From Aquabacterium humicola (GTDB lineage: Bacteria > Pseudomonadota > Gammaproteobacteria > Burkholderiales > Burkholderiaceae_C): DNA of 64,000 bases. Below, piece by piece: positions 1-64,000 of the stretch (position 1 is the first letter of the stretch; every line of letters starts with the position of its first letter). A program made the translations under genes and the position numbers. Under the pieces are notes generated by a model. That model ran no database searches and was not told the origin of the DNA. It worked only from the letters and a program-made list of their open reading frames with translations. The stretch lies in NCBI RefSeq assembly GCF_030167915.1, contig NZ_JARGNB010000002.1:1116001-1180000 (forward strand), read 5' to 3'.

Positions 1-445
1 CCTCGACGGCTGCGCGGGCGGCTTGAAGCACCGCATCGTCCAGCCGTTCGGTGGCGGCCGCGCCGCGGCACCAGTTCAGCGCCTCGCTGGTGCTGAACGA
101 GCGGGCGTTGGGCAGGAAGGACTGCACGGTGGATTCCAGCTGAGCAAGCCGCATCAGCTGTTCCGGTTGCGGCTGCGGCCAGGCGTTGTCGGACTCGCGC
201 TGCGTCGCGACCCGCAATTCGATCTTGCCGCGCTTGAACACCTGGCCGACGAGCTCGCGCAGCGCCGGTTCGAGGCCGCGCAGCTCATCGGGCAGCCGCA
301 GCGACAGGTCGAGGAAGCGGCCGTTGACGGACCTGAGCTCGACCGTCGCGGCCGACCCCGCACCTGGGGAAGCCGGCGCCGTTTCGGCAGGTGCTGCAGC
401 CGCTGCGCTGGCGCTGCCGAAACCGGTCATGCTGTAGACTGCCAT
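1..445 (-). CDS. yicC: YicC/YloC family protein, N-terminal part (cut by window edge)
   Basis: The minus frame opens at an ATG at 445 and reads MAVYSMTGFGSA, the hallmark start of the YicC/YloC family, followed by the family's VNGRFLDLSLRLP segment at roughly residues 35-47. About 148 codons are inside the window; the C-terminal half lies outside. The family is a stress-associated endoribonuclease conserved across bacteria, usually near gmk. An internal ATG at 430 would drop the conserved MAVYS start and is less likely. Its start codon is only 30 bases from the divergent kinase gene, so the two promoters must overlap or extend into coding sequence. Confidence 0.88.
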   Translation of the reverse strand, partial: MAVYSMTGFGSASAAAAAPAETAPASPGAGSAATVELRSVNGRFLDLSLRLPDELRGLEPALRELVGQVFKRGKIELRVATQRESDNAWPQPQPEQLMRLAQLESTVQSFLPNARSFSTSEALNWCRGAAATERLDDAVLQAARAAVE

Positions 446-475
446 CGACTATTCGTTCGAGCGAAATCACCAATT

Positions 476-1444
476 ATGTCAAAGCCAAAACCCGCCCCTT
501 TGCCTGCGGGCACGGTGGTCGGGGGGTACTCGATCGTCAAGAAACTGGCGGCCGGTGGCTTTGGGGTGGTCTACCTCGCCGAGGATGCCGACCGGCACCT
601 GGTGGCGGTGAAGGAATACCTGCCGGCGTCGCTGGCCGAACGTTCGCCCGGTGAACTGACGCCACGCGTCAAGCCCGAGAAGCAGCCGCTGTACCGGTTG
701 GGCCTGAAGAGCTTCTTCGAAGAAGGCCGGTCGCTCGCGCAGATCTCGCATTCCAGCGTCGTCTCGGTGCTGAATTTCTTCCGCGAGAACGAAACCGTCT
801 ACATGGTGATGAACTACCTGCAGGGCGATACCCTGCAGGATTTCATCGTCACCGCGCGCGACCTCAAGCGCGACAAGGTGTTCCGCGAGTCGACGATCCG
901 CAGCCTCTTCGACGAGATCCTGCGCGGCCTGCGCATCGTGCACCAGCACAAGATGCTGCACCTGGACATCAAGCCGGCGAACATCTTCATCACCAACGAC
1001 AACAAGGCGGTGATGCTCGACTTCGGCGCTGCGCGCGAAGTGCTGAGCAAGGAAGGCAATTTCATCCGGCCGATGTACACGCCCGGCTTCGCCGCGCCCG
1101 AGATGTACCGCCGCGACGGCACGCTGGGCCCGTGGACCGACATCTACGCAATCGGCGCCTGCATCTATGCCTGCATGCAGGGCTATCCGCCGAACGACGC
1201 GCCGCAGCGGCTCGAGAAGGATCGCCTCGCGCTGTCGCTGTCGCGGCTGCGCAATGTCTACTCGGACAACCTGATCGAGGTCACCGAGTGGTGCATGTCG
1301 CTCGATCCGCTGTCGCGGCCGCAGAGCGTGTTCGCGCTGCAGAAGGAGCTGTCGCGCGAGACCGAACGCCGCTACACCAAGCTCAGCTTCAGCGAGCGGC
1401 TGAAACTGCAGATCGAGAACCTGAAGTCCGGCGCCAAGCCGTGA
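476..1444 (+). CDS. Ser/Thr protein kinase (Hanks type, non-RD)
   Basis: A 322-residue soluble kinase domain with no transmembrane or sensor part. Visible motifs are the glycine loop AAGGFGVVY (25-33), the ATP-binding Lys in AVKEYLP (K46), the catalytic loop HLDIKPANI (D164), DFG (182-184) and a PEMY segment. The Arg before the catalytic Asp is replaced by Leu (HLD instead of HRD), which makes it a non-RD kinase that probably does not depend on activation-loop phosphorylation. The frame is open further upstream, but the ATG at 476 starts the family-like sequence and avoids overlapping yicC. The PP2C phosphatase gene follows 13 bases downstream, so kinase and phosphatase probably form a reversible pair. 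Substrates are not evident. Confidence 0.88.
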   Translation: MSKPKPAPLPAGTVVGGYSIVKKLAAGGFGVVYLAEDADRHLVAVKEYLPASLAERSPGELTPRVKPEKQPLYRLGLKSFFEEGRSLAQISHSSVVSVLNFFRENETVYMVMNYLQGDTLQDFIVTARDLKRDKVFRESTIRSLFDEILRGLRIVHQHKMLHLDIKPANIFITNDNKAVMLDFGAAREVLSKEGNFIRPMYTPGFAAPEMYRRDGTLGPWTDIYAIGACIYACMQGYPPNDAPQRLEKDRLALSLSRLRNVYSDNLIEVTEWCMSLDPLSRPQSVFALQKELSRETERRYTKLSFSERLKLQIENLKSGAKP

Positions 1445-1457
1445 TCCGGAGCGCGCG

Positions 1458-2375
1458 ATGAGGTTCTCCGTCTACCAGGTCAGCCGCAAGGGCGGCCGCG
1501 AGAAGAACGAAGACCGGATGGGGTATTGCTATACCCGCAGTTCTGGCCTCTTTGCGCTGGCCGACGGCATGGGCGGACATCCGGAGGGCGAGGTCGCCTC
1601 GCAGCTGGCGCTGCAGACGATGGCCGCGCTCTACCAGCGCGATGCCAAGCCGGGCCTGAAGGACCCGCTGCGCTTCCTGCACGACGCCATCCTCGCCGGT
1701 CACCACCAGCTGCTGCGCTACGCCACCGACAAGGCGCTGCTCGACACGCCGCGCACCACCATCGTCGCCTGCGTGCTGCAGGGGAACGCGGCGTACTGGG
1801 CGCACTGCGGCGATTCGCGCCTGTACCTCGTTCGCGGCGACAAGCTGATCGCCCGCACGCGCGACCATTCGTACACCGAGCTGCAGGACACGATGGCGCA
1901 GGTGGTGCCGATCGCGCAGCGCTTCAACCGCAACGTGCTGTTCACCTGCCTCGGCTCGCCCGGCAAGCCGGTGGTCGACACCGCCGGGCCCCTGCTGATG
2001 CAGCCGGGTGACAAGGTGCTGCTGTGCTCGGACGGCCTGTGGGGCAGCGTGACCGACGCGGTGATCACCGAGCAGCTGTCGTTGCGCCCCATCTCCGATG
2101 CCGTGCCCGAGCTCGCCGAGCAGGCGCTGCGCAATGCCGGCGCGAAGAGCGACAACGTGACCATCCTGGCGGTCGAGTGGGAAGCCGCCGAGGACCATGA
2201 ATCGACCGTCGCGGTGTCGACGCAGAACCTCGGCGACGAGGTCTTCGCATCGACCATCCAGGCCAGCCTCGGCGCCGGCGAAGCCCCGCCCGACGAGCTC
2301 GACGACGCGGAGATCGAACGCTCGATCCGCGAGATCAACGAGGCCATCCGGCGCTCGTCCCAGAAAAAACACTGA
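1458..2375 (+). CDS. PP2C-family serine/threonine phosphatase
   Basis: A 305-residue PPM/PP2C phosphatase. The metal-binding motifs are present in order: KNEDRMG near the N terminus, ALADGMGGHPEGEVAS around residues 33-48, HCGDSRLYL near 115, CSDGLWGSV near 192 and KSDNVTIL near 232. These Asp residues coordinate the two metal ions that activate water for phosphoester hydrolysis. The last 70 or so residues are an acidic extension without a recognised domain. It sits 13 bases after the Ser/Thr kinase and 9 bases before rph, so it is probably co-transcribed and removes the phosphates the kinase adds. Confidence 0.92.
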   Translation: MRFSVYQVSRKGGREKNEDRMGYCYTRSSGLFALADGMGGHPEGEVASQLALQTMAALYQRDAKPGLKDPLRFLHDAILAGHHQLLRYATDKALLDTPRTTIVACVLQGNAAYWAHCGDSRLYLVRGDKLIARTRDHSYTELQDTMAQVVPIAQRFNRNVLFTCLGSPGKPVVDTAGPLLMQPGDKVLLCSDGLWGSVTDAVITEQLSLRPISDAVPELAEQALRNAGAKSDNVTILAVEWEAAEDHESTVAVSTQNLGDEVFASTIQASLGAGEAPPDELDDAEIERSIREINEAIRRSSQKKH

Positions 2376-2384
2376 GGTCCTTCC

Positions 2385-3125
2385 ATGAGTGAATTCCAGC
2401 GCGCCAGCGGCCGCGCAGCGGACGCCTTGCGTCCGGTGGTCATCCAGCGCGGCTTCACCCGCCATGCCGAGGGGTCGGTGCTGGTGTGCTTCGGCGAGAC
2501 GCGCGTGCTGTGCACCGCGTCGGTCGAGGAGAAGGTGCCGCCGCACAAGCGCGGCTCCGGCGAAGGCTGGGTGACGGCCGAGTACGGCATGCTGCCGCGC
2601 GCCACGCACACCCGCGGCGACCGCGAGGCCGCGCGCGGCAAGCAGAGCGGCCGCACGCAGGAGATCCAGCGCCTGATCGGCCGTTCGCTGCGCTGCGTGT
2701 TCGACCTCGCGGCGCTCGGTGAGCGCAGCATCCTGATCGATTGCGACGTGCTGCAGGCCGACGGCGGCACGCGCACCGCCGCGATCACCGGGGCCTGGGT
2801 CGCCGCGCAGGACGCGGTGAGCTGGCTGCTGGCCAAGGGCGCGATCCCGAAGAGCCCGATCAAGAGCGCGGTGGCGGCGATCTCGGTCGGCATCGTCGAC
2901 GGCACGCCGCTGCTGGACCTGGAATACACCGAGGACGCGGCCTGCGACACCGACATGAACGTCGTGATGACCGGGGCCGGCGGCTTCGTCGAGGTGCAGG
3001 GCACGGCCGAAGGTGCGTCCTTCACCCGCACCGAGATGGACGCGCTGCTGGCGCTGGCCGACAAGGGCATCCGCGAGCTGGTGCAGGCCCAGGCGGCGGC
3101 GCTGGCACTGCCTTTGCCCCGCTGA
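2385..3125 (+). CDS. rph: Ribonuclease PH
   Basis: A 246-residue RNase PH, the usual family length. It trims the 3' ends of tRNA precursors using phosphate as nucleophile. Diagnostic segments are [19 protein letters not shown] at the N terminus, [16 protein letters not shown], the Arg-rich [19 protein letters not shown] and [18 protein letters not shown]. The start ATG follows the PP2C stop by 9 bases. The rph-rdgB-hemW order is typical for Burkholderiales. Confidence 0.97.
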
Positions 3126-3142
3126 CGTTCACGGTGAATCCG

Positions 3143-3778
3143 ATGCGCCTCGTGCTCGCCTCCAACAACGCGAAGAAGCTCGCCGAGCTGCGCGCGCTGC
3201 TCGCCGGCCTGCCGCTGGAGATCGTCACGCAGGGCGAGCTGGGCATCGTCGAGGCCGAGGAGCCGCACCACACCTTCGTCGAGAACGCGCTGGCCAAGGC
3301 GCGCCATGCGGCGCGGGCCTGCGGCGGCGCGGCGATCGCCGACGACTCGGGGCTGTGCGTCAACGCGCTCGGCGGGTCGCCGGGCGTGATCTCGGCGCAC
3401 TACGCGGGCGAAGTCGACGTCATCGCCGGCGAGGACCGCGAGGCGCGCCGCCGCCGCCAGGATGCGCTGAACAATGCCCTGCTGCTCGAACGGCTTCAGG
3501 GCGCCGCCGACCGCCGTGCGCACTTCATCAGCACGCTGGTGGCGCTGCGCCATGCCGACGATCCGGAGCCGCTGATCGCCGTCGGCCGTTGGCCGGGCGA
3601 GGTGCTCGACAGCCCGCGCGGCAACGGCGGCTTCGGCTACGACCCCCTGATGATGATCCCCGAGCTGGGCGCGACGGTCGCCGAGCTCGATGCCGATCGC
3701 AAGAACCGCTTCAGCCACCGTGCACGCTCGGCCGCCGCGCTGCGCGAGCAGCTGGTGCAGGTCTGGCGCCTGGCCTAG
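3143..3778 (+). CDS. rdgB: dITP/XTP pyrophosphatase (RdgB/HAM1)
   Basis: A 211-residue Ham1-family nucleoside triphosphate pyrophosphatase that cleans dITP, ITP and XTP from the nucleotide pool. It begins MRLVLASNNAKKLAELRALL and carries the SNNAKK phosphate loop, ADDSGLCVNALGG (catalytic Asp pair, about residues 67-79) and GGFGYDPLM, all family signatures. An in-frame GTG at 3134 is possible, but the ATG at 3143 starts at the conserved beta strand. It lies 17 bases after rph and 18 before hemW. Confidence 0.95.
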   Translation: MRLVLASNNAKKLAELRALLAGLPLEIVTQGELGIVEAEEPHHTFVENALAKARHAARACGGAAIADDSGLCVNALGGSPGVISAHYAGEVDVIAGEDREARRRRQDALNNALLLERLQGAADRRAHFISTLVALRHADDPEPLIAVGRWPGEVLDSPRGNGGFGYDPLMMIPELGATVAELDADRKNRFSHRARSAAALREQLVQVWRLA

Positions 3779-3796
3779 CGTTCAAGGGAAGCGGCC

Positions 3797-4999
3797 ATGG
3801 TCGACGGTGCCGATGTCGTTGCGCGCTACCTGCGCCCGGGCACGCTCACCCTGAGCGAGCAGCCGCCGCTGTCGCTGTACGTGCACCTGCCGTGGTGCCT
3901 GGCGAAGTGTCCGTACTGCGACTTCAATTCCCACGCGCTGCCGGACGGGAAACCGCCCGAGCAGCGCTACCTCGACGCGCTGCGCGCCGACCTCGACGCG
4001 GCGCTGCCGCAGGTCTGGGGCCGGCCGGTGATCAGCGTGTTCATCGGCGGCGGCACGCCGAGCCTGTTCTCGCCGGAGGCCATCGACCGGCTGCTGGCCG
4101 ATATCCGTGCCCGCCTGCCACTCGAGCCGGGCTGCGAGATCACGCTGGAAGCGAACCCCGGCACCTTCGAACGCGAGCGCTTCAAGGCCTTCCGGGCCGC
4201 CGGCGTCACGCGGCTGTCGGTCGGCGTGCAGAGCTTCGACGACGGCATGCTCAAGCGCCTGGGCCGCGTGCACAACGGCGCGCAGGCGCGCGCCGCGCTC
4301 GAAGAAGCGAAGGACGCGTTCGACACCTTCAACCTCGACCTGATGTACGCGCTGCCGGGGCAGACCCTCGCGCAGCTGCAGGCCGACCTCGACACCGCGC
4401 TGTCGTTCGCGCCGCCGCACCTGTCGATCTACCACCTGACGATCGAGCCGAACACCCGCTTCGCGGTGCAGCGGCCGGTGGGCCTGCCGGACGACGACCT
4501 CGCCAGCGACATGCTGGACCTGCTGGTCGAACGCACGGCCGCCACGGGCCTGCAGCGCTACGAGGTCTCGGCATTCGCCCAGCCCGGCCACCGCTGCAGG
4601 CACAACCTGAACTACTGGCAGTTCGGCGACTACCTCGGCATCGGCGCCGGCGCCCACGGCAAGCTGAGCTACCCGCATCGCGTCGTGCGCCAGGTGCGCT
4701 GGCGCGAGCCGATGAGCTACATCGAGCAGGCGCTCGCCGGCAGCGCAATGAGCAACGACGACGAGGTGGCGCGCAAGCAGCTGCCTTTCGAGTTCATGCT
4801 CAACGCACTGCGACTGCGCGAGGGCTTCGCGCTGGCCGACTTCAGCGCCCGCACCGGGCTGCCGCTGACGGCCATCGAAGCGCCGCTGCAGCAGGCCGAA
4901 GCGCGCGGGCTGGTCGAGCGCGACTTCGTGCGCGTGAAGCCGACCGTGCGCGGCTTCGACTTCCTGTCGGACCTGCAGTCGCTGTTCCTGGCGCCTTGA
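3797..4999 (+). CDS. hemW: Radical SAM haem chaperone HemW
   Basis: A 400-residue HemW/HemN-like radical SAM protein. The cluster ligands are Cys34, Cys38 and Cys41 in PWCLAKCPYCDF, with a fourth residue, Phe, where HemN has Cys, as expected for HemW. Further markers are FIGGGTPSLFS (SAM-binding GGE-like region), LEANPGTFE, RLSVGVQSFDD and the C-terminal HemN-type segment LREGFALADF. The family binds haem and delivers it to membrane proteins; it was long misannotated as coproporphyrinogen oxidase. It is the last gene of the rph-rdgB-hemW run and converges with the LysR gene. Confidence 0.95.
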   Translation: MVDGADVVARYLRPGTLTLSEQPPLSLYVHLPWCLAKCPYCDFNSHALPDGKPPEQRYLDALRADLDAALPQVWGRPVISVFIGGGTPSLFSPEAIDRLLADIRARLPLEPGCEITLEANPGTFERERFKAFRAAGVTRLSVGVQSFDDGMLKRLGRVHNGAQARAALEEAKDAFDTFNLDLMYALPGQTLAQLQADLDTALSFAPPHLSIYHLTIEPNTRFAVQRPVGLPDDDLASDMLDLLVERTAATGLQRYEVSAFAQPGHRCRHNLNYWQFGDYLGIGAGAHGKLSYPHRVVRQVRWREPMSYIEQALAGSAMSNDDEVARKQLPFEFMLNALRLREGFALADFSARTGLPLTAIEAPLQQAEARGLVERDFVRVKPTVRGFDFLSDLQSLFLAP

Positions 5000-5019
5000 C
5001 GCGCTGATCCGCCGAGGCT

Positions 5020-5934
5020 TCAGCCGGCCGGCGCGGGGCTCACGCGCAGCTCGGCCGCCGACTGCGCCAGTTCCTCGCGCAGCCAGGCGTGGAAGGCCTG
5101 CAACGGTGGCCAGTCGGCCAGTGCCGGCGGGTAGACGATCCAGAAGGTGTCGTAGCCGTCGCCGGCCACCGCCTGCTGCGCCAGTCGCACCAGCCGGCCG
5201 TCGCGCAGCGCATCGGCAGCCAGCAGCTCGCGCGTGAGTGCCAGCCCCAGACCTTGTTCGGCCGCCTGCAGCATCAGGCCCGCATCGTTGAAGCTGGCGA
5301 CCGGGTTGACGCGCGTCGTGTGGCCCTGCTGCGCGAACCACTGCTGCCAGAGGTCTGCATCGCCGAGCAGCGGCTCGTCGGCCAGCGCCGCGGGGGAGGC
5401 GCCGCGCAGCCGGCGCGCGATGTCGGGCGCGGCGAGCGCGATGCGCGACGAGGCGATCAAGGGCTCGCACTGCAATCCGCGCCACGGACCGGCGCCCTGG
5501 CGCAGCGCGACGTGGAAGCCTTCCTTCTGCAGGTCGATGACCCGCGGCGACGCCTCGAGCTCCAGCGCGATGCAGGGGTGGCGGGCGCGCCACCGCCCCA
5601 TGCGGGGCAGCAGCCAGCGCTGCGCGAAGGAGGGCAGCAGCGTCACGCGCACGCGCTGCGTATCGCCGGCCGCGGTGGCGGCAGCGGCGCGCAGGCCTTC
5701 GTCGAGCTGGTCCAGCGCGCTTTCCACGGCCGCCAGCAGCGCCGCGCCGGCGGGGTTGAGCACGATGCGGCGGCCGCTGCGCTCGAAGAGCACGAAGCCC
5801 AGCTGTTCCTCGAGCAGCTTGATCTGCTGGCTGACCGCGCTGTGCGTCAGGTGCAGCACCTCGGCGGCGGCACGCAGGTTCTGGCGCTTCGCGACGGCGC
5901 GGAAGGTGGGCAGCGTTTGCAGGGGAAGGCGCAT
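5020..5934 (-). CDS. LysR-family transcriptional regulator
   Basis: A 304-residue LysR regulator. The N-terminal winged helix-turn-helix reads AVAKRQNLRAAAEVLHLTH and SAVSQQIKLLEEQLG (about residues 14-46), close to the GcvA-like subgroup, followed by an effector-binding domain with the usual two lobes. It is divergent from the small DUF1127-like gene at 6041, with 106 bases between the start codons, so that gene and its own promoter are the likely targets. The AT-rich run around 5945-6005 stands out in this GC-rich window and probably holds both promoters and the operator. The ligand cannot be read from the sequence. Confidence 0.92.
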   Translation of the reverse strand: MRLPLQTLPTFRAVAKRQNLRAAAEVLHLTHSAVSQQIKLLEEQLGFVLFERSGRRIVLNPAGAALLAAVESALDQLDEGLRAAAATAAGDTQRVRVTLLPSFAQRWLLPRMGRWRARHPCIALELEASPRVIDLQKEGFHVALRQGAGPWRGLQCEPLIASSRIALAAPDIARRLRGASPAALADEPLLGDADLWQQWFAQQGHTTRVNPVASFNDAGLMLQAAEQGLGLALTRELLAADALRDGRLVRLAQQAVAGDGYDTFWIVYPPALADWPPLQAFHAWLREELAQSAAELRVSPAPAG

Positions 5935-6040
5935 GTTGGTAAGTATCGCTGACCAATTTGGCCGGAACTTATCGATTTTCTTGCCAGGAAGCTATGTTTA
6001 TGCTTACCAGCACGTCGAATCCATGACCACCGGAGTGTTT

Positions 6041-6331
6041 ATGAACGCCAACACCTGCACGATGCCCGCCCCGATCCCGCTGCACCGTCCGCTGTGGCAG
6101 CGCATCAAGGATGCGGCGCTGGACAGTCTGACGAATTGGCGCCGCGCGCGCGTCGTTCCCGAGGGCGAGATGGACCTGCAGCTGGCGATCGAGCTCAACG
6201 ACGCGACGCTGCGCGACATCGGCGCGCCCGAGTGGCTGCAGGCCGAGGCGGCGGCCCGCCGGGGAGCGGACTCGCTGGCGCTGCGCGCCGCGCGTGTGGA
6301 CCTCGCGGGCGGCGGCCTGCGCTGGCAGTGA
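6041..6331 (+). CDS. Small DUF1127-like protein
   Basis: A 96-residue protein whose middle part, WQRIKDAALDSLTNWRRARV, and the ELNDATLRDIGAPEWLQ segment resemble the DUF1127/YjiS family, small Arg-rich proteins with a conserved LRDIG motif linked in other bacteria to phosphate and RNA homeostasis. It is longer than classic 45-60 residue members. The ATG at 6041 is preceded by GGAG at 6032-6035 with good spacing; an in-frame ATG at 6023 would add six residues. It is divergent from the LysR gene at 5020-5934, which probably controls it. Confidence 0.7.
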   Translation: MNANTCTMPAPIPLHRPLWQRIKDAALDSLTNWRRARVVPEGEMDLQLAIELNDATLRDIGAPEWLQAEAAARRGADSLALRAARVDLAGGGLRWQ

Positions 6332-6365
6332 ACGACGGGCGGACCGCGCCGACGGCGCGGTTCGC

Positions 6366-7472
6366 TCAGACGCGGTGGATCGCCGCGCCGACCGTCGAGC
6401 GCAGGCGCTCGAGCAGCGCCGGTGCGATGCGCTGCAGCGGCAGCACCTCGTCGGCCGCGCCGTGGGCGATGGCTTCGCGCGGCATGCCGAAGACGACGCA
6501 GCTCGACTCGTCCTGGCAGAAGTTGTAGCTGCCGGCGTCGCGCATCGTCTTCATCGCGCGTGCGCCATCGGCGCCCATGCCGGTCAGCATCACGCCGAGC
6601 GCGTTCTGGCCGACCACGCGTGCCGCCGATTCGAACAGCACCTCGACCGACGGCTTGTGGCGGTTCACCGGGTCACCGTCGCGCACGCGGGCGATGTAGT
6701 TCGCACCGGAACGCTCGACCGACAGGTGCAGCCCGCCCGGCGCGATGTAGGCATGGCCCGGGATGATGCGGTCGCCGTCCACGGCTTCCTTGACGCGGAT
6801 GCGGCACAGGCCGTCCAGCCGCGCGGCATAACTGCGGGTGAAACCCGCCGGCATGTGCTGCGTGATGACCACCGCCGGCGCGTCGGCCGGCAGGTTCATC
6901 AGCACTTCCTTGGTCGCTTCGGTGCCGCCGGTGGAGGCGCCGATGAAGATGATCTTCTCCGTCGACAGGCGACCCAGCGACGCGGCCGGGGCGGCCGGTC
7001 GCACACCCGCGGGTGCCGGCGAGCCGGGGGCGGCCCCGGCCGGCGCGACCGCCGGCGGCAGGCGCCGCACGTGGGCCTTCGACGCGGTGCGGACCTTCTC
7101 GGTGATGTCCTCGGCGAGTTGGCGCAGCCCGTCGGCGACGCCGATCTTCGGCTTGGCGACGAAATCGATGGCGCCGAGCTCCAGCGCGCGCAGCGTCACC
7201 TCGGCGCCGCGTTCGGTCAGCGTGCTGACCATCACCACCGGCATCGGCCGCAGGCGCATCAGCTTGGACAGGAAGTCGATGCCGTCCATGCGCGGCATCT
7301 CGACGTCCAGCGTGATGACGTCGGGATTGAGGTTGCGGATCATCTCGCGCGCGACGTAGGGATCGCTCGCGGCGCCGACACACTCCATGTCCGGCTGCTT
7401 GTTGATGATCTCGGCGAGCAGGCCACGTACCAGCGCGGAATCGTCGACCACCACGACACGGGTTTTGGACAT
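6366..7472 (-). CDS. cheB: Chemotaxis protein-glutamate methylesterase CheB
   Basis: A 368-residue two-domain CheB. The N-terminal receiver has [12 protein letters not shown] and the phospho-acceptor Asp56 in [12 protein letters not shown]. After a Pro/Ala-rich linker the esterase domain shows [11 protein letters not shown] (catalytic Ser), [10 protein letters not shown] (His) and [10 protein letters not shown] (Asp). It removes methyl groups from chemoreceptors and deamidates Gln when phosphorylated by CheA. It is the last gene of cheR-cheD-cheB, 27 bases after cheD. The rest of the chemotaxis cluster is not in the window. Confidence 0.97.
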
Positions 7473-7499
7473 CTTGAACTCCGTCTTGTCGTCGGTTGA

Positions 7500-8180
7500 T
7501 CAGAACAGGTCGACCGAGCCGCCGCCGGTGGACACCGGCACGGCCTTCTGCGCCGCGGCGCGGTCCTGGGCCAGCAGCGCGTCGGTGTTGGTCGGCGCCA
7601 GGCGCTTGACCATCGCCTTGCCGCTGCCGGGCAGGAAGCACACCTTGCGCGGGTAGACGTCCATCACATCCTTGCTGACGATGGGAATGCGCTCGGTCTG
7701 CAGGTAGTCGATGACGAACTTGGTGTTGCGCTCGCCGACGTTGAGGCTGTTCATGCCGCTGATCACCGCGCCGCCGCCGAAGACCTTGGCCTCCATCGTG
7801 ATGCGCGAGGCGCCGCGCTTCATCATCTCGTTGATCAGCAGTTCCATCGCGTACGAGCCGTAGCGGCCGGAGTCGCCGGCGCCTTCGGGCAGCATGAAAT
7901 GGTTCATGCCGCCGATCTTGCGCTCGCGGTCCCACAGGCAGGCGGCGATGCACGAGCCCAGCGTGGTGGTGATCAGCAGGTCCTCGTCGTGCACGAAGTA
8001 CTCGCCCGGCAGCACCTTGACCGAGTCGTTCTTGAAGTGCGCGTCCCAGAAGAAGAACGAGGCCTCGCCCGGCTTGCGCGACGCGGCCTTGAGCTTCTCC
8101 AGCCGCGGCGAGCTGTTGATCGTGTTGTTGATCGTCGGCATGCGCGGCGCCATCGTGGCGGTGGCAGACATCGGAATCAT
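7500..8180 (-). CDS. cheD: Chemoreceptor glutamine deamidase CheD
   Basis: A 226-residue CheD. The catalytic Cys77 lies in TTLGSCIAACLWD and His94 in GGMNHFMLPEG; the third conserved block is KVFGGGAVISGM. CheD deamidates selected Gln residues of chemoreceptors to Glu. The ATG at 8180 is chosen because an AGGA ribosome site lies about 8 bases upstream; the ATG at 8171 is an alternative. The N-terminal 45 residues before the domain are longer than in short CheD proteins. It sits between cheR and cheB. Confidence 0.95.
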   Translation of the reverse strand: MIPMSATATMAPRMPTINNTINSSPRLEKLKAASRKPGEASFFFWDAHFKNDSVKVLPGEYFVHDEDLLITTTLGSCIAACLWDRERKIGGMNHFMLPEGAGDSGRYGSYAMELLINEMMKRGASRITMEAKVFGGGAVISGMNSLNVGERNTKFVIDYLQTERIPIVSKDVMDVYPRKVCFLPGSGKAMVKRLAPTNTDALLAQDRAAAQKAVPVSTGGGSVDLF

Positions 8181-8215
8181 GTGAAGCGGTCCTGTCTCGG
8201 GCGAGCGGGGTCGGC

Positions 8216-9085
8216 TCAGGCCTTCTGGTAGATCGTCTTGCCGCGAAGCTTGTACAGGTCGCGCGAGTCGGTGAAGTTCTCGGAGTGGCCCACGTACAGC
8301 AGGCCGCCGGGCCGCGTGATGCGATGCATCTGCTGCAGCACCTGGCGCTGCGTCTGCGCATCGAAATAGATCATCACGTTGCGGCAGAAGATGATGTCGA
8401 AGGGCTCGCCCAGGGCCCAGTCGCGGGCCATCAGGTTGAACGGCCGGAACTCGATCATGCGTGCCAGCTCGGGCTTGACGCGGATGAAGCCGGCGTTCGC
8501 GCCCTTGCCGCGCAGGAAGTGCTTCTGCAGGCGCTGCGGCGACAGGCCGCGCGAATCGGCGTCGTAGACACCGCGCTGCGCGGTGGCCAGCACCTTGGTG
8601 TCGATGTCGCTGGCCAGGATGCGCACCGCTGCGCTCGGGCCCAGCGCCTCGGCGACGGTCATCGCGATCGAGTACGGTTCCTCGCCGGTCGAGGCCGCGC
8701 TGCACCAGATGCGCAGGTTCTGTCCGGCGCGGGCCTTCAGGTCGTCGGCCAGCGCGTGGAAGTGGTGGTCCTCGCGGAAGAAGGAGGTCAGGTTGGTGGT
8801 CAGGCAGTTGATGAACTCCTGCCACTCGGCGTCACCCGACGCGCCGGTGTGCGACTGCAGCCACTGCAGGTAGTCGGCGAACGAGCGGTGGCTGGTCTCG
8901 CGCAGCCGGCGCGACAGCCGGCTGTAGACCATCGCCTGCTTGCCCGCGTGCAGGCTGATGCCCGCGCGCTGGTAGATCAGCTCGCGCACCTTGTCGAAGT
9001 CGGCCTTCGAGAACGTGAATTCCTGCTCGACGGCGGCACTGCCGGTCGTTGCGGCAGGCCGTGTCGGTGCAATGAGGTCGGACAT
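8216..9085 (-). CDS. cheR: Chemotaxis protein methyltransferase CheR
   Basis: A 289-residue CheR that methylates receptor Glu residues with S-adenosylmethionine. The N-terminal helical domain covers about residues 25-90. The Rossmann methyltransferase domain has RIWCSAASTGEEPYSIAM (SAM site), ASDIDTKVLATA and FCRNVMIYFD. It is the first gene of the cheR-cheD-cheB set, 35 bases before cheD, and has a sigma28-like promoter about 50 bases upstream. Confidence 0.97.
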   Translation of the reverse strand: MSDLIAPTRPAATTGSAAVEQEFTFSKADFDKVRELIYQRAGISLHAGKQAMVYSRLSRRLRETSHRSFADYLQWLQSHTGASGDAEWQEFINCLTTNLTSFFREDHHFHALADDLKARAGQNLRIWCSAASTGEEPYSIAMTVAEALGPSAAVRILASDIDTKVLATAQRGVYDADSRGLSPQRLQKHFLRGKGANAGFIRVKPELARMIEFRPFNLMARDWALGEPFDIIFCRNVMIYFDAQTQRQVLQQMHRITRPGGLLYVGHSENFTDSRDLYKLRGKTIYQKA

Positions 9086-9137
9086 GGTTCGTATTCGAGG
9101 ACGGTCCAGGGGCGCGATGCCGCGGCATCACGGCATT

Positions 9138-9164
9138 TGTTCGGCAGTCTGACCGAGCGCTTGA
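9138..9164 (-). promoter_or_regulatory. Sigma28 (FliA)-like promoter before cheR
   Basis: On the minus strand the sequence reads TCAA, 15 bases, then GCCGAACA. The FliA consensus is TAAA-N15-GCCGATAA, so the spacing is exact, three of four -35 bases and six of eight -10 bases match. It lies 53-79 bases before the cheR start, a normal distance. Flagellar sigma control of chemotaxis genes is well known; use here is an inference. Confidence 0.5.
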
Positions 9165-9269
9165 GGTCCGAGCGGGCGAAGAAAGCCCGGTTTGGACCGC
9201 TATTCCCGCCCCTGTCGCAGGAAGGGCCACTGCTAGACTGGCCGCACGCTGTACCTCGTCAACCCTTCA

Positions 9270-10001
9270 GTGGACGCCCACCACCGACCGCAACTGCTGC
9301 ACCCCGATGCCGACGTACTGCGGCTGGACATGGCGCTGGCGCTGCTGCGGCACGCAGGGCAGGAGATTCCCGGCGGCATCCCGGGCTCGCAGGCCTGGAT
9401 GCAGCAGCTGATCGACCGGCTGGTCGACCTGTCGAGCCGCGATCCGCTGACGGGCCTGGCGAACCGCCGCCACTTCGAGCTGGCGCTGGCGCGCGAGGTC
9501 GATCGGGTGGCCCGGTCCGGCGAATCGGCGCTGCTGCTGGTCGTCGACATCGACCATTTCAAGCGCATCAACGACACCCACGGCCACGCGGTCGGTGACC
9601 AGGTCATCCGCGCGGTCGGCGAGGCGCTGGCCGTCACCGTGCGGCCGATGGACCTCGTCGCGCGCATCGGCGGCGAGGAATTCGCGATCGTGCTGCCGAA
9701 CTGCGCGGCCGCTTTCGGGCCGCAGGTAGCCGCCCGCATCCGTCATCGTGTCGCCCGCACCGTGCTGCCGCTGCTCGACGGCCGCACGATCGGCGTCACC
9801 GTCAGCGTCGGCGGCGCCTTCGCGCAGCAATGGGTGCGCTCGTCCGCGGAACTCTGGATGGAGCGCGCGGATCGTCAGCTGTACCGCGCGAAGGCCGAAG
9901 GCCGCGACCGCGTCTGCATCGAACCTTCCGAAGTGCCCTCGGTCAGCGCCGAAGAGAAGGGCATGCTGTTCGGCACCTCCCAGTTTCAGGACTTCGAATG
10001 A
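9270..10001 (+). CDS. Diguanylate cyclase (GGEEF)
   Basis: A 243-residue protein with a short N-terminal helical part and one GGDEF domain (about residues 54-215). The active-site motif is GGEEF at 134-138, a catalytically competent form, and the inhibitory I-site RPMD lies at 125-128, exactly five residues before it, so c-di-GMP feedback is expected. VVDIDHFKRINDTHGH is the usual metal/substrate helix. No transmembrane segment or sensory domain is visible. The start is a GTG at 9270 without a clear ribosome site; a later ATG at 9330 is possible. Its stop overlaps the start of the MinD-like gene by four bases. Confidence 0.88.
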   Translation: MDAHHRPQLLHPDADVLRLDMALALLRHAGQEIPGGIPGSQAWMQQLIDRLVDLSSRDPLTGLANRRHFELALAREVDRVARSGESALLLVVDIDHFKRINDTHGHAVGDQVIRAVGEALAVTVRPMDLVARIGGEEFAIVLPNCAAAFGPQVAARIRHRVARTVLPLLDGRTIGVTVSVGGAFAQQWVRSSAELWMERADRQLYRAKAEGRDRVCIEPSEVPSVSAEEKGMLFGTSQFQDFE

Positions 10002-10813
10002 CTCCCGTCACCCCGTCGGCCCCCACGGCCGCGCCCGCGTCGACTGCGCCGCCGCCCAAGGGCGCGCGCATCACCGCGATCACCAGCGGCAAGGGCGGTG
10101 TCGGCAAGACCTTCAGCACCGCGAACCTCGCCGCCGCGCTCGCCCGCCGAGGGGCGCGCGTGTTGGTGCTCGATGCCGACCTCGGCCTCGCGAACCTGGA
10201 CGTCGTGCTGAACCTGTACTCGCGCCTGACGCTGCACGATGTCTTCACCGGCCGCACGCCGCTGGACGACGCGATCCTGCCGGCGCCCGGCGGCTTCTCG
10301 GTGCTGCTGGCGGGCTCGGGCCTGATCGAGTATTCGCGCATGACGCCCGAGGTACGCGACAAGCTGCTCGACGTGATCCAGCGCGTGCGTCCGCGCTACG
10401 ACCACGTGCTGCTCGACACCGGGGCCGGCATCTCCGACGTCGTGCTGTTCACGGTGTCGCTGGCCGACGAGGTGCTGATCGTCGCGACGCCGGAACCGAC
10501 CTCGCTCGCCGATGCCTACGCCACCGTCAAGGTGCTGGCCTCGACGCAGGCGCCGCGGCCGATGAAGCTGCTGGTCAACCAGACGCAGCGCAGCGGCGAA
10601 GGCCGTGCGGTGCGGGCGCAGCTGCAGCAAGTCGTTGACCGCTTCGTCAACGGCAACCTCGCGCAGCCGATCAAGCTGGACCACATCGGCGACATCCCGC
10701 AGGACAGCGCGGTGCGCGAGACGGTGCAGCGGCGCCAGCTGCTGCTGGAGTCGCTGCCCGGCAGCCCGGCCGCGCAGGCGCTGGTCGCCGCCGCCGCCAA
10801 GCTGGCAGGCTGA
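9998..10813 (+). CDS. MinD/FlhG-like P-loop ATPase
   Basis: A 271-residue SIMIBI-class ATPase. The deviant Walker A SGKGGVGKT is at 30-38, followed by LVLDADLGLANLDVVLNL, very like FlhG/FleN. Walker B-like and switch regions are HVLLDTGAGISD and VATPEPTSLADAYA. The N terminus is a Pro/Ala-rich tail rather than the DQAxxLR motif with which FlhG activates FlhF, and no flhF is nearby. A C-terminal amphipathic membrane-targeting helix as in MinD is not obvious. The ATG overlaps the cyclase stop (ATGA) and trHb follows 5 bases on, so the three genes are one operon. A role in placing or counting a polar structure is inferred. Confidence 0.82.
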   Translation: MTPVTPSAPTAAPASTAPPPKGARITAITSGKGGVGKTFSTANLAAALARRGARVLVLDADLGLANLDVVLNLYSRLTLHDVFTGRTPLDDAILPAPGGFSVLLAGSGLIEYSRMTPEVRDKLLDVIQRVRPRYDHVLLDTGAGISDVVLFTVSLADEVLIVATPEPTSLADAYATVKVLASTQAPRPMKLLVNQTQRSGEGRAVRAQLQQVVDRFVNGNLAQPIKLDHIGDIPQDSAVRETVQRRQLLLESLPGSPAAQALVAAAAKLAG

Positions 10814-10818
10814 AGGCC

Positions 10819-11238
10819 ATGGCGGACATCGACGACGACGCGGCGAGCGCTGCGGCGGCGATCACCCCGTTCGAACGCCTGGGCGGCGAAACCGGCGTGC
10901 GCGCGCTGGTCGACCGCTTCTACGACCTGATGGACCTCGAGCCGGTCTTCACCGAGCTGCGCGCGCTGCATCCGCAGTCGCTCGACGGTTCGCGCGACAA
11001 GCTCTTCTGGTTCCTCTGCGGCTGGCTCGGCGGCCCGAACCACTACATCGAGCGCTTCGGCCACCCGCGGCTGCGCGCGCGCCACCTGCCGTATGCGATC
11101 GGCATCCGCGAGCGCAACCAGTGGATGGCCTGCATGCTGCAGGCCATGCAGGACGAGGGCATCGACCCGGCCATGGCCGAGCGCCTGGCCGAGAGCTTCT
11201 TCGGCACCGCCGACTGGATGCGCAACCAGGGCGGCTGA
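10819..11238 (+). CDS. Group II truncated haemoglobin (trHbO)
   Basis: A 139-residue truncated globin. Family signs are ERLGGETGVRALVDRFYDLM at the A/B helices, LFWFLCGWLGGPNHYIERFG across the E region with the group II Trp/Gly pattern, and the proximal His in RARHLPYAIG. Group II globins bind oxygen tightly and are linked to oxygen handling or NO/peroxide chemistry. It starts 5 bases after the MinD-like ATPase, so it is co-transcribed with the cyclase and ATPase. Confidence 0.93.
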   Translation: MADIDDDAASAAAAITPFERLGGETGVRALVDRFYDLMDLEPVFTELRALHPQSLDGSRDKLFWFLCGWLGGPNHYIERFGHPRLRARHLPYAIGIRERNQWMACMLQAMQDEGIDPAMAERLAESFFGTADWMRNQGG

Positions 11239-11274
11239 GCCGGGCCAGGTCGAGGCGGCCGGCGCCGCCCCGCT

Positions 11275-12291
11275 TCACTTCCAGAGATCGACCGGCTTGC
11301 CCTGCTCGCGCAGCCTGTCCGCCTTCGCCTGCACGAAGCGCTGGAAATGCGGCTGCTGGCGGTAGGCGCCGTCGGCCACGTACTCGAACGCGCTCTCGAT
11401 GTGGAAGGGCCGCATGTAGCCGTCGAAGCGGAAGGCCTCGCGGCCTTGCGCGTCGAAGAACACCACCGTGGGGTACAGCTGGATGCCGAGGTCGCGCGCG
11501 AAGCGGCGCACGTCGCTGCGCCGGCCGTCGGGCGTCACCAGCGGGCTTGACGTCGCCGGCGCCAGCCGCGCGATGTCGAAGCGGGCGAGCAGCGGCTTCA
11601 TCGCATCGCGGGCGAAAGCCTCGCCGTGCATCTCGGCGCAGGCCTTGCATGACGCCGATTCGAACAGCACCGCCAGCGGCCTTGCGCGGCCGCCGCGCGC
11701 CAGGTTGCCCGCGTCGCGCATCAGGTAGGGCCGCGGGCCCGCGATCGCCACCTCGGGTTCCTTCAACTGCGCGGCGAGGTACTCGGCCAGCGACTGCTCG
11801 CGGTCGCGGCGCTGGATGACGTAGTCCAGCACATGCGTGAAGCGCTCGGGCGGCTGGTAGCCGTTCAGCCGCAGTGCGACGCGGCCGTCGCTCTCCAGGA
11901 ACAGCAGGGTCGGCGTGAACTGCACCTTCAGCAGCTGCGCGAGGCCTTTTTCGGTGGTCTGCGTGCCGTCGAGCCAGGTGACGTCGCTGCCGCCCCAGAT
12001 GTTCACCGCGATGGCGACGAAGTGCTGGCGTGTCTTGTCGGTGATCGGCCCCGGCCCGAAGTTGGCCTTCATCAGCGCCTTGCAGTACGGACAGCCGTCC
12101 TGGCCGAAATAGACCATCACCCGCTTGCCCTCGCGCGCGGCCTCGGGCACCTCGTCCTTGAAGTCGAGCAGGCTGTTGGAGAACCAGCGCGGGATCTCGA
12201 TCGCGTGCGGGGAGGGTTGTGGCTGGGCGAACGCCGCGCTGACGGCGAACAGCAGCAGCACGCCGAGGGCTCGAAGGAAGACTGGCATCAT
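11275..12291 (-). CDS. Periplasmic protein with two thioredoxin-like domains
   Basis: A 338-residue secreted protein. A signal peptide (MMPVFLRALGVLLLFAV...AFA) is followed by two thioredoxin folds. The first has the redox motif CPYC in GQDGCPYCKALM (about residue 60) and the cis-Pro segment FTPTLLF. The second has CKAC in FESASCKACAEMH and the cis-Pro LYPTVVFF. It resembles SoxW/DsbD-gamma type thioredoxins. It probably reduces or relays electrons to periplasmic disulfides; the substrate is unknown. The first of two adjacent ATGs (12291) is used. It follows the Smr gene by 8 bases on the same strand. Confidence 0.8.
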   Translation of the reverse strand: MMPVFLRALGVLLLFAVSAAFAQPQPSPHAIEIPRWFSNSLLDFKDEVPEAAREGKRVMVYFGQDGCPYCKALMKANFGPGPITDKTRQHFVAIAVNIWGGSDVTWLDGTQTTEKGLAQLLKVQFTPTLLFLESDGRVALRLNGYQPPERFTHVLDYVIQRRDREQSLAEYLAAQLKEPEVAIAGPRPYLMRDAGNLARGGRARPLAVLFESASCKACAEMHGEAFARDAMKPLLARFDIARLAPATSSPLVTPDGRRSDVRRFARDLGIQLYPTVVFFDAQGREAFRFDGYMRPFHIESAFEYVADGAYRQQPHFQRFVQAKADRLREQGKPVDLWK

Positions 12292-12299
12292 CGTCCCGA

Positions 12300-12935
12300 T
12301 CAGCTGCCGGCCAGCAGCACCACCAGCGCCCCGGCACCCCCCTGCGGGCCACTGGCCTGCGCGAAGGCGATCACCTCCGCGCTCTGCGCCAGCCAGCGTT
12401 GCACCTTGGCCTTCAGCACCGGCTGCCGGCCCGGCGAGCCGTGTCCCTTGCCATGCACGACGCGCAGGCAGCGCATGCCGCGGCGCTGGCATTCATGCAG
12501 GTAGTCGGCGAGCGCACGGCGCGCCTCGTCGCGGTTCAGCCCGTGCAGGTCGATCTGGCCCTGCAGCGCCCACTGGCCCCGGCGCAGCTTGGTCACCACC
12601 TCGGGGCCGATGCCGGGACGGCGAAAGCTCAGGCCGTCGTCGGTCAGCAGCAGCGACTCGAGGTTGACCTCGTCGGACAGCGACTCGCGCACCGCCGCCT
12701 GCTCGTCGAGCTCGCGCTGGCGCGGGTGCGGCGGCGGCAGCGGCCGCACGATCTCGGCCAGGCCACGGTCGCGCAGCTTGTGCACCGGGCCGACCGCACG
12801 GGCGAACAGGTCGTGCTGGACCTGCTGGCGGCGCTGCAATGCGCGCTCGCGCGCGGCGCGCTCGGCCGCGTCGCGCTGCGCGCGGGCCATCGCCTCGCGC
12901 AGGGCGCCGAGCTCGGCCAGGCTCCTGATCTTCAT
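12300..12935 (-). CDS. Smr-domain protein
   Basis: A 211-residue protein: a charged N-terminal region (about 1-100) and a C-terminal Smr domain with the signatures QIDLHGLNRDEARRALADYL and LRVVHGKGHGSPGRQPVLK. Smr domains (MutS2 C terminus, MutS-related) are DNA or RNA nicking endonucleases; the GKGHGS loop and LHG motif are the functional parts and are both intact. The ATG at 12935 is chosen because GGGA lies 6 bases before it; an ATG at 12962 or a GTG at 12965 overlapping radC are alternatives. It is probably co-transcribed with radC upstream and the thioredoxin gene downstream. Confidence 0.88.
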   Translation of the reverse strand: MKIRSLAELGALREAMARAQRDAAERAARERALQRRQQVQHDLFARAVGPVHKLRDRGLAEIVRPLPPPHPRQRELDEQAAVRESLSDEVNLESLLLTDDGLSFRRPGIGPEVVTKLRRGQWALQGQIDLHGLNRDEARRALADYLHECQRRGMRCLRVVHGKGHGSPGRQPVLKAKVQRWLAQSAEVIAFAQASGPQGGAGALVVLLAGS

Positions 12936-12961
12936 GACATTCCCAACGCTGTTCAGCGGCA

Positions 12962-13636
12962 TCACAACAGGCCGCGCTCGGCGAACGATACGACAGCCCC
13001 GCGGCCGACGACGAGGTGATCGAGCAGCCGCACGTCGACGAGTTGCAATGCGCTCTTCAGCGACTGCGTGAGGAATTCATCGGCCCGCGAAGGTTCCGCG
13101 AGCCCCGAAGGATGGTTGTGCGCCAGGATCGCCGCGCCGGCATTCAGCGCCAGCGCGCGCTTGACCACCTCGCGCGGGTAGACGCTGGTCTGGTTCAGCG
13201 TGCCGCGGAACATCTCGTCCCACTGCACGAGGCGGTGCTGGCTGTCGAGGAACAGCACCGCGAAGACCTCCTGGTGCAGCCCGGCGAGCTTCAGCTGCAC
13301 GAAGTCCTTCACCGCCTGCGGCGAGTCGAAGACCGGTGTCTCGCGCATCTGCTGCACGAGCGAGCGGCGCGCCATCTCGACCACCGCCGCCAGCTCGGCG
13401 CGCTTGGCCGGGCCCAGGCCCTTGACCGCCAGCTCGTCGGGCCTGGCCTGCAGCAGCCCGGCGAAGCCGCCGAAGCGCTGCAGCACGTGTTCCGCCAGTT
13501 GCAGCACGCCCTGGCCGCGCACGCCGGTGCGCAGCAGCAGCGCCAGCAGCTCGGCATCGGCCAGCGCCGCGGGCCCCAGCGCCAGCAGTTTTTCGCGCGG
13601 CCGGGCGCCGCTCGGCAGGTGCTTGATCGACATCAT
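12962..13636 (-). CDS. radC: RadC family protein (JAB/MPN domain)
   Basis: A 224-residue RadC. An N-terminal helix-hairpin-helix-like region (about residues 10-85, with [19 protein letters not shown]) precedes the JAB1/MPN metalloprotease-like fold with the metal motif AHNHPSG. The family name comes from an E. coli repair mutant now attributed to recG, so the real function is still unclear. It is the full family length. Two adjacent ATGs (13636, 13633) could start it. It is divergent from the FKBP gene at 13714. Confidence 0.93.
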
Positions 13637-13713
13637 CGACGGCCGGCGCCGCCCCCCTCGTAAAATGCGGCCAGTCTAGTCGCCACGCGCGACGCCACTT
13701 CTCCCCCCTTGGC

Positions 13714-14157
13714 GTGATCACCATTCAGGAGGGGTCGTTCCTGACCCTGCATTACCGGCTCGCCGGACCCGACGGCAGCGACGTCGTCAATACCTTCGAC
13801 GGGCAACCGGCGACGCTGTCGCTCGGCCAGGGCCAGCTGGCCCCGGCCATCGAGCAGAAACTGCTCGGCCTGAGCGAAGGTGCGCACGAGACGTTCCGTC
13901 TCGATGCTGGCACGGCCTTCGGCCAGCGCAACCCCGAGCTGCTGCAGCGGGTCAAGCGCGCGCTGCTGGCCGAGCTGGGCGACCCGGACGCCGAGTACCA
14001 CGTCGGCGACGTCGTGCAGTTCCCGACGCCGGACGGGCAGGGCGCCTATGCCGGCGTCGTGCGCGAGCTGGGGCCCGACTGGCTGCTGTTCGACTTCAAC
14101 CACCCGCTGGCCGGGCAGCCCGTGACCTTCGAGGTCCGGGTGATCGGGGTGCTGTGA
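13714..14157 (+). CDS. FKBP-type peptidyl-prolyl isomerase (SlpA/FkpB-like)
   Basis: A 147-residue SlyD/SlpA-class FKBP: an FKBP core split by an insert-in-flap domain (about residues 65-120, [17 protein letters not shown]). [19 protein letters not shown] is the characteristic C-terminal strand. Cytosolic SlpA-type FKBPs assist folding and lack the metal-binding tail of SlyD, as here. The start is a GTG at 13714. Its stop overlaps the ispH start (TGATG), and the FKBP-ispH pairing is common in proteobacteria. Confidence 0.92.
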
Positions 14158-15137
14158 TGGCGGCGACGGCCGAGCCCCGCGTCGACGACGTGCTGCTGGC
14201 CGAGCCGCGCGGCTTCTGCGCCGGCGTCGACCGCGCGATCGAGATCGTCGAGCGCGCGCTGGAGCGCTTCGGCGCGCCGATCTACGTGCGCCACGAGATC
14301 GTCCACAACACCTATGTCGTCAACGACCTGAAGGCCAAGGGCGCGATCTTCATCGAAGACCTGGCCGACGTGCCGCCCGGCGCCACGCTGGTCTTCAGCG
14401 CGCACGGCGTGCCGCGCAGCGTGCGCGACGAGGCCAGGCACCGCGGCTTCCAGGTCTTCGACGCCACCTGCCCGCTGGTGACCAAGGTGCACGTCGAGGT
14501 CGCCAAGCTCGCCCGCGAAGGCTACGAGTTCGTGATGATCGGCCACAAGGGGCACCCCGAGGTCGAGGGCACGATGGGCCAGCTCTCGGAGGGCATCTAC
14601 CTCGTCGAGGACGTCGCCGACGTCGCGCGCGTCAACCCGAAGGGCGACAAGCTGGCGGTCGTCACGCAGACCACGCTGTCGGTCGACGACGCCGCCGCGA
14701 TCCTCGCCGCGGTGAAGGCGCGCTTTCCGGCCGTGCGCGAGCCCAAGCAGCAGGACATCTGCTACGCGACGCAGAACCGCCAGGACGCGGTGAAGCTGAT
14801 GGCGCCGCAGGTCGACGTTGTGATCGTCGTCGGCAGCCCGACCAGCAGCAACAGCAACCGCCTGCGCGAGCTGGCCGAGCGACTGGGCACGCCCGCCTAC
14901 ATGGTCGACTCGACCGAGGACCTGCAGCCGGCCTGGTTCGACGGCCGCCCGCGCGTGGGCCTGACCGCCGGCGCCTCGGCGCCCGACGTGCTGGTGCAGC
15001 AGGTCATCGCCCGGCTGCGCGAGCTCGGCGCCGTCAGCGTGCGCCGCATGGCCGGCGTCGAGGAGACGGTGCGTTTCCCGCTGCCGGTGGGGCTGGGCGA
15101 CAAGTCGATGCGCGAGTTCTCGTCCTCGCGATCCTGA
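14157..15137 (+). CDS. ispH: 4-hydroxy-3-methylbut-2-enyl diphosphate reductase
   Basis: A 326-residue IspH/LytB, the last enzyme of the MEP isoprenoid pathway; it reduces HMBPP to IPP and DMAPP. The three Cys ligands of the 4Fe-4S cluster are visible in [23 protein letters not shown] and [11 protein letters not shown]. The substrate-contacting segments [26 protein letters not shown] and [10 protein letters not shown] are all conserved. The ATG at 14157 overlaps the FKBP stop; a GTG at 14154 is less likely. Confidence 0.97.
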
Positions 15138-16526
<1,389 letters not shown>

Positions 16527-16578
16527 TGCGCTAGAATCGCGGGCTTCACCCGGCCGACCACCGGTGAAGAACAGATCG

Positions 16579-16669
16579 GGAGAGGTGGCAGAGTGGTCGA
16601 ATGCGCCGGACTCGAAATCCGGTATACGGTAACCCCGTATCGTGGGTTCGAATCCCACCCTCTCCGCCA
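16579..16669 (+). tRNA. tRNA-Ser (anticodon CGA)
   Basis: A 91-base tRNA with the long variable arm typical of tRNA-Ser. The acceptor stem GGAGAGG pairs with the 3' CTCTCC part and CCA is encoded (16667-16669). The anticodon stem CCGGA/TCCGG encloses the loop CTCGAAA, giving anticodon CGA, which reads UCG. The T arm is CGTGGGTTCGAATCCCACC. A terminator follows 17 bases later. Confidence 0.97.
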
Positions 16670-16686
16670 GGCATCACGCCAGCACG

Positions 16687-16714
16687 AAGGCCGTCGCGAC
16701 AGCGACGGCCTTTT
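16687..16714 (+). terminator. Rho-independent terminator after tRNA-Ser
   Basis: AAGGCCGTCGC (16687-16697) and GCGACGGCCTT (16702-16712) form an 11-base stem with loop GACA, ending in TTTT. It closes the tRNA-Ser transcript and probably also serS read-through. Confidence 0.9.
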
Positions 16715-16806
16715 GCTTTGCGCGCCGACCGCCGGCGACCGCCGGCGGACCTCAAGACGACGCGCTGCGCTGCCGATATCCCGTGGGCGTACTCCTGCCT
16801 GCCGTG

Positions 16807-17286
16807 ATGTCCATGTCCCGCCCGTCGTCCCGTCCCCCCAGGTCGAGCAAGCCGCGCGGCGGCCTCGTCGGCTTCGTGCGCAAGTTGCTGTTCGGTCACC
16901 TGCGCCTCGTTCGCACGGACGGTCGCTGGCGCCTGTTGCTGCAGGACCGCGATGCCCCTGCGGCCGCCCAAGACGCGCCGCCGACGCTGGCGCCGGTGAG
17001 CGCACCGCCGACCGACGCTGAAGCGGCCGCCCAGCGCCTGGCGCTGAAGGCGCTGCTCGATGCCAACCCCGATACCCGCCATGCGTTGCCGCACCTGCGT
17101 TACCTCGAGTCGGCGCTGGCCCGCCAGGGGGCGCGTGCGATCCCGGAGACGCCGGCGCACGTGCTGAAGAAGATCCTGCTGCAGCTCGACGGACTGAACG
17201 ACATCTCGCATCCTGCGCTGCTGCAGTTGCAGGAACGGGTCTCGATCGCGCTGGAGCGGGAGACGGAACCCGCTGAGACGCCGTAG
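16807..17286 (+). CDS. Uncharacterised 159-residue protein
   Basis: I do not recognise this family. The N terminus is basic and Ser/Pro/Arg-rich (about 1-20), followed by GGLVGFVRKLLFGHLRLV, which could lie on a membrane surface, a low-complexity Ala/Pro linker (45-65), and a helical C-terminal half with ALKALLDANPDTRHALPHL, YLESALARQGARAI and LKKILLQLDGLNDI. No signal peptide or Cys is present. The second half resembles a small alpha-helical bundle. Starts at 16807 and 16813 are equally plausible. Codon use looks like its neighbours, so it is probably a real gene. Confidence 0.65.
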   Translation: MSMSRPSSRPPRSSKPRGGLVGFVRKLLFGHLRLVRTDGRWRLLLQDRDAPAAAQDAPPTLAPVSAPPTDAEAAAQRLALKALLDANPDTRHALPHLRYLESALARQGARAIPETPAHVLKKILLQLDGLNDISHPALLQLQERVSIALERETEPAETP

Positions 17287-17356
17287 GACAGCGCGCACAG
17301 CGAAATCGGCGCGCCGCCGACAAGCCAGGTTCCCGGGCGGCCCTAGGCTTGCCCTC

Positions 17357-18034
17357 ATGCTTCCCCATCGCACCCCGCTGCAATCGGCCGTGGCGACGGA
17401 ACCGCCGCCCAAGCCGACGCGCGCCGCGCCTGCCCCGCGCCGGCGCATCCGCTGGTTTGCCTGGCTGTTTCCCGCCGTCATCGGCGCGGCCATTGCCGGG
17501 CTGCTGGTGTCCGACTACTACGAGACCGAGACGCTCGGCCAACGTGTCGACGCCACGATCGAACGCGGCGAAACCGCCGTGCGCGGCCTCGGCAGCGACG
17601 TTCAGCGCTCGGCCGATGGGGTCGTCGAACGCGGTGCCGAAACGATGGCGCGTGCGGCCGGCGCGGTGGGCGACGCCGGCATCACGGCCGGCATCAAGAC
17701 GGCGCTCGCCGCCGATCCGAGCCTGAGCGCGCTGAAGATCGACGTCGACACGCACCAGGGTGTGGTGACCCTGCGCGGCCCGGCCCCGAGCGTCGAGGCG
17801 CGCGACCGCGCGACCGTGCTGGCGCGCGCGCCGCGGGGCGTGGTCGACGTGCGCAACGAGCTGCAGCTGCCGGGTGGCGCGCAGGTGACGCAGACCGCGC
17901 AGACCACGCCGGCCGCGCCGATCGCGCTGACGGCGCCGACGACGCCGACCGCGGAGTCGTCGCCGGCTGCAACGACCGCCCAGACCGCCCCGGTCCCCGC
18001 CGTAACGCCGTCTTCGTCCTCCCCCGACCGCTGA
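17357..18034 (+). CDS. Membrane-anchored BON-domain protein
   Basis: A 225-residue protein. A basic N terminus precedes one transmembrane segment (WFAWLFPAVIGAAIAGLLVS, about residues 35-54), then a helical stretch and a BON domain (about 110-175) with ITAGIKTALAADPSL, KIDVDTHQGVVTLRG and APRGVVDVRNEL. BON domains bind phospholipid at the cell envelope and appear in OsmY-like stress proteins. The last 50 residues are a Thr/Ala/Pro-rich disordered tail. A 14-base element, CAAGCCAGGTTCCC, just upstream (17321-17334) is repeated before the cpxP-like gene, which hints at shared envelope-stress control. Confidence 0.82.
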   Translation: MLPHRTPLQSAVATEPPPKPTRAAPAPRRRIRWFAWLFPAVIGAAIAGLLVSDYYETETLGQRVDATIERGETAVRGLGSDVQRSADGVVERGAETMARAAGAVGDAGITAGIKTALAADPSLSALKIDVDTHQGVVTLRGPAPSVEARDRATVLARAPRGVVDVRNELQLPGGAQVTQTAQTTPAAPIALTAPTTPTAESSPAATTAQTAPVPAVTPSSSSPDR

Positions 18035-18099
18035 CGCCCACGAACCCAGCGATCTCCGCACTGGCGGCGCGACCGCCAGCGGATGCACAATCCGCCGCC

Positions 18100-19029
18100 A
18101 TGCATTTCGCCCGCTCCTGCCTGGCGATCGCCGCGCTCGCGCTGGTCGTGGGCTGCGCATCGCGGGCCGTCGACGTGAAACCCGCACCGGCGGACCCGGC
18201 CGCCTATGCCGGCTGGGCGTGCGAGCGCCTCGCCGAGCAGATCGATGCCGTGCAGCAGCGCGCCGCGGACGTCGCCTACGCCGTCGATACCCGAGCGGGC
18301 CACAACATGATCGCGCTGGGCATCGGCGTCACCGTGTTCTGGCCCGCGCTGCTGGCGATGCGGCCCGACGGGGCGGAAGCGGCGGAACTGGCCGCATTGA
18401 AGGGCCGCTTCGAAGCGATGCAGACCGCGGCCGCACGCCATCGCTGCGGTGCGTCGCTCACCGCGTCGGCGGCCGAACGCGACGAAGCGCTGCCGGTGGG
18501 CCTGGGTGATCGCCTGGTCTACGAGCAGCGCACCGGCCCTCGCGGTGCGGCCCACGAGCTCGGCATGCGCGTCGCGTCGCTGCAGCACGACCAGCTGGAG
18601 TTCACGCTCGACCTCGACGGCCAGGCGCTCGCGCAGCGCTGGTACCAGGATCTGGCCGGCAACGCGGTGTCGTCGCCGCAGCGGGCGCAGCCGGTCGGCC
18701 TGCAGCGGCTGCTGCAACGCGACCTTGCGCTCGGGCAGGTGCTGGCGGGCGAGCTGACGGCGGGCGATGCGCTGCCGGGGCGTGCGCGCGTGCGCGGGCA
18801 GGTGGTCGCGATCGGCCCGCAGCAGATCGGCGGGAGGGAATTCGACGTCGCGGTGATCGAGCTCTTCGGCGACGTGCCGACCGCCGCCGGCGGCAGCACC
18901 CGCCTGGACGGCGTGATGTCGGTCGACCGCCGCAGCGGCGTGCTGCTGCGCCTGGAACTGCGCAGCAGCGACAACGCGCGCTACGCGCTGCGGCGCCGCC
19001 TCGTGCGCGTCGAGGCCGGCGGCGGCTGA
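18100..19029 (+). CDS. Predicted lipoprotein of unknown function
   Basis: A 309-residue protein with a lipoprotein signal: MHFARSCLAIAALALVVGC, the lipobox VVGC ending at Cys19. Residues 45-110 hold a conserved-looking helical segment and a hydrophobic stretch MIALGIGVTVFWPALLAM. The C-terminal 180 residues look beta-rich (RLVYEQRTG, VASLQHDQLEFTLDLDG, VISIGPQQIGG-like strands). I know no family name for it. It is probably an envelope protein, in keeping with the BON protein before it and the Cpx-like set after it. Confidence 0.7.
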   Translation: MHFARSCLAIAALALVVGCASRAVDVKPAPADPAAYAGWACERLAEQIDAVQQRAADVAYAVDTRAGHNMIALGIGVTVFWPALLAMRPDGAEAAELAALKGRFEAMQTAAARHRCGASLTASAAERDEALPVGLGDRLVYEQRTGPRGAAHELGMRVASLQHDQLEFTLDLDGQALAQRWYQDLAGNAVSSPQRAQPVGLQRLLQRDLALGQVLAGELTAGDALPGRARVRGQVVAIGPQQIGGREFDVAVIELFGDVPTAAGGSTRLDGVMSVDRRSGVLLRLELRSSDNARYALRRRLVRVEAGGG

Positions 19030-19082
19030 GTGGACCCCCACGTCGCTTCGCTCCTGCCCGAGGCGGCCGCTTCGTCGACCCC

Positions 19083-19097
19083 TTTACCTAGCTTTAC
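19083..19097 (-). promoter_or_regulatory. CpxR-type box before the cpxP-like gene
   Basis: The plus strand reads TTTAC-CTAGC-TTTAC, which on the minus strand is GTAAA-GCTAG-GTAAA. This is a perfect match to the CpxR consensus GTAAA-N5-GTAAA. It lies 76-90 bases before the start of the Spy/CpxP-like gene, whose downstream neighbours encode an OmpR-family regulator and a histidine kinase. Confidence 0.75.
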
Positions 19098-19172
19098 CCC
19101 CTGAACAAGGGGGCTTCAAGCCAGGTTCCCAGAATGCCCTCATCGTCAACCGATCGATGAGGTAATCAAGCA

Positions 19173-19715
19173 ATGGTCACGATGATGCGCTCGAAGGGTC
19201 CGTGGACGCTGGCGGCCGGCATGCTGGTGCTGGCGCTGGCCGGCGGGGCTGCGCAGATGGCGCAGGCGATGCCCGGCGGCGAAGGGCAGCACGCCATGCA
19301 CCGCGGCCATGGTGCGGGCGGCCACGGCGGCCCGATGATGATGATGTCCGAGCGGGTGCTGCAAGCCGTCGGCGCCAGTGCCGACCAGCAGGCCCGCGTG
19401 CAGCAGATCTACCGCGCCGCGCACGAGGAATTGCGTGCGCAGCACCAGGCCGCCGGCGACCTGCGTGCGCAGTGGGTGCAGATCTTCACCGCGCCGACGG
19501 TGGACGCGCGCGCCGCCGAGGCGCTGCGCCAGAAGCAGGCCGCGCTGCACGAGGCCGCCAGCAAGCGAATGCTCCAGGCGACGATCGAGGCCGCCGCGGT
19601 GCTGACGCCGGAGCAGCGTGCGAAGCTCGCCGAACAGATCGGCAAGCGCCGCGACATGATGGAACGTCACCGCCGCGAGCGCGATTCGCTCGATGGCGCG
19701 CCCAAGCGCAGCTGA
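19173..19715 (+). CDS. Spy/CpxP-family periplasmic protein
   Basis: A 180-residue periplasmic protein. A signal peptide (about 1-32, ending AQMAQA) is followed by a His/Gly/Met-rich linker (EGQHAMHRGHGAGGHGG, MMMM) that may bind metal such as copper. The helical domain contains the family motif LTPEQRAKLAEQIGKRRDMM and a long coiled-coil-like part. CpxP/Spy proteins are envelope chaperones that also restrain the CpxA sensor. A perfect CpxR box precedes it, and the regulator and sensor genes follow. Confidence 0.85.
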   Translation: MVTMMRSKGPWTLAAGMLVLALAGGAAQMAQAMPGGEGQHAMHRGHGAGGHGGPMMMMSERVLQAVGASADQQARVQQIYRAAHEELRAQHQAAGDLRAQWVQIFTAPTVDARAAEALRQKQAALHEAASKRMLQATIEAAAVLTPEQRAKLAEQIGKRRDMMERHRRERDSLDGAPKRS

Positions 19716-19775
19716 AGGCTGCGCGGCCCCCGGCCGATGGTTCCGATTCCCTTCCTTCCAGGAGCTTCGCTCCGG

Positions 19776-19807
19776 CGCCCCGTGCGCCGGGGCGTTTTTG
19801 TTTTTTA
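19776..19807 (+). terminator. Terminator between the cpxP-like and response-regulator genes
   Basis: CGCCCC (19776-19781) pairs with GGGGCG (19789-19794), followed by a T-rich run TTTTTGTTTTTT (19795-19806). It lies 9 bases before the response-regulator start, so it probably attenuates expression: abundant chaperone message and less regulator/sensor message by read-through. Confidence 0.75.
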
Positions 19808-19815
19808 ATCAGTCC

Positions 19816-20523
19816 ATGAGCGCACGATTGCTGTTGATCGACGACGACGCCCGCCTGACCTCGATGGTCGGCGACTACCTGCGTGGCCACGGCTACCAGG
19901 TGGACACCGCTGGCTCGCTGGCCGGGGGGCGCGAACGCCTGCGCGGCGGACCCTACGACGCGCTGGTGCTCGACCTGATGCTGCCGGACGGCGACGGCCT
20001 GGACCTGACGCGCGAGCTGCGGGCCGACGCCCGCACCAAGCGCCTGCCGCTGCTGATGCTGACCGCCCGTGGAGAACCGCTGGACCGGGTCGTCGGGCTG
20101 GAGCTCGGTGCCGACGACTACCTGCCCAAGCCCTTCGAGCCGCGCGAGCTGCTGGCCCGCGTCAAGGCGTTGCTGCGCCGCGCCGAACCCGACACCGCGG
20201 GCGACGACGTGCTGCGTTTCGGCCGGCTGGAAATCGACATGGGCGCGCGCCAGGCGCGCATCGAGGGCAAGGCCTGCGACCTCACGGGCCACCAGTTCGA
20301 CCTGCTGTGCGTGCTGGCGCAGAGCGCCGGCCGCGTGCTGTCGCGCGACCAGATCATGGACGCGCTGAAGGGCCACCCGATCGAGGCCTTCGACCGCAGC
20401 ATCGACGTGCATGTCTCGCGCATCCGCGCCTGCATCGAGGACGACCCGAAGTGCCCGAAGCGCGTTCTGACGGTGCGCGGCTCGGGCTACGTCTTCGCGC
20501 GCAAGCAGGACGCCGACGAGTGA
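19816..20523 (+). CDS. OmpR/CpxR-family response regulator
   Basis: A 235-residue regulator. The receiver has the acidic pocket LLIDDDAR, phospho-acceptor Asp53 in LVLDLMLPDGDG and Lys105 in DYLPKPFEPRE. The C-terminal winged helix (about 140-230) has DLTGHQFDLLCVLAQSAGRV, the recognition helix SIDVHVSRIR and the wing VLTVRGSGYVF. The perfect CpxR box upstream of the cpxP-like gene and the neighbouring CpxA-like kinase make it a probable CpxR equivalent; RstA-type is the alternative. No overlap with the kinase: 34 bases separate them. Confidence 0.9.
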   Translation: MSARLLLIDDDARLTSMVGDYLRGHGYQVDTAGSLAGGRERLRGGPYDALVLDLMLPDGDGLDLTRELRADARTKRLPLLMLTARGEPLDRVVGLELGADDYLPKPFEPRELLARVKALLRRAEPDTAGDDVLRFGRLEIDMGARQARIEGKACDLTGHQFDLLCVLAQSAGRVLSRDQIMDALKGHPIEAFDRSIDVHVSRIRACIEDDPKCPKRVLTVRGSGYVFARKQDADE

Positions 20524-20557
20524 GGCTCGCTGCGGCGCCGCGGCGCGAGGGGGCGGC

Positions 20558-22027
20558 ATGAAATCGCTCTACCTGCGCATCTGGCTCACGGTGGTGGCCG
20601 CGCTGGCGCTGTTCGCGCTGGTGTCGGGCTGGCTGTGGCAGCGCCAAGTCGCGCAGGAACGGGTGCGCTTCGAGCAGGTGGTCAACGAACGGGTCGCCGC
20701 CTGGGCCGAGCTGGTGCAGCGCTCGCTGCCGGCGGCCGATGCGCCGCCCGCGGCACAGTCGGAGGCGCTCGCGGAGTGGTCGATGCGCCTGCGCCTGCCG
20801 ATGGCGCTGGACGACTCGCGCGGGCGCCGCATCGGCGCGTCCGACAGTTTCCTGCGGCGCGAAGCCGAAGGCGGTCTGCCGGCGATCTCGGTCAAGCTCG
20901 ACGACGGCCGCACCTTGTGGATCGCGCGACGGCCGTTGCGGCGCGCGATGCAGGGCGACGGGCCGCGTGGCTTTGGCGGCCCCGCCACTGCGCCGCCGGA
21001 CCGGCCTTGGGCCGAGGGCCCGCGGGCGGGCATGGCGCCGGCGCCAGGCGCCTGGCGCGATCGCGGAGGTCCCGCGGCGCAGCGCGACGAAGGTCCGCCG
21101 CCCGAGCGCCCGATGGGTCCTTTGAGGGTGCCCTCGCCGCTGCTGCTGCCGGGTGACGGCGTGATCGCTGCGGCCGGTCCGGTGCTGCTGCTCGGCCTGC
21201 TGCTGGTCGCGGTCGCGGCCGGTGCCTACCCGGTGGTGCGGCGGCTGACGCGGCGCCTGGAGTCGCTGAAGCAAGGCGTCGAGGCCTTCGGCGCGGGCAA
21301 GCTCGGCCAACGGGTCGACGAGTCCGGCCGCGACGAGGTCGCCGCGCTCGCTGGCACTTTCAATCGCACGGCCGAGCGCATCGAGGCGCTGGTGCGCTCG
21401 CACCAGAGCCTGCTGGCCAACGCCAGTCACGAGCTGCGCTCGCCGCTCGCGCGTTTGAAGATGGCGGTGGCGATGTACGGCGACGCCGCCGATGCGCAGC
21501 GTGCGGCGCTGCGCCAGGAGATCGAAACCGACGTCGCCGAGCTCGACGCGCTGGTTGAGGAAGTGCTGCTCGCCAGCCGCCTCGACGCGGCGGGCGTGCT
21601 CGAGCGCCGCGAGCCGGTCGAGCTGCTGGGCCTCGCCGCGGAGGAAGCCGCGCGGGTCGGCGCGCAGGCCGCCGGCTCGGCGGTCACGGTGCAGGGCAGC
21701 GAACGCCTGCTGCGCCGCGCACTGCGCAACCTGCTGGAGAACGCCCACCGTTATGGCGGTGCCGAAGTCGAGGCCCAGATCGTCCAACGGCCCGACGGCG
21801 GCGCGGAGGCGCGGGTCAGCGACCGCGGCCCCGGCGTGCCGGCAGCCTTCCGCGAACGCATCTTCGAACCCTTCTTCCGGCTGCCCGGCCATGCCGAGCG
21901 CGAAGGCGGCGTGGGCCTCGGCCTGAGCCTGGTGCGCCAGATCGCCGAGCACCACGGCGGCAGTGTGCGCTGCGAGCCACGCGACGGCGGCGGCAGCTGC
22001 TTCGTGCTGGCGCTGCCCGCCGGCTGA
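20558..22027 (+). CDS. CpxA-like sensor histidine kinase
   Basis: A 489-residue kinase. Transmembrane segments lie at about 8-28 and 205-228, enclosing a periplasmic part of about 175 residues whose last third is rich in Pro, Gly and Arg. A HAMP linker (VVRRLTRRLESLKQGVEAFG), the H-box ANASHELRSPLARLKM (phospho-His near 288), the N-box LRNLLENAHRYGG and the G-boxes DRGPGVP and GVGLGLSLV follow. It is probably the partner of the preceding regulator and senses envelope stress, restrained by the Spy/CpxP-like protein. Confidence 0.9.
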   Translation: MKSLYLRIWLTVVAALALFALVSGWLWQRQVAQERVRFEQVVNERVAAWAELVQRSLPAADAPPAAQSEALAEWSMRLRLPMALDDSRGRRIGASDSFLRREAEGGLPAISVKLDDGRTLWIARRPLRRAMQGDGPRGFGGPATAPPDRPWAEGPRAGMAPAPGAWRDRGGPAAQRDEGPPPERPMGPLRVPSPLLLPGDGVIAAAGPVLLLGLLLVAVAAGAYPVVRRLTRRLESLKQGVEAFGAGKLGQRVDESGRDEVAALAGTFNRTAERIEALVRSHQSLLANASHELRSPLARLKMAVAMYGDAADAQRAALRQEIETDVAELDALVEEVLLASRLDAAGVLERREPVELLGLAAEEAARVGAQAAGSAVTVQGSERLLRRALRNLLENAHRYGGAEVEAQIVQRPDGGAEARVSDRGPGVPAAFRERIFEPFFRLPGHAEREGGVGLGLSLVRQIAEHHGGSVRCEPRDGGGSCFVLALPAG

Positions 22028-22053
22028 ATCGCCTGCCCGCTGACCTCGCGGGC

Positions 22054-23451
22054 TCAGCGCGCGCTCGCGATCTCGAGCGCTTCACGCCTCTTCGCGCGGT
22101 GCACCGCACCCATGAAGGCGCTCAGGCCCGCCGCCGCGACCGCGAGGCCGGCGGTCGATGCCATCCAGAAGCCCGGCGCACCGTGCCACGCGGCCGGCAT
22201 GCCGCCGCCGATGTTGAACGCCAGCACGTAGCCGCCGGCCAGCCCCACGCCCCATAGCGCGACCGCGTAGATCACCAGCGGCGCGGTCGCGACATGCCAG
22301 GCGCGCAGCACGAAGGCCGCGGCGGTCTGCACCGCGTCGGCGGCGTGGAACAGCGTGACCCATGCCACCAGCGGCAGCGCCGCGGCGATCACCGCCGCGT
22401 CGGTGGTGTACAGGCCGACGATCGCTCCGCGCAGCGCGAACACCGCGCCGCCGACCACCAGCGCGACCACCAGCGCCAGCAGCACGCCGTGGCGGCCCAG
22501 GCGGCAGGCGTCGGCGAGATCGGCCGCGCCGATGCGTTGCGCGACCAGCGTGCCGGTGGCATTCGCCAGCCCGAGCGGCATCATGAACAGCAGCGCGACG
22601 AGGTTGGCCGCGATCTGGTGGCCGGCCACCGGCGTCTCGCCGAGGCGCGCGATGAAGATCGCCATGAAGGCGAAGCCGGTGACCTCGATCAGGATCGACA
22701 ACCCCATCGGCACGCCGAGCTTCAGCAAGGCCTTCAGCGACGCCGGCTGCGGCCGGTCGAGGCCGCGGCCGCGCAGCGCGAAGCGCGCATAGAACGGGTC
22801 GCGCCGCAGCACGACCCAGGCCACGATCACCTGGGCCCACATCGCGACCAGCGTCGCGATGCCGCAGCCCTGCACGCCGAGGGCCGGCACGTCCAGCGCC
22901 GGCACGCCGCCGACCAGCGCGATCGACAGCGGCACCTTGAGCGCCAGCCCGCCGATCTGCAGCGCCATCACCGCCTTCGGCCGCGACACCGCGGTGTTGA
23001 AGCCGCGGTAGATCGTGAACAGCAGCGAGGCCGGCAGCGAGAAGGCCAGCGCCAGCAGGTAGCCGCGTATCTTGGACGCTACTTCGGGCCCCGCCTGCGA
23101 CAGCGCCAGGAAGGGCGCCGGGAAGAGCAGCAGCGTGCTGCCCACCAGCGCCAGCCCGAGCGCCAGCCACATCGCCTGGTGCAGCTGCGCGCCGGCCTCG
23201 GCCTCGCGCCCGGCGCCGAACAGCTGGCCGACGATCGGGCTGATCGCCAGCACCACGCCCATCAGGCCGATGAAGACCGTGACGAAGGCCGCCGAGCCGA
23301 CCGCGAGCGCGGCGAGGTCGGTCGACGAATGACGCGCGACCAGCACGGTGTCGACGGTGGAGAAACCCAGCACCGCGAGCTGGCCGATGAAGACCGGCCA
23401 CGCCAAGGGCACGATGCGCCTCACGCTGGCGACGAAGCCCGCGGGGTTCAT
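22054..23451 (-). CDS. MATE-family multidrug efflux protein
   Basis: A 465-residue membrane protein with about twelve transmembrane segments in two homologous halves, as in NorM. Signs are AWPVFIGQLAVLGFSTVDTVLVA in helix 1, LFTIYRGFNTAVSRPKAVMAL and GFAFMAIFIARLG in the second half. MATE proteins export drugs and cations against Na+ or H+. The gene overlaps the upstream DUF3717/DUF1289 gene by four bases and converges with the histidine kinase gene. Confidence 0.93.
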   Translation of the reverse strand: MNPAGFVASVRRIVPLAWPVFIGQLAVLGFSTVDTVLVARHSSTDLAALAVGSAAFVTVFIGLMGVVLAISPIVGQLFGAGREAEAGAQLHQAMWLALGLALVGSTLLLFPAPFLALSQAGPEVASKIRGYLLALAFSLPASLLFTIYRGFNTAVSRPKAVMALQIGGLALKVPLSIALVGGVPALDVPALGVQGCGIATLVAMWAQVIVAWVVLRRDPFYARFALRGRGLDRPQPASLKALLKLGVPMGLSILIEVTGFAFMAIFIARLGETPVAGHQIAANLVALLFMMPLGLANATGTLVAQRIGAADLADACRLGRHGVLLALVVALVVGGAVFALRGAIVGLYTTDAAVIAAALPLVAWVTLFHAADAVQTAAAFVLRAWHVATAPLVIYAVALWGVGLAGGYVLAFNIGGGMPAAWHGAPGFWMASTAGLAVAAAGLSAFMGAVHRAKRREALEIASAR

Positions 23452-23930
23452 CGTGCGCCGGTGCCCGTCGGCCTGGTGGAAAGGGGGGTGTCGAAGCTGT
23501 CCGGCGCCGGATGGTCGATGCCGCTGGCGCTGCGTGCACGCTCGGCATAGCGGTTGAAGCGCCACGCCGTGCCTTCCTTGGTGATGCGGCGCCACACCAG
23601 GCGTTTTTCGGCCGGCGTCAGCACCGGCCAGTGCTGCACCTCGTCTTCGGTGCGGCCGCAGCCCTTGCACACCGCATCACCTTGCGCGGTCGAGCAGATC
23701 GCGATGCAGGGCGCGTCCGGCGTGTGGGCGTACCAGTCCAGCCAGGCCTCGCGCGCGGCGGCGGGCATCGTGTCCTCGTCGGCCAGCGGCTCGCGGTAAT
23801 AGACCATCAGCGCGTAGACCTCGGCCAGCGCGCGCACCTGCTTGCAGGCGGTGATGCCGTCGGGCGAGGGCGAACGCTCGCGCCACCAGTTGATGGCCGC
23901 TTCGATGTCGGTGATGTGGATGCCGGCCAT
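23448..23930 (-). CDS. DUF3717 plus DUF1289 protein
   Basis: A 160-residue protein with two short families fused. The N-terminal DUF3717 part reads HITDIEAAINWWRERS and ACKQVRALAEVYALMVYYRE. The DUF1289 part carries its four-Cys cluster in APCIAICSTAQGDAVCKGCG and the TPAEKRLVWRRI tail, which suggests zinc or Fe-S binding. The combination is common in Burkholderiales and has no known function. Its stop overlaps the MATE start by four bases. Confidence 0.85.
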   Translation of the reverse strand: MAGIHITDIEAAINWWRERSPSPDGITACKQVRALAEVYALMVYYREPLADEDTMPAAAREAWLDWYAHTPDAPCIAICSTAQGDAVCKGCGRTEDEVQHWPVLTPAEKRLVWRRITKEGTAWRFNRYAERARSASGIDHPAPDSFDTPLSTRPTGTGAR

Positions 23931-24072
23931 GGGCAGGGGGGGCGGGTCGTGAACGGTCGGGCGTCCGGCGAAGGGGCGGCAAGCATAGCGCGGCTGCAGA
24001 GGCCGGCCGCGTGGCAGGTGACCGCTCAGGCCCGCGGTTGGAAACCGCTCGGGCCCGCGGTCGGATGACCGC

Positions 24073-24466
24073 TCAAACCTTCCGTCGAACCACCAACTCG
24101 GCGTAGCCGGTGGCGGCATCGGGCTGGCGCCCGAACTGCCAGTCCGGCAGCACGGCCACCAGCACTTCGGCCGTCGTGCGCACGATGCAGCCCGGCGCGA
24201 CGTGGCCCCCCGAGCACGCGGCCCTGCGCGTCGGCGACGCTGGCATGCAGGTGCGCGCCGTCGGGCGACAACGAGCCCGACAGCGTCAGCAGCTCGAAGT
24301 CGCCTTGAAGCAAGGTCGGCTCGTCGGCCCCGGCCAGGCGCAGCGCCAGTGTCGACAGGCTGCCGATGCCGGCCAGCACGAAGGCCGCCGGTGCGGCCAT
24401 TTGAAGCGCGAGGCGCAGGTCCGCGCCGGGCGGCAGTCTCAGCGGCAGCGTCTGCATGCGGGTCAT
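24073..24466 (-). pseudogene. PPC/DUF296-domain DNA-binding-like gene with a frameshift
   Basis: The minus frame from the ATG at 24466 (MTRMQTLPLRLPPGADL) encodes a PPC (plants and prokaryotes conserved, DUF296) domain: VLAGIGSLSTLALRLAG, GDFELLTLSGSLSPDGAHLH and SVADAQGRVLGG. At a run of six C (24206-24211, plus strand) the frame is lost. Removing one base restores HVAPGCIVRTTAEVLVAVLP and DAATGYAELVVRRKV with a stop at 24073, the correct family ending and length (about 130 residues). It is either a recent single-base inactivation or a sequencing error at a homopolymer. The family is a trimeric DNA-binding or metabolite-binding fold of unknown role in bacteria. Confidence 0.8.
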
Positions 24467-24513
24467 TGTGGCGCGCGATGTAAGCGGCGAGGGGGTTGGC
24501 GCGACGATCCCGC

Positions 24514-25248
24514 ATGGATGCCCGTTCTCCCTGGTGCGCCGCCACGCTGGCGCTGGGCCTGGCCACGTCGACCGGCGTGGTTGCCGATGCCGGCCGCTGC
24601 GAAGCTCGCTCGGCGCCGCAGCAGGCGCGCCTCGTCGAGCTGTACACCTCCGAAGGCTGCAACTCGTGCCCGCCGGCCGATCGCTGGCTGTCGACGCTGA
24701 AGGGCCGCGACGACGTGCTCGCTGCGGCCTTCCATGTCGACTACTGGGACCACCTCGGCTGGAAGGACCGCTTCGGCGCGGCGGCGCACACCGAGCGCCA
24801 GGCGCAGCGGGTCGCAGCCGGCGCCTCGCGTTTTGCGTACACACCGCAGGTGCTGGTCGACGGCCGCGACTGGCGGCGCTGGCCGCAGCTGCCGCCGGCC
24901 GGTGGTCCGGCGCCGGTGGCGATCCAGTTGCGGCGCGAGGACACGCGCGTGATCGTCGACGTCGCGCCGCTGACGGGCGCGCCGGGCACGATCGCTGCGT
25001 GGTGGGTGCTGCTGGAGGACGGCCATGCCAGCGCGGTGAAGGCCGGCGAGAACCGCGGCGTCGCGCTGCAGCACGATCATGTCGTGCGGGCCTATGGGCA
25101 ACGCGCGAGTTGGGCGTCGGCGGCGCCAGCGCGCTTCGAGATCACGGCGCCGCGCCACGGCGAAGGCGGCCGGCCGGTACGGCTGCTGGTGGTCGTCAGC
25201 GATGCCCGCAGCGGCCTGCCGCTGCAGGCCGTGCAGTTGGGTTGTTAG
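24514..25248 (+). CDS. DUF1223 secreted thioredoxin-like protein
   Basis: A 244-residue protein with an N-terminal signal-like segment (MDARSPWCAATLALGLATSTG) and a DUF1223 domain. LVELYTSEGCNSCPPADRWL is the family hallmark, with a CxxC redox-like pair, and FHVDYWDHLGWKDRFG and YTPQVLVDGR follow. The fold is thioredoxin-like and the function unknown. The ATG at 24514 is used; a TTG at 24496 would lengthen it by six residues. It is divergent from the frameshifted PPC gene, 47 bases apart. Confidence 0.85.
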   Translation: MDARSPWCAATLALGLATSTGVVADAGRCEARSAPQQARLVELYTSEGCNSCPPADRWLSTLKGRDDVLAAAFHVDYWDHLGWKDRFGAAAHTERQAQRVAAGASRFAYTPQVLVDGRDWRRWPQLPPAGGPAPVAIQLRREDTRVIVDVAPLTGAPGTIAAWWVLLEDGHASAVKAGENRGVALQHDHVVRAYGQRASWASAAPARFEITAPRHGEGGRPVRLLVVVSDARSGLPLQAVQLGC

Positions 25249-25288
25249 GTCCCGGGGCGGTCAGGTTCCGCGCCGCGGGACCGTCGCG

Positions 25289-26899
<1,611 letters not shown>

Positions 26900-27348
26900 G
26901 GAACTGCTTTCATCGAGCAAGCCATGCCCGGCAGCTTCAGGAAGCCACGACAAGGCACAGCCGCGGCGGCGCGAGTTGCGTCCACCGCAGGTGAAGTCGC
27001 CAAGCAAGGGAATGACGGACTGCAGAACGCAGTGCCGGCGGGCCCGAATGTCTGGAGCGACGGCATCGCCGCCAACCAGGCCTCGAGACGCGGCTTGAGT
27101 TCCCTGCGCCGAGCATTTCTCGGCTTGGAGGCAGGGCCCGGCTCGATGAGGGTCAGGGAGATGAACGAAGAATCGCCGAACGTGTATCGATGGGGGGCAT
27201 CGGTGCACCCGATCGGCGAAGCCCGCGATTGTGGCACAAGGTTCTCAAGCTTGCACGGGTTTCCCCCGAAGCTTGCAGGCCATGCCGCGCCTGCAGCGCG
27301 ACCTCACCGGCGTGGAAGCGTGCTCATCGGCGAAGTCGATCGCGGCCC
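26900..27348 (-). other. Non-coding stretch: probable long helicase leader
   Basis: No convincing gene is visible in these 449 bases. Open frames on the minus strand lack family similarity and normal composition. The minus strand has a CACAAT -10-like box around 27233-27238 in front of the helicase. If it is used, the 5' leader would be over 300 bases, as in cold-shock helicase messages. The direct repeat AAGCTTGC occurs twice near 27248 and 27270, between this promoter and the GST stop. Confidence 0.4.
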
Positions 27349-27975
27349 TCACGATGTCGCTGCGGCCACCGGCATCGGCACGAAGCCCGGCAGCGCCTCG
27401 ATGCGCGCCAGCCAGGCGCGCAGGTGCGGGTAGTCGTCGAGGCCGATGCCACCTTCCGGCGCGCGCGCGGTGTAGCTGTAGAGCGCGATGTCGGCGATCG
27501 TCGGCGCGTCGCCCACCAGCCAGTCGCGCGCAGCCAGGTGCTGCTCGACGCGGGCGAAGAACTGGTGGCTCTGCGCATGCAGCGCGACACCGTCTCCCTG
27601 CTTCGAGATGCGCTGCCAGCGCGCCACCGCCGGCCCGCGCACCAGCGGCCCGGCGGCCGCGCCGAGCCAGCGCTGGATCTCGGCCTGCGTGCGCACGTCG
27701 GCCGGCAGCCAGCGGCGGTCGGCGTCGTAGGTGAGCGCCAGGTAGACGAGGATCGCGTTGCTGTCGGCCAGCGTGAAGTCGCCGTCCTCGATCACCGGCA
27801 CCTGGCCGAAGAGGTTGCGCGCGATGAAGTCCGGCGCCTTCTGCTCGCCCTTCATCAGGTCGACTTCGACCAGCCGGTGCGGCAGGCCGAGCAGCGACAG
27901 CATCAGTTGCACGCGGTGCGCGTGGCCGGACAGGGCGAAGCGGTACAGCGTGATCGGCTGGGCGGGACGGGGCAT
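27349..27975 (-). CDS. Glutathione S-transferase
   Basis: A 208-residue GST. The thioredoxin-like N-terminal domain (ITLYRFALSGHAHRVQLML, with the Ser/His catalytic loop) has the cis-Pro segment GQVPVIEDGDFTLADSNAIL, where ADS binds the glutamyl end of GSH. The helical C-terminal domain contains GDAPTIADIALYSY. It is probably a bacterial beta/nu-type enzyme that conjugates or reduces small electrophiles. It is divergent from a LysR regulator (112 bases apart), which may control it. Confidence 0.92.
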   Translation of the reverse strand: MPRPAQPITLYRFALSGHAHRVQLMLSLLGLPHRLVEVDLMKGEQKAPDFIARNLFGQVPVIEDGDFTLADSNAILVYLALTYDADRRWLPADVRTQAEIQRWLGAAAGPLVRGPAVARWQRISKQGDGVALHAQSHQFFARVEQHLAARDWLVGDAPTIADIALYSYTARAPEGGIGLDDYPHLRAWLARIEALPGFVPMPVAAATS

Positions 27976-28087
27976 GGCGGTGGTCCTTCGAGTTCATGGT
28001 GGAGATCGCCAGCGTATTCATTGCGTGCTGCGACAGGAATCTGCTCCGATAGCATTTGAGAATTCCACTTCACGTAACGGCGGCGCC

Positions 28088-29092
28088 ATGGACCACCTCG
28101 ACAGCCTGCGCACCTTCGTCGCCGTCGCCGACGCCGGCGGCTTCGCGCGCGCGGCGCGCCAGCGGGGCTTGTCGCCGCCCGCGGCAACGCGCGCGGTGGC
28201 CGCACTGGAGAAGCGGCTGGGCACGCCGCTGTTCCATCGCAGCACCCGCAGCCTGCGGCTGACCGAGGCGGGTGAAGCCTTCGTCGCCGACTGCCGGCGC
28301 ATCTTGGGCGAACTCGACGACGCCGAAGCGGCGGTCAGCGGCCAGCGCGACGAGCCGCGTGGCGTGCTGGCCGTCACCGCGCCGACGATGTTCGGGCGCC
28401 GGCACATCGGGCCGCTGCTGCTGGACTTCCTCGCCGCGCAACCCGCGCTCGGCGCGCGTGCGTTCTTCGTCGACCGCGTCGTGCACCTGATCGACGAGGG
28501 CTTCGACGTCGCGCTGCGCATCGCGCCACTGCCGGATTCGAGCCTCACCGCGGTGCCGGTGGGCAGCCTGCGGCGCGTGGTCGTCGCCTCGCCGGCCTAC
28601 CTCGCGACCCGCGGCGAGCCGCGCGACCTGTCCGATCTGGCGCGGCACGAGGCGATCGGTTTCAACTTCGACGGGCAGGGCAGCCAGCCCTGGCACTTCG
28701 GCGCCACGCGCGAAGCCGCGACGCCGCGGCAGCGGCTGGTGATCAACTCGGTCGAGATGAAGGTGGCCGCGGCCGTCGCCGGGTTCGGCCTGGCGCGCGC
28801 GCTGGCCTACCAGGTGACCGACGAGGTGCGCGACGGCCGGCTGCGCATCGTGCTGCCCGAGCACGAACCGCCACCGGTGCCGGTGCACCTGGTGTACCCG
28901 GCCGGCCGCATGGCCGCGGCGAAGGTGCGCGCCTTCGTCGGCTTCGCCGCCGAGCGCCTGCGGGCCGTACCGGTGCTGCAGGGGCGCGGGCTGGAAGCGT
29001 CCGCGCCCGGGCCTGCAGCAGACGCGGCCGCGCCGCTCAGGCGACCACCGCGGCGGCGGGCGCTTCCGCCGGGCGGCGCGCTGCCGCCTTGA
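28088..29092 (+). CDS. LysR-family transcriptional regulator
   Basis: A 334-residue LysR regulator with the N-terminal helix-turn-helix MDHLDSLRTFVAVADAGGF and ALEKRLGTPLFHRSTRSLRL, of the CrgA/AaeR-like subgroup. It is divergent from the GST gene, its probable target. The last 25 residues (Arg/Pro-rich, [17 protein letters not shown]) exceed the usual length and are encoded by sequence that also encodes the C terminus of the GMC oxidoreductase on the other strand (56 bases shared), so the extension may be a by-product of a lost stop codon. Confidence 0.9.
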   Translation: MDHLDSLRTFVAVADAGGFARAARQRGLSPPAATRAVAALEKRLGTPLFHRSTRSLRLTEAGEAFVADCRRILGELDDAEAAVSGQRDEPRGVLAVTAPTMFGRRHIGPLLLDFLAAQPALGARAFFVDRVVHLIDEGFDVALRIAPLPDSSLTAVPVGSLRRVVVASPAYLATRGEPRDLSDLARHEAIGFNFDGQGSQPWHFGATREAATPRQRLVINSVEMKVAAAVAGFGLARALAYQVTDEVRDGRLRIVLPEHEPPPVPVHLVYPAGRMAAAKVRAFVGFAAERLRAVPVLQGRGLEASAPGPAADAAAPLRRPPRRRALPPGGALPP

Positions 29093-30665
29093 TCAGGTCG
29101 GCGGCCTTTTCGGCCACCGCGATCACCGGCGCGTTGGTATTGCCGCTGACGATGCTCGGCATCATCGACGCGTCGACCACACGCAGACCCTGCAGCCCGC
29201 GCACCCGCAGCTCGGTGTCGAGCACGTCCAGCGGACCCGAGCCCATGCGGCACGAGCCGACCGGGTGGTAGATCGTGTCGGCGTACTGGCGCAGGAAGGC
29301 CTCGATCTGCTCGTCGCTCTGCGCGCCGGCCGAGGTCGCCATCTCGCGGCCGCCCAGCGTGGCCAGCGCAGGCTGGGCAATGATGTGGCGCATCAGCTTG
29401 ACGCCACGCACCAGGCGCGGCAGGTCGTCCGGGTGACCGAAGAAGTTCGGGTCGATCAGCGGCGCAGCGTAGGGGTCGGCGCTGGCCAGGCGCAGCGTGC
29501 CGCGGCTCTTCGGCTGCAGCAGGCAGATGTGGCACGAATAGCCGTGGCCGAACACCGTCTTGCGGCCGTGGTCGACCAGCTTGCCGATCACGAAGTGCAC
29601 CTGCAGGTCGGGCGTCGCCAGCGCCGGGCTGCTCTTCATGAAGGCACCGGCTTCGGCGAAGTTGGTGGTCAGCGGGCCGGTGCGATGGCGGCGCCATTCG
29701 CGGATGGCACCGAGCGTGCGCCAGGCCGCGCCCAGCGACAGACCGAACAGGTCCTTCAGGTGCGGTGCATCGACGCCGAGCACCACGTCGACGTGGTCGT
29801 GGAGCTGCGCGCCCACACCCGGCAGGTCCAGCAGCGTGCGGATGCCGACCTGCTGCAGGTGTTCGCCCGGGCCGATGCCGCTCAACATCAGGATCTGCGG
29901 CGACTGCAGCGCGCCGGCGCACAGCAGCACCTCGCGCCGCGCATGCACTTGGCGCAGCGCGCCACCGTGGCGGTACTCGACGCCGACCGCGCGCCGGCCC
30001 TCGAACAGCAGGCGCGTGGTGTGGGCCTCGGTGATCACCTGCAGGTTGGGGCGACCGATGTGCGGCGTCAGGTAGGCCTTCGCGGCGCTGCAGCGCTCGC
30101 CGTTGCGGTGGGTGACCTGGTAGGGGCCAGCCCCTTCCTGCGTCGCCCCGTTGAAGTCGGGATTCAGCGGCAGGCCGGCCTCGACGCAGGCGCGGATGAA
30201 GTCAGGACCGTGCCGGTTCGGGCTGCGCAGATCCATCACGTTCAGCGGACCGCCGGTGCCGTGGAACGCATCGGCGCCACGCTCGTTGTGCTCGGAGCGC
30301 TTGAAGTAGGGCAGCAGGTCGTCGTAGGACCAGCCGGCGTTGCCTTCGGCGGCCCAGGCGTCGTAGTCCTCGCGCTGGCCGCGGATGTAGACCATCGCGT
30401 TGACCGAACTCGAGCCGCCCAGCACCTTGCCGCGCGGCTGGTAGCCGCGCCGGCCGTTGAGGCCGGCCTGCGGCACCGTGGAGAAGGCCCAGTTGTGCTG
30501 CCCGTTCTGCGCCAATAGCGCGAGGCCGGCCGGGCAGTGGATCAACACGCTCTTGTCGGGGCCGCCGGCCTCGAGCAGGCAGACCTTGACCTCGGGGTCT
30601 TCGCTGAGCCGAGAGGCCAGCACCGAGCCCGCCGAGCCGCCGCCAATCACGATGTAGTCGAACAT
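29037..30665 (-). CDS. GMC-family FAD oxidoreductase (choline dehydrogenase-like)
   Basis: A 542-residue GMC flavoprotein. The FAD-binding motif is [20 protein letters not shown] at the N terminus. The GMC signature 1 is [15 protein letters not shown], signature 2 [15 protein letters not shown], and the catalytic His is in HPVGSCRMG near the C terminus, followed by [17 protein letters not shown]. Such enzymes oxidise primary alcohols (choline, alkanols, polyethylene glycol). No betaine aldehyde dehydrogenase or choline transporter is nearby, so choline itself is not supported. It overlaps the convergent LysR gene by 56 bases. Confidence 0.93.
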
Positions 30666-30868
30666 GCTTGAAGTCTCCGTCGGCCTTGTTGCCTGCCACG
30701 TGGGGTCTCGATTCATCATATCGACCGGGCCGGCGCCGACGAGGTCCGTGGCTGCGCCTGGAATCGAGGCACACCTCTAGCGCAGTTGCGGGTAAGACCG
30801 CATGGCGCAGGCGCCGCTCTGAGGCAGGTGAAACGGCGCTCGTTCAGTTGCTGCTACATTCGGGGCAG

Positions 30869-30908
30869 ACATCATGCGGCCGGCTTCGCGCCGGCCGCGA
30901 TGTTTTTT
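30869..30908 (+). promoter_or_regulatory. Terminator-like hairpin in the cold-shock gene leader
   Basis: ACATC (30869-30873), two unpaired bases and GCGGCCGGC (30876-30884) pair with GCCGGCCGC (30890-30898) and GATGT (30899-30903), loop TTCGC, followed by six T (30903-30908). It is a complete intrinsic terminator 26 bases before the csp start codon. No plus-strand gene lies upstream, so it can only act on the csp leader, as an attenuator. Confidence 0.75.
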
Positions 30909-30934
30909 CAAGTCATACCAAGGGCATTCTGTAC

Positions 30935-31150
30935 ATGAGCAACACGCAGACCGGCGTCGTCAAATGGTTCAACGACGGCAAGGGCTTCGGCTTCATCACG
31001 CCTGAAAACGGCGGCGGCGACCTGTTCGCCCACTTCAGCGAAATTCGCAACGGCGGCGGTTTCCGCAGCCTGCAGGAAAACCAGCGCGTCGAGTTCGAAG
31101 TCAAGCAGGGCCCGAAGGGCCTGCAGGCCGCGAACATCAAGGTGCTCTGA
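30935..31150 (+). CDS. Cold-shock domain protein
   Basis: A 71-residue CspA-family protein, a single OB fold. RNP1 is KGFGFIT and RNP2 is DLFAHFS, with surface aromatics for single-stranded RNA binding. The [13 protein letters not shown] loop and [11 protein letters not shown] tail are typical for beta-proteobacterial Csp. It works as an RNA chaperone and antiterminator. The ATG at 30935 sits behind an intrinsic-terminator-like leader hairpin, and a strong terminator follows at 31193. Confidence 0.95.
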
Positions 31151-31192
31151 AACGTGCACCCGGGCGCCCGAAGACGGCGCGCCCAAGAACAG

Positions 31193-31222
31193 AACCGCGG
31201 CCCTCGGGCCGCGGTTTTTTTT
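31193..31222 (+). terminator. Rho-independent terminator after csp
   Basis: AACCGCGGCC (31193-31202) and GGCCGCGGTT (31207-31216) form a perfect 10-base stem with loop CTCG, followed by a run of eight T (31215-31222). It is 42 bases after the csp stop. Confidence 0.93.
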
Positions 31223-31236
31223 GGCTGACTGCCTGG

Positions 31237-31419
31237 CTACTCGCCGGGAGGCGCAGGGGGATTCGCCGGGGCAGGCCCCGGCGCGGTGCCAGGATCGTCC
31301 GCGCCATCGGCGGGTGCATCACCAGCCTTGTGGGCCTTCTTCTGGCGCTTCTCTTCAGCCTTGCGCTTCTTGGCCAGCTCGCGCTGGCGCTTCTCGTACG
31401 AGTAATTGGGGGTCGCCAA
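31237..31419 (-). CDS. Small Lys/Arg-rich conserved protein
   Basis: A 60-residue protein beginning (M)ATPNYSYEKRQRELAKKRKAEEKRQKK, then an acidic Ala/Pro/Gly tail. Proteins with this ATPNYSYEKRQRELAKKRKAE start are common in beta-proteobacteria and have no known function; the charge suggests nucleic-acid binding or a disordered helix. The start is a TTG at 31419, supported by AGGAGG nine bases upstream; no ATG fits. It converges with csp, and its promoter region is shared with the divergent ParA gene. Confidence 0.75.
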   Translation of the reverse strand: MATPNYSYEKRQRELAKKRKAEEKRQKKAHKAGDAPADGADDPGTAPGPAPANPPAPPGE

Positions 31420-31556
31420 GTTGGTCGTCCTCCTGGTTGGCCGGTTCGCGCCGTTCGCGTGCCGCTGCCTGCCGCGCAGCATACGCCATCGAGACTCGTG
31501 TTGCGCCGCAGCATAATCGCGGGCAGTTCCCGGCACACAAGGATCGAAGGCCCGTC

Positions 31557-32357
31557 ATGCGCATCGTCGTGTTCAACCAGAAGGGCGGCGTCGGCAAGTC
31601 GACGATCACCTGCAACCTCGCGGCGATCAGCGCCGACCAGGGCCTGCGTACGCTGGTCATCGACCTCGACGCGCAAGGCAACTCGACGCGCTACCTGCTG
31701 GGCGACGCGGCCGACGCACCGCGCGACACGCTGGCCGAGTTCTTCGATCAGACGCTGAAGTTCAGCCTGCGCAACAAGGCGGCGTCGGAGTTCGTCGCCG
31801 AGACGCGCTTCGACAACCTGCATGTGCTGCCGTCGAGCCCGCTGCTCGACGAGATGCATTCGAAGCTCGAGTCGCGCTACAAGATCTACAAGCTGCGCGA
31901 CGCGCTGGCCGAGCTCGACGGCGCCTACGACCGGATCTACATCGACACCCCGCCGGCGCTGAACTTCTACACCCGCTCGGCGCTGATCGCCGCCCAGGGC
32001 TGCCTGATCCCGTTCGACTGCGACGATTTCTCCCGCCGCGCGCTCTACGGCCTGCTGGAAAGCGTGCAGGAGATCCAGGCCGACCACAATCGTGACCTCG
32101 CGGTGGCCGGCATCGTCGTCAACCAGTTCCAGCCGCGCGCGAAGCTGCCGCAGCGCCTGGTGCAGGAGCTGATCGACGAAGGCCTGCCCGTGCTGTCGCC
32201 CTACCTCAGCGCGAGCGTGCGGGTGAAGGAATCGCACGACCTGGCGACGCCGCTGGTGCACCTGGATCCGCGCCACAAGCTGACGCAGGAATACGTCGAG
32301 CTGCACGACGCGCTGGCCGCGTCGGCGCAGCCGTCCAAGGCGCGCCGGCGCGCCTGA
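31557..32357 (+). CDS. Orphan ParA-family ATPase
   Basis: A 266-residue ParA/Soj-like ATPase with the deviant Walker A QKGGVGKST at residues 8-16, LVIDLDAQGNSTRYLLG, the Walker B region YDRIYIDTPPALNFYT and LIPFDCDDFSRRALYG. GAAGG six bases before the ATG at 31557 supports the start. No parB, parS-like sites or replication gene is next to it, so it is an orphan member that probably positions some other cargo such as a chemosensory cluster or enzyme complex. It has a Lys/Arg-rich C terminus (SKARRRA) that could bind DNA. Confidence 0.88.
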   Translation: MRIVVFNQKGGVGKSTITCNLAAISADQGLRTLVIDLDAQGNSTRYLLGDAADAPRDTLAEFFDQTLKFSLRNKAASEFVAETRFDNLHVLPSSPLLDEMHSKLESRYKIYKLRDALAELDGAYDRIYIDTPPALNFYTRSALIAAQGCLIPFDCDDFSRRALYGLLESVQEIQADHNRDLAVAGIVVNQFQPRAKLPQRLVQELIDEGLPVLSPYLSASVRVKESHDLATPLVHLDPRHKLTQEYVELHDALAASAQPSKARRRA

Positions 32358-32384
32358 TCCCGATCGGCGCGCGCGCCGGTGCGC

Positions 32385-32900
32385 CTAACGCGCGCTGGCG
32401 ACGCTGAAGGTTTCGTTGAACCAGCGGTCGAGCATGCGCTTCTCGTACGGGAAGGGCTCGTCCTGCCAGTGGCGGGTGTTGTTCATCAGGTAGTTCATGT
32501 CGGCGATGTGGTCCTCGCCGCTCTTGATCACCTTGTCGCCTTCGCGCAGCGTGTAGCGCAGGTGCATGCGCGGCCAGTCGGCGCGGCCGCGCATCACGCG
32601 GGTGTCGCGCAGCGCGATGCGCGGGAAGGCATCGCCGGCGAGGTCGACATCGAGCACCTCGATGCGCAGGCTCTGCGAGGCCGGCAGGCGCTTCTCGGCC
32701 AGCTGCTGCAATCGCGTGGCGAGTTCCTTCAGCACGTCTTCGCGGCGATGCAGGTTGTCGCGCGCATCGGCGTACTTCTCGGGCTCGACGAACTGCACGT
32801 CGGCGGTGCCGGCCTGCAGCGCCGGTGCGGCGAGGCAGCCCGCGGCAACGAGTGCCGCGGCCATCTTGCCGACTTGAGGGCGCAACGTTGGGGCTCGCAT
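32385..32900 (-). CDS. DUF3016 secreted protein
   Basis: A 171-residue protein with a signal peptide (MRAPTLRPQVGKMAAALVAAGCLAAPALQA, cleavage near 30) and a DUF3016 domain: VQFVEPEKYADARDN, LEVLDVDLAGDA-like strand with LAGDAFPRIA, RVMRGRADWPRMHLRYTL and DMNYLMNNTRHW. Function is unknown. AGGAGG lies five bases before the ATG at 32900. The Cys at residue 22 is not in a good lipobox. It is followed on the plus side by the convergent ParA gene. Confidence 0.85.
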   Translation of the reverse strand: MRAPTLRPQVGKMAAALVAAGCLAAPALQAGTADVQFVEPEKYADARDNLHRREDVLKELATRLQQLAEKRLPASQSLRIEVLDVDLAGDAFPRIALRDTRVMRGRADWPRMHLRYTLREGDKVIKSGEDHIADMNYLMNNTRHWQDEPFPYEKRMLDRWFNETFSVASAR

Positions 32901-32982
32901 GGCAACCTCCTTGGGGTTGGCGGGGGACGCGACTCGATCGTGCCAGATCGCGGCCCGGTCCGATGCAAAGAATGATTGCTCG

Positions 32983-33270
32983 TCAGCCGACGTGCACGGC
33001 GTGCGGCGACTCGATGACCACGTCGCCGGCCGGGTAGGCGACGCACGGAAGGATCCAGCCTTCTGCCTTTTCCTCGGCCAGCAGCCCGGGCCAGGCGATG
33101 CGGTAGCCGATGCGGCCGTCCACCAGCCGGCACATGCAGGTGCGGCAGCTGCCGTTGCGGCACGAGCTGGGCAGGACAACGCCGGCGGCGAGCGCCGCCT
33201 GCAGCAGGGTCTGGTCGGCGCCGACCGCGACGCGCCGATCGAGCGGCAGCACGAGCATCTGGTGATCCAT
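32983..33270 (-). CDS. 2Fe-2S ferredoxin
   Basis: A 95-residue plant-type ferredoxin. Cluster ligands are Cys37, Cys42 and Cys45 in SSCRNGSCRTCMC and Cys76 in ILPCVAYP. Cys47 is an extra residue. The N-terminal strands and the VIESPHAV tail fit the family. It is probably an electron carrier for an oxygenase or reductase encoded elsewhere, since neither neighbour is an obvious partner. Confidence 0.92.
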   Translation of the reverse strand: MDHQMLVLPLDRRVAVGADQTLLQAALAAGVVLPSSCRNGSCRTCMCRLVDGRIGYRIAWPGLLAEEKAEGWILPCVAYPAGDVVIESPHAVHVG

Positions 33271-33290
33271 CGGGCGCCGAGCATAGGGGC

Positions 33291-33329
33291 AAAAAAATCG
33301 GGCGGCCGGCTTGGAGGCCGGACCGCCCG
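33291..33329 (-). terminator. Terminator after the TonB-dependent receptor gene
   Basis: On the minus strand CGGGCGG-T-CCGGC and GCCGG-CCGCCCG form a 12-base stem with one bulged base and a six-base loop, followed by TCA-free sequence GA and seven T (33297-33291). It lies about 105 bases after the receptor stop. Confidence 0.88.
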
Positions 33330-33434
33330 TCGAAGACTCCGAGGAGACTCGCGCAGCCGCCCCGGTTTCACAAGGCGGCCGACTGACGAAGCGGGCCGGC
33401 TTGCTCGCACCGGCCCACGGAGCTCAGGTGATGA

Positions 33435-36188
33435 TCAGATCTGCGCGCGCAAGCCGAGGTAGATCTGGCGGCCGTTCTTGTAGAACGCGCGCGGCTGGTC
33501 CTTGTTGGTGGCGTAGGACTTCAGCAGCGGATCGTTGAGGTCCTTGCCTTCCAGCGTGATGGTCAGGTTCTTGCCGAACTTGTAGCCCAGCGATGCCGAC
33601 ACCGTGCCGACGGCGTCCTGGTAGATCGCGCTGTTGCGGTTCAGGCCGTTGAGGAAGGCCGAGCGGTAGTTGTAGGCGACGCGGGCGTTGAAGAAGTCGT
33701 TCTCGAAGAAGGCGCCCACGTTGTAGGAGTTCTTCGAGTTGCCGATCATGTCGCAGTTGTTGCTCGTCGCGCAGGCCGAGCCCGGCGCCTTGCCGGTTTC
33801 CTTGCCGTCGGCATAGGTGTAGTTGGCGTTGAAGCCGAAGTTGTTGCCCAGGTCCTGGACGTAGTTCAGCTCGATGCCGCGCACCTCGGCCTTGGTGTTC
33901 AGCGCCGCGCTCATCTGGTAGACGGTCGGCGCGCCGACGGCGGTGTTGAAGTAGGTCTGCTGGTACGAGCCATAGGTGACGTACGAGCTCATGTTCATCG
34001 CGAACACGCTCGCCGACAGCAGCGACTTGGGCATGAAGTACCACTCGACGCCGAAGTCGAGGTTGGTCGAGCGGACCGGCTTCAGGTTCGGGTTGCCGCC
34101 GGTGCCGGTGCGCTGGATGTCGAGCAGGTTCAGCGCGCCGAGCGAGCCGATCTCCGGACGGGCCAGCGTGCGGCTGATCGCCGCGCGGCCGAGCAGGTTC
34201 TTCGCGAGCTCCATGCGGAAGTTGGCGCTCGGCAGCACGTCGGTGTAGCTGTTGTCGGTGACCACCGGACGCCAGATGTTGTTCGGCGACGCGTTCTCGA
34301 CATGCACGTCGGTGCCCACCACGCGCACGCCGACGTTGCCGCTCAAAGCGCCGGCGGCGAAGTCGGCCATGACGTAGCCGGCATCGGCGCGTTCCTTGAT
34401 CTGGAACTCGCTCTGGTAGGCGTGGTTGGTGAACGAGACGAAGCGGTTGCCCCAGGCGTTGACCGAATCGGCGCTGAAGGTCCAGGCGCCGCTGAGCATG
34501 TTCGGCAGCGGGCTCGACGGGAAGTGCGTCAGGCCGCCGGTGGGCGCGTTGGCCAGCGAGCCGGCGCCGGCGGCGAGCGTGCCGCCCAGCCATTCCAGCG
34601 AACGCTTGTGCGTGGCCGAGCGGATGCCGAAGTGCACCGCCGGGAACATCTCGGAGTCGAGCTTCCAGGTGGCGTCGACCTGGACGTAGTCTTCCTTGTC
34701 CTTCGAGGTGATGTCGGACGCCCAGCCGCCGAAGAAGTCGGCGCCGGTGCGCGGCGAGAAGGTGCCCGCGTTGTCGATCGTCACCGTGGCCGGTGCATCG
34801 AGGCCGTGCATCGTCAGGCTGCTGCCCGAATACGCGTTCCAGACTTCGTAGCCGTAGTCGCGCGCATGGCCGGTGCCGCGCGTCGAGCCGATCTTGCCCT
34901 TCAGGCGCAGGCTGTCGCTGACCTTGTACTCGGCATCGAGGTTGAGGAACTTCGAGTCGCTGTACGAGCCCGGGCGCGAGATCACGTCCTGCACCGAGGC
35001 GCCCATCGCCGAGCAGTTGGCCACCGGGCAGCTCGCGGGGAAGGTGATCTGCGAGATCGTGTCGCCGGTGATCTTGTACGAGCTCGGCACCGCGCTGTTC
35101 GAATCACCCGACCAGTTGTTCGACAGCACCTGGTACGGCGACAGCATGAAGTTGGCGTTGATGTTGTCGGCGCTCAGCTTGCTGTAGAAGCCGCTCAGGT
35201 CCAGCGTCAGGTCCTTGGTGGGCTTGAGCTGCAGGTCGACCAGGCCGCCGCGGCGCTGGCGTTCCTGCTGGAACAGCACCGAGCCGGTCAGCAGCGAGAT
35301 GTTCTTGCCCTTGACCTCGGGGTTCGCGGCCACCCAGGCCGGCGCGAACCAGGTGTCGACCTTGTCCCACCACAGGAACTCCTGGCCGAAGCGGCGCAGG
35401 TGGCGTTTCTCGTCGAACACCTGCACCAGCACGCCGACGGTGTTGTCGTCGTTCTTCCAGTTGATCAGGCCGCTGGCCTGCAGGTCGGTCTTCTTCGCCG
35501 CTTCGGTGTAGGCGCCCGACAGCGAGGCCATGCCCGTCAGGCGGTCCTTGAAGCCGAGCGGCTTGCGGGTCTCGATGTCGACGGTGCCGACGCCGCCGCC
35601 TTCGACGAGGTTGGCCTGCGAGGTCTTGTAGACGGTGACGCGGCCAATCAGCTCGGACGGGAACAGCGAGTAGCTGACGCTGCGGCCGCCGCCGGTGATG
35701 TTGTCGACATACCAGTCGCCGCTGGAGACGGTGTGGCCGTTCAGCGTGGTCAGCGTCATGAAGGACGGCGTGCCGCGCATGCTGACGCGGTCGTTCTCGC
35801 CGAAGCCGCCTTCGGTGCCGCCGGCCGTCGCGACGCCGACACCCGGCACGCGCTGCAGCGAGTCGGCGACGTTCTTGTCGGGCATCTTGCCCACGTCTTC
35901 CGCGGTGATCACCTCGACCATCGACTCGGCGTTGCGCTTCTGGTTCAGCGACTGCTGCAGCGAACCGCGGATGCCGGTGATCACGACGGTTTCAGTGCTG
36001 CCGCCGGAGGCCGCCGGGGCCTGTGGGGTGGTGGCCTGGGCCACCTGCACGGCGGGCTCCTTGGCCACCTGTTGCTGCGCCTGCGGCTTCTTGTCGTCCT
36101 GCTGGGCTGCGGGCTGCTGCGCGTACGCGACCGAGCCGATCAGTGCGAATGCGACGGCCGATGCGATGGGGGTCAAAGTTGCCTTCAT
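33435..36188 (-). CDS. TonB-dependent receptor, probably for N-acetylglucosamine sugars
   Basis: A 917-residue outer-membrane receptor. The signal peptide (about 1-23, ending AYA) is followed by a Gln/Pro/Ala-rich linker (24-65), the TonB-box-like ETVVITGIRGSL, a plug domain (DVGKMPDKNVADSLQRVPGV, RGTPSFMTLTTLNGHTV) and a 22-strand-type barrel. The start is typical of the Xanthomonas/Caulobacter receptor subfamily used for sugars in CUT loci. It lies divergent from the GntR regulator (313 bases apart), with a TGGTA-N6-TGGTA operator 78-93 bases upstream. The location argues for uptake of GlcNAc or chitooligosaccharides. It is the only outer-membrane importer of the locus. Confidence 0.93.
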   Translation of the reverse strand: MKATLTPIASAVAFALIGSVAYAQQPAAQQDDKKPQAQQQVAKEPAVQVAQATTPQAPAASGGSTETVVITGIRGSLQQSLNQKRNAESMVEVITAEDVGKMPDKNVADSLQRVPGVGVATAGGTEGGFGENDRVSMRGTPSFMTLTTLNGHTVSSGDWYVDNITGGGRSVSYSLFPSELIGRVTVYKTSQANLVEGGGVGTVDIETRKPLGFKDRLTGMASLSGAYTEAAKKTDLQASGLINWKNDDNTVGVLVQVFDEKRHLRRFGQEFLWWDKVDTWFAPAWVAANPEVKGKNISLLTGSVLFQQERQRRGGLVDLQLKPTKDLTLDLSGFYSKLSADNINANFMLSPYQVLSNNWSGDSNSAVPSSYKITGDTISQITFPASCPVANCSAMGASVQDVISRPGSYSDSKFLNLDAEYKVSDSLRLKGKIGSTRGTGHARDYGYEVWNAYSGSSLTMHGLDAPATVTIDNAGTFSPRTGADFFGGWASDITSKDKEDYVQVDATWKLDSEMFPAVHFGIRSATHKRSLEWLGGTLAAGAGSLANAPTGGLTHFPSSPLPNMLSGAWTFSADSVNAWGNRFVSFTNHAYQSEFQIKERADAGYVMADFAAGALSGNVGVRVVGTDVHVENASPNNIWRPVVTDNSYTDVLPSANFRMELAKNLLGRAAISRTLARPEIGSLGALNLLDIQRTGTGGNPNLKPVRSTNLDFGVEWYFMPKSLLSASVFAMNMSSYVTYGSYQQTYFNTAVGAPTVYQMSAALNTKAEVRGIELNYVQDLGNNFGFNANYTYADGKETGKAPGSACATSNNCDMIGNSKNSYNVGAFFENDFFNARVAYNYRSAFLNGLNRNSAIYQDAVGTVSASLGYKFGKNLTITLEGKDLNDPLLKSYATNKDQPRAFYKNGRQIYLGLRAQI

Positions 36189-36265
36189 GAGCTCCTCTCC
36201 GGGGATGGGTGGCGTGGTGAAAGGGGGCGGGCCGCCGGACGACCGCTTGGTTCTAAGTGGATGCG

Positions 36266-36281
36266 TACCACTGTACTACCA
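36266..36281 (-). promoter_or_regulatory. Regulator operator before the TonB receptor
   Basis: Minus strand TGGTA-GTACAG-TGGTA, a direct repeat with 11-base period, 78-93 bases before the receptor start. An added half site (TACCA-CTT-TGGTA, 36277-36289) forms an inverted repeat with it. The same direct repeat occurs at 36456 and 44334. The 313-base divergent region (36189-36501) holds nothing else recognisable besides promoters. Confidence 0.75.
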
Positions 36282-36455
36282 CTTTGGTAAATCGGTCTAG
36301 CCGTTTACCCGTATCCGGCTCTTACATGTCTGGTCCGAGCCCCTCGTTCCGGGGGTGCGAATGGGCCCGCTGCAGCAAGGATTGGGCCGTCCGAACGGGG
36401 ACCAGTGAGGGGCGTGCGGCCTAGTACAAGCGTGAGGAACCACGTCAATCGCTTC

Positions 36456-36471
36456 TGGTACGATAGTGGTA
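36456..36471 (+). promoter_or_regulatory. Regulator operator before the GntR gene
   Basis: TGGTA-CGATAG-TGGTA, 31-46 bases before the GntR start codon. TACGAT inside it is a plausible -10 box, so binding would block the regulator's own promoter (autoregulation). Confidence 0.75.
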
Positions 36472-36501
36472 CTGAAGCAACGGCAAGGGCAGAGACCGCC
36501 G

Positions 36502-37263
36502 ATGAGGAGTGACACCCACCACCCGGCGGCGCTGACGCAGATCCTGCGCACGCTCGATCCGAGCAACAACCAGCCGCTGTACCTGCAGTTGCAGCAGGCG
36601 CTGCGCGAGGCGATCGAGAAGCGAATCCTCGGCCCGGACGACGCGTTGCCGTCGGAGCGCCAGCTCGCCGCCGACCTCAACGTTTCGCGCATCACCGTGC
36701 GCAAGGCGATCGACGGCCTGGCCGACGAGGGCCTGCTCGAGCGCCGCCAGGGCGCGGGCAACTTCGTCTGCACGCGCATCGACAAGAACTTCTCGAAGCT
36801 GACCTCGTTCTCCGAGGACATGCGCGCACGCGGCCGCAATCCGCGCAGCGTGTGGCTGAAGAAGGCCGAGGGCACGGTGACGCCGGAAGAGGCGCTGAAG
36901 CTGGCGATGAGCCCGGGCACCACGGTCTACCGCTTCCACCGCCTGCGTTATGCCGACGACGCGCCGATGTCGATCGAGACGGCGACGATCGCGGCCTTCG
37001 CGCTGCCGTCGCTGGAGGCGGTGGACACTTCGCTGTACGAGGCGTTGGACCGGGCCGGCCATCGCCCGGTGCGCGCGCTGCAGCGGCTGCACGCGCTGCT
37101 GCTCAACGACGAGCAGGCCAAGCTGCTGGAAGCCAAGCCGCGCGACGCGGGGCTGCTGGTCGAGCGGCTGGGCTACCTGCGCGACGGGCGGGCGATCGAG
37201 TTGTCGCAGTCGATCTACCGCGGCGACACCTACGACTTCGTGGCCGAGCTGAATGCGATCTAG
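36502..37263 (+). CDS. GntR/UTRA-family regulator of the GlcNAc locus (NagR/NagQ-like)
   Basis: A 253-residue regulator of the HutC subfamily. The N-terminal winged helix has LPSERQLAADLNVSRITVRKAIDGLADEGLLER (about 45-80) and the C-terminal UTRA ligand domain (about 100-245) includes FHRLRYADDAPMSIETATI. NagR/YvoA/DasR/NagQ homologues bind GlcNAc-6-P or GlcN-6-P and release DNA. The ATG at 36502 is used; a GTG at 36466 falls inside the operator and is unlikely. It is divergent from the TonB receptor and convergent with the operon that begins with nagK. Confidence 0.9.
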   Translation: MRSDTHHPAALTQILRTLDPSNNQPLYLQLQQALREAIEKRILGPDDALPSERQLAADLNVSRITVRKAIDGLADEGLLERRQGAGNFVCTRIDKNFSKLTSFSEDMRARGRNPRSVWLKKAEGTVTPEEALKLAMSPGTTVYRFHRLRYADDAPMSIETATIAAFALPSLEAVDTSLYEALDRAGHRPVRALQRLHALLLNDEQAKLLEAKPRDAGLLVERLGYLRDGRAIELSQSIYRGDTYDFVAELNAI

Positions 37264-37296
37264 GTAGCCGGCGTTCGCTTGCGGAGATGTCCGCGA

Positions 37297-37371
37297 GCGA
37301 AGCCGGGGGCCGGGGCCCGACGGGCTCATGCGTCCCTAAATCGCCCGCCGGGCCCCGGCCCCCGACTTCGC
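37297..37371 (-). terminator. Long strand-biased hairpin between gntR and the nag operon end
   Basis: Arms 37297-37325 and 37343-37371 are 29 bases each with a 17-base loop. The DNA arms match at 27 of 29 positions. In the plus-strand transcript the two differences are C-A and A-C mismatches, but in the minus-strand transcript they become U-G and G-U pairs, so only the nag operon transcript can fold it fully. There is no T-run, so it may block exonucleases or work with Rho. Confidence 0.6.
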
Positions 37372-37393
37372 GGCTGGCTTGGCGGCCTGCGGG

Positions 37394-38308
37394 TCAGAAG
37401 TCGCAGCGACTTTCGAGCGGCGGCTGGGGTGCGGGCACCGTGTCGATTCGGGCAGTGCCCGCACGGCGCAGGCGCTTCACCTCGGCATCGACCTGCGCGG
37501 AGCTCAGCGTGCGGCCGGCGGCATGGAACACCCAGTCGACGTCCTGCGTGTAGACACGCGGCTCGGTGCTCTTCGGCAGCAGCCCGCCCGGCGAGAACCA
37601 CAGGTTGAAGCTGATGGCCATCGGCGCCACCGGCACGTTGCGGCCGGCATGGCGGGCGATCGGCCGGCCGTCGACGAAGAGGCGCACCTGCTGCGGCTCC
37701 ACCTGCATCAGCAGCACGTGCCAGCCGTCGAAGGAGTGGAATTCCTCGTGCGCGCTGTTGTGCGCTTCCCAGGGTTCGACCTGCACGGTCTGCCACGAGA
37801 TGCCGTACAGGCGCTGCTTGTCCGAGCTCCAGCCGCCGTTGGGCAGGTACTCCCAGTCGACCTCGCTGAACTGCGGATCGAACGCATGCTTCAGCGGTGC
37901 GACGGCGTAGAAGGTCTGGATCACCGGGTCGCCGTCGATGCCCGAGACGGGCGCGTCGGAAAAGCGGATGCGCGCGGCGTAGGTGCCGTGCAGCACCTTG
38001 CGCTGGTGGCACAGCTGCGCCTGCACGGTGCCCTCGCCGCTGCCGTCGGTGCGGGCGGTCAGGCGCAGCAGGCGGTTGCCGCGGCGTGCGGGGTCGTCGA
38101 CGAGGCTGATCGCATCGGGGCGCCACTGGGCGCCGGGCACGCCCGGGTGGCCGGCGGCGCTGCGCAGCTGCCAGCCGCCGGCGGGCAGGGTGCTGGCATC
38201 GGCATCGGCGAAGTCGTCGAAGAAGAGCGGCGGGGCGGGCTTCGGCGCCGCGGCAGCGGCCAGCGGCGCGAGCAGCAGGGCCGCGCCGAATGCGTGATGG
38301 CGATTCAT
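37394..38308 (-). CDS. Secreted GH16-family glycoside hydrolase
   Basis: A 304-residue protein with a signal peptide (MNRHHAFGAALLLAPLAAAAA) and a concanavalin-like GH16 domain. The catalytic ExDxE motif is present as SEVDWEYLP, with FYAVAPLKHAFDPQ before it and EEFHSFDGWHVLLMQVEPQQVRLFVDG and PMAISFNLWFSPGG after. GH16 includes beta-glucanases, agarases, chitin-active enzymes and endo-beta-galactosidases that cut GlcNAc-containing chains. Being last in the nag operon, it probably acts on a polymer that contains GlcNAc, but substrate is not proven. It overlaps the MFS gene by four bases. Confidence 0.85.
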   Translation of the reverse strand: MNRHHAFGAALLLAPLAAAAAPKPAPPLFFDDFADADASTLPAGGWQLRSAAGHPGVPGAQWRPDAISLVDDPARRGNRLLRLTARTDGSGEGTVQAQLCHQRKVLHGTYAARIRFSDAPVSGIDGDPVIQTFYAVAPLKHAFDPQFSEVDWEYLPNGGWSSDKQRLYGISWQTVQVEPWEAHNSAHEEFHSFDGWHVLLMQVEPQQVRLFVDGRPIARHAGRNVPVAPMAISFNLWFSPGGLLPKSTEPRVYTQDVDWVFHAAGRTLSSAQVDAEVKRLRRAGTARIDTVPAPQPPLESRCDF

Positions 38309-39618
38309 CGGTCGGAACGCTCGGGCGCCGGGATGCGCACGAAGAACAGCAGCACGAAGGCCGGCACGCCGCAGGCGATGGTCCACAGGAAGAAGCTCTG
38401 GTAGCCCATCGCCACCTGGATGTCGCCGCTGATGGTCTTCGACAGGATGAAGCCCAGCTGCATCACGCCGGTGCCCAGGGCGTAGTGCGCGGTCTGGAAC
38501 TTGCCCGGCGCCACCGCCTGCATGATGTACAGGATCATGCCGACGAAGCCGAAGCCGTAGCCGGCCATCTCGATGCTGACCGCGACGCCGGTGTGCAGCA
38601 GGCTGGCCGGCAGCGCGACGCTGAGGTACCAGAACACGACGTTGGGCACCGCCATCGCGATGATCAGCACCGGCATCGCGCGCTTCAGGCCGAGCCACGA
38701 GGTGAAGTAGCCGCCGAGGATGCTGCCGACGAGGAAGGCCGCGGTGCCGGCGGTGCCGTAGATGCCGCCCACCTGCTCGGTGGTCAGCCCCAGGCCGCCC
38801 TTGTCGCGCGCCTCGATCAGGAACAGCGGGCCGATGGTCTGCACCTGCCCCTCGGCAAGGCGGAACAGGATGATGAAGAGGAACGCGAGGCCGATGCCGG
38901 GCTTGGCGAAGAAGTCCTTCAACACCTCGCGCAAGGTGTTCGCGACGCTGGTGGCGCTGATCGGCAGCGCGTCCGCGCGCAGCATGCCGGGCAGGACCCA
39001 CGCGTTGTAAGCGGCGAGCGCGGCCAGCAGCACGGCGAGCAGCGCGAAGATCAGCGACCACGCATGGTGCACGCCGATGCTCTTCTCGAGGTGGCCGGCA
39101 ACCACCAGCAGCCCGCCCAGCGTGAGGAACTTCGATGCGTTGAAGAACGCGCCCTGCCAGCCGGCGTAGGCCGCCTGCTGCTTCGGGCTCAACGACGCCA
39201 TGTACAGGCCGTCGCAGGCGATGTCGTGCGTCGCCGACGAGTACGCCAGCAGGAACAGCACCGCGATGCTGGCGGCGAAGAACATCGGCAGCTGGATCGC
39301 CAGCGCCAGCAGCGCCAGGCTCAACGCGCCGGTGAACTGGAAGACGACGACCAGGATCTTCTTGCTGCGCGCCATCTCGAGGAACGGGCTCCACAGCGGC
39401 TTGAAGGCCCAGGCCAGGCCCAGCACGCCGGTCCAGCGCGCGATCTGGTCGTTGGCGATGCCCATGTTCTTGAACATCAGCCCGGCGATCAGCATCACGA
39501 CGAAGAACTGCAGCCCCTGCACGAAGTACAGGCTGGGCACCCAGGTGATCGGCGAACGCTTGGGCGCCGCGTCGGCATCGGCCGGCGCGGCGGCCTCGGC
39601 GGTGGTGGTCATCGTCAT
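38305..39618 (-). CDS. AmpG-like MFS transporter of the nag operon
   Basis: A 437-residue major-facilitator protein with about twelve transmembrane segments. The segment TQDIACDG-like (HDIACDGLYMASLSPKQQ) matches the AmpG/PAT subfamily, which carries GlcNAc-anhydromuropeptides and sugars. The N-terminal 22 residues are Ala/Thr/Asp-rich. Its position between nagZ and the GH16 gene suggests it moves GlcNAc or a GlcNAc disaccharide into the cytoplasm, where NagZ and NagK act. The start is 36 bases after the nagZ stop, with GGAAGG about eight bases before the ATG at 39618. Confidence 0.86.
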   Translation of the reverse strand: MTMTTTAEAAAPADADAAPKRSPITWVPSLYFVQGLQFFVVMLIAGLMFKNMGIANDQIARWTGVLGLAWAFKPLWSPFLEMARSKKILVVVFQFTGALSLALLALAIQLPMFFAASIAVLFLLAYSSATHDIACDGLYMASLSPKQQAAYAGWQGAFFNASKFLTLGGLLVVAGHLEKSIGVHHAWSLIFALLAVLLAALAAYNAWVLPGMLRADALPISATSVANTLREVLKDFFAKPGIGLAFLFIILFRLAEGQVQTIGPLFLIEARDKGGLGLTTEQVGGIYGTAGTAAFLVGSILGGYFTSWLGLKRAMPVLIIAMAVPNVVFWYLSVALPASLLHTGVAVSIEMAGYGFGFVGMILYIMQAVAPGKFQTAHYALGTGVMQLGFILSKTISGDIQVAMGYQSFFLWTIACGVPAFVLLFFVRIPAPERSDR

Positions 39619-39654
39619 CGGCGAGGCCTTCCGGGACTTCAGGACGTCGGGGGA

Positions 39655-41157
39655 TCAGGCGGTCAGCGGCTGCAGCGGCACCGGCGAGCGGCCGGGCGCG
39701 TCGGCATGGCCTTCCAGCCATGCGCGCACGGCGGCCAGCGCGCCGTCGGCATAACCCCAGCTGACCAGCGCCGGCGCGGCGATGTCGAGCACCTGGAACG
39801 GGTTCCACAGCGCCAGGTGCAGGTCGGGCCGCGCCGCGGCGGCGCTGGCCGGGTAGCGGGCGCGCTGGTTCGATACCAGCACATTGACGCGGCCATCGCG
39901 CGGGAAGCTTGCGCCATCGATCGTGCCGAGATCGGGCACGGCGATGAACTGCACGTCGGCAAAGCCGGCGAAGAGCGCGCGCACCTGTTCGGCGGGCAGG
40001 CCGGCTTCGGAGACGCCGTCGCTGGCCACCGCCGCCTGCGTCAGCACGCGCAGCGCCTGGCCGCGCGGCGGCGGCGTCGCACCGCCGAGCGCGGTCAGTC
40101 CGCGGGCCCAGGCCCGGTGCATCAGCGCGTCGTCGTGCGCGCGCTGCGCTTCGTCGTACACGCGCGCATCGGCCGGGTAGGCGCGGGCCAGCGCGGCCAG
40201 GCGCTGCGCCGAGCGCTGCACCTGCGCCGGCAGCAGCTCGCCCTCGCGCAGCGCCTCCTCGATGGCCTGCACCGCGTCGGACTGCTCCTGCGCGCTGCCC
40301 TGCGCCAGCGGCATGTCGGCGCCGGCCTGCAGCGCCAGCACCGCGCCGCGCGCGTGGCCATAACGCTCGTGCACGGCCTTCATGAACAGCGCGTCGGTGA
40401 TCACCACGCCGTCGTAGCCGATGGTCTCGCGCAGCAGGCCGGTGAGCACCGGGCGCGACAGCGTGGCCGGATGGGCCGGATCGATCTGCGGGTAGACGAT
40501 GTGCGCGGTCATCATCGCCGGCGCGGCGTCGGGGCCGTGCGCGAGCGCGCGGAACGGGATCAGCTCCAGCGCTTCGAGCTCGGCCAGCGACTTGTCGACC
40601 GTCGGCAGCGCATGGTGCGAATCGACGTGCGTATCGCCATGGCCGGGGAAGTGCTTGACGCAGCAAGCCACGCCTTCGCGCAGCGAGCCGCGCATCCACG
40701 CGGCGGCCAGGCGCGTCGCGCGATGCGGGTCGGCGCCGAAGCTGCGCTCGGCGATCACCGGGTTCGCCGGGTTGTTGTTGAGGTCGAGCACCGGCGCGAA
40801 ATTCCAGTTGATGCCCAGCGACTTCAGGCCGCGCCCCACGGCCGCCCCCACCGCCTCGGCCAGGGCCTCGTCGTCGGCCGCGCCCAGCGCCATCGCGGCG
40901 GGCGCCTGCGGCAGGAAGGTCGCGCGCACGACCGAGCCGCCTTCCTGGTCCATGCCGATCAGCGCCTCGGGGCCCAGCACGTCGCGCAGCTGCGCGACGA
41001 GGCGGCGCACCTCGTCTTCGGTTCCGAGGTTCTTGCGGAACAGGCACACCGCGCGGACGTGGTGGCGGCGCAGGAAGGCCGCGGTGCCGGCATCGAGGAC
41101 CTGGCCGGGCAGGTCGACCATCACCAGATGGCCGGGGTGGAAGTCGGTCGGCGACAT
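39655..41157 (-). CDS. nagZ: GH3 beta-N-acetylhexosaminidase (NagZ-type)
   Basis: A 500-residue GH3 enzyme without signal peptide, so cytoplasmic. The NagZ motif KHFPGHGDTHVDSHHALP (168-185) is complete, with the acid/base Asp179-His181 dyad; the nucleophile is Asp255 in VVITDALFMK. QEGG near 71 binds the substrate. The C-terminal 150 residues form a second domain, as in Bacillus NagZ, giving a longer protein than E. coli NagZ (about 340). It releases GlcNAc from chitobiose or muropeptides. Its start overlaps the nagB-II stop by four bases (ATGA). Confidence 0.92.
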   Translation of the reverse strand: MSPTDFHPGHLVMVDLPGQVLDAGTAAFLRRHHVRAVCLFRKNLGTEDEVRRLVAQLRDVLGPEALIGMDQEGGSVVRATFLPQAPAAMALGAADDEALAEAVGAAVGRGLKSLGINWNFAPVLDLNNNPANPVIAERSFGADPHRATRLAAAWMRGSLREGVACCVKHFPGHGDTHVDSHHALPTVDKSLAELEALELIPFRALAHGPDAAPAMMTAHIVYPQIDPAHPATLSRPVLTGLLRETIGYDGVVITDALFMKAVHERYGHARGAVLALQAGADMPLAQGSAQEQSDAVQAIEEALREGELLPAQVQRSAQRLAALARAYPADARVYDEAQRAHDDALMHRAWARGLTALGGATPPPRGQALRVLTQAAVASDGVSEAGLPAEQVRALFAGFADVQFIAVPDLGTIDGASFPRDGRVNVLVSNQRARYPASAAAARPDLHLALWNPFQVLDIAAPALVSWGYADGALAAVRAWLEGHADAPGRSPVPLQPLTA

Positions 41158-42266
41158 CAGTGCGTCCGGGTGACCTTGCTGAGGTGGCGCGGGGCGTCGG
41201 GGTCGAGCCCGCGGGCGCGCGCGAGCGCTTCGACCGCCGGGTAGAAGCTCTGGATCGCGGTGATCGCATCGAGGTCGTCGCTCGCGCTCGGGATCAGCGG
41301 CAGCTGGGCACCCGGCGTGCCGGCGGGGGCCGCCAGCAGCACGCGCGCGCCGCGCTGGCGCATCTCGTCGGCCAGCGCCAGCAGGCCGGCTTGCGCCGGG
41401 CCGCGCGGCGCGAAGACCAGCAGCGGATAGCCCTCGTCGATCAGCGCCATCGGGCCGTGCTTGACCTCGGCGCCGGAGAAGGCCTCGGCCTGGATGCCGC
41501 AGACCTCCTTGAACTTCAGCGCCGCCTCCATCGCGATCGCCAGGCCCAGGCCCCGGCCGATCACGAACAGGCGATCGGCATCGACGAGCGTCTCGGCAAG
41601 CGGCGACCAGTCGGCCCACGCGGCGCGCTCCAGCGCCTCGGGCAGCACCTGCAGCGCCGACTGCAGCGTGGCATCGCCTTGCCACTGCGCGACGAAGCGC
41701 GCGCCGGCCACCAGCTGCGCGATGTAGCTCTTGGTCGCCGCGACGCTGCGCTCAGGCCCGGCATGCAGCGGCAGCACCCATTGCGCGGCTTCGGCCAGCG
41801 GCGACGCGGGGTCGTTGACGACCGCTACCGTGCGCGCGCCGCCCGAGCGGAAGAAGCGCTGCGGCGCGACCAGGTCCGGGCTCTGGCCCGACTGCGAGAA
41901 GGCCAGCGACAGCAGGCCATCGCACTGCAGCCTCGACGAGTACAGCGTGACCAGCGACATCGGCAGCGAGGTCACCAGCCGGCCCAGCCTGGCCATCACC
42001 AGATAGGCCATGAAGTGAGCGGCATGATCGGAACTGCCGCGGGCGACCGTCAGCACCGCCGATGGCGGCTCGGCGCGCAGCACGCGGCCCAGCGCGGCCA
42101 GCGTCTCGCCGTCGGCCGCCAGCGCGCGGGCGATGGCGGCGGGCGCCTCGCGCGCCTCGGCCAGCATGCGCGAGACGGGCGCGTCCGTCGGCGCGCCGTC
42201 GGTCATCGGCGTGTCATTGCACGACCGCGCCGGCTCCGGCGCGTCATTGCACATGCTCGAGCTCAA
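41157..42266 (-). CDS. nagB: SIS-domain glucosamine-6-phosphate deaminase (NagB-II type)
   Basis: A 369-residue protein with two SIS domains, like the isomerase half of GlmS but lacking the glutaminase. Motifs are TVARGSSDHAAHFMAY, SQSGQSPDL, FVIGRGLGLAIAMEAALKFKEV and the catalytic AEVKHGPMALID. NagB-II converts GlcN-6-P to fructose-6-P and ammonia. The TTG at 42266 is supported by AAGGAG six bases upstream, inside the nagA 3' end; ATGs at 42254 and 42206 are alternatives. It overlaps nagA and nagZ. Confidence 0.9.
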   Translation of the reverse strand: MSSSMCNDAPEPARSCNDTPMTDGAPTDAPVSRMLAEAREAPAAIARALAADGETLAALGRVLRAEPPSAVLTVARGSSDHAAHFMAYLVMARLGRLVTSLPMSLVTLYSSRLQCDGLLSLAFSQSGQSPDLVAPQRFFRSGGARTVAVVNDPASPLAEAAQWVLPLHAGPERSVAATKSYIAQLVAGARFVAQWQGDATLQSALQVLPEALERAAWADWSPLAETLVDADRLFVIGRGLGLAIAMEAALKFKEVCGIQAEAFSGAEVKHGPMALIDEGYPLLVFAPRGPAQAGLLALADEMRQRGARVLLAAPAGTPGAQLPLIPSASDDLDAITAIQSFYPAVEALARARGLDPDAPRHLSKVTRTH

Positions 42267-43416
42267 TCACTTCTCCTTCGATGATCACCTGCTGCAGCTG
42301 GAGCGCACGGTCCAGCACGACGAGGTCGGCCCAGGCGCCCGGCTCGAGCCGGCCGCGATCGTGCAGGCCCATGTAGTCGGCGGCGTGGGTGGACGTGCGG
42401 CGCGACGCCTCTTCGATCTCGAGGCCCAGGCCGACGAGGTTGCGCAAGGCCTGGTCCATCGTCAGCGTGCTGCCGGCGAGCGTGCCGTCCTCGAGCCGCA
42501 CGCCGCCCAGGCACTTGGTGACGGTGTGACTGCCCAGCTTGTAGTCACCGTCGGGCATGCCGGCGGCGGCGGTGGAATCGGTGACGCAGTACAGGCACGG
42601 GATCGCGCGCAGCGCCGCGCGGATCGCGCCGGGATGCACGTGCAGCAGGTCGGGGATGATCTCGGCGTAGCGTGCATGCGCCAGCGCCGCGCCGACCATG
42701 CCCGGCGCGCGGTGGTGCAGGCCGGTCATCGCGTTGAACAGATGCGTGAAGCCGCCGGCGCCGCGCTGCAGCGCGGCGACGCCGTCCTCGTAGCTGCCGG
42801 CCGAGTGGCCCAGCTGCACCCGGAAGCCCGCGGCGATTAGCGGTTCGATGACCTCGAGGTTGTGCGGCAGCTCCGGGGCCAGCGTGATCAGGCGGATCGG
42901 CGCCAGCGCATGCAGCTCCTGGAGCTCCTCGATCGACACCGCGCGCACGAAGTCGGGCTGCGCGCCGAGCTTGCCGGAGTTGATGTACGGCCCTTCGAGG
43001 TGCACGCCCAGCACGCGCGCGCCGCCGGTGGCCCGGTTGCGGCAGATCGTGCCCATGGCCGCCATCGCGGTCACCAGCTCCGCGTGCGGCGCGGTCATCG
43101 TCGTCGCCAGCAGCGAGGTGGTGCCGTACTGCGCATGCAGCCGCGCGATGCGCGCGACCGAATCGCCGCCCTCCATCGTGTCGCTGCCACCGCCGCCGTG
43201 CACATGGAGGTCGATGAAGCCGGGCACGATGATCGGCAACCCCTCGTGCCGCACCGCGTACTCGTCGCGCGGTTCGCCGTGGACCTGCTCGATACGGCCA
43301 TCGGCGCCGATCGCGAGGTGCCCGCGCACGAAACCGCGCGGGGTCAGGATGTGGCCTTCGAGACGCTGCAGCGACGGCTCGCTGGCGGCGGAAGGTCGGT
43401 TCAGGGGAGGGAGCAT
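42244..43416 (-). CDS. nagA: N-acetylglucosamine-6-phosphate deacetylase
   Basis: A 390-residue amidohydrolase. The metal motif IDLHVHGGGGSDTM, the metal ligand Glu in VHLEGPYINSGKLGAQ, LGHSAGSYE, FTHLFNAMTGLHHR and the catalytic Asp in VTDSTAAAGMPDG are all present. It removes acetate from GlcNAc-6-P made by NagK. Its start follows the nagK stop directly (TAAATG) and its end overlaps nagB-II, so translation is probably coupled. Confidence 0.97.
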   Translation of the reverse strand: MLPPLNRPSAASEPSLQRLEGHILTPRGFVRGHLAIGADGRIEQVHGEPRDEYAVRHEGLPIIVPGFIDLHVHGGGGSDTMEGGDSVARIARLHAQYGTTSLLATTMTAPHAELVTAMAAMGTICRNRATGGARVLGVHLEGPYINSGKLGAQPDFVRAVSIEELQELHALAPIRLITLAPELPHNLEVIEPLIAAGFRVQLGHSAGSYEDGVAALQRGAGGFTHLFNAMTGLHHRAPGMVGAALAHARYAEIIPDLLHVHPGAIRAALRAIPCLYCVTDSTAAAGMPDGDYKLGSHTVTKCLGGVRLEDGTLAGSTLTMDQALRNLVGLGLEIEEASRRTSTHAADYMGLHDRGRLEPGAWADLVVLDRALQLQQVIIEGEVIELEHVQ

Positions 43417-44316
43417 TTAGGCCAGGATCCGTGCTTCGCGCGCCAGCTGCAGCGCGCCGTCTATCGCATCACCTTGCGGCGCCACCACCAGCGCCAGCCA
43501 TTGCGGCGGCAGCCGCGGCGCGAGGCGTTTCGCGATGCTGCCGATGAGCACCAGCGGCAGGTCGCCGTCCGGATCGAGCGCCGCGGCCATCTCGACCAGC
43601 GCGTGCGCCGCTTCGTCGAGCAATCGGCGTGCCGCCGGGTCGGCATCGGCGCTGTGAAAGACCAGCGGCGCGAGCCGCGCAAAACCATGCTGGCCGGCGT
43701 GGCGCGACCAGTCGAGCAGTGCATCGCGCTGGCCGCCGGCGATGCCCCACACCGCACGCGCCAGCGGACCGGCGGCGGCGCGGCCATCGAGCGCGCGGTG
43801 CGCGATGCGCATCGCGGCCAGCCCGAGCCAGCCGCCGGAGCCTTCGTCCCCGATGCCGAAGCCCCAGCCGCCGACCGAGACGCGCCGGCCGTCGCGCCGC
43901 AGCGCTTCGCCGACGCTGCCGGTGCCGGCGGCGACGATCGAACCCGGCGCGCCGCCATGCGCACCGCGCAGCGCGGTGCCGGCATCGGTGTCGAGCGCGA
44001 CGCGCGCATAGGCCGGGGCGAGGGCCATGAAGCGGTCGCACTGCGCCGGGCTGTGCGCGCCGGCGAGGCCCAGGCCCAGCGCACAGTCGGACAGCGGCGG
44101 CAGCGCGTGGCCGGCCTGCGCGAAGGCGCGCCCGATGGCCATGCCGATGTGTTCCCAGGCCTGCTCGATGCCCTGGCTCAGCCCGGACGGTCCGGCCTCG
44201 CCGCGGCCGAGCACCTGGCCGGCTTCGTCGACCAGGCGCACACGCGTGCCGCTGCCACCGCCGTCGACACCGAGGAAGAAGCGGGGCTGGGCGGAGGGCT
44301 GGGTCGACAGGCGCAT
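43417..44316 (-). CDS. nagK: N-acetylglucosamine kinase (BadF/BcrA ATPase family)
   Basis: A 299-residue sugar kinase of the BadF/BadG/BcrA/BcrD type. Phosphate-1 motif FLGVDGGGSGTRVRLVDEAG, phosphate-2 SIVAAGTGSVGEAL, and GWGFGIGDEGSGGWLG are diagnostic. It phosphorylates GlcNAc to GlcNAc-6-P. It is the first gene of the operon. The ATG at 44316 is chosen because the operator and promoter lie just upstream (44334-44368); an upstream frame through the promoter is rejected. Confidence 0.93.
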   Translation of the reverse strand: MRLSTQPSAQPRFFLGVDGGGSGTRVRLVDEAGQVLGRGEAGPSGLSQGIEQAWEHIGMAIGRAFAQAGHALPPLSDCALGLGLAGAHSPAQCDRFMALAPAYARVALDTDAGTALRGAHGGAPGSIVAAGTGSVGEALRRDGRRVSVGGWGFGIGDEGSGGWLGLAAMRIAHRALDGRAAAGPLARAVWGIAGGQRDALLDWSRHAGQHGFARLAPLVFHSADADPAARRLLDEAAHALVEMAAALDPDGDLPLVLIGSIAKRLAPRLPPQWLALVVAPQGDAIDGALQLAREARILA

Positions 44317-44333
44317 GGTGGCTGAACGGATAA

Positions 44334-44368
44334 TACCAATATAGTACCACACAAGACCAGATGGTCAA
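44334..44368 (-). promoter_or_regulatory. nagK operon promoter with overlapping operator
   Basis: On the minus strand TTGACC (44368-44363), a 16-base spacer and TACTAT (44346-44341) form a good sigma70 promoter. The operator TGGTA-CTATAT-TGGTA (44349-44334) covers the -10 box, so the bound regulator would shut the whole operon. An outward inverted repeat GACCA-GA-TGGTC sits in the spacer and -35 region. The further 200 bases up to the S4 gene show nothing clear. Confidence 0.8.
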
Positions 44369-44566
44369 TCGGTCGGCGCCGGCGGGGCGCTCGGTGGAAA
44401 CCCGGGCGCAGGCCCTGGCAGGCCCGACACGCAGGGAAGATGGCTGGCGCACGGGAGCGCCTGCGGGCGGGGTGGCGGCACGGGGCGCCGCTCGATGACC
44501 ATTGCTAGTACCAGTTGACGCGCAGCGGGCGCCGCACAATCCGGTCCCGATCGCGCCCATCATCCC

Positions 44567-44875
44567 ATGCAAAAAATCGACTTCCCGCTGCGCGGGGATC
44601 ACATCACCCTGGACCGGCTGCTGAAGGCCACCGGCCTGGCGGGCAGCGGGGCGCAGGCCAAGCAGCTGGTCGCCGACGGCAAGGTGCAGGTCGACGGCCG
44701 CGACGAGCTGCGCAAGACGGCCAAGCTGCGCGCCGGTCAGGTGATCAGCGTGACCGGCACGCGCATCCGGCTGCTGCCGCCGGCGGCGGCCGAGACGGCC
44801 GAAGCGGCCGAGGGGGCCGGCGCGACCGGCGACGCCTCGGACTTGGCGCCCGACCGCCCGACGCCTGCCGAATGA
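44567..44875 (+). CDS. S4-domain RNA-binding protein (YbcJ/RlbA-like)
   Basis: A 102-residue protein with an S4 RNA-binding domain at residues about 12-65: ITLDRLLKATGLAGSGAQAKQLVADGKVQVDG. The rest is an Ala/Glu-rich tail. Similar proteins (YbcJ, RlbA) are thought to bind structured RNA; no enzymatic domain is present. It lies 46 bases before the HAD gene on the same strand. Confidence 0.85.
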   Translation: MQKIDFPLRGDHITLDRLLKATGLAGSGAQAKQLVADGKVQVDGRDELRKTAKLRAGQVISVTGTRIRLLPPAAAETAEAAEGAGATGDASDLAPDRPTPAE

Positions 44876-44921
44876 TTCACCCGGCCGCGTGGTCGCGCGG
44901 CCTCGATATGCTGCCCGCACG

Positions 44922-45620
44922 ATGACCCGTCCCACGCTGATCGCCCTCGATGCCGACGACACCCTCTGGCACAACGAGACGCTGTTCCGGCTGACGCACC
45001 AGCGCTTCAACGAACTGCTCGCGCCCTGGGCCGATGCGCCGCAGGTCGAAGCGCACCTGGCCGGCGTCGAGCGCCGCAACCTGCTGGTCTATGGCTACGG
45101 CGCCAAGGGCTTCACGCTGTCGATGATGGAGACCGCGATCGAGCTGAGCGGCGGCAACGCGCCGGCCGGCGTGCTGGGCGAGATCCTCGCGTCCGGGCGC
45201 GAACTGATGACGCACCCGATCGAGCCGCTGCCCGGCGTGCACGAGGCGCTCGAGCAACTCGCGCAGCGCGCGCCACTGGTCCTGATCACCAAGGGCGACC
45301 TGTTTCACCAGGAGTCCAAGCTCGCGGCCTCCGGCCTGGGTGACTTCTTCGCCGGCATCGAGATCGTCAGCGAGAAGACGCCCGACACCTACCGCCGTGC
45401 GTTCCGCCGCCACGGCACCCCGCCCGAAGAAGCGCTGATGGCCGGCAATTCGGTGCGCTCGGACATCCTGCCGGCGCTGGAGGCCGGCGCCTACGCGGCG
45501 CTGATCCCGTACCCGCTGGTCTGGGCCCACGAGGCGGCCGACGCGCCGCAGGCGCATCCGCGCTTCCGTCAGTTCGACGCGCTTGGGCAACTGGCGGCCT
45601 GGCTCGATTCGATCGAGTGA
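44922..45620 (+). CDS. HAD-superfamily hydrolase
   Basis: A 232-residue HAD phosphatase. Motif I is IALDADDTLW (nucleophile Asp), motif II LVLITKGD, and motif III/IV AGNSVRSDILPALEAG. The cap is small and helical. The ATG at 44922 starts the conserved TRPTLIALDADD. The physiological substrate is unknown. Confidence 0.9.
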   Translation: MTRPTLIALDADDTLWHNETLFRLTHQRFNELLAPWADAPQVEAHLAGVERRNLLVYGYGAKGFTLSMMETAIELSGGNAPAGVLGEILASGRELMTHPIEPLPGVHEALEQLAQRAPLVLITKGDLFHQESKLAASGLGDFFAGIEIVSEKTPDTYRRAFRRHGTPPEEALMAGNSVRSDILPALEAGAYAALIPYPLVWAHEAADAPQAHPRFRQFDALGQLAAWLDSIE

Positions 45621-45669
45621 AGCGCCGCCGCGGGCAAGGTCGCGGTGATGCTGCGCGGCCTCGCGCCCC

Positions 45670-46659
45670 TCAACCCGGGCGCAGCCAGCAGGCGACCGTG
45701 CGCGCCGGCTCGTCGGGTATCGGCCGCAGCGCCGGTCGCTCGGCGCGGCAGCGTTCGACCGCCTCCGGGCAGCGGGTGTGGAACGGACAGCCCGCCGGCG
45801 GTCGCAGCGGCGACGGCAGCTCGCCCTTCAGCACGATGCGCTGGCGGCGGGCCGCGCGGTCGACGGTCGGCGTCGCCGACAGCAGTGCCTGCGTGTACGG
45901 GTGCTGCGGCGCTTCGAACAGCACGTCGCGCGGGGCCTGCTCGACGATGCGGCCGAGGTACATCACCGCCACCTCGTCGGCGACGTGCCGCACCACCGAG
46001 AGGTCGTGCGAGATGAAGGCGTAGGCGACGCCGAAGGCGTCCTGCAGCTCGGCCAGCAGGTTCAGCACCTGCGCGCGGATCGACACGTCGAGCGCCGACA
46101 CCGGCTCGTCGAGCACCAGCACGCGCGGCTGCAGCATCAGCGCGCGGGCGATCGCGATGCGCTGGCGCTGGCCGCCGGAGAACATGTGCGGATAGCGCCC
46201 GAAGTGCTCGTCGCGCAGGCCGACGCGCTGGAGCATCGTGCGGGCCCTGTGTTCGCGCTCGGCGGCATCGCGCATGCCGTTGACCTGCAGCGGCTCGGCG
46301 AGTGCGGCGCCGACGGTCTGGCGCGGGTTCAGCGAGCCGTAGGGGTTCTGGAAGACGATCTGCACCGCGCGGCGCAGCGCTCGCCGTTCCGCGTTGCTGC
46401 CCGAGGCCTGCGTCTGCGCGACGTCGTGGCCGTCGACCCGCAGCCGGCCGGCGCTCGGCGGCTCGACCATCGTCAGCAGCCGCGCCAGCGTCGACTTGCC
46501 GCAGCCCGATTCGCCGACGATCGCCAGCGTGCGGCCGGCGGCCAGCGTGAAGGACACGCCGGCCAGCGCATGCACCGTGGCCGCGGCGCGGAACGGACCG
46601 CGGCGCACGGCGTAGTCGCGCTTCAGGTCCTCGGCCTGCAGCACCGCCGGCGCGATCAC
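45670..46659 (-). CDS. dppF: Peptide ABC transporter ATPase (DppF/OppF-like)
   Basis: A 329-residue ABC ATPase. Walker A is GESGCGKSTLA, the signature is FSGGQRQRIAIARAL (Phe in place of Leu), Walker B VLVLDEPVSALD and the H-loop FISHDLSVVRHVAD. The C-terminal Cys-containing GCPFHTRCPEAVERC extension is the oligopeptide type. The GTG start overlaps the dppD stop (GTGA). It powers uptake with DppD. Confidence 0.95.
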   Translation of the reverse strand: MIAPAVLQAEDLKRDYAVRRGPFRAAATVHALAGVSFTLAAGRTLAIVGESGCGKSTLARLLTMVEPPSAGRLRVDGHDVAQTQASGSNAERRALRRAVQIVFQNPYGSLNPRQTVGAALAEPLQVNGMRDAAEREHRARTMLQRVGLRDEHFGRYPHMFSGGQRQRIAIARALMLQPRVLVLDEPVSALDVSIRAQVLNLLAELQDAFGVAYAFISHDLSVVRHVADEVAVMYLGRIVEQAPRDVLFEAPQHPYTQALLSATPTVDRAARRQRIVLKGELPSPLRPPAGCPFHTRCPEAVERCRAERPALRPIPDEPARTVACWLRPG

Positions 46660-47639
46660 GAGCGAGGCTCCATCGGATGCCCCTGCAGCAGCGGCGTGTG
46701 GCACAGCGCGCGGCCGAGCGTATCGTCCGCGGCGCCGGGGGCGATCGCGCAGCGCGGCTGAACGAAGCGGCAGCGGGGCGCGAACAGGCAGCCGGGCGGG
46801 CGGTCGTGCGCGCCGGGCACGAGACCGGGGATGGCGTCCAGCCGGCGGCCGTCGGCGCGCTCGGGCAGCGCATCGAGCAGGGCCGCGGTGTAGGGGTGGT
46901 GCGGATCGCTGAACAGCGTCTCGGCCGGCCCGGATTCGACCTGGCGGCCGGCGTACTGCACGATCACGCGGTCGGCGGTCTCGGCGACGACGCCGAGGTC
47001 GTGCGTGATCAGCACCAGCGCCATGCCGGCCTCGCGCCGCAGCGTCATCAGCAGCTCGAGGATCTGCGCCTGGATCGTCACGTCGAGCGCGGTGGTCGGC
47101 TCGTCGGCGATCAGCAGGCGCGGCTTGCAGGCCAGCGCCATCGCGATCATCACCCGCTGGCACATGCCGCCGGACAGCTGGTGCGGGAAGGCGCTGGCAC
47201 GGCGCGCGGCATCGGGGATGCCGACCTGCTCGAGCAGCTCGATCACGCGGCGGCGGCGGGCGTCGCGGTCGAGCTTCATGTGCGTGGCCAGCGCTTCGCC
47301 GACCTGCCAGCCGACCGTGAAGCAGGGGTTCAGCGAGGACATCGGCTCCTGGAAGACCATCGCGATGTCCTTGCCGACTAGCTGCCGTCGCTGTTTCGGC
47401 GCCAGCGTCTGCAGCTCGCGCCCGTCGAAGGCCATGCGCTCGGCCAGCACCTGCGCGGACCACGGCAGCAGGCCCATGATCGCCAGCATCGCGACCGACT
47501 TGCCCGAGCCCGACTCGCCGACGATGCCCAGCACCTCGTCGCGTTCGACGACGATGTCGATGCCGTCGACCGCGGTGAAGGCGCCGTGGCGCGTCGGGAA
47601 GCGCACGGTCAGGCCGCGGACTTCGAGAAGGGGATTCAC
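46656..47639 (-). CDS. dppD: Peptide ABC transporter ATPase (DppD/OppD-like)
   Basis: A 327-residue ABC ATPase with Walker A GESGSGKSVAM, the Q-loop VFQEPMSSLNP, signature LSGGMCQRVMIAMAL, Walker B LLIADEPTTALD and H-loop LITHDLGVVAE. The C-terminal oligopeptide extension has PPGCLFAPRCRFVQPRC. The GTG start overlaps the dppC stop (GTGA). Confidence 0.95.
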   Translation of the reverse strand: MNPLLEVRGLTVRFPTRHGAFTAVDGIDIVVERDEVLGIVGESGSGKSVAMLAIMGLLPWSAQVLAERMAFDGRELQTLAPKQRRQLVGKDIAMVFQEPMSSLNPCFTVGWQVGEALATHMKLDRDARRRRVIELLEQVGIPDAARRASAFPHQLSGGMCQRVMIAMALACKPRLLIADEPTTALDVTIQAQILELLMTLRREAGMALVLITHDLGVVAETADRVIVQYAGRQVESGPAETLFSDPHHPYTAALLDALPERADGRRLDAIPGLVPGAHDRPPGCLFAPRCRFVQPRCAIAPGAADDTLGRALCHTPLLQGHPMEPRS

Positions 47640-48562
47640 GATCGCCTCATCTTGGGGTCGAGCGCGTCGCGCAGGCCGTCGCCCGCGAGGTTGATCGACA
47701 CCACTGTCACCAGGATCGCCATGCCCGGCAGCGTCACCAGCCAGGGGTTCGAACGGATGAACTCGCGGGCGTCGGCGAGCATCGTGCCCCACTCGGCGGT
47801 CGGCGGTTGTGCACCGAGGCCGAGGAAGCCGAGCGCGGCGGCCTCGAGGATCGCGTCCGACACGCCGAGCGCGGCCTGCACGATCAGCGGCGACAGGCAG
47901 TTCGGCAGCACGGTGGCGAAGAGCAGCCGCACGCGGCCGACACCCGAGACCCTCGCCGCGGTGACGTAGTCCTTGCCCAGCTCCGCCAGCGCCGACGCGC
48001 GCACCAGCCGCACGTAGCGCGGCAGGTAGACGACGGTCACCGCGACGATGGTGTTGGTGAGGCTGGGCCCGAGCACCGCGACGACCAGGATCGCCAGCAC
48101 CAGGCTCGGCACCGCCATGATCAGGTCCATCAGCCGCGTGATCATCACGTCCACCGCCTGGCCCATCGGCCCCGGCGAGGCGACGCAGGCCAGCCCCATC
48201 AGCACGCCGAGGATGAAGGACACGCCCATCACCGCGAGGCCGATGAACAGCGAGATGCGGGCGCCGTGGATCAGGCGCGACAGCATGTCGCGGCCCAGGC
48301 TGTCGGTGCCAAGCACGAAGCGTGACGAGCCGCCGTCGGCCCACATCGGCGCGGCGCGCACCGCGTCGCGGAACTGCTCGGTCGGCGAGTAGGGCGCGAT
48401 CAGGTCGGCCAGCAACGCGATCGCCACCACCAGCAGCACGACGACCAGCCCGCCGAGCGCGCCCCGGTTCTCGCGGAAGGCGTGCCAGAAGGCGCGCAGC
48501 GGGCCGGGCTCGCGGAAGGGGCCGGGCTGGCTCGACGGGCCCCGCTCGGTGGTCTCAGCCAT
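47636..48562 (-). CDS. dppC: Peptide ABC transporter permease (DppC-like)
   Basis: A 308-residue permease of the DppC/OppC type with six transmembrane segments, the first near residues 30-50. The extracytoplasmic segment GTDSLGRDMLSRLIHGARISL is diagnostic. The EAA loop reads EAAALGFLGLGAQPPTAEWG. Its start overlaps the dppB stop by eight bases. Confidence 0.95.
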   Translation of the reverse strand: MAETTERGPSSQPGPFREPGPLRAFWHAFRENRGALGGLVVVLLVVAIALLADLIAPYSPTEQFRDAVRAAPMWADGGSSRFVLGTDSLGRDMLSRLIHGARISLFIGLAVMGVSFILGVLMGLACVASPGPMGQAVDVMITRLMDLIMAVPSLVLAILVVAVLGPSLTNTIVAVTVVYLPRYVRLVRASALAELGKDYVTAARVSGVGRVRLLFATVLPNCLSPLIVQAALGVSDAILEAAALGFLGLGAQPPTAEWGTMLADAREFIRSNPWLVTLPGMAILVTVVSINLAGDGLRDALDPKMRRS

Positions 48563-49565
48563 GGCGGATGCGCGGGTTGATCAGCCCGTAGGTCAGGTCG
48601 ACCACCAGGTTCACGACGATGACGATCGACGAGATCAGCATCACGCCGCCCTGCAGCGCGGGATAGTCGCGGCGCGAGATCGATTCGATCAGCCACTTGC
48701 CGACGCCGGGCCACGAGAAGATGGTTTCGGTGAGCACCGCGCCGGCCATCAGCGTGCCGACCTGCAGGCCGATGATCGTGACCACCGGGATCAGCGCGTT
48801 GCGCAGCGCATGCAGGCCGATCACGCGCCACGGCGGCAGGCCCTTGGCGCGCGCGGTGCGCACGTAGTCCTCGTTCAGCACCTCCAGCATCGCCGAGCGC
48901 GTCATGCGGGCGATCACCGCCAGCGGGATGGTGCCGAGCACGATGGCCGGCAGCACCAGGTGGTGCAGCGCGTCGAGCACCGCGCCGTCCTGGCCCGACA
49001 GCCAGGCGTCGATGGTCATGAAGCCGGTCACCGGCTCGAAGTAGTACTTGATCAGGTCGATGCGGCCCGACACCGGCGTCAGCCCCCAGGCCTCGGCGAC
49101 GAACATGATCAGCAGCAGGCCCCACCAGAAGATCGGCATCGAGTAGCCGGTGACCGACAGGCCCATCAGCGCCTGGTCGAAGATCGTGCCGCGTCTCGCG
49201 GCGGCGATGGTGCCGGCGGGGATGCCGATCAGCACCGCGAACAGCATGCCGGCGAAGCCGAGCTCCAGCGTCGCGGGGAACAGCGCGGCGAACTCGGTCA
49301 GCACCTTCTGGTTCGTCGCCAGCGAGGTGCCGAAGTCGCCCTGCAGCAACTGCGCCATGTAGTCGACGAACTGCTTCCACACCGGCTGGTCCAGACCCAG
49401 TTCCTTGCGGAACATCGCCAGCCGCTCCGCGCTGATGCCGCGCTCGCCGACACGCACCTCCACCGGATCCCCCGGCACCAGGCGGATCGCGACGAAGGTG
49501 ACGAACATCAGCGCGACGAAAGTCGGCAGCGTCAGCGCCAGGCGGCGCAATAGGAAGCGGAGCAT
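48555..49565 (-). CDS. dppB: Peptide ABC transporter permease (DppB-like)
   Basis: A 336-residue permease with six transmembrane segments, first MLRFLLRRLALTLPTFVALM. RLVPGDPVE, LGLDQPVWKQFVDYM and the EAA loop DYVRTARAKGLPPWRV are typical. The start is the ATG at 49565. A 219-base repeat-rich gap separates it from dppA. Confidence 0.95.
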   Translation of the reverse strand: MLRFLLRRLALTLPTFVALMFVTFVAIRLVPGDPVEVRVGERGISAERLAMFRKELGLDQPVWKQFVDYMAQLLQGDFGTSLATNQKVLTEFAALFPATLELGFAGMLFAVLIGIPAGTIAAARRGTIFDQALMGLSVTGYSMPIFWWGLLLIMFVAEAWGLTPVSGRIDLIKYYFEPVTGFMTIDAWLSGQDGAVLDALHHLVLPAIVLGTIPLAVIARMTRSAMLEVLNEDYVRTARAKGLPPWRVIGLHALRNALIPVVTIIGLQVGTLMAGAVLTETIFSWPGVGKWLIESISRRDYPALQGGVMLISSIVIVVNLVVDLTYGLINPRIRHG

Positions 49566-49604
49566 CGATCGTCGTTTTGCAGCAGAGCGTCTTCCCAAGC
49601 ACAC

Positions 49605-49784
49605 GCCGCGGAGCCGGCTCCGCCGGGCCGCTGGGGTGGCCCCCCGGGGGGAGAGGGCGCTAGCCCGAGGGGGCCCGGCGCAGCCGCTCCGGGGGGTGCC
49701 GAGGTCTCGTGCCGCGGAACCGGCTTTGCCGGGCCGCTGGGGCGGCCCCCTGGGGGGAGGCGGCCGCCAGGCCGCTCCGGGGGG
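49605..49784. repeat. Two GC-rich repeat copies between dppA and dppB
   Basis: Copy 1 (about 49605-49697) and copy 2 (49711-49784) both read GCCGCGGA-CCGGCT--GCCGGGCCGCTGGGG-GGCCCC and end GCCGCTCCGGGGGGT. Copy 1 carries an extra 17-base insert in the middle. The elements are palindromic and can form hairpins in the operon transcript, perhaps lowering expression of dppBCDF relative to dppA. A similar element lies at 63520-63590. Confidence 0.75.
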
Positions 49785-51419
49785 TTACTTGAGACTCACG
49801 CCGTTGAACTGGTGGGAGCCGAAGGGGCTCTGCTTGAAACCGCTCACCTCCTTGCGCATCACCTCGTAGACCACCGAGTGCGCGATCTTGAAGTCCGGCA
49901 CCTCGTCGGCCTCGATCTGCTGCATTTCCTGGTACAGCCTGGTGCGCTCCTTCGTGTCGGCGATCGCGCGTGCCTTCTGCAGGCGCTCGTCGAAGGCCTT
50001 GTCGCACCACTTCGACAGGTTCTGGCCACCGGGGCGCGCCGCTTCACAGCCGTGCAGGAAGAAGAAGTTGTCGGGATCGCCGTTGTCGCCGGTCCAGCCG
50101 AGCAGGCCGGTCATGTGCTCGCCCTGCTGCATGCGCTTGCGGTACTCGCCCCACTCGTAGGTCACGAGCTTGGCGTTGACGCCGATCTTCGCCAGATCCG
50201 CCTGCATCATCTCGGCGATGCGCTTGGCGTTCGGGTTATAGGGCCGCTGCACCGGCATGTACCAGAGGTCGACGTCCAGCGGCGTCTTCACGCCGGCCTT
50301 GGCCAGCAGCGCCTTCGCCTGGTTCGCGTCGTGGGGCAGCGCCTGCACCTTGTCGTTGTACGACCACAGCGTCGGCGGGATCAGGTTCTTCGCCGGCTGG
50401 CCGGCACCGAGGTAGACGTCCTTGATGATCGCCGCGCGATCGATCGCCATGCTGAAGGCCTGGCGCACCTCCTTCTTGTCGAAGGGCGCCTTCTGGGTGT
50501 TGAAGGCCCAGTACGCGATGTTCAGGCCCGGCTGGTTGATGACCTGCAGCTTCGGGTCCTTCTGCATCTCGGGCAGGTCGGCCGGGCGCGGCGCGATGAC
50601 GAAGTGGCACTCGCCGGCCTTCAGTTTCGAATAACGCGCGGTCGGATCGGGCGTGATCGCGAACACCAGGTCGTCGAACTGCGCCTTCTCGGCGGCCGGG
50701 CCCCAGTAGTCCTTGTTGGCCTTGAAACGGATCACCGCGTCCTTCTGGTAGGTGACGAAGGAGAACGGGCCGGTGCCCACCGGCACCTGGTCGAGCTGCT
50801 CCTTCTTGTTCTGCTTGGCCAGGAAGTCGGCGTACTCGGCCGAATGGATCGACGCGAAGTCCATCGCCAGGTTGGCGAGCATCGTGACGTTGGCGCGCTT
50901 CAAGGTGAAGCGCACGGTGTTGGCATCGACCTTCTCGATCGCCTGCAGGTCGTCGGGCAGGCCCATGTCGGCGAAGTAGTCGTACTTGCCGCCGGAGACC
51001 TTGTGGTACGGATGCTCGGTCTTCCACTGGCGCTCGAACGAGAACAGCACGTCGTCGGCGTTGAAGTCGCGCGTGGGCTTGAAGCCGCCGGCGGCATGGA
51101 ACTTCACGCCCTTGCGCAGCTTGAAGGTGAAGACCTTGCCGTCGGGCGACACCGTCCAGCTCTCGGCGAGGCCGGGCTCGACCTGCGTCGAGCCGCGGGT
51201 GAAGTGCGTCAGCCGGTCGTAGACCGGGCGCGCCGCGTCGAAGCTGGTGCCGGTGGTGTTCAGCGCGGGCGTGAAGTTCTCGGGCGAGCCTTCGGAGCAG
51301 TAGACGAAGGTCTTTGCCGACGCGGCCGGTGCCGCCAGGATAGCCAGCGTGCCCGCGAACGCCAGGCCGAGGATGGCGGCGGTGCGCGACGGGCCAGGAT
51401 GGTGCGTGCGATGGGTCAT
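49785..51419 (-). CDS. dppA: Peptide ABC transporter periplasmic binding protein (DppA-like)
   Basis: A 544-residue family 5 solute-binding protein. The signal peptide (about 1-35, ending ASA) has no lipobox, as usual for Gram-negative DppA. Family signs are FVYCSEGSPENFTPALNTTGTS, LAESWTVSPDGKVFTFKLRKGVKFH and DVLFSFERQ. It delivers di- or oligopeptides or haem to DppBCDF. It is the first gene of the operon, with AGGAGG just before its ATG. Confidence 0.95.
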   Translation of the reverse strand: MTHRTHHPGPSRTAAILGLAFAGTLAILAAPAASAKTFVYCSEGSPENFTPALNTTGTSFDAARPVYDRLTHFTRGSTQVEPGLAESWTVSPDGKVFTFKLRKGVKFHAAGGFKPTRDFNADDVLFSFERQWKTEHPYHKVSGGKYDYFADMGLPDDLQAIEKVDANTVRFTLKRANVTMLANLAMDFASIHSAEYADFLAKQNKKEQLDQVPVGTGPFSFVTYQKDAVIRFKANKDYWGPAAEKAQFDDLVFAITPDPTARYSKLKAGECHFVIAPRPADLPEMQKDPKLQVINQPGLNIAYWAFNTQKAPFDKKEVRQAFSMAIDRAAIIKDVYLGAGQPAKNLIPPTLWSYNDKVQALPHDANQAKALLAKAGVKTPLDVDLWYMPVQRPYNPNAKRIAEMMQADLAKIGVNAKLVTYEWGEYRKRMQQGEHMTGLLGWTGDNGDPDNFFFLHGCEAARPGGQNLSKWCDKAFDERLQKARAIADTKERTRLYQEMQQIEADEVPDFKIAHSVVYEVMRKEVSGFKQSPFGSHQFNGVSLK

Positions 51420-51536
51420 GCGTCCTCCTTGTGTGGTGTGGCCACCATGCTAATCGGGGGTCGGTGCTGCAAGACCCGGGCCGTGCGGGCTTCCCCCCAA
51501 GGGGCAAACCCCGATCTGCGACAATTCGTGCTTCAA

Positions 51537-51568
51537 GACGCCGGCCGCGTGCCCCCGCGGCCGGCGTT
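51537..51568 (+). other. Leader hairpin before the BMP-family gene
   Basis: CGCCGGCCGCG (51539-51549) and CGCGGCCGGCG (51556-51566) form a perfect 11-base stem with a six-base loop. GCGACAATT around 51519-51527 is a plausible -10 box, so the hairpin would start at the transcript's 5' end and lie 32 bases before the start codon. No T-run follows, so it is not a normal terminator. No riboswitch class was recognised. Confidence 0.5.
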
Positions 51569-51599
51569 GTCCATTCAAGGGGCCATGTCGAGGACAACC

Positions 51600-52688
51600 A
51601 TGCACAAAAACCTCAAGCGCGCCGCCGCATCGGCCCTAGCGCTTGTTTCGCTGGCGCTGGCCAGCACCGGGCCCCGCGCCGCGCCCCCGCTGCAAGCCTG
51701 CTTCGTCTACGTCAGCCCGGTCGGCCAGGCCGGCTGGAGCTACCAGCACGACCAGGGTCGGCAGGCCATGGACAAGGCGCTGGGCGCCGAGGTCCGCTCG
51801 CGCTTCGTCGAGGCGGTGGCCGAAGGCCCGGACAGCGAGCGCGTGATGCGCGACCTCGCCCGCGACGGTTGCGGCCTGATCGTCGCCACCAGCTTCGGCT
51901 ACCTGGAGCCGGCGCTGCGCGTCGCGTCCGAATTCCCGAACGTGAAGTTCGAGCATGCCGGCGGCTACAAGACGGCCGCGAACGTCAACACGTACAACGC
52001 GCGTTATTACGAGGCCCGCTGGCTCGCCGGCTACCTGGCCGGCAAGCACAGCAAGTCGGGCATCGCGGGTTATGTCGCCGGCTTCCCGGTGCCCGAGGTG
52101 GTGCAGGGCATCAACGCCTTCGCGCTCGGCATGCAGGCGGCCAACCCTTCCGCCCAGCTGAAGCTGACCTGGCTCAACACCTGGTTCGACCCGGCCAGGG
52201 AGCGCGAGGCCGCGCTGGCGCTGATCAACCAGGGCGCCGACGTGCTGACCAACCACAGCGGTTCGCCGGTCGTGCCGCAGACCGCCGAGGAGAAGGGCGT
52301 CGCGGTGCTGGCCTACCAGAGCGACATGGGCAAGTTCGCGCCGAAGGCGCAGCTGGCCGCGGTGACGCACCACTGGGGCGGCTACTACACGCAGGTGGCG
52401 AAGTCGGTGATCGCCGGCAGCTGGAAGCCGCAGCCGGTGTGGGGCGGCATGAAGGACGGCTTCGTGCAGCTGTCGGCGCTGAACCCGGCGCTGCCGCCGG
52501 CGCTGAAGGCCGATCTCGAAGCGCGCCGCCAGGCCATCGTCAGCGGGCGCTTCAAGCCCTTCAGCGGCCGGCTGGTCGACAACACCGGCCGCGAACGCCT
52601 GGCGCATGGCGCGCTGGACGACGCGCAGATCGCCGGCATGGACTGGCTGGTGCAGGGCGTGACGGGCAGCGTGCCGTCGGCGCGCTGA
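51600..52688 (+). CDS. BMP-family (PnrA/BmpA-like) substrate-binding protein
   Basis: A 362-residue periplasmic binding protein. The signal peptide (MHKNLKRAAASALALVSLALAS) has no lipobox, unlike many BMP lipoproteins. The fold type is seen in VYVSPVGQAGWSYQHDQGR, RDGCGLIVATSFGYLEP, KFEHAGGYKTAANVNTYNA and YVAGFPVPEVVQGINAFALG. The family binds purine nucleosides or related compounds. GAGGA five bases before the ATG at 51600 supports this start over 51585. No ABC permease or ATPase gene of this type is adjacent. Confidence 0.9.
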   Translation: MHKNLKRAAASALALVSLALASTGPRAAPPLQACFVYVSPVGQAGWSYQHDQGRQAMDKALGAEVRSRFVEAVAEGPDSERVMRDLARDGCGLIVATSFGYLEPALRVASEFPNVKFEHAGGYKTAANVNTYNARYYEARWLAGYLAGKHSKSGIAGYVAGFPVPEVVQGINAFALGMQAANPSAQLKLTWLNTWFDPAREREAALALINQGADVLTNHSGSPVVPQTAEEKGVAVLAYQSDMGKFAPKAQLAAVTHHWGGYYTQVAKSVIAGSWKPQPVWGGMKDGFVQLSALNPALPPALKADLEARRQAIVSGRFKPFSGRLVDNTGRERLAHGALDDAQIAGMDWLVQGVTGSVPSAR

Positions 52689-52727
52689 GCCGCTGAGGGC
52701 CACGCGCCGCGGGCCCATCGGCAGGTC

Positions 52728-52791
52728 GGCCCGCAGGCCCGCAGGCCCGTTGGCCCGTCGGCCTGTTGGCCCGTCGGCCCGTCGGCCCGCT
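52728..52791. repeat. Eight tandem 8-base repeats (GGCCCGTC-like)
   Basis: Eight units of GGCCCG plus two variable bases (CA, CA, TT, TC, TT, TC, TC, CT; the fifth is GGCCTGTT) fill the gap between the convergent BMP and Lrp genes. An 8-base unit does not keep frame, and the region is outside genes. Confidence 0.92.
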
Positions 52792-52801
52792 GGAGGCCGG
52801 T

Positions 52802-53278
52802 TCACGCCGCGTAGCCCAGCGGCAGCGCGGTGGTGAACTTGATCTCCTCCATCGCGAAGCTCGACGACACGTCGAAGAGCTGCGTGCCGGCGATCAGCCG
52901 CTTGTAGACCCGGTCGTACGCGGCGATGTCCGGCACCACCACGCGCAGCAGGTAATCGACGTCGCCGCTCATGCGGTAGAACTCGACGACCTCCGGAATC
53001 GCCTCGACCGCGGCGCGAAAGCGGTCGAACCAGTCCTGGCTGTGCGTGCTCGTGCGCACCGAGACGAACACCGTCACCCCGACGTTCACCTTGTCGCGGT
53101 CGACCAGCATCACGTTGCGCGTGATGACCCCCGATTCCTTCAGGCGCTGCACCCGGCGCCAGCAGGGCGTCTGCGACAGGCCGACCTGGGCGGCGAGTTC
53201 GGCGATCGGCGTGTCGGCGGCTTGCTGCAGGATATCGAGCAGCTTGCGGTCGATGGAATCGAGTTTCTGGATTGGCAT
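52802..53278 (-). CDS. Lrp/AsnC-family transcriptional regulator
   Basis: A 158-residue Lrp/AsnC regulator: N-terminal helix-turn-helix (LDSIDRKLLDILQQAADTP, LAAQVGLSQTPCWRRVQRLKESG) and C-terminal RAM ligand domain (VVEFYRMSGDVDYLLRVVVPD). The short SQTPCWRRVQRLK is typical of the single-gene regulators close to DecR/YbaO. It is divergent from the cysteine desulfurase fusion gene, 87 bases apart, so it probably controls that gene. Sensing of cysteine or a related amino acid is an inference from the DecR family and the neighbour. Confidence 0.93.
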   Translation of the reverse strand: MPIQKLDSIDRKLLDILQQAADTPIAELAAQVGLSQTPCWRRVQRLKESGVITRNVMLVDRDKVNVGVTVFVSVRTSTHSQDWFDRFRAAVEAIPEVVEFYRMSGDVDYLLRVVVPDIAAYDRVYKRLIAGTQLFDVSSSFAMEEIKFTTALPLGYAA

Positions 53279-53330
53279 GTCAAAGGGAATGTGCTTCCAT
53301 GAATTGCAGGTTTCGAGCTCGATTTTGCAC

Positions 53331-53341
53331 GCGGATTCCGC
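53331..53341. promoter_or_regulatory. Palindrome between the Lrp and fusion genes
   Basis: GCGGA-T-TCCGC, a perfect inverted repeat with 5-base arms, lies in the 87-base divergent region, 25-35 bases before the fusion start. It may be an operator half for the Lrp regulator. Confidence 0.3.
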
Positions 53342-53365
53342 CTTGACTATCGACAATGGTGGCCC

Positions 53366-55618
53366 ATGGACATCTACCTCGACGCCAATGCCACCACCCC
53401 GGTGCTGCCGCAGGCCCAGGCCGCCGCGCTGGCGGTGATGGCCGAGGTCTACGGCAACCCGAGCAGCCTGCATGGCTCGGGGCTGAAGGCCCGGGCCCTG
53501 CTCGACGAGGTGCGCACGACCGCGCGCCGCGTGATCGGCGCCGAAGGCGGCGAGCTGTTCTTCACCAGCGGCGCGACCGAAGGCATCCAGACGGCGGTGC
53601 TGTCGGCGCTGACCGAGCTGCGCCGGCGGCGCGCTGCCGGCGATGGCCGCGCGCTGAGCCTGCTGTACGGTGCCACCGAGCACAAGGCCGTCGCCGAAGC
53701 GCTGAAGCACTGGAACGCGGTGCTGGCGCTGGACCTGCCGATCCAGGCCATCCCGGTGGGGCCGGATGGCCGGCATGACCTGCGCTGGCTGCGCGAGCAC
53801 GCGCCGCAGGCCGGCCTGGTCTGCACGATGGCCGCCAACAACGAGACCGGCGTGATCAGCGACCTGGACGGCATCGCCGCCGCGCTGGCCGGCAGCCCGG
53901 CGCTGTGGCTGGTCGACGGCGTGCAGGCGCTGGGCAAGCTGCCGCTGAAGCTGGTCGAGCGCCGCATCGACTACGCGCCGTTCTCGGGACACAAGCTCTA
54001 TGCGCCCAAGGGCGTCGGCCTGCTGTACGTGCGCGACGGTGCGCCCTTCACGCCGCTGCAGGCCGGCGGTGGACAGGAAGGCGCGCTGCGTGCCGGCACC
54101 GAGAACATGCCTGGCATCGCGGCGCTCGGCGCGGTGCTGCGGGCGCTGGCGGACGGCGAGACCTTCTGCGACGCGGCGACGCTCGCCCGCCATCGCGAGC
54201 GCCTGGCCACGGCCTTGCGCGAGGCCTTCCCGGGCATCGTCTTCAACGCGCCGGCCGCGCTGGCGCTGCCGACGACGCTGAACTTCTCGGTGCCGGGCCT
54301 GAGCTCCAAGCTGCTGCTCGACCTGTTCGATGCCGCCGGGCTGCGCGTCAGCGGCGGCTCGGCCTGCAGCGCCGCGGCGGCCCGCCCCAGTCACGTGCTC
54401 GAGGCGATGGGCCTGCCCGACTGGCAGACGCGGGCCGCTGTGCGCCTGTCCTTCGGTCCGGCCGATGGGGCCGGGCTGATCGAGGAAGCCTGCGACCGCA
54501 TCGGCGCCTGCGGCGCATCGCTGCGCGAGAGTTGCCTGAGCGCATCGGCGCCGGGCGCCGGCGGTGCGCAGACCCCCGTGCTGACGCGCTTCGTCGTGGC
54601 GGGCGCCTGCTGCTACATCGTCGCCGATGCCGCCAGCCGGCGCTGCGTCGTGATCGATCCCCTGCCGGAACTGACGGCGCGCATCGTCCAATGGGTGGGC
54701 TGCCGCGGCTTCACCGTCGCGGCGGTGCTCGACACGCACAGCCACGGCGACCACGCGTCGTCCGCCCAGGCGCTGCGCGCGGCCCTGGCGCCATCGCTGC
54801 TCGAAACGCACGCCGGCGATGCGCTCGGCTGGCCCGATGGTGCCAGCGCCCTCGTGCTCGGCCGCCACCGCCTGACGCGGCTGGCGGTGCCGGGGCACAC
54901 GGCGGACTCGACCGCCTACCTGCTGAAGGACGCGGAGGGCGCCTGTTTCGCCTTCGTCGGCGATACCGTGATGCCCGGCGCGCTCGGGCGCAGCGACTTC
55001 GCGCAGAGCGCGCCGCTGTCGTTCGCCGACTCCCTGCGCCGGCTCCAGGACGCCGTCGGGCCGCGCGCGCTGCTGCTGCCGGGGCACGACTACGACGACC
55101 ACTTCGCCTGCACGCTGGCCTCCGAACGCCTGCTGCAGCCGCTGCTGGCCGGGGCCCTCGACGCCGTGCTGCACGCCGAAGCCTTCGCCGCGGCCAAGGC
55201 GGACCTGGAGCGGCATGTGCCGCCCACCGCGTGCCAGACGATGGCCTGTGGAACGAGCGTCGGGGCCCGCGCCTCGCTGGCGAGCGTCGAACTGGACGGC
55301 GCGCAGCTGGACGCGATGCTCGCCGGCCCGCTGGCGCCGCTGGTGGTCGACGTGCGCGAATCCTACGAACAGCGCGTCGGCGCGCTGACGGTCCTCGAGC
55401 GGGGGGCGCTTCGTTCGGCCGACATCCGGCAGGTGCCGCTGTCGGCGCTGCTCGATGCCTTGCCGGACTGGCTGGCGCTGCCGGCGCAGCGGCCGCTGCT
55501 CTTCGTCTGTCGGGCCGGCAACCGCAGCGCGCAGGCCGCGCGGGCGCTGCGCCGCCTGGGGCACGCACAGGCGTGGAGCCTGCAGGGCGGCCTGGCCTTG
55601 TGGCCGCAGCCCGACTAG
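53366..55618 (+). CDS. Cysteine desulfurase - persulfide dioxygenase (ETHE1-type) - rhodanese triple fusion
   Basis: A 750-residue, single-frame protein with three enzyme domains. Residues 1-385 are a group I (NifS/IscS-like) desulfurase: His106 in TEHK, Asp184 and Gln187 for PLP, Lys210 in SGHK as Schiff base, and catalytic Cys334 in SGGSACSAAA. Residues about 400-640 are an MBL-fold ETHE1-type dioxygenase: THSHGDH (His458, His460, Asp462, His463), PGHTADS (His511), VGDTVMPGALGRSDF (Asp533) and LLPGHDYD (His574). Residues 645-750 are a rhodanese with loop CRAGNRS (Cys715). All key residues are present, so all three steps can be active: cysteine to alanine plus persulfide, persulfide transfer, and oxidation to sulfite. 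Function is inferred from domain families. Confidence 0.9.
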   Translation: MDIYLDANATTPVLPQAQAAALAVMAEVYGNPSSLHGSGLKARALLDEVRTTARRVIGAEGGELFFTSGATEGIQTAVLSALTELRRRRAAGDGRALSLLYGATEHKAVAEALKHWNAVLALDLPIQAIPVGPDGRHDLRWLREHAPQAGLVCTMAANNETGVISDLDGIAAALAGSPALWLVDGVQALGKLPLKLVERRIDYAPFSGHKLYAPKGVGLLYVRDGAPFTPLQAGGGQEGALRAGTENMPGIAALGAVLRALADGETFCDAATLARHRERLATALREAFPGIVFNAPAALALPTTLNFSVPGLSSKLLLDLFDAAGLRVSGGSACSAAAARPSHVLEAMGLPDWQTRAAVRLSFGPADGAGLIEEACDRIGACGASLRESCLSASAPGAGGAQTPVLTRFVVAGACCYIVADAASRRCVVIDPLPELTARIVQWVGCRGFTVAAVLDTHSHGDHASSAQALRAALAPSLLETHAGDALGWPDGASALVLGRHRLTRLAVPGHTADSTAYLLKDAEGACFAFVGDTVMPGALGRSDFAQSAPLSFADSLRRLQDAVGPRALLLPGHDYDDHFACTLASERLLQPLLAGALDAVLHAEAFAAAKADLERHVPPTACQTMACGTSVGARASLASVELDGAQLDAMLAGPLAPLVVDVRESYEQRVGALTVLERGALRSADIRQVPLSALLDALPDWLALPAQRPLLFVCRAGNRSAQAARALRRLGHAQAWSLQGGLALWPQPD

Positions 55619-55651
55619 GGCCCTCCCATAGCGTTAACAGGCCCTAGCCGC

Positions 55652-56248
55652 TCAGCCGACCGCGCGCGGCCAGCTCTGCGGTCGCACGAAGTGCGGGTTC
55701 AGCAGCGCGAAGATGCGGTGGTCGCGCCACGCGCCGTCGATGTACAGGTAGTCGCGCGCCAGGCCTTCCTCGGCGAAGCCCAGGCGCTGCACGACGCGCA
55801 GGCTGGGCGCGTTCTCCGGCCGCACCGCGGCCTGGATGCGGTGCAGGTTGATGGTCGGCGCGAAGGCCTCGCCGATCACCGCGCCCAGCGCTTCGTGCAT
55901 CAAGCCGCGGCCGGTGTGCTGCACGTCGAGCGCGTAACCCAGCGTGCAGCCCTGCATCGGGCCGCGCACGAGATTCGACAGGTGCACCGAGCCGATCACC
56001 CAGCCCGGCTTGCCGCGCGGCTGCAGCCACCAGCGCAGGCTGCGGCCCTGCTCGAAGGCCGCTTCGCCCTCGACCAGCGACTCGCGCACCCGCGGCGGGC
56101 TGGCGTGGTCGGGCGGCAGCGGGGGGTCCCAGCGCGCGAAGTGAGCGGCATTGCGCTGGTAGAACGCGGCCACGGGCTCGGCCAGCGACGGTTCCGTGGC
56201 AACGAGCTCGAGCCGCTCGGTGGTGATCTGCAGCGGGGCGGCACACAT
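55652..56248 (-). CDS. GNAT acetyltransferase (RimJ/RimL-like)
   Basis: A 198-residue GNAT enzyme: TTERLELVATEPSLAEPVAAFY at the N terminus, the acetyl-CoA loop VQHTGRGLMHEALGAVIGEAFA and RIQAAVRPENAPSLRVVQRLGF. RimJ/RimL family members acetylate N termini of ribosomal proteins or small amines. The target is not known. It converges with the triple-fusion gene. Confidence 0.88.
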   Translation of the reverse strand: MCAAPLQITTERLELVATEPSLAEPVAAFYQRNAAHFARWDPPLPPDHASPPRVRESLVEGEAAFEQGRSLRWWLQPRGKPGWVIGSVHLSNLVRGPMQGCTLGYALDVQHTGRGLMHEALGAVIGEAFAPTINLHRIQAAVRPENAPSLRVVQRLGFAEEGLARDYLYIDGAWRDHRIFALLNPHFVRPQSWPRAVG

Positions 56249-56299
56249 GCCGCCGAGTGTAGGAGCAAGCCGCCGGCGTGACAGCAGCGGCTGCCGGCC

Positions 56300-57169
56300 C
56301 TACGCCGGCGCCGCGGCGGCTGCCGGCTGCAGCGCCTGCATGAGCGCTGGCGCAGCCGGGCCGAACGCATAGGCGTCCATGCCGAGGCAGCCGTAGGTCA
56401 GCGCATCGTGCAGGCGCTGCGGCGGGGCCGCGCGGCCGCCGGCGCCGGCCGCCACGTACCACGGCAGCAGGTGCTCGTCGCTCGGATGCATCAGCGCGGC
56501 ATGCGGCGCCTGCGCGCGGTAGTCCAGCAGCGCGTCCCAGTCGCGCGCCGCGCTGCGATCGACGAACCACCGCCGGAACGCGGCGCTCTGCGCGATCTCC
56601 GGCGCATCGAGCGGCGGGCGCTGCGCGGCGCCGAACAGCATGCGCAGGTTGTGCGTGATGCTGCCGGTGGCCAGGATCCACACGCCGTCGGCGGCCAGCG
56701 GCTGCAAGGCCTCGCCCAGGGCGAACAGCCGGGCCGGCGCCCAGTCGGGCGGGAAGGCCAGCGGCAGCACCGGCACGTCGGCCTGCGGGTAGACGAAACG
56801 CAGCGGCGTCCAGATGCCGTGGTCCAGGCCGCCTTCGTCGACGCGCTGCGCCGGCAGGCCGGCGCTCCGCAGCAGTTCGGCAACCTCGCGCGCCAGCGCC
56901 GGCGCGCCGGCGGTGTCGTAGCGCAGGCGGTACAGCGCCTCGGGGAATCCGCCGAAGTCATGCACCGTCGCGTGGTCGGGCGCCGCCAGCAGCACCGGCT
57001 CGCGCGCCAGCGAGTGCGCCGACACCGCCAGGATCGCCCGCGGCCGGCCGGCCAGCGCGTCCAGTGCCGGCCCCAGCCGGCTCCAGAACGGACCGGTGGC
57101 GCCGGGCTCGAGCGCCGTCATCGGGGAGCCGTGCGAGACGAAGACCGGGGGCAGCAGCGAGGTGTTCAT
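56300..57169 (-). CDS. DODA/LigB-type extradiol ring-cleavage dioxygenase
   Basis: A 289-residue class III extradiol dioxygenase of the DODA (4,5-DOPA dioxygenase, YgiD) type. Metal-ligand segments are FVSHGSPMTALEPG, VHDFGGFPEALYRLRY and GLDHGIWTPLRFVYP, plus HPSDEHLLPWYVA near the C terminus. YgiD-like enzymes are widespread and may cleave catechols or act on other substrates. The ATG at 57169 is used; one at 57178 is possible. It is divergent from the FtsX-like gene, 100 bases apart. Confidence 0.92.
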   Translation of the reverse strand: MNTSLLPPVFVSHGSPMTALEPGATGPFWSRLGPALDALAGRPRAILAVSAHSLAREPVLLAAPDHATVHDFGGFPEALYRLRYDTAGAPALAREVAELLRSAGLPAQRVDEGGLDHGIWTPLRFVYPQADVPVLPLAFPPDWAPARLFALGEALQPLAADGVWILATGSITHNLRMLFGAAQRPPLDAPEIAQSAAFRRWFVDRSAARDWDALLDYRAQAPHAALMHPSDEHLLPWYVAAGAGGRAAPPQRLHDALTYGCLGMDAYAFGPAAPALMQALQPAAAAAPA

Positions 57170-57269
57170 GACGCTCATTGGAGCAGCGGACGTGCCCACC
57201 ATCGTTCGACCCCACTGCACGCACGCTTCAGCCCGGCCGCTCGCCGGCCTTGGTGTACCGTCGCGCCCC

Positions 57270-59831
57270 ATGGACCGAACTGTGCAGTCGCCGGCGCCGA
57301 GCTTGCCGGTCTCGATGCTGGCGCTGGCCTGGCGCCAGGGCTGGCGCGACTTCCGGGCCGGCGAACTGCGGCTGCTGATGGTCGCGGTGATGCTGGCGGT
57401 GGCGGCGCTGACGGCCGTCGGCTTCTTCGCCAGCCGGCTCGAAGCGGCGCTGGCGCGCGACGCGCGGGCGCTGCTCGGCGGCGATGCGGTGATCGCCAGC
57501 GACCAGCCGGCGCCGCCCGCGTTCGCCGAGAAGGCGGCTGCGCTGGGGCTGCGCAGCGTCGCGACGGCCAGCTTTCCCAGCATGGCGCGCGCGCCCGACG
57601 ACAAGGGCGGCGATACCCGCCTGGTCGCGCTGAAGGCGGTCGGCGACGGTTACCCGCTGCGCGGCGCAATGCGCGTGCAGGCCGCCGCGGACGGCGCGCC
57701 GCAGGACGTGAGCGCTGGCCCGCCGCGCGGACGTGTCTGGGCCGATGCGTCGCTGCTGGAATCGCTGGCACTGCGTGTGGGCGATGCGTTGCTGCTGGGC
57801 GACCAGCGCCTGGTTATCGACCGCATCATCGTGATGGAGCCCGACCGCGGCGCCGGCTTCATGAGCTTCGCGCCGCGCGTGATGCTGCATGCCGCCGACC
57901 TCGCGGCCACCGGGTTGATCCAGCCGGCGAGCCGCGTGACCTACCGCCTCGCGGTGGCCGCGCCCGAGGGCCGGGATGCCCAGGTGCGCGAATTCGTGCG
58001 CTGGGCCGAAACGCACATCGCCGAGGCCAGGCTGCGCGGGCTGCGGACCGAATCGCTCGAGTCCGGCCGGCCCGAGATGCGGCAGACGCTGGACCGGGCG
58101 CAGCGTTTCCTGAACCTCGTCGCGCTGCTGGCGGCGCTGCTGGCGGCGGTGGCGGTGGCCATCGCGGCGCGTGACTTTGCACAGCGCCACCTCGACGACT
58201 GCGCGATGCTGCGCGTGCTGGGCGCGCCGCAGCGGGCGATCGCCGGCGCCTACGCGCTGGAATTCGGCGCGGTCGGGCTGCTGGCCAGTGCGCTCGGCGT
58301 CGCGCTCGGCTTCGCGGTGCACTTCATCTTCGTGCGCCTGCTGGCCAACCTGCTCGACGCCGCGCTGCCGGCGGCGACCTTGACGCCGGCGTTCTTCGGC
58401 ATCGGCGTCGGGCTGACGCTGCTGGTGGCCTTCGGGCTGCCGCCGGTGCTGCAGCTGGCGCGCGTGCCGCCGCTGCGGGTGATCCGTCGCGACGTCGGCG
58501 GGCTGAAGGCGGCGTCGGTCGGCGTGCTGCTGGCCGGCGGTGCCGGCTTCGCGGCGCTGCTGGTCGCCGCGTCCTCGGACCTGTTGCTCGGGCTGATCGC
58601 GGTCGGCGGCTTCGCGGCGGCGATCGGGCTCTTCGCCTTCCTCGCCTGGGTGGCCGTGATGGTGCTCAAGCGCACCGTGCCCGAGAGCCGCGCGCCGCGC
58701 TGGCTGGTGCTGGCGACGCGCCAGCTCGCCGCGCGGCCGGCCTTCGCAGTGCTGCAGGTCTCGGCGCTGGCGGTCGGCCTGCTGGCGCTGGTGCTGCTGG
58801 TGCTGCTGCGCACCGACCTGATCGCCGCGTGGCGCCAGGCGACGCCGAAGGACGCGCCGAACCGCTTCGTGATCAACCTGCAGCCCGAGCAGGGCGAGGC
58901 CTTCCAGGCGACGCTGAAGGCCGCCGGCATCGCGCGCTACGACTGGTACCCGATGATCCGCGCCCGGCTGGTGGCGGTGAACGGGCAGGAGGTGGGGCCG
59001 GCGCAGTACGCCGAGGACCGGGCGAAGCGCCTGGTCGAGCGCGAGTTCAACGTCAGCCATTCCGCGGTGCTGCCGGGGCACAACACGGTGTCGGCCGGCA
59101 CCTGGGTGGCGGAGCAGGCCGATGGCCTGAGTGTCGAGGAAGGCCTCGCGCAGACGCTGAAGCTCAAGCTCGGCGACCGCCTGCGCTTCGACATCGGCGG
59201 CATCCAGAAGGAGGCCCGCATCACCAGCCTGCGCAAGGTCGAGTGGCAGTCGATGCGGGTCAACTTCTTCGTGATCTTCCCGCAGTCGGCGATGAGCGAC
59301 GTGCCGGTCAGCTACATCAGCGCCTTCCGCGCGCCGGTGACGCCGGGCTTCGATTCGGGCCTGTCGCGCCAGTTCCCGAACATCACCAACGTCGACGTCT
59401 CGGTGCAGCTGACACAGGTGCAGCAGGTGCTGGACCAGGTGATCCGCGCGGTCGAGTTCCTGTTCGGCTTCACGCTGGCGGCCGGGCTGGTGGTCCTGTT
59501 CGCCGCGGTAGCGGCCACGCGCGAGAGCCGCTCGCGCGAGTACGCGGTGATGCGCGCGGTGGGGGCCGGCTCGGCGTTGCTGCGCCACATGCAGCGCGCC
59601 GAGCTGCTGGGCATCGGCGCGCTGGCGGGGCTGCTGGCGTCGGTGGCCGCGATGGTGGTCGGCGGCGTGATGGCGCGGCAGGTGTTCGAGTTCACCTGGG
59701 CGCCGAGCCCGTGGGTGCCGCTGATCGGCACACTGGTGGGGGCCGTGTTGGCCCTGACGGCGGGCTGGTGGGGTTTGCGCGAAGTGCTCAGGCGGCCGGT
59801 CATGGAGACACTGCGGCGGGCACCAGAGTGA
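57270..59831 (+). CDS. Large FtsX-like ABC permease (YbbP family)
   Basis: An 853-residue permease with two FtsX domains: transmembrane segments near 30-50, 270-320, 345-400, 430-480 and 720-850, and a long extracytoplasmic region in each half. The DDCAMLRVLGAPQRAIAGAYALEF and RSREYAVMRAVGAGSALLRHMQ segments are the cytoplasmic coupling helices. YbbP works with the ATPase YbbA and often esterase TesA in lipoprotein or lipid-related export. No YbbA-like ATPase is adjacent; the next ATPase genes belong to the Liv operon. It is 30 bases upstream of livG. Confidence 0.88.
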   Translation: MDRTVQSPAPSLPVSMLALAWRQGWRDFRAGELRLLMVAVMLAVAALTAVGFFASRLEAALARDARALLGGDAVIASDQPAPPAFAEKAAALGLRSVATASFPSMARAPDDKGGDTRLVALKAVGDGYPLRGAMRVQAAADGAPQDVSAGPPRGRVWADASLLESLALRVGDALLLGDQRLVIDRIIVMEPDRGAGFMSFAPRVMLHAADLAATGLIQPASRVTYRLAVAAPEGRDAQVREFVRWAETHIAEARLRGLRTESLESGRPEMRQTLDRAQRFLNLVALLAALLAAVAVAIAARDFAQRHLDDCAMLRVLGAPQRAIAGAYALEFGAVGLLASALGVALGFAVHFIFVRLLANLLDAALPAATLTPAFFGIGVGLTLLVAFGLPPVLQLARVPPLRVIRRDVGGLKAASVGVLLAGGAGFAALLVAASSDLLLGLIAVGGFAAAIGLFAFLAWVAVMVLKRTVPESRAPRWLVLATRQLAARPAFAVLQVSALAVGLLALVLLVLLRTDLIAAWRQATPKDAPNRFVINLQPEQGEAFQATLKAAGIARYDWYPMIRARLVAVNGQEVGPAQYAEDRAKRLVEREFNVSHSAVLPGHNTVSAGTWVAEQADGLSVEEGLAQTLKLKLGDRLRFDIGGIQKEARITSLRKVEWQSMRVNFFVIFPQSAMSDVPVSYISAFRAPVTPGFDSGLSRQFPNITNVDVSVQLTQVQQVLDQVIRAVEFLFGFTLAAGLVVLFAAVAATRESRSREYAVMRAVGAGSALLRHMQRAELLGIGALAGLLASVAAMVVGGVMARQVFEFTWAPSPWVPLIGTLVGAVLALTAGWWGLREVLRRPVMETLRRAPE

Positions 59832-59861
59832 TCTGGATGATCTGAATATCCGAAAGGACCG

Positions 59862-60641
59862 ATGAACGGCGACGACGTCATCCTCGAGACCCGGGACCTG
59901 GTCAAGGAGTTCAAGGGCTTCGTCGCCGTCAGCGGGGTCAACCTGCGCGTGAAGCGCGGGCAGATCCACGCGCTGATCGGGCCCAACGGCGCGGGCAAGA
60001 CCACCGTCTTCAACCTGCTGACCAAGTTCCTGATCCCGACGCGCGGGCGCATCCTGTTCGAGGGCCAGGACATCACGACCGAGAAGCCGGCGCAGATCGC
60101 GCGGCGCGGCGTCATCCGGTCGTTCCAGATCTCGGCCACCTTCCCGCACCTGTCGGTGCTGGAGAACGTGCGCATCGGCCTGCAGCGCGAGCTCGGCACC
60201 TCGATGCACTTCTGGCGCTCGGAGCGTTCGCTCGACCAGCTCAACGGGCGCGCCCTCGAGCTGCTGGAGACGGTGGGCCTGCGCGAGCACGCGGGCACCG
60301 TGACCGCCGAGCTGCCCTACGGCCGCAAGCGCGCGCTCGAGATCGCGACGACGCTGGCGCTGAACCCGAAGCTGATGCTGCTGGACGAGCCGACGCAGGG
60401 CATGGGCCACGAGGACGTCGAACGCGTGACGCAGCTGATCAAGCGCGTCGCCGCGAACCGCACGGTGCTGATGGTCGAGCACAACATGAACGTCGTCGCC
60501 AGCATCGCCGACACCATCAGCGTGCTGCAGCGCGGGCAGGTGATCGCCGAGGGGCCGTACGCGGTGGTGTCGAAGAACCCGCAGGTGCTGGAGGCCTACA
60601 TGGGCTCGGCCGAGGCGCAGCTGGAGGGCGCGCATGGCTGA
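59862..60641 (+). CDS. livG: Branched-chain amino-acid type ABC ATPase (LivG)
   Basis: A 259-residue ATPase with Walker A GPNGAGKTTVFNLL, Q-loop ISATFPHLSVLENV, a variant signature LPYGRKRALEIATTLAL (normally LSxGxxR), Walker B LMLLDEPTQGM and H-loop VEHNMNVV. AAAGGA precedes the ATG at 59862. It overlaps livF by eight bases. Substrate may be branched-chain amino acids, amides or aromatic acids. Confidence 0.94.
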   Translation: MNGDDVILETRDLVKEFKGFVAVSGVNLRVKRGQIHALIGPNGAGKTTVFNLLTKFLIPTRGRILFEGQDITTEKPAQIARRGVIRSFQISATFPHLSVLENVRIGLQRELGTSMHFWRSERSLDQLNGRALELLETVGLREHAGTVTAELPYGRKRALEIATTLALNPKLMLLDEPTQGMGHEDVERVTQLIKRVAANRTVLMVEHNMNVVASIADTISVLQRGQVIAEGPYAVVSKNPQVLEAYMGSAEAQLEGAHG

Positions 60642-61344
60642 GGGGACCCCGCTGCTGCAGCTCAAGGACGTGCATGCCTTCTACGGCGAGTCGCACATCC
60701 TGCATGGTGTCGACCTCGAGGTGCATCGCGGCGAGGTCGTCACCTTGCTCGGCCGCAACGGCGCCGGCCGCACCACCACGCTGAAGGCCATCCTCGGCCT
60801 CGTCGGCCGCCGCACCGGGTCGATCCGCATCGGCGGCACCGAAGCCATCGCGCTGCCGCCGCACAAGATCGCGCGCCTGGGGCTGGGCTATTGCCCGGAA
60901 GAACGCGGCATCTTCGCCAGCCTGAACTGCGAGGAGAACCTGCTGCTGCCGCCGCCGGTGGCCGAAGGCGGTTTCACGGTCGACGAGATCTACACGCTGT
61001 TCCCGAACCTGAAGGAGCGGCGCGCCAGCCCGGGCATGCGGCTGTCGGGCGGCGAGCAGCAGATGCTGTCGGTGGCGCGCATCCTGCGCACCGGCGCGAA
61101 GCTGCTGCTGCTGGACGAGATTTCCGAGGGCCTGGCGCCGGTGATCGTGCAGGCCTTGGGCCGCGCGATCCGGCTGCTGCGCGAGAAGGGGCTGACGATC
61201 GTGATGGTCGAGCAGAACTTCCGCTTCGCCGCGCCGCTGGCCGACCGCCTCTACGTGATGGAGCACGGCCGCATCGTCGAAGGATTCACCGCGGCCGAAC
61301 TGGACTCGAAGATGGGGCTGCTGCACGAGCTGCTCGGCGTATAG
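60634..61344 (+). CDS. livF: Branched-chain amino-acid type ABC ATPase (LivF), Walker A Lys to Arg
   Basis: A 236-residue LivF ATPase. The Walker A reads GRNGAGRTTTLKAI, so the invariant Lys is Arg46; the codon is cgc, not a Lys codon nearby in sequence. The remaining motifs are normal: PEERGIFASLNCEENL, signature LSGGEQQMLSVARIL, Walker B LLLLDEISEGLAP and H-loop MVEQNFRFA. The Lys contacts the ATP beta- and gamma-phosphates, so activity may depend on LivG, or the variant may be tolerated. It is 36 bases before the binding-protein gene. Confidence 0.93.
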   Translation: MAEGTPLLQLKDVHAFYGESHILHGVDLEVHRGEVVTLLGRNGAGRTTTLKAILGLVGRRTGSIRIGGTEAIALPPHKIARLGLGYCPEERGIFASLNCEENLLLPPPVAEGGFTVDEIYTLFPNLKERRASPGMRLSGGEQQMLSVARILRTGAKLLLLDEISEGLAPVIVQALGRAIRLLREKGLTIVMVEQNFRFAAPLADRLYVMEHGRIVEGFTAAELDSKMGLLHELLGV

Positions 61345-61380
61345 CCCCACGTTGTTCCCACTGACTTAGGAGAGTGACAG

Positions 61381-62610
61381 ATGCAAGACACCAAGCGTTC
61401 CTCCGTCCTGATCCGTTCGGTGATCGGCCTGGCGGCCGCGGCCGCGGCCGGCGGCGCCGCGGCGCAGATCTCCGACGGCGTGATCAAGATCGGCGTGCTC
61501 AACGACATGTCGGGCCTCTATGCCGACCTGACCGGGCCCGGCTCGGTGGTCGCCGCGAAGATGGCGGTCGAGGACTTCGGCGCCGCGAAGAAGGGCATGA
61601 AGGTCGAGATCGTCAGCGCCGACCACCAGAACAAGCCCGACGTCGGCTCGACGATCGCACGCGCCTGGTACGACACCGACAAGGTCGACGTGATCGTCGA
61701 CGTGCCGACGTCGTCGGTCGCGCTGGCGGTCAACCAGATCACGCGCGAGAAGGGCAAGGCCTTCCTCGGCTCCGGACCGGCCACGTCGGACCTGACCGGC
61801 AAGGCCTGTTCGCCGAACACCATCCACTGGACCTACGACACCTGGATGCTGGCCAATGGCACCGGCAGCGCGATCGTCAAGACCGGCGGTGACTCGTGGT
61901 TCTTCCTGACCGCCGACTACGCCTTCGGCCATGCGCTCGAACGCGACACCGAGGCGGTGGTGCTGAAGAACGGTGGCAAGGTGCTGGGCAAGGTGCGGCA
62001 CCCGTTCCCGGGCACCGACTTCTCGTCCTTCCTGCTGCAGGCGCAGACCTCGAAGGCCAAGATCATCGGCCTGGCCAACGCCGGTGGCGACACGATCAAC
62101 TCGATCAAGCAGGCGGCCGAGTTCGGCATCGGCAAGGGCGGGCAGAACCTCGCCGGCCTGCTGGTATTCCTGACCGACGTGAAGGCGCTGGGCCTGCAGA
62201 CCGCGCAGGGCCTGATCTTCACCGAGACCTTCTACTGGGATCTGAACGACGCGACGCGCGCCTTCGCCAAGCGCTTCTCCGAGCAGGCGCCGCGCAACAA
62301 CTACCCGACGATGATCCATGCCGGCGTCTACTCGTCGGTGCTGCACTACCTGAAGGCCATCGAGGCGATCAAGACCGACGACGGCGCGAAGGTGATCGAG
62401 CAGATGAAGAAGATGCCGACCGACGACCCGCTGTTCGGCAAGGGCTCGATCCGCGCCGACGGCCGCAAGCTGCACCCGGCCTACCTGGTCGAGGTGAAGA
62501 AGCCGTCCGAATCGAAGGGCCCGTGGGACCTGTACAAGGTGCGCTCGACGATTCCGGCCGACCAGGCATTCCGTCCGCTGGCCGAAGGCGGCTGTCCTCT
62601 GGTGAAGTAA
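61381..62610 (+). CDS. Liv-type periplasmic substrate-binding protein
   Basis: A 409-residue type 1 periplasmic-binding protein. The signal peptide covers about 1-28 (ending AAAQ), followed by IKIGVLNDMSGLYADLTGPG, the usual fold start. Motifs DYAFGHALERDTEAVV and HAGVYSSVLHYLKAIEAIK fit ABC transporters for amides or branched-chain amino acids. It lies between livF and livH with small gaps and is co-transcribed. The ligand is not known. Confidence 0.93.
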   Translation: MQDTKRSSVLIRSVIGLAAAAAAGGAAAQISDGVIKIGVLNDMSGLYADLTGPGSVVAAKMAVEDFGAAKKGMKVEIVSADHQNKPDVGSTIARAWYDTDKVDVIVDVPTSSVALAVNQITREKGKAFLGSGPATSDLTGKACSPNTIHWTYDTWMLANGTGSAIVKTGGDSWFFLTADYAFGHALERDTEAVVLKNGGKVLGKVRHPFPGTDFSSFLLQAQTSKAKIIGLANAGGDTINSIKQAAEFGIGKGGQNLAGLLVFLTDVKALGLQTAQGLIFTETFYWDLNDATRAFAKRFSEQAPRNNYPTMIHAGVYSSVLHYLKAIEAIKTDDGAKVIEQMKKMPTDDPLFGKGSIRADGRKLHPAYLVEVKKPSESKGPWDLYKVRSTIPADQAFRPLAEGGCPLVK

Positions 62611-62632
62611 GCGCGGCGCAGGTCGAAGGTTC

Positions 62633-63517
62633 ATGGAGATCTTTGGCATCCCCAGCCAGGCCCTGTTCGGCCAGTTGCTGATCGGGCTGATCAACGGCTC
62701 GTTCTATGCGCTGCTGTCACTCGGCCTGGCGGTGATCTTCGGCCTGCTGAACATCATCAACTTCACCCACGGCGCGCAGTACATGATGGGCGCGTTCTGC
62801 GCCTGGCTGCTGATGCAGAAGTTGGGGCTGGGCTACTGGTGGTCGCTGGCGATCGTGCCGGTGGTGGTGGGCGCCACGGGCGTCGTGATCGAGCGCTTCA
62901 TGCTGAGCCGGCTGTACCAGCTCGACCACCTCTACGGCCTGCTGCTGACCTTCGGCCTCGCGCTGATCGTGCAGGGCCTGTTCCGCAACGAGTACGGCTC
63001 GTCGGGCCAGCCCTACCAGATCCCCGAGTCGCTGCAGGGCGGGCAGAACCTGGGCTTCATGTTCCTGCCGAACTACCGCGCCTGGGTGGTGGTGGCCTCG
63101 GGCGTGGTGTGCTTCGGAACCTGGTTCGTGATCGAGCGCACCAAGCTCGGTGCCTACCTGCGCGCGGCCACCGAGAACCCGAAGCTGGTGCAGGCCTTCG
63201 GCGTCGACGTGCCGCGCATGATCACGCTGACCTACGGCTTCGGGGTCGGGCTGGCGGCGCTGGCCGGCGTGATGGCCGCGCCGATCTACCAGGTCAGCCC
63301 GCAGATGGGGGCGGACCTGATCATCGTCGTATTCGCGGTCGTCGTGATCGGCGGCATGGGCTCGATCAGCGGCGCCATCGTCACCGGCTTCGGCCTCGGG
63401 CTGATCGAGGGACTGACGAAGGTGTTCTACCCGGAGGCGTCGAACACGGTGATCTTCATCATCATGGCCATCGTGCTGCTGCTGAAGCCGGCCGGCCTGT
63501 TCGGGACGCAGAAATGA
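62633..63517 (+). CDS. livH: Liv-type inner-membrane permease (LivH)
   Basis: A 294-residue permease with about eight transmembrane segments. The LivH signature FGLLNIINFTHGAQYMMGAF and the cytoplasmic loop IERTKLGAYLRAATENPKLVQAFGVDV are diagnostic. AGGTTC lies before the ATG at 62633. It is followed by livM after 76 bases of repeat-rich sequence. Confidence 0.94.
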   Translation: MEIFGIPSQALFGQLLIGLINGSFYALLSLGLAVIFGLLNIINFTHGAQYMMGAFCAWLLMQKLGLGYWWSLAIVPVVVGATGVVIERFMLSRLYQLDHLYGLLLTFGLALIVQGLFRNEYGSSGQPYQIPESLQGGQNLGFMFLPNYRAWVVVASGVVCFGTWFVIERTKLGAYLRAATENPKLVQAFGVDVPRMITLTYGFGVGLAALAGVMAAPIYQVSPQMGADLIIVVFAVVVIGGMGSISGAIVTGFGLGLIEGLTKVFYPEASNTVIFIIMAIVLLLKPAGLFGTQK

Positions 63518-63519
63518 GG

Positions 63520-63590
63520 CCCCTCAGCTCGCTTCGCTCGTGGTCCCCCGAGGGGACGCGCGGCCTCCCTGGGGCGGCCCGGCGGAGGCC
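63520..63590. repeat. GC-rich repeat element between livH and livM
   Basis: A palindrome-rich element reading CTCGCTTCGCTCGTGGTCCCCCGAGG then CCTGGGGCGGCCCGGCGGAGG. It shares TGGGGCGGCC with the copies at 49605-49784, and CGCTTCGCTC with a fragment at 19044-19053. It lies within the operon and can fold into hairpins. Confidence 0.6.
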
Positions 63591-63593
63591 GCG

Positions 63594-64000
63594 ATGAGCG
63601 CCGTGCTGCCGGGGTCGACCTCGGGAACCGCTGCTGCCGACGCCGCCAGCGGCCGCCGCGTGCACCTGATCGCCTTCGCCGTGATGGCGCTCGTGCTGCT
63701 CGCCGCACCGCTGGTGGTGTACCCGGTGTTCATGATGAAGCTGATGTGCTTCGCGCTGTTCGCCTGCGCATTCAACCTGCTGATCGGCTTCGGCGGCCTG
63801 CTGTCCTTCGGCCACGCGATGTTCCTCGGCAGCGCGGGCTATATCTCGGCGCATGCGGCCAAGGTCTGGGGCCTGACGCCGGAGCTCGCGATCCTCTGCG
63901 GCACCGGTACCGCGGTGCTGCTGGGCTTCGGCGCCGGGCTGCTGGCGATCCGTCGCCAGGGCATCTACTTCGCGATGATCACGCTGGCGCTGGCGCAGAT
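63594..64000 (+). CDS. livM: Liv-type inner-membrane permease (LivM), cut by window end
   Basis: The first 135 codons from the ATG at 63594. The N-terminal 20 residues are Ala/Ser-rich, then transmembrane segments LIAFAVMALVLLAAPLVVYP and FALFACAFNLLIGFGGLLSF, the LivM type, with SFGHAMFLGSAGYISAHAAKVWG. The remaining two-thirds lie outside the window. It completes the operon livG-livF-binding protein-livH-livM. Confidence 0.9.
   Translation, partial: MSAVLPGSTSGTAAADAASGRRVHLIAFAVMALVLLAAPLVVYPVFMMKLMCFALFACAFNLLIGFGGLLSFGHAMFLGSAGYISAHAAKVWGLTPELAILCGTGTAVLLGFGAGLLAIRRQGIYFAMITLALAQ

Follow-up and report, generated by a model that had tools for sequence, protein, structure and literature searches.

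The fusion of a cysteine desulfurase (CD) with a rhodanese (Rhd) has been described by Selles et al. (2022; PMC8931425) in Pseudorhodoferax sp. Leaf274 (WP_056898193.1; 54 kDa, homodimer). According to its authors, this CD-Rhd is the most efficient CD characterised; it is reported to prefer L-cysteine rather than thiosulfate as the donor and to hand sulfur from the CD to the Rhd, whose cysteine is Cys466, and loss of the Rhd cysteine lowers CD activity in the presence of glutathione (GSH) about 10-fold (PMC8931425). Transpersulfidation by CD-Rhd has been demonstrated in the same report. The cysteine of the CD domain is Cys334, and the cysteine biosensor CyReB uses the protein as its sensing element (PMC12319549).

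A second kind of fusion, in which a persulfide dioxygenase (PDO) precedes a rhodanese in the same chain, is found in BpPRF of Paraburkholderia phytofirmans (PDB structures: 5ve3, 5ve4 and 5ve5). The metallo-beta-lactamase fold is likewise joined to one or more rhodanese domains in proteins of S. aureus (3r2u, which we take to be CstB) and Alicyclobacillus (3tp9). CstB converts persulfide to thiosulfate (PMC9774590), and PDOs oxidise glutathione persulfide to sulfite (PMC6060420, PMC12856154).

The window analysed here, i.e., the whole stretch of 64,000 nucleotides of Aquabacterium humicola DNA, carries a gene in which all three domains are joined. The encoded protein and the Pseudorhodoferax CD-Rhd are alike in having an N-terminal CD with Cys334 and a single C-terminal rhodanese; the CD-Rhd report gives no dioxygenase domain and its main text never uses the word dioxygenase (PMC8931425), whereas the window protein has an intact PDO. 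In CD-Rhd the rhodanese directly follows the CD in a chain of about 54 kDa; in the window protein a PDO of about 200 residues intervenes, and the rhodanese Cys715 lies 249 residues beyond the position of Cys466 in CD-Rhd, with the PDO between. Two relatives of the window protein that lack the PDO (L115 and L117, 501 aa) have Cys334 and Cys466, the same numbering as the published CD-Rhd; judged from this numbering, the latter is very probably a PDO-less form of the family to which the window protein belongs. BpPRF resembles the C-terminal half of the window protein but has no desulfurase, and the two are 24-27% identical; the 3r2u and 3tp9 proteins share the lactamase-like fold and the rhodanese, also without a desulfurase, at 16-20% identity. 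In proteins of the PRF, CstB and Blh type the PDO and the rhodanese make up the entire chain, while the window protein has an additional N-terminal CD.

Among the matches listed in a search of the open-access literature, made on titles and the beginnings of abstracts with most subscription journals outside its scope, no CD-PDO-Rhd protein was found. Each of the domains and both pairings, CD-Rhd and PDO-Rhd, are already known; it is the trio that did not turn up in the open-access literature. The first-pass annotation, which could recall no description of this domain order, is thus upheld within that literature for the three domains together, but the CD-Rhd pairing contained in it is published and put to use in a biosensor (PMC12319549).

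Domain layout of the fusion protein

The gene occupies positions 53366-55618 of the window (forward strand) as a single uninterrupted frame that starts with ATG, has no internal stops and encodes 750 amino acids; it is internal to a contig that spans at least 1.18 Mb. The first-pass annotation had read it as one open frame with three fused domains, and three Pfam domains are indeed found above their gathering scores: Aminotran_5 at residues 3-365 (E 2.2e-51), Lactamase_B at 416-574 (E 4.4e-10) and Rhodanese at 647-746 (E 2.1e-8). The active-site residues that it listed (Lys210, Cys334, HxHxDH at 458-463, His511, Asp533, His574 and Cys715) are all where it had placed them.

Relatives were collected by a pattern scan with one genome per species, which gave 386 relatives of any kind, and the best 80 were retained; two of these loci were later dropped, one with the frame split in two ORFs (L066) and one at a contig end (L075). 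Identical proteins were counted a single time, one protein missed by blastp was added after a phmmer match (L153), and a second copy in genome G360 (a 705-aa frame in which the match ends at residue 590) and a third Pseudoalteromonas plasmid copy (H3) were left out. The final comparison comprised 119 proteins, the window protein plus 118 distinct relatives, ten of which originate outside the taxonomic order of the window genome: L135-L142, which belong to the same class in the taxonomy of the genome collection, and L143 and L144 from Pseudoalteromonas plasmids. These ten have the same domain order, are 43-51% identical to the window protein, and all possess His458, His511, Asp533 and His574. 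Among intact three-domain proteins (alignment of 62 rows) Lys210, Cys334, His458, His460, His511, Asp533, His574 and Cys715 are invariant, and Lys210, Cys334 and Cys715 were kept in 81/81 proteins of the first alignment and in 119/119 of the final one.

The danger that neighbouring genes had been joined by an artefact of assembly or annotation was raised already in the first-pass annotation. Its probability is negligible: the full-length frame is unbroken in 78 of the 80 kept loci, from many independent assemblies, and so it is, with the identical layout, in the ten relatives that originate outside the order, so that we reject an artefact on the strength of relatives within and beyond the order. 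By these sequence comparisons, 53366-55618 is a real, conserved and functionally coherent CD-PDO-Rhd fusion.

The CD domain (residues 1-385, 53366..54520, forward strand) is delimited by the Pfam match, by similarity to the NifS-like 1ecx, and by the conserved Lys210 (codon 53993-53995) and Cys334 (codon 54365-54367). In group I CDs the PLP lysine lies within an SGHK motif and the catalytic cysteine within a GSAC loop. Both residues, as Lys210 and Cys334, are present in all 119 proteins. Among solved chains the domain is nearest in sequence and fold to NifS, IscS and NFS1, with 1ecx the closest by sequence (E 2.1e-57). Of the 1828 PDB fold matches of the full-length model, each of the best 50 is either a cysteine desulfurase or a selenocysteine lyase, aligned over no more than 409 columns. 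The best NCBIfam match is NifS, in line with the assignment to group I made in the first-pass annotation; its score of 268.8 bits is below the equivalog cut-off of 530.75, as is that of the IscS model (173.6 bits against 643.2). The Blh model for sulfur-transferase/dioxygenase proteins gives 43.6 bits against a cut-off of 625. Since the NifS and Blh cut-offs are missed, the window protein is a member of the superfamilies that is not filed under those named enzymes; its N-terminal domain is nonetheless, by sequence, a CD, though NCBIfam files it neither as NifS nor as IscS.

The C-terminal rhodanese is single (residues 646-748, 55301..55609, forward strand). It has a CRxGxR-type loop, CRAGNR at residues 715-720, with the catalytic Cys715 encoded at 55508-55510. 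A linker that precedes it (residues 605-645, 55178..55300, forward strand) includes Cys628-Gly629, of which Cys628 is found in 76 of the 79 members with an intact PDO.

The AlphaFold2 model of the whole chain (60-row alignment) has pLDDT 89.3 and pTM 0.89, and that of residues 398-750 (58 rows) pLDDT 92.3 and pTM 0.92. The top fold matches of the latter, PDO-Rhd half are the PDO-rhodanese fusion structures 5ve4, 5ve5 and 5ve3, over its length, but the full-length superposition is poor (rmsd 16-17), which suggests that PDO and Rhd are arranged differently relative to each other. In the model both domains are like those of BpPRF, and their mutual placement seems to differ.

The middle domain and its possible substrates

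The middle domain (residues 403-604, 54572..55177, forward strand; found by phmmer, with limits taken from a profile of intact members) is of the ETHE1 type. For the PDO-Rhd half, phmmer ranks BpPRF 5ve3 best (E 3.2e-23), then 4ysb, which the fold-match listing gives as Myxococcus ETHE1, and then human ETHE1 4chl. The 2-His-1-Asp iron triad is present as His458, His511 (54896-54898) and Asp533 (54962-54964); His458, His460, Asp462 and His463 are encoded within 54737-54754, Arg542 at 54989-54991, His574 at 55085-55087 and Tyr576 at 55091-55093, all on the forward strand. Residue roles were taken from the study of the Acidithiobacillus caldus PDO (AcPDO; PMC6060420), the mapping onto the window protein being ours. 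By this mapping the window protein keeps 12/12 PDO core residues, i.e., the iron triad, the second sphere and the two universal glutathione-binding residues. Among the 79 intact members, 12 core residues are kept in 65, 11 in 9, 10 in 2, 9 in 2 and 7 in 1; eroded proteins keep 2-6 of the 12. As His458, His511 and Asp533 were used to define the intact class, only the other nine residues count as independent evidence.

The HxHxDH motif and a weak GloB match in NCBIfam (55.8 bits, cut-off 200.8) would also suit a glyoxalase II-like hydrolase with two zinc ions in place of a dioxygenase. We consider this very unlikely: a GRxDF-type motif is present, and PDO proteins outrank glyoxalase II in both sequence and fold matches. 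In the fold matches of the C-terminal half, BpPRF is followed by ETHE1-type proteins (TM-scores, normalised by target length, of 0.73-0.76), and no glyoxalase II appears before rank 23. Moreover, Asp462 and His463 of the second metal site are altered in 3 of the 10 members from outside the order with the iron triad kept, and such variation at the second site fits a one-iron enzyme, not a two-zinc hydrolase.

The glutathione contacts common to all PDO types are the equivalents of human ETHE1 Arg163 and Tyr197 (PMC6060420). The former is Arg542, the arginine of GRxDF, kept in 76/79 intact members, and the latter is Tyr576, kept in 73/79. The Type I glutathione residue corresponding to AcPDO Arg190 is not kept; its position is Leu593, with leucine in 77/79 intact members, and at the approximate position of AcPDO Lys212 there is no lysine in the four commonest letters, which cover 72/79 intact members. 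By this measure the window PDO is not of Type I.

It is unlikely, but would agree with some of these observations, that the substrate is cysteine persulfide or the protein-bound persulfide of Cys715 or Cys334, and not glutathione persulfide. Loss of the Type I glutathione residues contrasts with retention of the catalytic core and of both universal residues, and three extra cysteines, Cys415, Cys446 and Cys628, are conserved in 73-76 of the 79 intact members; against this, the two contacts shared by all PDOs, with roles as given in PMC6060420, persist as Arg542 and Tyr576 in nearly all of them. A stricter version, in which the PDO oxidises its own Cys715-SSH or Cys334-SSH, perhaps with Cys628 or Cys415 as a relay, and no free thiol takes part, so that a closed path leads from cysteine to sulfite on a single chain, strikes us as quite improbable; if true, it would make this a PDO whose substrate is itself a protein. 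The statement of the first-pass annotation that persulfide is never released finds no support, as known PDOs act on glutathione persulfide, a free small molecule.

Intact, eroded and dioxygenase-less relatives

In the sample of the window's own family, 46 of 299 genomes match at E <= 1e-100, and 4 of 300 in the order sample at the same threshold; at E <= 1e-75 there are 10 of 398 in the phylum sample, copies from outside the order among them, and 1 of 369 in the class sample. Each count includes the window genome. As the class sample gave only the window genome and the phylum sample gave copies from outside the order, frequencies beyond the family are rough. Within the window's genus, no match at E <= 1e-100 was seen in the four other members listed in the family sample. 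The closest stand-alone desulfurases score far below the fusions (best E 3e-62 in a 150-genome sample). Three Pseudoalteromonas plasmids carry the fusion; one of these copies is annotated as 'aminotransferase class V-fold PLP-dependent enzyme' and the other two are unannotated there.

Protein length and the three iron ligands served to assign family members to forms with an intact PDO, an eroded PDO or none; the classes were fixed before any tree was built, using residues outside the tree columns. The 119 proteins comprise 79 intact, 23 eroded and 17 PDO-less ones, with one protein that lacks part of the PDO domain (L064) counted as intact by its three ligands. As for the spread of the layout, which the first-pass annotation had left to be checked, the 46 matching genomes of the family comprise 20 intact, 9 eroded and 17 PDO-less forms, and every one of the ten relatives that originate outside the order is intact. 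Three proteins from another family of the same order (L005, L006 and L153) are all eroded.

Rates were compared in disjoint nearest pairs whose CDs are 75-95% identical. Differences in the lactamase-like domain, relative to those in the CD, have a median ratio of 1.82 in 33 intact pairs vs 3.63 in 9 eroded pairs (Mann-Whitney p = 0.0005); the corresponding Rhd/CD ratio is 1.88 in both. Doubling of the former with no change in the latter indicates that the middle domain is constrained when intact and relaxed after ligand loss. By these comparisons, some lineages have eroded or lost the PDO while CD and Rhd stayed intact, and the PDO is the dispensable part.

On the CD tree the three forms are intermixed, with 9 state changes over the 119 proteins and 10 on a subset of 71 of them with 14 nearer outgroups; well-supported branches by themselves require 4-5 changes per form. 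With 71 of the 119 proteins and 14 of the 28 outgroup desulfurases, a single clade of intact forms was rejected (p-AU 0.00024), as was a single clade of PDO-less forms (p-AU 0.00016), and with these failed clades a one-time gain or a one-time loss of the PDO was rejected too. The position of the root, and with it whether the earliest form had two domains or three, varies with the outgroup: with one distant outgroup, the intact forms from outside the order branch outside the remaining proteins, and this position is taken by some PDO-less forms when the 14 nearer stand-alone desulfurases are used. Pairwise identities of the three domains co-vary among intact proteins (Spearman 0.83-0.85), which fits a single old three-domain protein better than repeated fusion. 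The simplest reading of these sequences is repeated erosion and loss of the PDO, and transfer between lineages may have contributed to the scatter of forms.

Regulator, neighbours and the proposed cysteine route

Divergently from the fusion gene lies a gene for an Lrp/AsnC-type regulator of 158 aa (52802..53278, reverse strand; Pfam AsnC_trans_reg and an HTH_AsnC-type domain). Its identity is 49% to E. coli DecR (149 residues), 36% to Lrp and 30% to AsnC, so that of these three proteins it is most like DecR. In Salmonella the counterpart of E. coli DecR is presumably YbaO. The latter is required for cysteine-responsive induction of the cysteine desulfhydrase gene cdsH (PMC7767077). The target in the DecR/YbaO systems is thus a cysteine desulfhydrase, and the window regulator adjoins a desulfurase fusion instead. 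The fusion gene may likewise be induced by cysteine.

A relative of the regulator divergently adjoins 67 of the 119 copies with a gap of 85-240 bases (47/79 intact, 6/23 eroded and 14/17 PDO-less; three of the misses have <700 bases upstream). None adjoins any of the 10 intact copies from outside the order, where queries with DecR, Lrp and AsnC found no match in the ten loci at E <= 1e-8; none is beside a further 21 intact copies whose upstream DNA extends to 1500 bases or more, 7 of which have a relative elsewhere in the fetched DNA, nor beside 15 of the 23 eroded copies with enough room. Anywhere in the fetched DNA, regulator relatives accompany 54/78 intact forms (window excluded), 6/23 eroded and 14/17 PDO-less ones.

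The intergenic region in the window has 87 bases (53279..53365) and contains an imperfect inverted repeat, GGAAT-GTG-CTTCC (53286..53298), a candidate operator suggested by over-representation of the motif. In the 59 of the 67 intergenic regions that are shorter than 140 bases, GGAATNNNATTCC with at most 1 mismatch occurs in 15 vs 0.36 expected in shuffles, and GGAAT-N3-ATTCC with at most 2 mismatches in 30 vs 4.8 in shuffles, 27 of the 30 at the same offset; because the test used the alignment from which the motif had been derived, and species that are related to one another, the enrichment is to be taken as a lead and not as proof.

The window protein is probably an enzyme of cysteine catabolism that oxidises persulfide and is controlled by a DecR-like regulator, a reading for which the full set of PDO core residues (12/12), the fold matches, the biochemistry of CD-Rhd and the regulator argue together. 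The CD, with PLP on Lys210, would convert L-cysteine to alanine and leave a persulfide on Cys334, from where sulfur would pass to the rhodanese Cys715 and on to glutathione or another small thiol. The iron site of the dioxygenase domain (His458, His511, Asp533) would then use O2 to oxidise the small-molecule persulfide to sulfite, and the rhodanese could additionally pass a second sulfur to sulfite, giving thiosulfate; together these steps would be expected to clear excess cysteine while little sulfide is set free. Desulfuration and transfer to the Rhd cysteine are reported for the two-domain CD-Rhd (PMC8931425), and we infer that these steps and PDO oxidation run in sequence within one protein and that the rhodanese can form thiosulfate from sulfite. 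The first-pass annotation had suggested a single-chain path from cysteine to alanine and sulfite or thiosulfate; as a possibility this is supported, the CD-to-Rhd hand-over having been shown in that relative (PMC8931425). Points on the other side are the missing Type I residues, the PDO lost or eroded in 40/119 copies, the patchy linkage to the regulator and a second PDO-like gene in the genome.

CD and Rhd persist in the 40 of 119 copies without an intact PDO, so that oxidation is not required for the conserved core function. The main job of these proteins could accordingly lie in sulfur trafficking, with persulfide supplied for transpersulfidation or biosynthesis and the PDO acting as a safety valve for the surplus. 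The invariance of the CD and Rhd catalytic residues in 119/119 proteins is consistent with this, as are the transpersulfidation reported for CD-Rhd (PMC8931425) and a rhodanese gene closely downstream of the fusion in 18 loci, mainly of the eroded group. We regard it as unlikely, because the adjoining DecR-like regulator points toward cysteine detoxification. From the conserved clusters of neighbour ORFs, of which 40 were listed, nine representatives were scanned; the sole recognisable sulfur gene among them is that same UPF0176 rhodanese, 3' of the fusion in 14 eroded, 3 PDO-less and 1 intact locus (median gap 7 bases), and four of the nine have no Pfam match. With its single sulfur gene mainly in the eroded group, the neighbourhood speaks weakly against trafficking.

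If the cysteine-catabolic reading is correct, a single chain would hold a complete oxidative route for cysteine sulfur, based on a desulfurase of an unusually fast type (PMC8931425), and the published CD-Rhd behind the biosensor would be one among several relatives that lack the oxidising domain. Through its intact, eroded and PDO-less forms, the family permits a direct test of what the PDO contributes to the desulfurase, and of whether fusion limits sulfide release.

Elsewhere in the window genome there is a second PDO-like gene (G000:C42:246260-247120, a 316-aa frame), which scores 379.7 bits with the Blh model (cut-off 625); searched in the same way, 13 of 14 control genomes also have matches, none above the cut-off. 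With this other gene in the genome, the fusion PDO would not be the sole persulfide route. The genome also has three PF00174 molybdopterin oxidoreductase matches above the cut-off, some being found in 9 of the 14 controls as well, and, given these and the PDO-like gene, a sulfite sink in the window genome is possible.

Conserved cysteines outside the active sites

Three cysteines of the window protein (53366-55618), C415, C446 and C628, lie away from the known active sites. Among the 79 members with an intact persulfide dioxygenase (PDO) domain, they are retained in 76, 73 and 76 proteins, respectively; among the 23 members in which this domain is eroded, the corresponding numbers are 20, 17 and 2.

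Downstream rhodanese gene

At 18 loci, the fusion gene is followed on its 3' side, and on the same strand, by a gene for a UPF0176-type rhodanese, with a median gap of 7 bases (for example, positions 2815-3630 on the minus strand of the fetched locus L120). This arrangement occurs mainly in the eroded-PDO group, which contributes 14 of these loci; three others belong to PDO-less members and one to an intact member.

Paired copies and record names

Two fusion-family copies are found in the genomes of Roseateles caseinilyticus (loci L019 and L054), of Ramlibacter sp. WS9 (L031 and L064; one intact, the second partly reduced), and in the sampled genome G360, where one copy is intact and the second is a 705-aa frame. 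The proteins of L081, recorded as Pantoea sp. 18069, and L046, recorded as Methylotenera sp. MAG, are placed by the desulfurase tree amid Comamonadaceae- or Roseateles-type relatives; this mismatch between name and tree may reflect wrong record names, mixed bins, or gene transfer.

A molybdopterin oxidoreductase-desulfurase fusion

In L164 (positions 1-2658, plus strand), a single frame joins, by Pfam, a molybdopterin oxidoreductase and a NifS-type cysteine desulfurase. The open frame is 1137 aa long in the genome, and 885 aa of it lie on the fetched stretch. The desulfurase may be one that sulfurates the cofactor of the very molybdoenzyme it is fused with. Frames of 1143-1181 aa at L177, L187 and in one contig of a sampled genome (G1051:C161) are likened to this fusion by length.
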